Below, one piece after another: positions 1 to 10,334 of a stretch of DNA of 10,334 nt (positions are counted from its first letter, which is position 1; each line of letters begins with the position of its first letter). Made by a program: the position numbers and the translations under genes. The notes beneath the pieces were generated by a model. That model was not told where the DNA came from. It was given only the letters and a program-made list of their open reading frames with translations, and ran no database searches. This DNA is from Haloquadratum sp. J07HQX50 (GTDB lineage: Archaea; Halobacteriota; Halobacteria; Halobacteriales; Haloferacaceae), in NCBI GenBank assembly GCA_000416005.1, contig KE356563.1, positions 27,268 through 37,601 on the forward strand, given 5' to 3'.

Positions 1-40
1 GCGTTGTCTCAACACTACCCTCATCATCAGCTGAGGACAT
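1..40 (-). CDS. 5' end of a leftward gene, cut by the window edge
   Basis: On the minus strand an ATG (38-40) opens a frame reading MSSADDEGSVETT and running off the left edge without a stop. The peptide is acidic and Ser/Thr-rich, as is usual for haloarchaeal protein N-termini. The start is supported by a good Shine-Dalgarno sequence, GGAGGT (minus strand, 55-50), about 10 nt before the ATG, and by an AT-rich TATA-like stretch further upstream. Only 13 codons are visible, so no family can be named. The Shine-Dalgarno is notable because the other genes here lack clear ones. Confidence 0.55.
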   Translation of the reverse strand, partial: MSSADDEGSVETT

Positions 41-49
41 TTTCGCTAA

Positions 50-110
50 ACCTCCACGCTGTCTGTTGCGTCGGTCTGTGTTTTCATATATCATTATATA
101 TTGATGCATC
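50..110 (-). promoter_or_regulatory. Putative promoter and ribosome binding site of the leftward gene
   Basis: Reading the minus strand from high to low coordinates there is an 8-bp perfect palindrome GATGCATC (103-110). Next comes an AT-rich TATA-like stretch (about 85-102, with TATATAATG and ATATATG), and then GGAGGT at 55-50. A TATA box near 90-98 would put the transcription start near 65-72, giving a short leader that contains the Shine-Dalgarno. The palindrome sits where a factor-B element or a repressor/activator site could lie. An inverted repeat GTACC-6 nt-GGTAC (120-135) lies just upstream. No regulator can be named. Confidence 0.35.
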
Positions 111-1153
111 GTATTAGGAGTACCCGATCAGGTACATATTGTTCGACTCATTCGAACTGGCGAATATGATAGCAGTTTTATTTAGTCCTTTAATACTGTG
201 GGACACTCATTGGCTCAACGTAATCAATCGGCTTAGTATTTCAACGTCATATTTAGGCCCAGAATCGCCAGTGGCCCTCTCACCTGCCGTGAACGGCGGT
301 ATTTCCTCGCTACAGCAAAGATAAATTATAATATCGTAGTTTAAATTGACTGAGACACCTCTGCGCTGAATGATCTGCAAATGTCATATTACTGTCTCGA
401 TTAAGTGTGGCCTTCACTGTTACAATTAGAAATATCGATCTCAACGCCACGTCGGTCGTTCGTTTGCTTGATTTCAAGACGGCATTTCTACGCGTCGCCA
501 CGTATGTTGGTTTATGTCAGAATAAATGGTATATAAAATAATTTATTTAAAACGCTGCAACAGCTACTACTTGCCCTTTCAAAATATCCCCATGCAGCAA
601 TTCCACAGACAGGTGGACTGTACAAGCTCAACTCGAGTATTTCAACTATCTTTCATATCAACAATCAAATATTTCTGGTATAAATCTAAGTCTACTCAAA
701 CCAGCTGAGAGGGTGAAGCCGACATTAAGACGTGCTCGTTCGATAGAGTATTCAATGATACCGCTAGATCTGGCTGTTTCCACTGTAGTGCGAATATCCC
801 CAGAGCTCACCACTCTTCAGCAGGCGCTCCGAGCACAGTTCATGTTGTTCTTGATGTGCCGTGATGCGGATAGTGTCCTCACAATTTCGCTCGGCAAGTG
901 TAGTTCGGGAATTGTAGGTTCCTGTGACGACGAGAGACGAAGTGCTTCTAATCCACTTCTTAGACGGGAGACTCATCTGAGGTCCGGAACGATCGAACAA
1001 GACACAGACTGTCACAAGGACAGGCCCTCATCAGGACGTTATTTTCAGCTCGATATGCAGAATAACAATGAGGGGCTGCTGTACGACGCCACGCCCGAAG
1101 CACGGTCAACATACAGCACAACTACTTGAGTTGACTCGCGAAAGAAAGCGTAG

Positions 1154-1420
1154 ACTGAGACAGATGATACCAACCTCGTAGGGAACACAACTCAGCGCGT
1201 CGCTGCCAGAGCACCCGATGTGATGGAGAACTACGGCAAGTGCGACAGGTTCGTCATTCCGAATAATACCAGAGATAGCGATACCTGCTCAGTGAAAACT
1301 ACAAGAAAAGAGAGAGGTCTTATTCATACCAGTGGGTGGCTCTGTGAGCGCGAGCCCGCAGAACATATCAAGAACGTTCTTGAGTAGGGTGACACCTATA
1401 TTGATATTGTCACTATTCGT
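1154..1420 (+). pseudogene. Possible decayed coding fragment
   Basis: One plus-strand frame is open from 1154 to a TAG at 1385-1387. Across that stop it continues as a protein-like run (GDTYIDIVTIRLF) to about 1426. Before the stop it contains VAARAPDVMENYG and ERGLIHTSGWLCEREPAEH, followed by IKNVLE. The mix of acidic, amphipathic and hydrophobic segments looks like folded protein, unlike the neighbouring open frames. A different frame just upstream (about 1060-1165) reads TAQLLELTRERKRRLRQ, which could be the same gene before a frameshift. There is no good start codon. I do not recognise the family. Chance is a real alternative. Confidence 0.2.
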
Positions 1421-1560
1421 CTGTTCTGATGACACCGGGTGGGTCTCATTGCTCAGAATGTCGACACTGAGCTTCCAAATCGAACATAGATACAAAATAG
1501 CGCAACGCCTGCCAGATTAAACTCCGGGGTATCATATGTATCAAGCACGTAAAATAGACA

Positions 1561-1655
1561 CACAAAATATAAACCAATGTCACCAATCTCGCACTTACCC
1601 AACAAGACATACGACACATGCAAGCAGTTATTATGTCAATATTACCCGTCATAGT
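1561..1655 (+). promoter_or_regulatory. Candidate promoter of the five-gene block
   Basis: Two TATA-like elements precede the lipoprotein start at 1656. One is ACAAAATATAAACC at 1561-1574, which would give a leader of roughly 55 nt. The other is GTTATTATG at about 1627-1635, about 25 nt before the ATG, the spacing expected for a leaderless haloarchaeal transcript. No Shine-Dalgarno precedes the ATG, which favours the nearer element. Which one is used cannot be decided from sequence alone. Confidence 0.3.
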
Positions 1656-2429
1656 ATGATGAAACGACGTACGCTGATTCGGGCTGTTGCAGGGAGTATC
1701 GCTATCGGGGGCACAGCAGGATGTCTGAGCGCGTTTGGATCTGATCAGTCACCACCCCCACGAAAATCAAACGTGATTCGCAACATCAGCTTGATGAACG
1801 ATGGTGAAGCGCTCAAAGTGACTACGGTTCCAGATAAATCACAGTGGGTGATGACACGCCGAGAAATCAATGCTGAATTCTCACAAGCTCAGAGTAATAC
1901 GTCTGATAATCGCGTGAACCGGCGTCCACCCACTCTTGCAGGGGCCATTTCAGGTTTAGGCGCACTCTCTCCGGTCGGGACGGTCGAAGCAGCAAAAGGG
2001 AGGGGCGCAACCGGGAGAGGACGTGGTGGATTTTCATCTGCACCACGCACATCCAGAGGCCGCGCGTGGTATGGAGGTGGTGCATATGCCTCTACATGGT
2101 ACAACAACCACGATGATGACGTCTCCCGCGTTCCAGTCACAGTTGGCTTGCTCGGCATCGGATTCATTGGAGATAATGATGCGTTCACTGAGCGGTCCCC
2201 TGGGCCCGGGCCTATTGACTGGAATGAAACCTATGATGACTCGCCCAGAGAGATTCAATCCGATCTCAGCCCGCGCAGCGGATGGTACCGAGTTGGGACG
2301 GAGGTTAACGCTGAACTCGCTGGTGGTGGAACCCAATCTCTTGGATGGGAGTGCGTTGATCTGCGTGTTCGCTCCGGCGGAAATCAAGGGGAGATATCGA
2401 AGAAATGGAAAGTTTCGCCTCGAATATGA
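1656..2429 (+). CDS. Tat-exported lipoprotein with Arg/Gly-rich segment
   Basis: Predicted 257-residue surface lipoprotein. The frame is open from 1536, but ATG 1656 is chosen because it puts a classic signal at the N-terminus: twin arginines R4-R5 in KRRTLIRAV, a hydrophobic stretch, then lipobox TAGC with C23 as the lipidated cysteine. This is the haloarchaeal Tat-lipoprotein pattern. After a polar linker comes a second weakly hydrophobic stretch (about 94-112) ending EAAKGRG. It is followed by a low-complexity Gly/Arg/Ser region (about 112-145) and a probable beta-rich C-terminal domain with GLLGIGFIG, a Pro/Gly turn (SPGPGPIDW) and SGWYRVGTE. I do not recognise the family. By position it could correspond to the DUF4247 lipoproteins of bacterial DUF2617/spermidine-synthase clusters, but I see no clear sequence match. 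It leads the block, 95 nt before the membrane gene. Confidence 0.75.
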   Translation: MMKRRTLIRAVAGSIAIGGTAGCLSAFGSDQSPPPRKSNVIRNISLMNDGEALKVTTVPDKSQWVMTRREINAEFSQAQSNTSDNRVNRRPPTLAGAISGLGALSPVGTVEAAKGRGATGRGRGGFSSAPRTSRGRAWYGGGAYASTWYNNHDDDVSRVPVTVGLLGIGFIGDNDAFTERSPGPGPIDWNETYDDSPREIQSDLSPRSGWYRVGTEVNAELAGGGTQSLGWECVDLRVRSGGNQGEISKKWKVSPRI

Positions 2430-2524
2430 GTCTTCGATATAATGACCCACAGGCAGAATAAAGCAGCCTCTGGTGCGCACTCACATGTCCAGATGATCGC
2501 TGTTTTCACTCAATTCAACGACCA

Positions 2525-4354
2525 GTGAAGCGGCTCACAACGCCCTCGGCGCAAACAAGCCTACACGCAATTACGTTCCTCGTCGCGTTCTGTAGTTTCA
2601 CATACGAGCTCGCATACTCAGAGCTCTTGACCGTGATGTATGGCGGGACGGTAACTCAGTACGGCTTAACAATTGGTATCTTTTTTTCATCGCTCGGAGT
2701 CGGGTCCTATATCGCCAAGCAGTTCGACGAAACCCGTCCCGAGAATGTATTTCGTACTGAGCTATACTTGGCGTTCACAGCTCCTGCTGGTCTTCTATTC
2801 ATCCTTTGGATTAATACGGCTGCAGTGCCGCAACTGCTTCCAGAAATACTGCTTGCGTTGCTAGCTCGTCTGCCAGTAGTCGGGATTGGCGTGTTATCAG
2901 GCTTCGAACTGCCGTTATTACTTGCACTTGTCAAGAACTTAGACTCACCCTCGTTGTCACTGCGAATGCGGTGGATGACGAACGGTATTGACCGGGTAAT
3001 TAATACACTCGTCGGGCTGCTATTTCACACGTCTGACTCAAGCAGTGAGTATGATACCTATTCGACAGTTCTTGCAATGGACTATCTTGGAGGGCTGATT
3101 AGTGCTCTCATCTATGTATTCGTTCTGTATCCGAGTGTCGGGCTTATCGTCTCTGTATTTGTGTTAGCACTCATAAACGCCGCTGCAGCTTTGTTCTTTA
3201 CTTGCCGATTTAGCTCTCGGTCATGGGGAGTTCTTGCCACAGAAAATCGCGATATTATCACCCACGAACAGACAGTCGTGTTTATTATCACGATTGTCCT
3301 CACAGCAACCCTCGGTGGAGCTGTTGTATCATATCGGACGGTTGATGAGACACTGACAGAGTATTATCTCGAGGGGAATATTGAACAGGAGTATCCGCCT
3401 GAGACAGTAAACGTGGAGATCACGACCCAGTTCACGACCCAATATCAACACGTGGTACAATATAACCGGTCCTGGACGGGAAGTAGTAAGAATCCACTTT
3501 TTAGTGGGCAAACAGAGCGATGTCTTCGTCTTGATACAGCAATACAGGTGTGTGATAGCACAGCACGCCCATATCACAGTGGACTGGTAGATGTTCCTCT
3601 CTCAATGTACCCGAACACCACAGACACCGATGTGCTTCTTGTTGGTGGCGGTGACTGGATTGCACTTGACCACCTGCGTCGTCATAATGTCTCGGTTGAT
3701 CATGTCGATATTGATGCTGAATTTATGCGGCACGCCAAAACAAACCCATTCCTCGCGGAGTATCACGATGACGCATACACATATGAACACGCACAAACAT
3801 ATCAGGCTGACATCTACGACTACCTGCAGCGCACAGATACACAGTATGATGTCATTTTGCTTGACCTGCCTGGTGCCAAAACCGATGACTTGCTTTCAGT
3901 TTACTCAACACAATTCTATAGATTACTTGGCGATTCACTCACAGAGACCGGTGTGATTGCAACGTGGGGATATTCACAGTATACGTATCCAGCTCATCAG
4001 AAGGCATATTTTAATACAGTTTCTGCAGCAGGCTTCACCCAGTATCAGTCATACTATGCATATGATGATTATAACGGCGACGGCCAGGCTGTGCGCGGAG
4101 AGCGCTTCTATTTATTTGCCCCTGACACATCACGGCCAATAATCACACCAGCGAATGGGACTCAGTACGTCAAGAAATATCGAAGTCAGTACGAGTCAAA
4201 ACAGTGGCACCCGATACCCACATACCGTGGTGTGAGACCGAATACGCTGTTCAACCCTAATTATGAGATGCTCATAGACACGCAACGTAAGCAAGCGCCA
4301 ATCTCGGATCGATTTGAACGACTTCGGAATATGACAGTGTCCGATTTGATATAA
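2525..4354 (+). CDS. Polytopic membrane protein with spermidine-synthase-like domain
   Basis: 609 residues. GTG start; no in-frame ATG lies between it and the upstream stop at 2459. The N-terminal half (about 12-280) has several hydrophobic helices and resembles the membrane part of large bacterial spermidine-synthase-like proteins. The C-terminal half is a Rossmann methyltransferase/aminopropyltransferase fold: VLLVGGGDW (about 370-378) is the SAM-binding glycine loop, HVDID (393-397) the acidic ribose-binding strand, then YDVILLDLPGAK (441-452) and the family's YSTQFY motif. Two active-site signatures deviate. GGGDG is GGGDW, and the second aspartate of the usual D-x-x-D catalytic segment (DLPDP in membrane types) is missing: D447-L-P-G450. 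It may therefore not make spermidine; ligand sensing or a different transfer is possible. Its stop is 2 nt before the next start, implying co-translation. Confidence 0.82.
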   Translation: MKRLTTPSAQTSLHAITFLVAFCSFTYELAYSELLTVMYGGTVTQYGLTIGIFFSSLGVGSYIAKQFDETRPENVFRTELYLAFTAPAGLLFILWINTAAVPQLLPEILLALLARLPVVGIGVLSGFELPLLLALVKNLDSPSLSLRMRWMTNGIDRVINTLVGLLFHTSDSSSEYDTYSTVLAMDYLGGLISALIYVFVLYPSVGLIVSVFVLALINAAAALFFTCRFSSRSWGVLATENRDIITHEQTVVFIITIVLTATLGGAVVSYRTVDETLTEYYLEGNIEQEYPPETVNVEITTQFTTQYQHVVQYNRSWTGSSKNPLFSGQTERCLRLDTAIQVCDSTARPYHSGLVDVPLSMYPNTTDTDVLLVGGGDWIALDHLRRHNVSVDHVDIDAEFMRHAKTNPFLAEYHDDAYTYEHAQTYQADIYDYLQRTDTQYDVILLDLPGAKTDDLLSVYSTQFYRLLGDSLTETGVIATWGYSQYTYPAHQKAYFNTVSAAGFTQYQSYYAYDDYNGDGQAVRGERFYLFAPDTSRPIITPANGTQYVKKYRSQYESKQWHPIPTYRGVRPNTLFNPNYEMLIDTQRKQAPISDRFERLRNMTVSDLI

Positions 4355-4356
4355 TC

Positions 4357-4875
4357 ATGTCACCACAGAAGCTCTATCTTATCCAGTCAAAATGGCCGCA
4401 ATCAATAGATAGTATCGATATCAAAGCAACTCATGAAGCAGTCTTTTGCGCACACCCGGCACAGTTCCATATTGTCGGAGAATCACATGCTGTGAGCGTG
4501 CCAACACTTCCTTTCTATGAGATCTTCTCATGTCAGCCAGCACGGGCAGAACAAGCACCAAACACGACAATGGAGACGGTTCAGCTCACTCTCAATGCAG
4601 AGCTAAGCATCGCACACACTCTAGCAGATAACAGTGGGACTGTTCGTACGACTGTCCAAATTGAACGGTTAGAAACGTTCCCAGGCACGCAGTCATTCAC
4701 AGTTGCATACAAATTCGATAAGAACGCGTATACAGCAATCAAAATCGTCTCACAGAGAGAGTATCGAACGTATCATACATACCCTGAGCACGATCTTACA
4801 GTTGTCTCATGTCATCGTATCGTTTCTTCATCTGGAACAGAGTCTTCACAGATAATCGAACCGAGCACACAGTGA
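4357..4875 (+). CDS. DUF2617-like protein
   Basis: 172-residue soluble protein without signal or membrane segments. I assign it to DUF2617 from remembered motifs: FHIVGESHAVSV (about 33-45) matches the family's LLGASHQV element. FPGTQSF, then NAYTAIKIV and YRTYHTYPE, match its FPG...AFTAL...WRTWHTYP core. The family is known mainly from actinobacteria and has no established function. There it sits beside membrane spermidine-synthase-like genes, DUF350, DUF4178 and DUF4247 lipoproteins. The same neighbour is seen here: the start is 2 nt after the upstream stop. The conserved His/Tyr/Trp-like residues could form a ligand pocket, but this is speculation. The last 20 or so residues are Ser/Thr-rich and probably disordered. 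Confidence 0.72.
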   Translation: MSPQKLYLIQSKWPQSIDSIDIKATHEAVFCAHPAQFHIVGESHAVSVPTLPFYEIFSCQPARAEQAPNTTMETVQLTLNAELSIAHTLADNSGTVRTTVQIERLETFPGTQSFTVAYKFDKNAYTAIKIVSQREYRTYHTYPEHDLTVVSCHRIVSSSGTESSQIIEPSTQ

Positions 4876-4914
4876 CCAGCGACAGAGACGCGATAGTAAT
4901 CTGAAGTAATTCAA

Positions 4915-7086
4915 ATGAGCTGTACATATACGAGTAACCCAGAGAGGAACCAACGTTCATTCCTGACAACCACATGGTCATGTCCACACGAATCTCACCC
5001 AGAGGACAAACACTGTATATTTCACATGACCCCTGAGAAACGGCGGTATTATGAAATCACACCACAGGATGTCCAAGCCGCACTTGTATCTGAGCTGGAA
5101 GCTGAGGATAATGACAAAAAGGAGTTTGTTGGGGCACATATCCCGCACCTCAATCTCGATTACATTGATATTGAGACAGATAATCAGTACCCGATTGATT
5201 TTCGAGATACGACGATTGAAGACGGTATTTCGGCGGCTCACGCGCGGTTTGAAGAGCGTGTTGACCTTCGAAATAGCACTATTGGTGGCTTAGATGCGCC
5301 AAATTGCGTATTTGAGGATGGATTACTTGCCTCTGAGGCAGTCTTCACTGATGCAGTCTCCTTGTCTGAGACGGCATTTGACGGCGACCTCGTCGACTTT
5401 ACAGGTGCAATTTTTGAGCGTTCTTTCGTAGGCGAGCAAGTAACGTTTGCTGTCGATGTATCATTCAGGAACGTAGAGTTCAGACACACCGTGTCATTCG
5501 ACGGTGCATGGTTTACTGAACAAGCAAGCACAATTGATGATAATGTTGACTTTGAACATGCAATCTTTCATGATACCGCTTCGTTCAGACACACCTCATT
5601 CTATCACACATCGTTTCAGGAAGTCACGTTCCACGATACCGCAGTTTTTGAACAGGCCACAGCAAATGGCACCCTCCGATTGAGCGGATCTGTATTCCAC
5701 GCTGAGGCTGATTTTGACGAGTTGCACTGCGAGAAAGATCTCTCATTCAGCAACGTGGTGTTTAATGGAGAAGCCTTCTTCAGGGGAGTGTCAGTTGCGG
5801 GAGGCACGGATGTGCTTGCAGATGACTTCTCAATGGCTAATGCCACATTTGAGAAGAAGGCTACATTTGAGCACGGAACATTTGGGTTCACAAACGTAAA
5901 GGGAGCAGAATTCAACGCGTGCGTCAGTTTCGAACGAACCACGTTTACCGATGATGCAGTCTTTGTTGATGTCACGTTTGATGACACCGTTGATTTTGAT
6001 GAAGTCATTTTTGACGGTGATGTAGAATTTACAGACAGTGTATTCAGTGAGAACGCTGTGTTTCGAGGGTCCGAGTTCAATGGAGGAACGAATTATCTTG
6101 AATCTGATGCAGTGTTTGATAACGTCACATTTACTCACCCAGCTAAGTTCAGCAATACAGATATCGTCTCGATAGAATTTAATGCAACCGAGTTTCAGTC
6201 GACTGTCGATTTTACTGACGCTGAAATCACTGAGACACTCATTATCAAAACTCCGACTTTTACTGATAACCCATATTTCAATTTTACTGATGCAACGGTC
6301 AAAGAGGGAACAATCGTGCAACCAGAGCATGGGTGGGGGTACTTTGACTTCACACAAGCAACAGTCGGAGATGTTTCGTTAACAGCCGTTAATCCAACGG
6401 ATAGACGAGAGTTACTCGACTACTTTCGTTTCTGTGATACAACCTTCGATACATTTGATTTTTCACAGCATCTTGAGTATCTTGATCGCAACGACTGGAT
6501 TCTGCATAGCTTTACTGAACCAGAGGCTGGGTACACACCAGCGCTTGAGCTCACGCCAGCGCGCATCGAAAAAACATATTTGAAAGCGAAATCAAGTGCG
6601 TCAGACCAGAGCAATATCAAAGCCGCTGGTGAATTTCGGATTAAACGGCAGCAGTACGCACGAAAAAAGTTTGCTCAGATTGCACTCGATTCGACGGAAA
6701 CAATCCGGACACGAATAAAAAACGGGCTCCGAACGACAGAAAACTGGTTTCTTGGCTTTTCTTGCGGCTATGGACTCCGTCTGTATCGAATCACCACCGT
6801 GTTCATACTGTTTCCGTTGATAGCTGCGATTATCTTTGCTCTTGGGGGGCCACTGTTTGAGACTGGTGCTGGGCAGACTTCGCTCTCTCAAATTACAACT
6901 GAGGCCGGCATTCGCACTGTATTGCTCAATGTATACTTCTCATATATTACATTCCTCACGATCGGGTATGGTGGCATTGGTCCGCTCGGTCTCGGCGCTC
7001 GATTCCTTGCGGCTATCCTCGTTTATCTCAACGTGATCCTTGCTGGGCTCTTCATTTACTCGTTGATTAAGCGGAGTGAGATTTAG
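4915..7086 (+). CDS. Pentapeptide-repeat protein fused to a K+ channel pore
   Basis: 723 residues. The N-terminus has C3, then CPH (23-25) and C34-x2-H37, a Cys/His set seen in haloarchaeal pentapeptide proteins that may bind zinc. Residues about 96-488 form a long solenoid of degenerate pentapeptide repeats of the F-rich kind (Pentapeptide_3 type), with Phe or Val recurring about every 5 or 10 residues as in DAVFVDVTF and DTVDFDEVIF. A charged helical linker (about 540-615) leads to TM1 (about 626-648), a pore loop with selectivity filter TIGYGGIGP (682-690) and TM2 (about 693-717). This is the two-helix Ion_trans_2 pore. TIGYG is the potassium signature, but the usual following Asp is Gly. 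Four such chains would surround one pore, with the solenoids in the cytoplasm. No RCK or cyclic-nucleotide domain is present. The start lies 39 nt after the preceding stop. Confidence 0.88.
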   Translation: MSCTYTSNPERNQRSFLTTTWSCPHESHPEDKHCIFHMTPEKRRYYEITPQDVQAALVSELEAEDNDKKEFVGAHIPHLNLDYIDIETDNQYPIDFRDTTIEDGISAAHARFEERVDLRNSTIGGLDAPNCVFEDGLLASEAVFTDAVSLSETAFDGDLVDFTGAIFERSFVGEQVTFAVDVSFRNVEFRHTVSFDGAWFTEQASTIDDNVDFEHAIFHDTASFRHTSFYHTSFQEVTFHDTAVFEQATANGTLRLSGSVFHAEADFDELHCEKDLSFSNVVFNGEAFFRGVSVAGGTDVLADDFSMANATFEKKATFEHGTFGFTNVKGAEFNACVSFERTTFTDDAVFVDVTFDDTVDFDEVIFDGDVEFTDSVFSENAVFRGSEFNGGTNYLESDAVFDNVTFTHPAKFSNTDIVSIEFNATEFQSTVDFTDAEITETLIIKTPTFTDNPYFNFTDATVKEGTIVQPEHGWGYFDFTQATVGDVSLTAVNPTDRRELLDYFRFCDTTFDTFDFSQHLEYLDRNDWILHSFTEPEAGYTPALELTPARIEKTYLKAKSSASDQSNIKAAGEFRIKRQQYARKKFAQIALDSTETIRTRIKNGLRTTENWFLGFSCGYGLRLYRITTVFILFPLIAAIIFALGGPLFETGAGQTSLSQITTEAGIRTVLLNVYFSYITFLTIGYGGIGPLGLGARFLAAILVYLNVILAGLFIYSLIKRSEI
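5200..6378 (+). repeat. Pentapeptide-repeat solenoid coding region
   Basis: Within the channel gene, about 390 codons encode tandem degenerate pentapeptides. The centre position is mostly Phe, with Val, Leu or Ile alternating. Between them lie acidic and small polar residues (Asp, Glu, Thr, Asn, Ala). Such repeats fold as a right-handed square beta-helix. The units have diverged in DNA sequence, so this is a protein-level repeat without clean nucleotide repeats. The acidic content fits a high-salt cytoplasm. Confidence 0.8.
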
Positions 7087-7144
7087 CATACAGTGACTCA
7101 ACAAAAGCATAATACACACTCAAGCGGGTACGTTTGTGTATACA

Positions 7145-8110
7145 ATGAGCAACGCACAAGCGCACAGTCTCACGGGAGATATTACACTCAATGGGGGTGA
7201 GGAGACACCTATTTCAGTTGTTGATGCTGAAAATGTCCATCTCAGACGAAAGTCAGTGACCGGCAGTCTAAAACTCGTCAACCCTGAATACGTGTTTTCC
7301 TGTCAGAGGCCAACCGAACAGACTGTGCAGCCAGGTGAGACAGAGACCACTGTGAGCGGGTCGATCGAAGACATCTATATTCCACATGATGGTGTTGACG
7401 GTACCGTTGTTATCGATGGCGCACAGGACGTGTATATCGAGCCAAACGCGATAAGCGGTGATATCGAAATCGTTGGCGAAGAACAGCTATTCTATAATCA
7501 ACTCACAGACTCCCCGTATGGATACGGTGCGTATGACGCACATGGACTTGGATGGAAGCGATCAGTCTCCGTGTCCGACCCAAAACATGGTGTCAGTGTC
7601 ACTGGTGGGCGATCTACCGCGGAAATAACCGATGTAACGACAGATATCGAACTTATTGTATCTGGGTGGGACAATACGGTTGATATTACTGGGCGAACAG
7701 CGACGGTCACAGTCTATCTACTTGGGTCACAGAATACCGTTACCACGAGCCCATATATCGATATCGAGATTGACACACGGGCCGGCGTTGAGAATACCAT
7801 TGAGCAGGAACCAGTCCCTGCCAGTGATATCATCGATACGACAAGAGAGGAAGCGTATGCTGGCCACCTATTGGGTCGAGATACTGTTACATTTCAGGAA
7901 CCAGCCACAGACAAAGATTACTGCCCAAACTGCGGGGCGAACGCGAATGCTGTTGTAACTCGCCGTCAGGAAGATGCATTCTTCGTGACCAATTCCCCTA
8001 TCTACCGATTTGACGCTGGGGGCAGTTCGTATGAGTGTGAAAACTGCTCACTCAATGCTGGTCCAGAAGTAAGGCTGTCGGAGGAAGAACGTAAGCAGGT
8101 ACTTGGCTAA
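7145..8110 (+). CDS. Beta-repeat protein with C-terminal zinc ribbon
   Basis: 321 residues from ATG 7145. A GTG nine bases earlier (7136) is in frame, but MSNAQAH is the more usual start. The N-terminal part has strand-turn repeats: the unit around DIYI (76-79) recurs as DVYI (95-98), a 19-residue spacing, each followed by V/I-x-G-x-V-x-I. A related unit is NVHL (30-33). This suggests a beta-solenoid. A second beta-rich block (about 160-230) has DNTVDITGRTATVTV and GSQNTVTT, reminiscent of DUF3060-type NTV repeats. The C-terminus holds CPNC (260-263) and CENC (298-301), a probable zinc ribbon. No signal peptide or membrane helix is seen, so it is probably cytosolic. It follows the channel gene by 58 nt on the same strand, so it may be a soluble partner. 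The family is not recognised with certainty. Confidence 0.72.
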   Translation: MSNAQAHSLTGDITLNGGEETPISVVDAENVHLRRKSVTGSLKLVNPEYVFSCQRPTEQTVQPGETETTVSGSIEDIYIPHDGVDGTVVIDGAQDVYIEPNAISGDIEIVGEEQLFYNQLTDSPYGYGAYDAHGLGWKRSVSVSDPKHGVSVTGGRSTAEITDVTTDIELIVSGWDNTVDITGRTATVTVYLLGSQNTVTTSPYIDIEIDTRAGVENTIEQEPVPASDIIDTTREEAYAGHLLGRDTVTFQEPATDKDYCPNCGANANAVVTRRQEDAFFVTNSPIYRFDAGGSSYECENCSLNAGPEVRLSEEERKQVLG

Positions 8111-8650
8111 TCAAACTGTCTCCTCAAGCAGAGCTAACTGACATCTTACCTGAAACCGTTACCAGAGATCGTGAGTATACTTCACGGTGCACGACTCTTG
8201 TGAGCACAAGATCTTGGACCACGTCCGACAACACGCCTAAATTGGTCACAAGATCGTCAATGTCGGTGTCATATTCATATATTCCTGAGAGAAGTCGGAT
8301 TCATCACAAGAATTGCATCAATTGCGGGGACTCACGGCTACTTGAGTTTGACTCTCTGACAATTCAGCTCTGCCCGCCGAAAATAGGCAAGACGAGTGTC
8401 TCAAGGCTTGTCCACAGGGACTTCACACGGCTGGACAGTCGTCAAGTATTCTGAGCTGCACTGCACCCAACTGGTGAATTTGATTCCCCTCCCTTCGACC
8501 TCCCCTTGATTGGGGTCGGCTGGTATTTACGATAGAGATCATATGCGCTCTGCTTCAAGATGCACGCGAATAGAGAATTTGATCCGGGCTGCGGCTGGGA
8601 GCTCACGACGATAGACCCAAGTTGAGTCGAACGATACACTCTGTACTCAG
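8111..8650. other. Gene-poor gap between the five-gene block and the HflX-like gene
   Basis: About 540 bp. Short open frames on both strands (for example 8200-8454 plus and 8442-8666 minus) lack motifs, plausible starts and haloarchaeal composition. A small imperfect hairpin core CCCC-TTGATT-GGGG lies near 8503-8516, without a T-tract. The gap probably separates two transcription units and carries the promoter of the downstream gene. I see no RNA gene. Confidence 0.4.
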
Positions 8651-9748
8651 ATGGGTAATCCAGCATTTCTCGTGAGTCAATCCGGACAACTCACGAACGG
8701 GTTGCAAGCCATCATGTCTACTCAAGGATATGATCTGACAACGATTGTCATTGACAGCACTGAGGATAGTGTGCACTATCTTTCTTCTACGGCCATAGCC
8801 CGTATCGAACAGCACGTCAGCGATGCGGCTGAGTCGTACTTGACCGTAATTGATGGGGCGATGCATCCTGGCCAGTTTGTTGATCTTCAACTGCGGCTTC
8901 CACTGGCTACACTCCGAGACAGACGCGGAGTAATATGGGAGTGGCTGGGCAAGGAAAATCCAGTCGCGGCCACTCAATTTGACCTGCAACAGTGCCGTAT
9001 CACACAGCGCAAAGCGGCTATGGAGCAGCGTGGTGACGCTACGAGTGGTCCATCTGGTACTAGTGGTGAATTGACAGCGGCTGAACAGCAGGTACAACAG
9101 TTACGAAGCACGCTCGAGAGTCGCCAGGCAATGGCTCGCCAGCGAATTCAGAGCAGCTATACTGATGTTGATAGTCAAATCGTGTTGGTCGGGAGAATGG
9201 ACGCACCGACCACCACTGTATGGGCTGGGCTCACCGATCAAACTGTATCTTCGATACCCGGCCGTCCAGCACAGCCAACGACCGCGATTACGACATGCGG
9301 ACCGCACACGCTTGCAGTTACTGATACACCCGGAATACCTGATTCGGATAACCTCCCTGAGTGGTTTAGTGAGACCGTCCCTGGGATGATGGCGACAATT
9401 GAAAGAGCTACGTGCGTGCTCGGCGTTGGGGACTGCCAATCATTGCTTTCCGTGCTCGATGACCAGTATGATCTCACCTGCCGGATACTGACATCTGCGG
9501 ACGCCCCAACAGCTCGTGAGACGCTTCAAGATGTGCTTGAAACAGCAGAATATGTAGTCCAGTTGCCCTACAGCGATACCGCTCACACGTTGGTGTCTAA
9601 ACTTCATGAGCAAACTACAGTCCATGCGATTGAATACGATGATGCAATCTATGTACGTACAGAGGTCGCGCTGTCAGCAGCTGACTGGCTCCGCCGTCAA
9701 ACATTGGCAGTTGACGGCGACATCCAAGCAGATCCAACTGGCACATAA
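8651..9748 (+). CDS. HflX-like protein with degenerate GTPase domain
   Basis: 365 residues with the HflX layout. HflX is a ribosome-associated GTPase that splits stalled ribosomes. The N-terminal domain (1-125) carries MHPGQFVDL (71-79), matching the HflX SPAQQRNL-type motif, and LRDRRGVIWEWL (88-99), matching DRTGLILDIF. A Gly-rich loop (SGPSGTSGE, 132-140) stands where HflX has GGxGxRGPGE. A helical coiled-coil arm follows (about 141-170), then the G domain. Its P-loop reads G181-RMDAPTTT, aligned to GxxNAGKST, so the GK pair is Pro-Thr. G3 is intact as DTPG (225-228), and no N/TKxD G4 is evident. GTP binding is probably lost or altered. I infer a diverged paralogue acting as a pseudo-GTPase. 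ATG 8651 fits the HflX N-terminus; no Shine-Dalgarno is seen. The frame is intact, so it is not an obvious pseudogene. Confidence 0.75.
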   Translation: MGNPAFLVSQSGQLTNGLQAIMSTQGYDLTTIVIDSTEDSVHYLSSTAIARIEQHVSDAAESYLTVIDGAMHPGQFVDLQLRLPLATLRDRRGVIWEWLGKENPVAATQFDLQQCRITQRKAAMEQRGDATSGPSGTSGELTAAEQQVQQLRSTLESRQAMARQRIQSSYTDVDSQIVLVGRMDAPTTTVWAGLTDQTVSSIPGRPAQPTTAITTCGPHTLAVTDTPGIPDSDNLPEWFSETVPGMMATIERATCVLGVGDCQSLLSVLDDQYDLTCRILTSADAPTARETLQDVLETAEYVVQLPYSDTAHTLVSKLHEQTTVHAIEYDDAIYVRTEVALSAADWLRRQTLAVDGDIQADPTGT

Positions 9749-9819
9749 TGTAGTGTCGTGGTGTTGGTAAGCACACTCATGTCCCGAAAGAGGGCAGATT
9801 CGATCTCCTCTCAGTGTGA

Positions 9820-9963
9820 TTGATTCTAGTTCGAGATAGACGGCTCACCGACAAACGTCATTTTGAGCTCCTTGAGGACGCAACCACTCGGGTTACTGTT
9901 CACCCTGTTCGGCTTGGTTCGGCGGAGCGTGACCACTCAACAGGAGCTTCGGTGCAGATATGT
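9820..9963 (+). pseudogene. Possible remnant of a small haloarchaeal gene
   Basis: In the same frame as the gene at 10054, a stretch without stops from 9820 to TGA 9964-9966 reads RRLTDKRHFELLEDATTRV and then VHPVRLGSAERDH. The pattern R-R-x-x-x-x-x-L-L-x-x-A-T, followed by V-x-V, is loosely like the start of haloarchaeal winged-helix proteins, and the residue mix is haloarchaeal. There is no start codon in a good context and the frame is interrupted, so at best it is a fragment. The rest of the 9749-10053 gap shows nothing else. Confidence 0.17.
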
Positions 9964-10053
9964 TGAGGAGACCCAGTTCGTATCATCAATCCAGTCGTTG
10001 ATAGTATAGTCTACTTTAGCTTTCGAGTCCCTACCAACCATATATCAATTTCC

Positions 10054-10334
10054 ATGATGATACACACGATAGTTATCAGCCAGACTGCTGCGAATAAAGC
10101 AGATCGATACCTGACCACCTCTCAGCTCAAACAGATATTACGAGACGGTACTGGCTATATTTGCCGGCAGGCATCCCCGAATCACGACGGACTTTATCCT
10201 GAAAATGAATTCATTATGCGCGGTGAATTTTTTGGGCACTCACTTGATATCGTCTTCGCAGTCGAGCCCGACCAGATTATCGTTATCACCCAAATGTCAC
10301 AGCACGCTGACAGCCTCCGTGGACGGTTCTACGA
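10054..10334 (+). CDS. Small protein, possibly DUF4258/toxin-like, cut by the window edge
   Basis: ATG 10054 (or ATG 10057) opens a frame with at least 93 codons that runs off the right edge. It reads HTIVISQTAANKADRYL, then LKQILRDGTGYIC, NEFIMRGEFFGHSLDIVFAV and IIVITQMSQH. A short helical N-terminal part is followed by alternating strands (a phi-x-G-x-phi-x-G-x-x-phi-x-phi-V-phi run, then IIVIT). This resembles the DUF4258/BrnT-like small proteins of the RelE-type toxin fold, though no catalytic residues can be confirmed. There is no stop, frameshift or Shine-Dalgarno. A TATA-like CATATATCAAT (about 10039-10049) is too near the ATG to be its promoter, while TTTAGC at 10015-10020 is a candidate. 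Any partner antitoxin gene would lie outside the window. Confidence 0.5.
   Translation, partial: MMIHTIVISQTAANKADRYLTTSQLKQILRDGTGYICRQASPNHDGLYPENEFIMRGEFFGHSLDIVFAVEPDQIIVITQMSQHADSLRGRFY

Follow-up and report, generated by a model that had tools for sequence, protein, structure and literature searches.

A conserved five-gene block of haloarchaea suggests DUF2617 as a compact AdoMet decarboxylase of a putative envelope aminopropylation module

What could a membrane protein with a spermidine-synthase domain do beside a lipoprotein, a domain of unknown function, a channel and a zinc-ribbon protein in a haloarchaeon? This question is raised by the window, the whole stretch of 10,334 nucleotides from Haloquadratum sp. 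J07HQX50 that was analysed here. Five reading frames, as claimed by the first-pass annotation, lie on its + strand: a lipoprotein gene (1656-2429), a membrane aminopropyltransferase-like gene (2525-4354), a DUF2617 gene (4357-4875), a pentapeptide/channel gene (4915-7086) and a beta-repeat zinc-ribbon gene (7136-8110). The last gap, previously given as 58 nt, has this length if the ATG at 7145 is the start and is 49 nt with the GTG at 7136. The reading preferred here, with a probability of roughly 0.6, is that the block is an envelope aminopropylation module in which DUF2617 acts as a compact AdoMet decarboxylase (AdoMetDC).

All five genes are adjacent in 42 of 46 loci, taking one locus per genome or record (40/43 in the first set and 2/3 in the added set), with a median intergenic gap of 44.5 nt over the 43 loci of the first set, and the association exceeds chance. 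Those counts were obtained by profile searches of all open reading frames; in several loci a simple gene caller missed the gene of DUF2617 or that of the lipoprotein. L005 was left out because it shares its contig with L068, and seven of the ten bacterial plasmid records are covered (H25-H28, H30, H32 and H33; H29, H31 and H34 were left out). In addition, a search of 184 genomes found the lipoprotein (E < 1e-60) in 30 and the beta protein (E < 1e-29) also in 30, in both cases those that possess DUF2617, the beta-protein match being limited to the C-terminal two thirds in four of them. The pairwise distances of the five families also correlate, with r of 0.78-0.93 in the 43-locus set, not corrected for species relatedness. 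The five genes had been expected as neighbours elsewhere, their separation being named as evidence against a common system; as they stand together in other genomes, such separation is not what the neighbourhoods reveal.

Regarding the DUF2617 protein (PF10936, 32.7 bits, cut-off 22.3), its AF2 model has a pLDDT of 87.1 and few helices, and the top structural matches in the VIA second look are AdoMetDC chains; Foldseek with this model gave no significant match. The AdoMetDC fold is thus a predicted one, relying on the VIA second look and on sequence profiles. The DUF2617 profile matches SpeD, and in a control with 100 column shuffles per half the match of the C-terminal half stands out. The N-terminal half scores 20.2 against 20.0 for the best of its shuffles, and since this is not clearly above them, its alignment to SpeD is marginal and a sequence match of both halves is not claimed. 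A direct comparison of the N-half with the C-half found nothing. PF10936 is matched by 30/30 members of alignment A1 at E <= 10; PF02675 is matched by 2/30 (best E 0.058) and PF01536 by 1/30 (best E 0.033), none at the Pfam cut-off, the window protein reaching 13.7 bits with PF01536 where 22.2 are required. The SpeD set comprised 32 loci minus L128 and L129, in which no open reading frame with the motif was found. In the literature searched, three papers name DUF2617, in passages that do not call it an AdoMetDC.

The predicted active site is almost invariant. Ser43 (codon 4483..4485, + strand), conserved in 120/120 sequences, is the candidate pyruvoyl-forming serine, corresponding to Ser63 of Thermotoga maritima and predicted to fall on human Ser68, as seven rows of processed human chains align from residue 44 of the model to residue 69 of the chain; the N-half profile alignment, itself marginal, also enters this assignment. 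Cys59 (4531..4533, +; 120/120) would be the catalytic cysteine, equivalent to T. maritima Cys83, through the marginal N-half alignment to the TC motif of SpeD. Through the C-half alignment, Thr126 (4732..4734, +; 120/120) would provide the processing hydroxyl of human Ser229 and T. maritima Ser55, and His140 (4774..4776, +; 119/120), in a YHTYPE motif aligning with HTWPE of SpeD, the processing histidine (human His243, T. maritima His68). The glutamate that precedes the pyruvoyl serine in AdoMetDC is mostly lost, this position being variable (Ser in 90/120, Glu in 22/120). For T. maritima, passages of PMC3975893 indicate that one of Glu62 and Ser55 may be enough. The protein would be pictured as a single chain of about 165 residues, similar to the eukaryotic class 2 enzyme in having two half-sites and almost devoid of helices, which may cleave itself before Ser43, forming a pyruvoyl group, and convert AdoMet into decarboxylated AdoMet (dcAdoMet).

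That variable residue would also suit a rather improbable alternative, in which DUF2617 is an inactive AdoMetDC fold binding AdoMet or polyamine and regulating the membrane enzyme, in the manner of the trypanosome prozyme. AdoMetDC folds without activity exist, and three of the top five structural matches are chains of the Trypanosoma brucei AdoMetDC/prozyme pair; however, an inactive binder has no need of Ser43, Cys59, Thr126 and His140, retained in 119-120 of 120 sequences, and canonical AdoMetDC (PF02675), the enzyme to be regulated, was not found in the 43 genomes. Even less expected is a pyruvoyl enzyme of other specificity, for instance a descendant of the SpeD fold that decarboxylates arginine or ornithine, making the acceptor amine instead of the donor. 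SpeD homologues with these activities are widespread in bacteria and archaea, according to passages of PMC10407285. Against this origin of an acceptor amine, DUF2617 occupies the place of SpeD, both near the membrane aminopropyltransferase and in genome distribution, and, DUF2617 aside, PF02675 searches found no source of dcAdoMet in these genomes. Moreover, Phe120 and Glu144 align with human Phe223 and Glu247, which we take to be the adenine- and ribose-binding residues; a literature search on the roles of Phe223, Glu247 and His243 in AdoMetDC found nothing.

SpeD and DUF2617 are mutually exclusive in the genomes examined, and DUF2617 replaces canonical SpeD beside the membrane aminopropyltransferase as well as in distribution. 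Two of 14 control genomes, those of Corynebacterium glutamicum and Haloferax volcanii, carry a spermidine-synthase-like gene without speD. A literature search found nothing on haloarchaea with AdoMetDC and an aminopropyltransferase. When a divergent haloarchaeal DUF2617 was used as query, a protein search returned 13 proteins, all PF10936 and one named as haloarchaeal. With tblastn, the same query gave two places on Methylocella plasmids, taken as chance because of their E of 8 and because no aminopropyltransferase is annotated near the one that was inspected. Altogether, AdoMet decarboxylase activity of DUF2617 is considered quite likely. If true, an enzymatic role can be given to a domain so far without a function, and this would explain the dcAdoMet supply of organisms with a spermidine-synthase-like gene and no speD.

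The predicted consumer of dcAdoMet is the membrane protein, with seven predicted transmembrane helices followed by a C-terminal spermidine-synthase domain (PF01564, 52.8 bits; NF002956, 191 bits, cut-off 472). The aminopropyltransferase fold and the motifs of the dcAdoMet site are present, including GGGD (3644..3655, + strand), in which D377 is invariant in alignments A5 and A6. The polyamine acceptor site, DxxDP and YHE, is not kept in haloarchaea, which have DxPGA and YHxG, and six bacterial relatives retain DxPDP and YHE. This altered site makes free putrescine an improbable acceptor, as judged from the sequence, and aminopropyl transfer onto some acceptor is a likely function of the protein.

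As for the side of the membrane, Lys and Arg are more frequent in loops 2-3, 4-5 and 6-7 than in loops 1-2, 3-4 and 5-6 and in the segment that follows the seventh helix. This holds for the average over 26 haloarchaeal sequences and for the 6/6 bacterial ones counted (L149, out of frame at the coordinates used, was left out), with helix limits placed by eye on the protein of the window and a helix number read from the model. The inner loops are also rich in acidic residues. Charge distribution and the odd number of helices together place the catalytic domain on the outer face, a location that is favoured on balance. Spermidine synthases known so far are cytoplasmic, as is AdoMet, and a cytoplasmic enzyme, whose ordinary polyamines would gate the channel from inside, is a serious contender at a little under even odds, also compatible with the decarboxylase role of DUF2617. 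The loop pattern of the seven helices speaks against it, as do the invariant Cys333 and Cys343 of the membrane enzyme and the export of the neighbouring lipoprotein.

This lipoprotein is of the Tat type, with twin arginines and a lipobox cysteine (codon at 1722-1724), followed in 16 homologues (alignment A3) by a conserved PPPR, an RGATGRGxGGYxSAP stretch and a C-terminal WKVSPRI. It matches no Pfam or NCBIfam family, apart from weak Tat-signal models in some members. Under the module reading, the catalytic domain would adjoin the exported lipoprotein on the outer face, and the latter would be the acceptor or the holder of it. A bolder version, put forward tentatively, regards DUF2617 as an AdoMet decarboxylase of a third structural class, whose product is carried across the membrane by the seven-helix protein, which then aminopropylates the lipoprotein or another envelope target outside. 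DUF2617 would then be the dcAdoMet source so far missing in haloarchaea and in actinobacteria with speE and no speD. An outer-face enzyme would mean a new site for polyamine-type chemistry, namely extracytoplasmic aminopropyl transfer.

The fourth gene encodes a pentapeptide-repeat solenoid (PF13576, 118.8 bits) fused to a two-helix ion channel pore. Its TIGYG sequence (6958-6972, + strand) is presumably a potassium-type selectivity filter, and the assignment to PF07885 is marginal by score, at 22.0 bits against 22.5. The gene is found in 44 of 46 loci, being absent from L064 and L074. In L064 a contig-end artefact was rejected, since over 9.7 kb this locus shares 98.9% identity with L140, a plasmid stretch of Haloferax larsenii that has no channel gene within the following 7 kb, and L064 was counted as lacking it. 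The fifth product has a C-terminal zinc ribbon (Cys pairs from 7922 and 8036), its four cysteines being invariant in alignment A4. It belongs to no informative family: DUF3060 matches 19/19 members at E <= 1, with the window protein below the cut-off (21.2 bits against 23.1). One of the 19 has a weak Toastrack match (E 0.028). Both proteins might sense or answer the resulting membrane change, although such roles are speculative and rather doubtful.

The frequency of the channel gene and the two altered spermidine-synthase positions would also agree with a membrane-stress or potassium-flux device, in which polyamine chemistry is gone and the spermidine-synthase domain now serves as a sensor or as a methyltransferase-like modifier; this is considered unlikely. 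The coupling to K+ flux proposed in the first-pass annotation is not directly supported, and the channel gene is missing in the two loci named above. Its SAM- or polyamine-like ligand is backed and made more specific, because DUF2617 looks like an AdoMet decarboxylase, so that the earlier interpretation as a whole is partly supported.

Compared with known systems, a likeness by analogy only is seen in the speD2-speE2 pair of Pseudomonas aeruginosa (PA4773-PA4774), reported in passages of PMC3572637 to provide the cell surface with polyamine; PA4774 has 349 aa and is called a thermospermine synthase in PMC11107197. Closer in gene content are the bacterial operons of Ravi et al. 2024, where polyamine genes are linked to PspA and CesT-Tir or band-7 proteins (passages of PMC11237479). 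One group there contains a 7TM spermine-synthase protein, DUF350, a lipoprotein and DUF4178, and another a K+ channel, a lipoprotein and a DUF4247-DUF2617 variant, with DUF2617 as a predicted beta-sandwich enzyme. Clustering of these gene types in bacteria, stated for actinobacteria in the first-pass annotation, is a theme in print, and the term "undescribed system" used there was too strong because these related operons are described. "Halobacter-" and "haloarchae-" are absent from the main text of the article by Ravi et al. Similar to the DUF4247-DUF2617 variant, the haloarchaeal DUF2617 gene stands beside a set with a lipoprotein and a K+ channel. Unlike these operons, the set consists of the lipoprotein, the 7TM spermidine-synthase protein, DUF2617, the DUF3060-like zinc-ribbon protein and the pentapeptide channel; the ATP-grasp ligase and DUF350 of the variant, like DUF4178 and PspA, are named in none of the six window proteins scanned. 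The lipoprotein, which matches no Pfam or NCBIfam family, may be a remote relative of DUF4247.

The membrane enzyme resembles SpeE and the PRK03612-type membrane aminopropyltransferases in fold and donor-site motifs, but differs from them by the loss of the acceptor-site Glu and of the second Asp and by the additional invariant Cys pair. DUF2617, in turn, differs from the AdoMetDC classes in its few helices, its mostly lost Glu and its scores below the Pfam cut-offs, and its length is about half that of the matched class 2 chains (290-320 residues). Like class 1b (SpeD, PF02675) and class 2 (eukaryotic, PF01536), it has the predicted fold and the positions of the pyruvoyl Ser, Cys, Ser/Thr and His, and, as in class 2, these residues are split between two halves. 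A two-half enzyme of this size would bear on the origin of the eukaryotic class 2 AdoMetDC from SpeD-like halves, as discussed in passages of PMC10407285.

The five genes lie on the forward strand (1656-8110), with their open reading frames read from the sequence. Pfam assigns a spermine-synthase domain to the second (SpmSyn, a membrane aminopropyltransferase-like protein), DUF2617 to the third, pentapeptide repeats with a marginal ion-channel domain to the fourth (the channel gene) and a sub-threshold DUF3060 to the fifth (the beta-repeat zinc-ribbon protein, or beta), and family searches with the first, a lipoprotein, returned no family. The lipoprotein ends in the tail W-(K/H)-(V/I/L)-x-P (2406-2426), with Trp and Pro invariant in all 16 aligned homologues; this tail may serve for recognition or be a place of modification. 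The upstream stretch (1-1655) is long and holds only short overlapping ORFs. Downstream, a forward-strand 365-aa ORF (8651-9748) matches a GTPase family below threshold (MMR_HSR1, E 0.026) and presumably resembles a haloarchaeal HflX-type protein; among the compared loci L002-L005, it is present only in L003 (88%).

The first-pass annotation had proposed a five-gene block, which was borne out by the surroundings of all 43 DUF2617 genomes and three added loci, as all five genes are adjacent in 42 of these 46. The five genes thus form a genuine, conserved module. Gene order, gaps and distances were tabulated for 43 of the 46 loci: the order lipoprotein-SpmSyn-DUF2617-beta-channel occurs in 17, the channel precedes beta, as in the window, in 10, beta is divergent and upstream of the lipoprotein in another 10, beta and channel are convergent in three, the channel is missing in two (L064 and L074, genomes G113 and G211), and L062 is a cut locus. 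In this set, the median intergenic gap is 44.5 nt and the distances of the five families correlate with r 0.78 to 0.93, uncorrected for species relatedness. Outside the table, L150 and L151 carry beta in pieces, convergent with the channel; in L152, the other four genes are together and beta is 6.6 kb away.

Close relatives of the block occur in Haloquadratum walsbyi J07HQW1 and J07HQW2, Haloquadratum sp. LUM.47 and Halogeometricum limi, and its distribution is patchy, including 12 plasmid records, such as Haloarcula hispanica pHH126 and, lacking the channel gene, Haloferax larsenii pHl5678-1 (L140). DUF2617 is found in 43 of 292 Halobacteria genomes (20 of 77 genera), single-sequence and profile searches agreeing, and strong SpmSyn matches (E < 1e-100) mark the identical genome set, the next-best matches elsewhere being E 3e-18 or weaker. 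Among 184 genomes, lipoprotein and beta are each found in exactly the 30 with DUF2617, the beta match being partial in four; two genomes hold extra partial lipoprotein copies away from the block (G155:C7:46590-48018 and G172:C1:1543120-1543560). A further 132 Halobacteria genomes have only weak SpmSyn matches, with best E from 3e-18 to 4e-8. Most of these align to the catalytic part of SpmSyn and lie in open frames often 500-800 aa long, which would form a second family worth separating.

The most interesting part of the block is the third gene. Canonical SpeD (PF02675) occurs in two of the 292 genomes and in none of the 43 with DUF2617; its sites are G090:C34:64775 (L099) and G139:C2:78495 (L098), both in genomes without DUF2617. 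G139 also has a spermidine-synthase match at a distance of about 0.6 kb to speD, and the L098 SpeD protein has a DUF2617-like VIGESH. Among 14 control genomes, PF01564 (spermidine synthase) was found in 11, 10 above cut-off, and PF02675 in eight; the three with PF01564 without PF02675 are L. lactis and the two controls with DUF2617, C. glutamicum and H. volcanii. M. tuberculosis is not known to carry speD. Its speE is given as Rv2601 in passages of PMC11841054.

SpmSyn relatives also occur on bacterial plasmids, for example at 25% identity. Seven such loci, taken from seven of ten records, were examined over stretches of 12.5 to 13.3 kb: SpeD is present in six (at two of these loci encoded on the other strand, at a distance of about 3 kb) and DUF2617 in none, the Tritonibacter stretch (L147) having neither. 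The Novosphingobium set runs SPFH-DUF4178-DUF4178-small protein-DUF350-aminopropyltransferase-FAD oxidoreductase-speD, and a Tat-lipoprotein-like signal at the start of the oxidoreductase (L142:7442-9058) suggests amine chemistry outside the cytoplasm. A predicted 765-aa metagenomic protein (P0236) joins SpmSyn to DUF2617; one lost stop codon could produce this fusion, because the two genes abut. Taken together, the genome distribution, the bacterial neighbourhoods and P0236 read as an exchange, with DUF2617 standing in for SpeD.

The S-adenosylmethionine decarboxylase fold of DUF2617 is given a probability of about 0.88, and decarboxylase activity is predicted as probable. The whole mechanism, an envelope aminopropylation module, is at best slightly favoured, and any part for K+ flux is improbable.

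Among the papers searched, three name DUF2617, and their passages on it contained no assignment to this fold. Surface-polyamine work on P. aeruginosa (PMC3572637) shows that SpeD and SpeE together can act for the envelope, but their protein type differs from that of the haloarchaeal block. Passages of PMC11237479 describe bacterial operons in which a 7TM spermine-synthase protein occurs together with lipoproteins, DUF350, DUF4178 and K+ channels. One variant there contains DUF4247 alongside DUF2617, which is predicted to be a beta-sandwich enzyme with two conserved histidines; His44 and His140 would fit these. Relative to those passages, the five genes of the haloarchaeal block make up a new variation on this bacterial operon theme.
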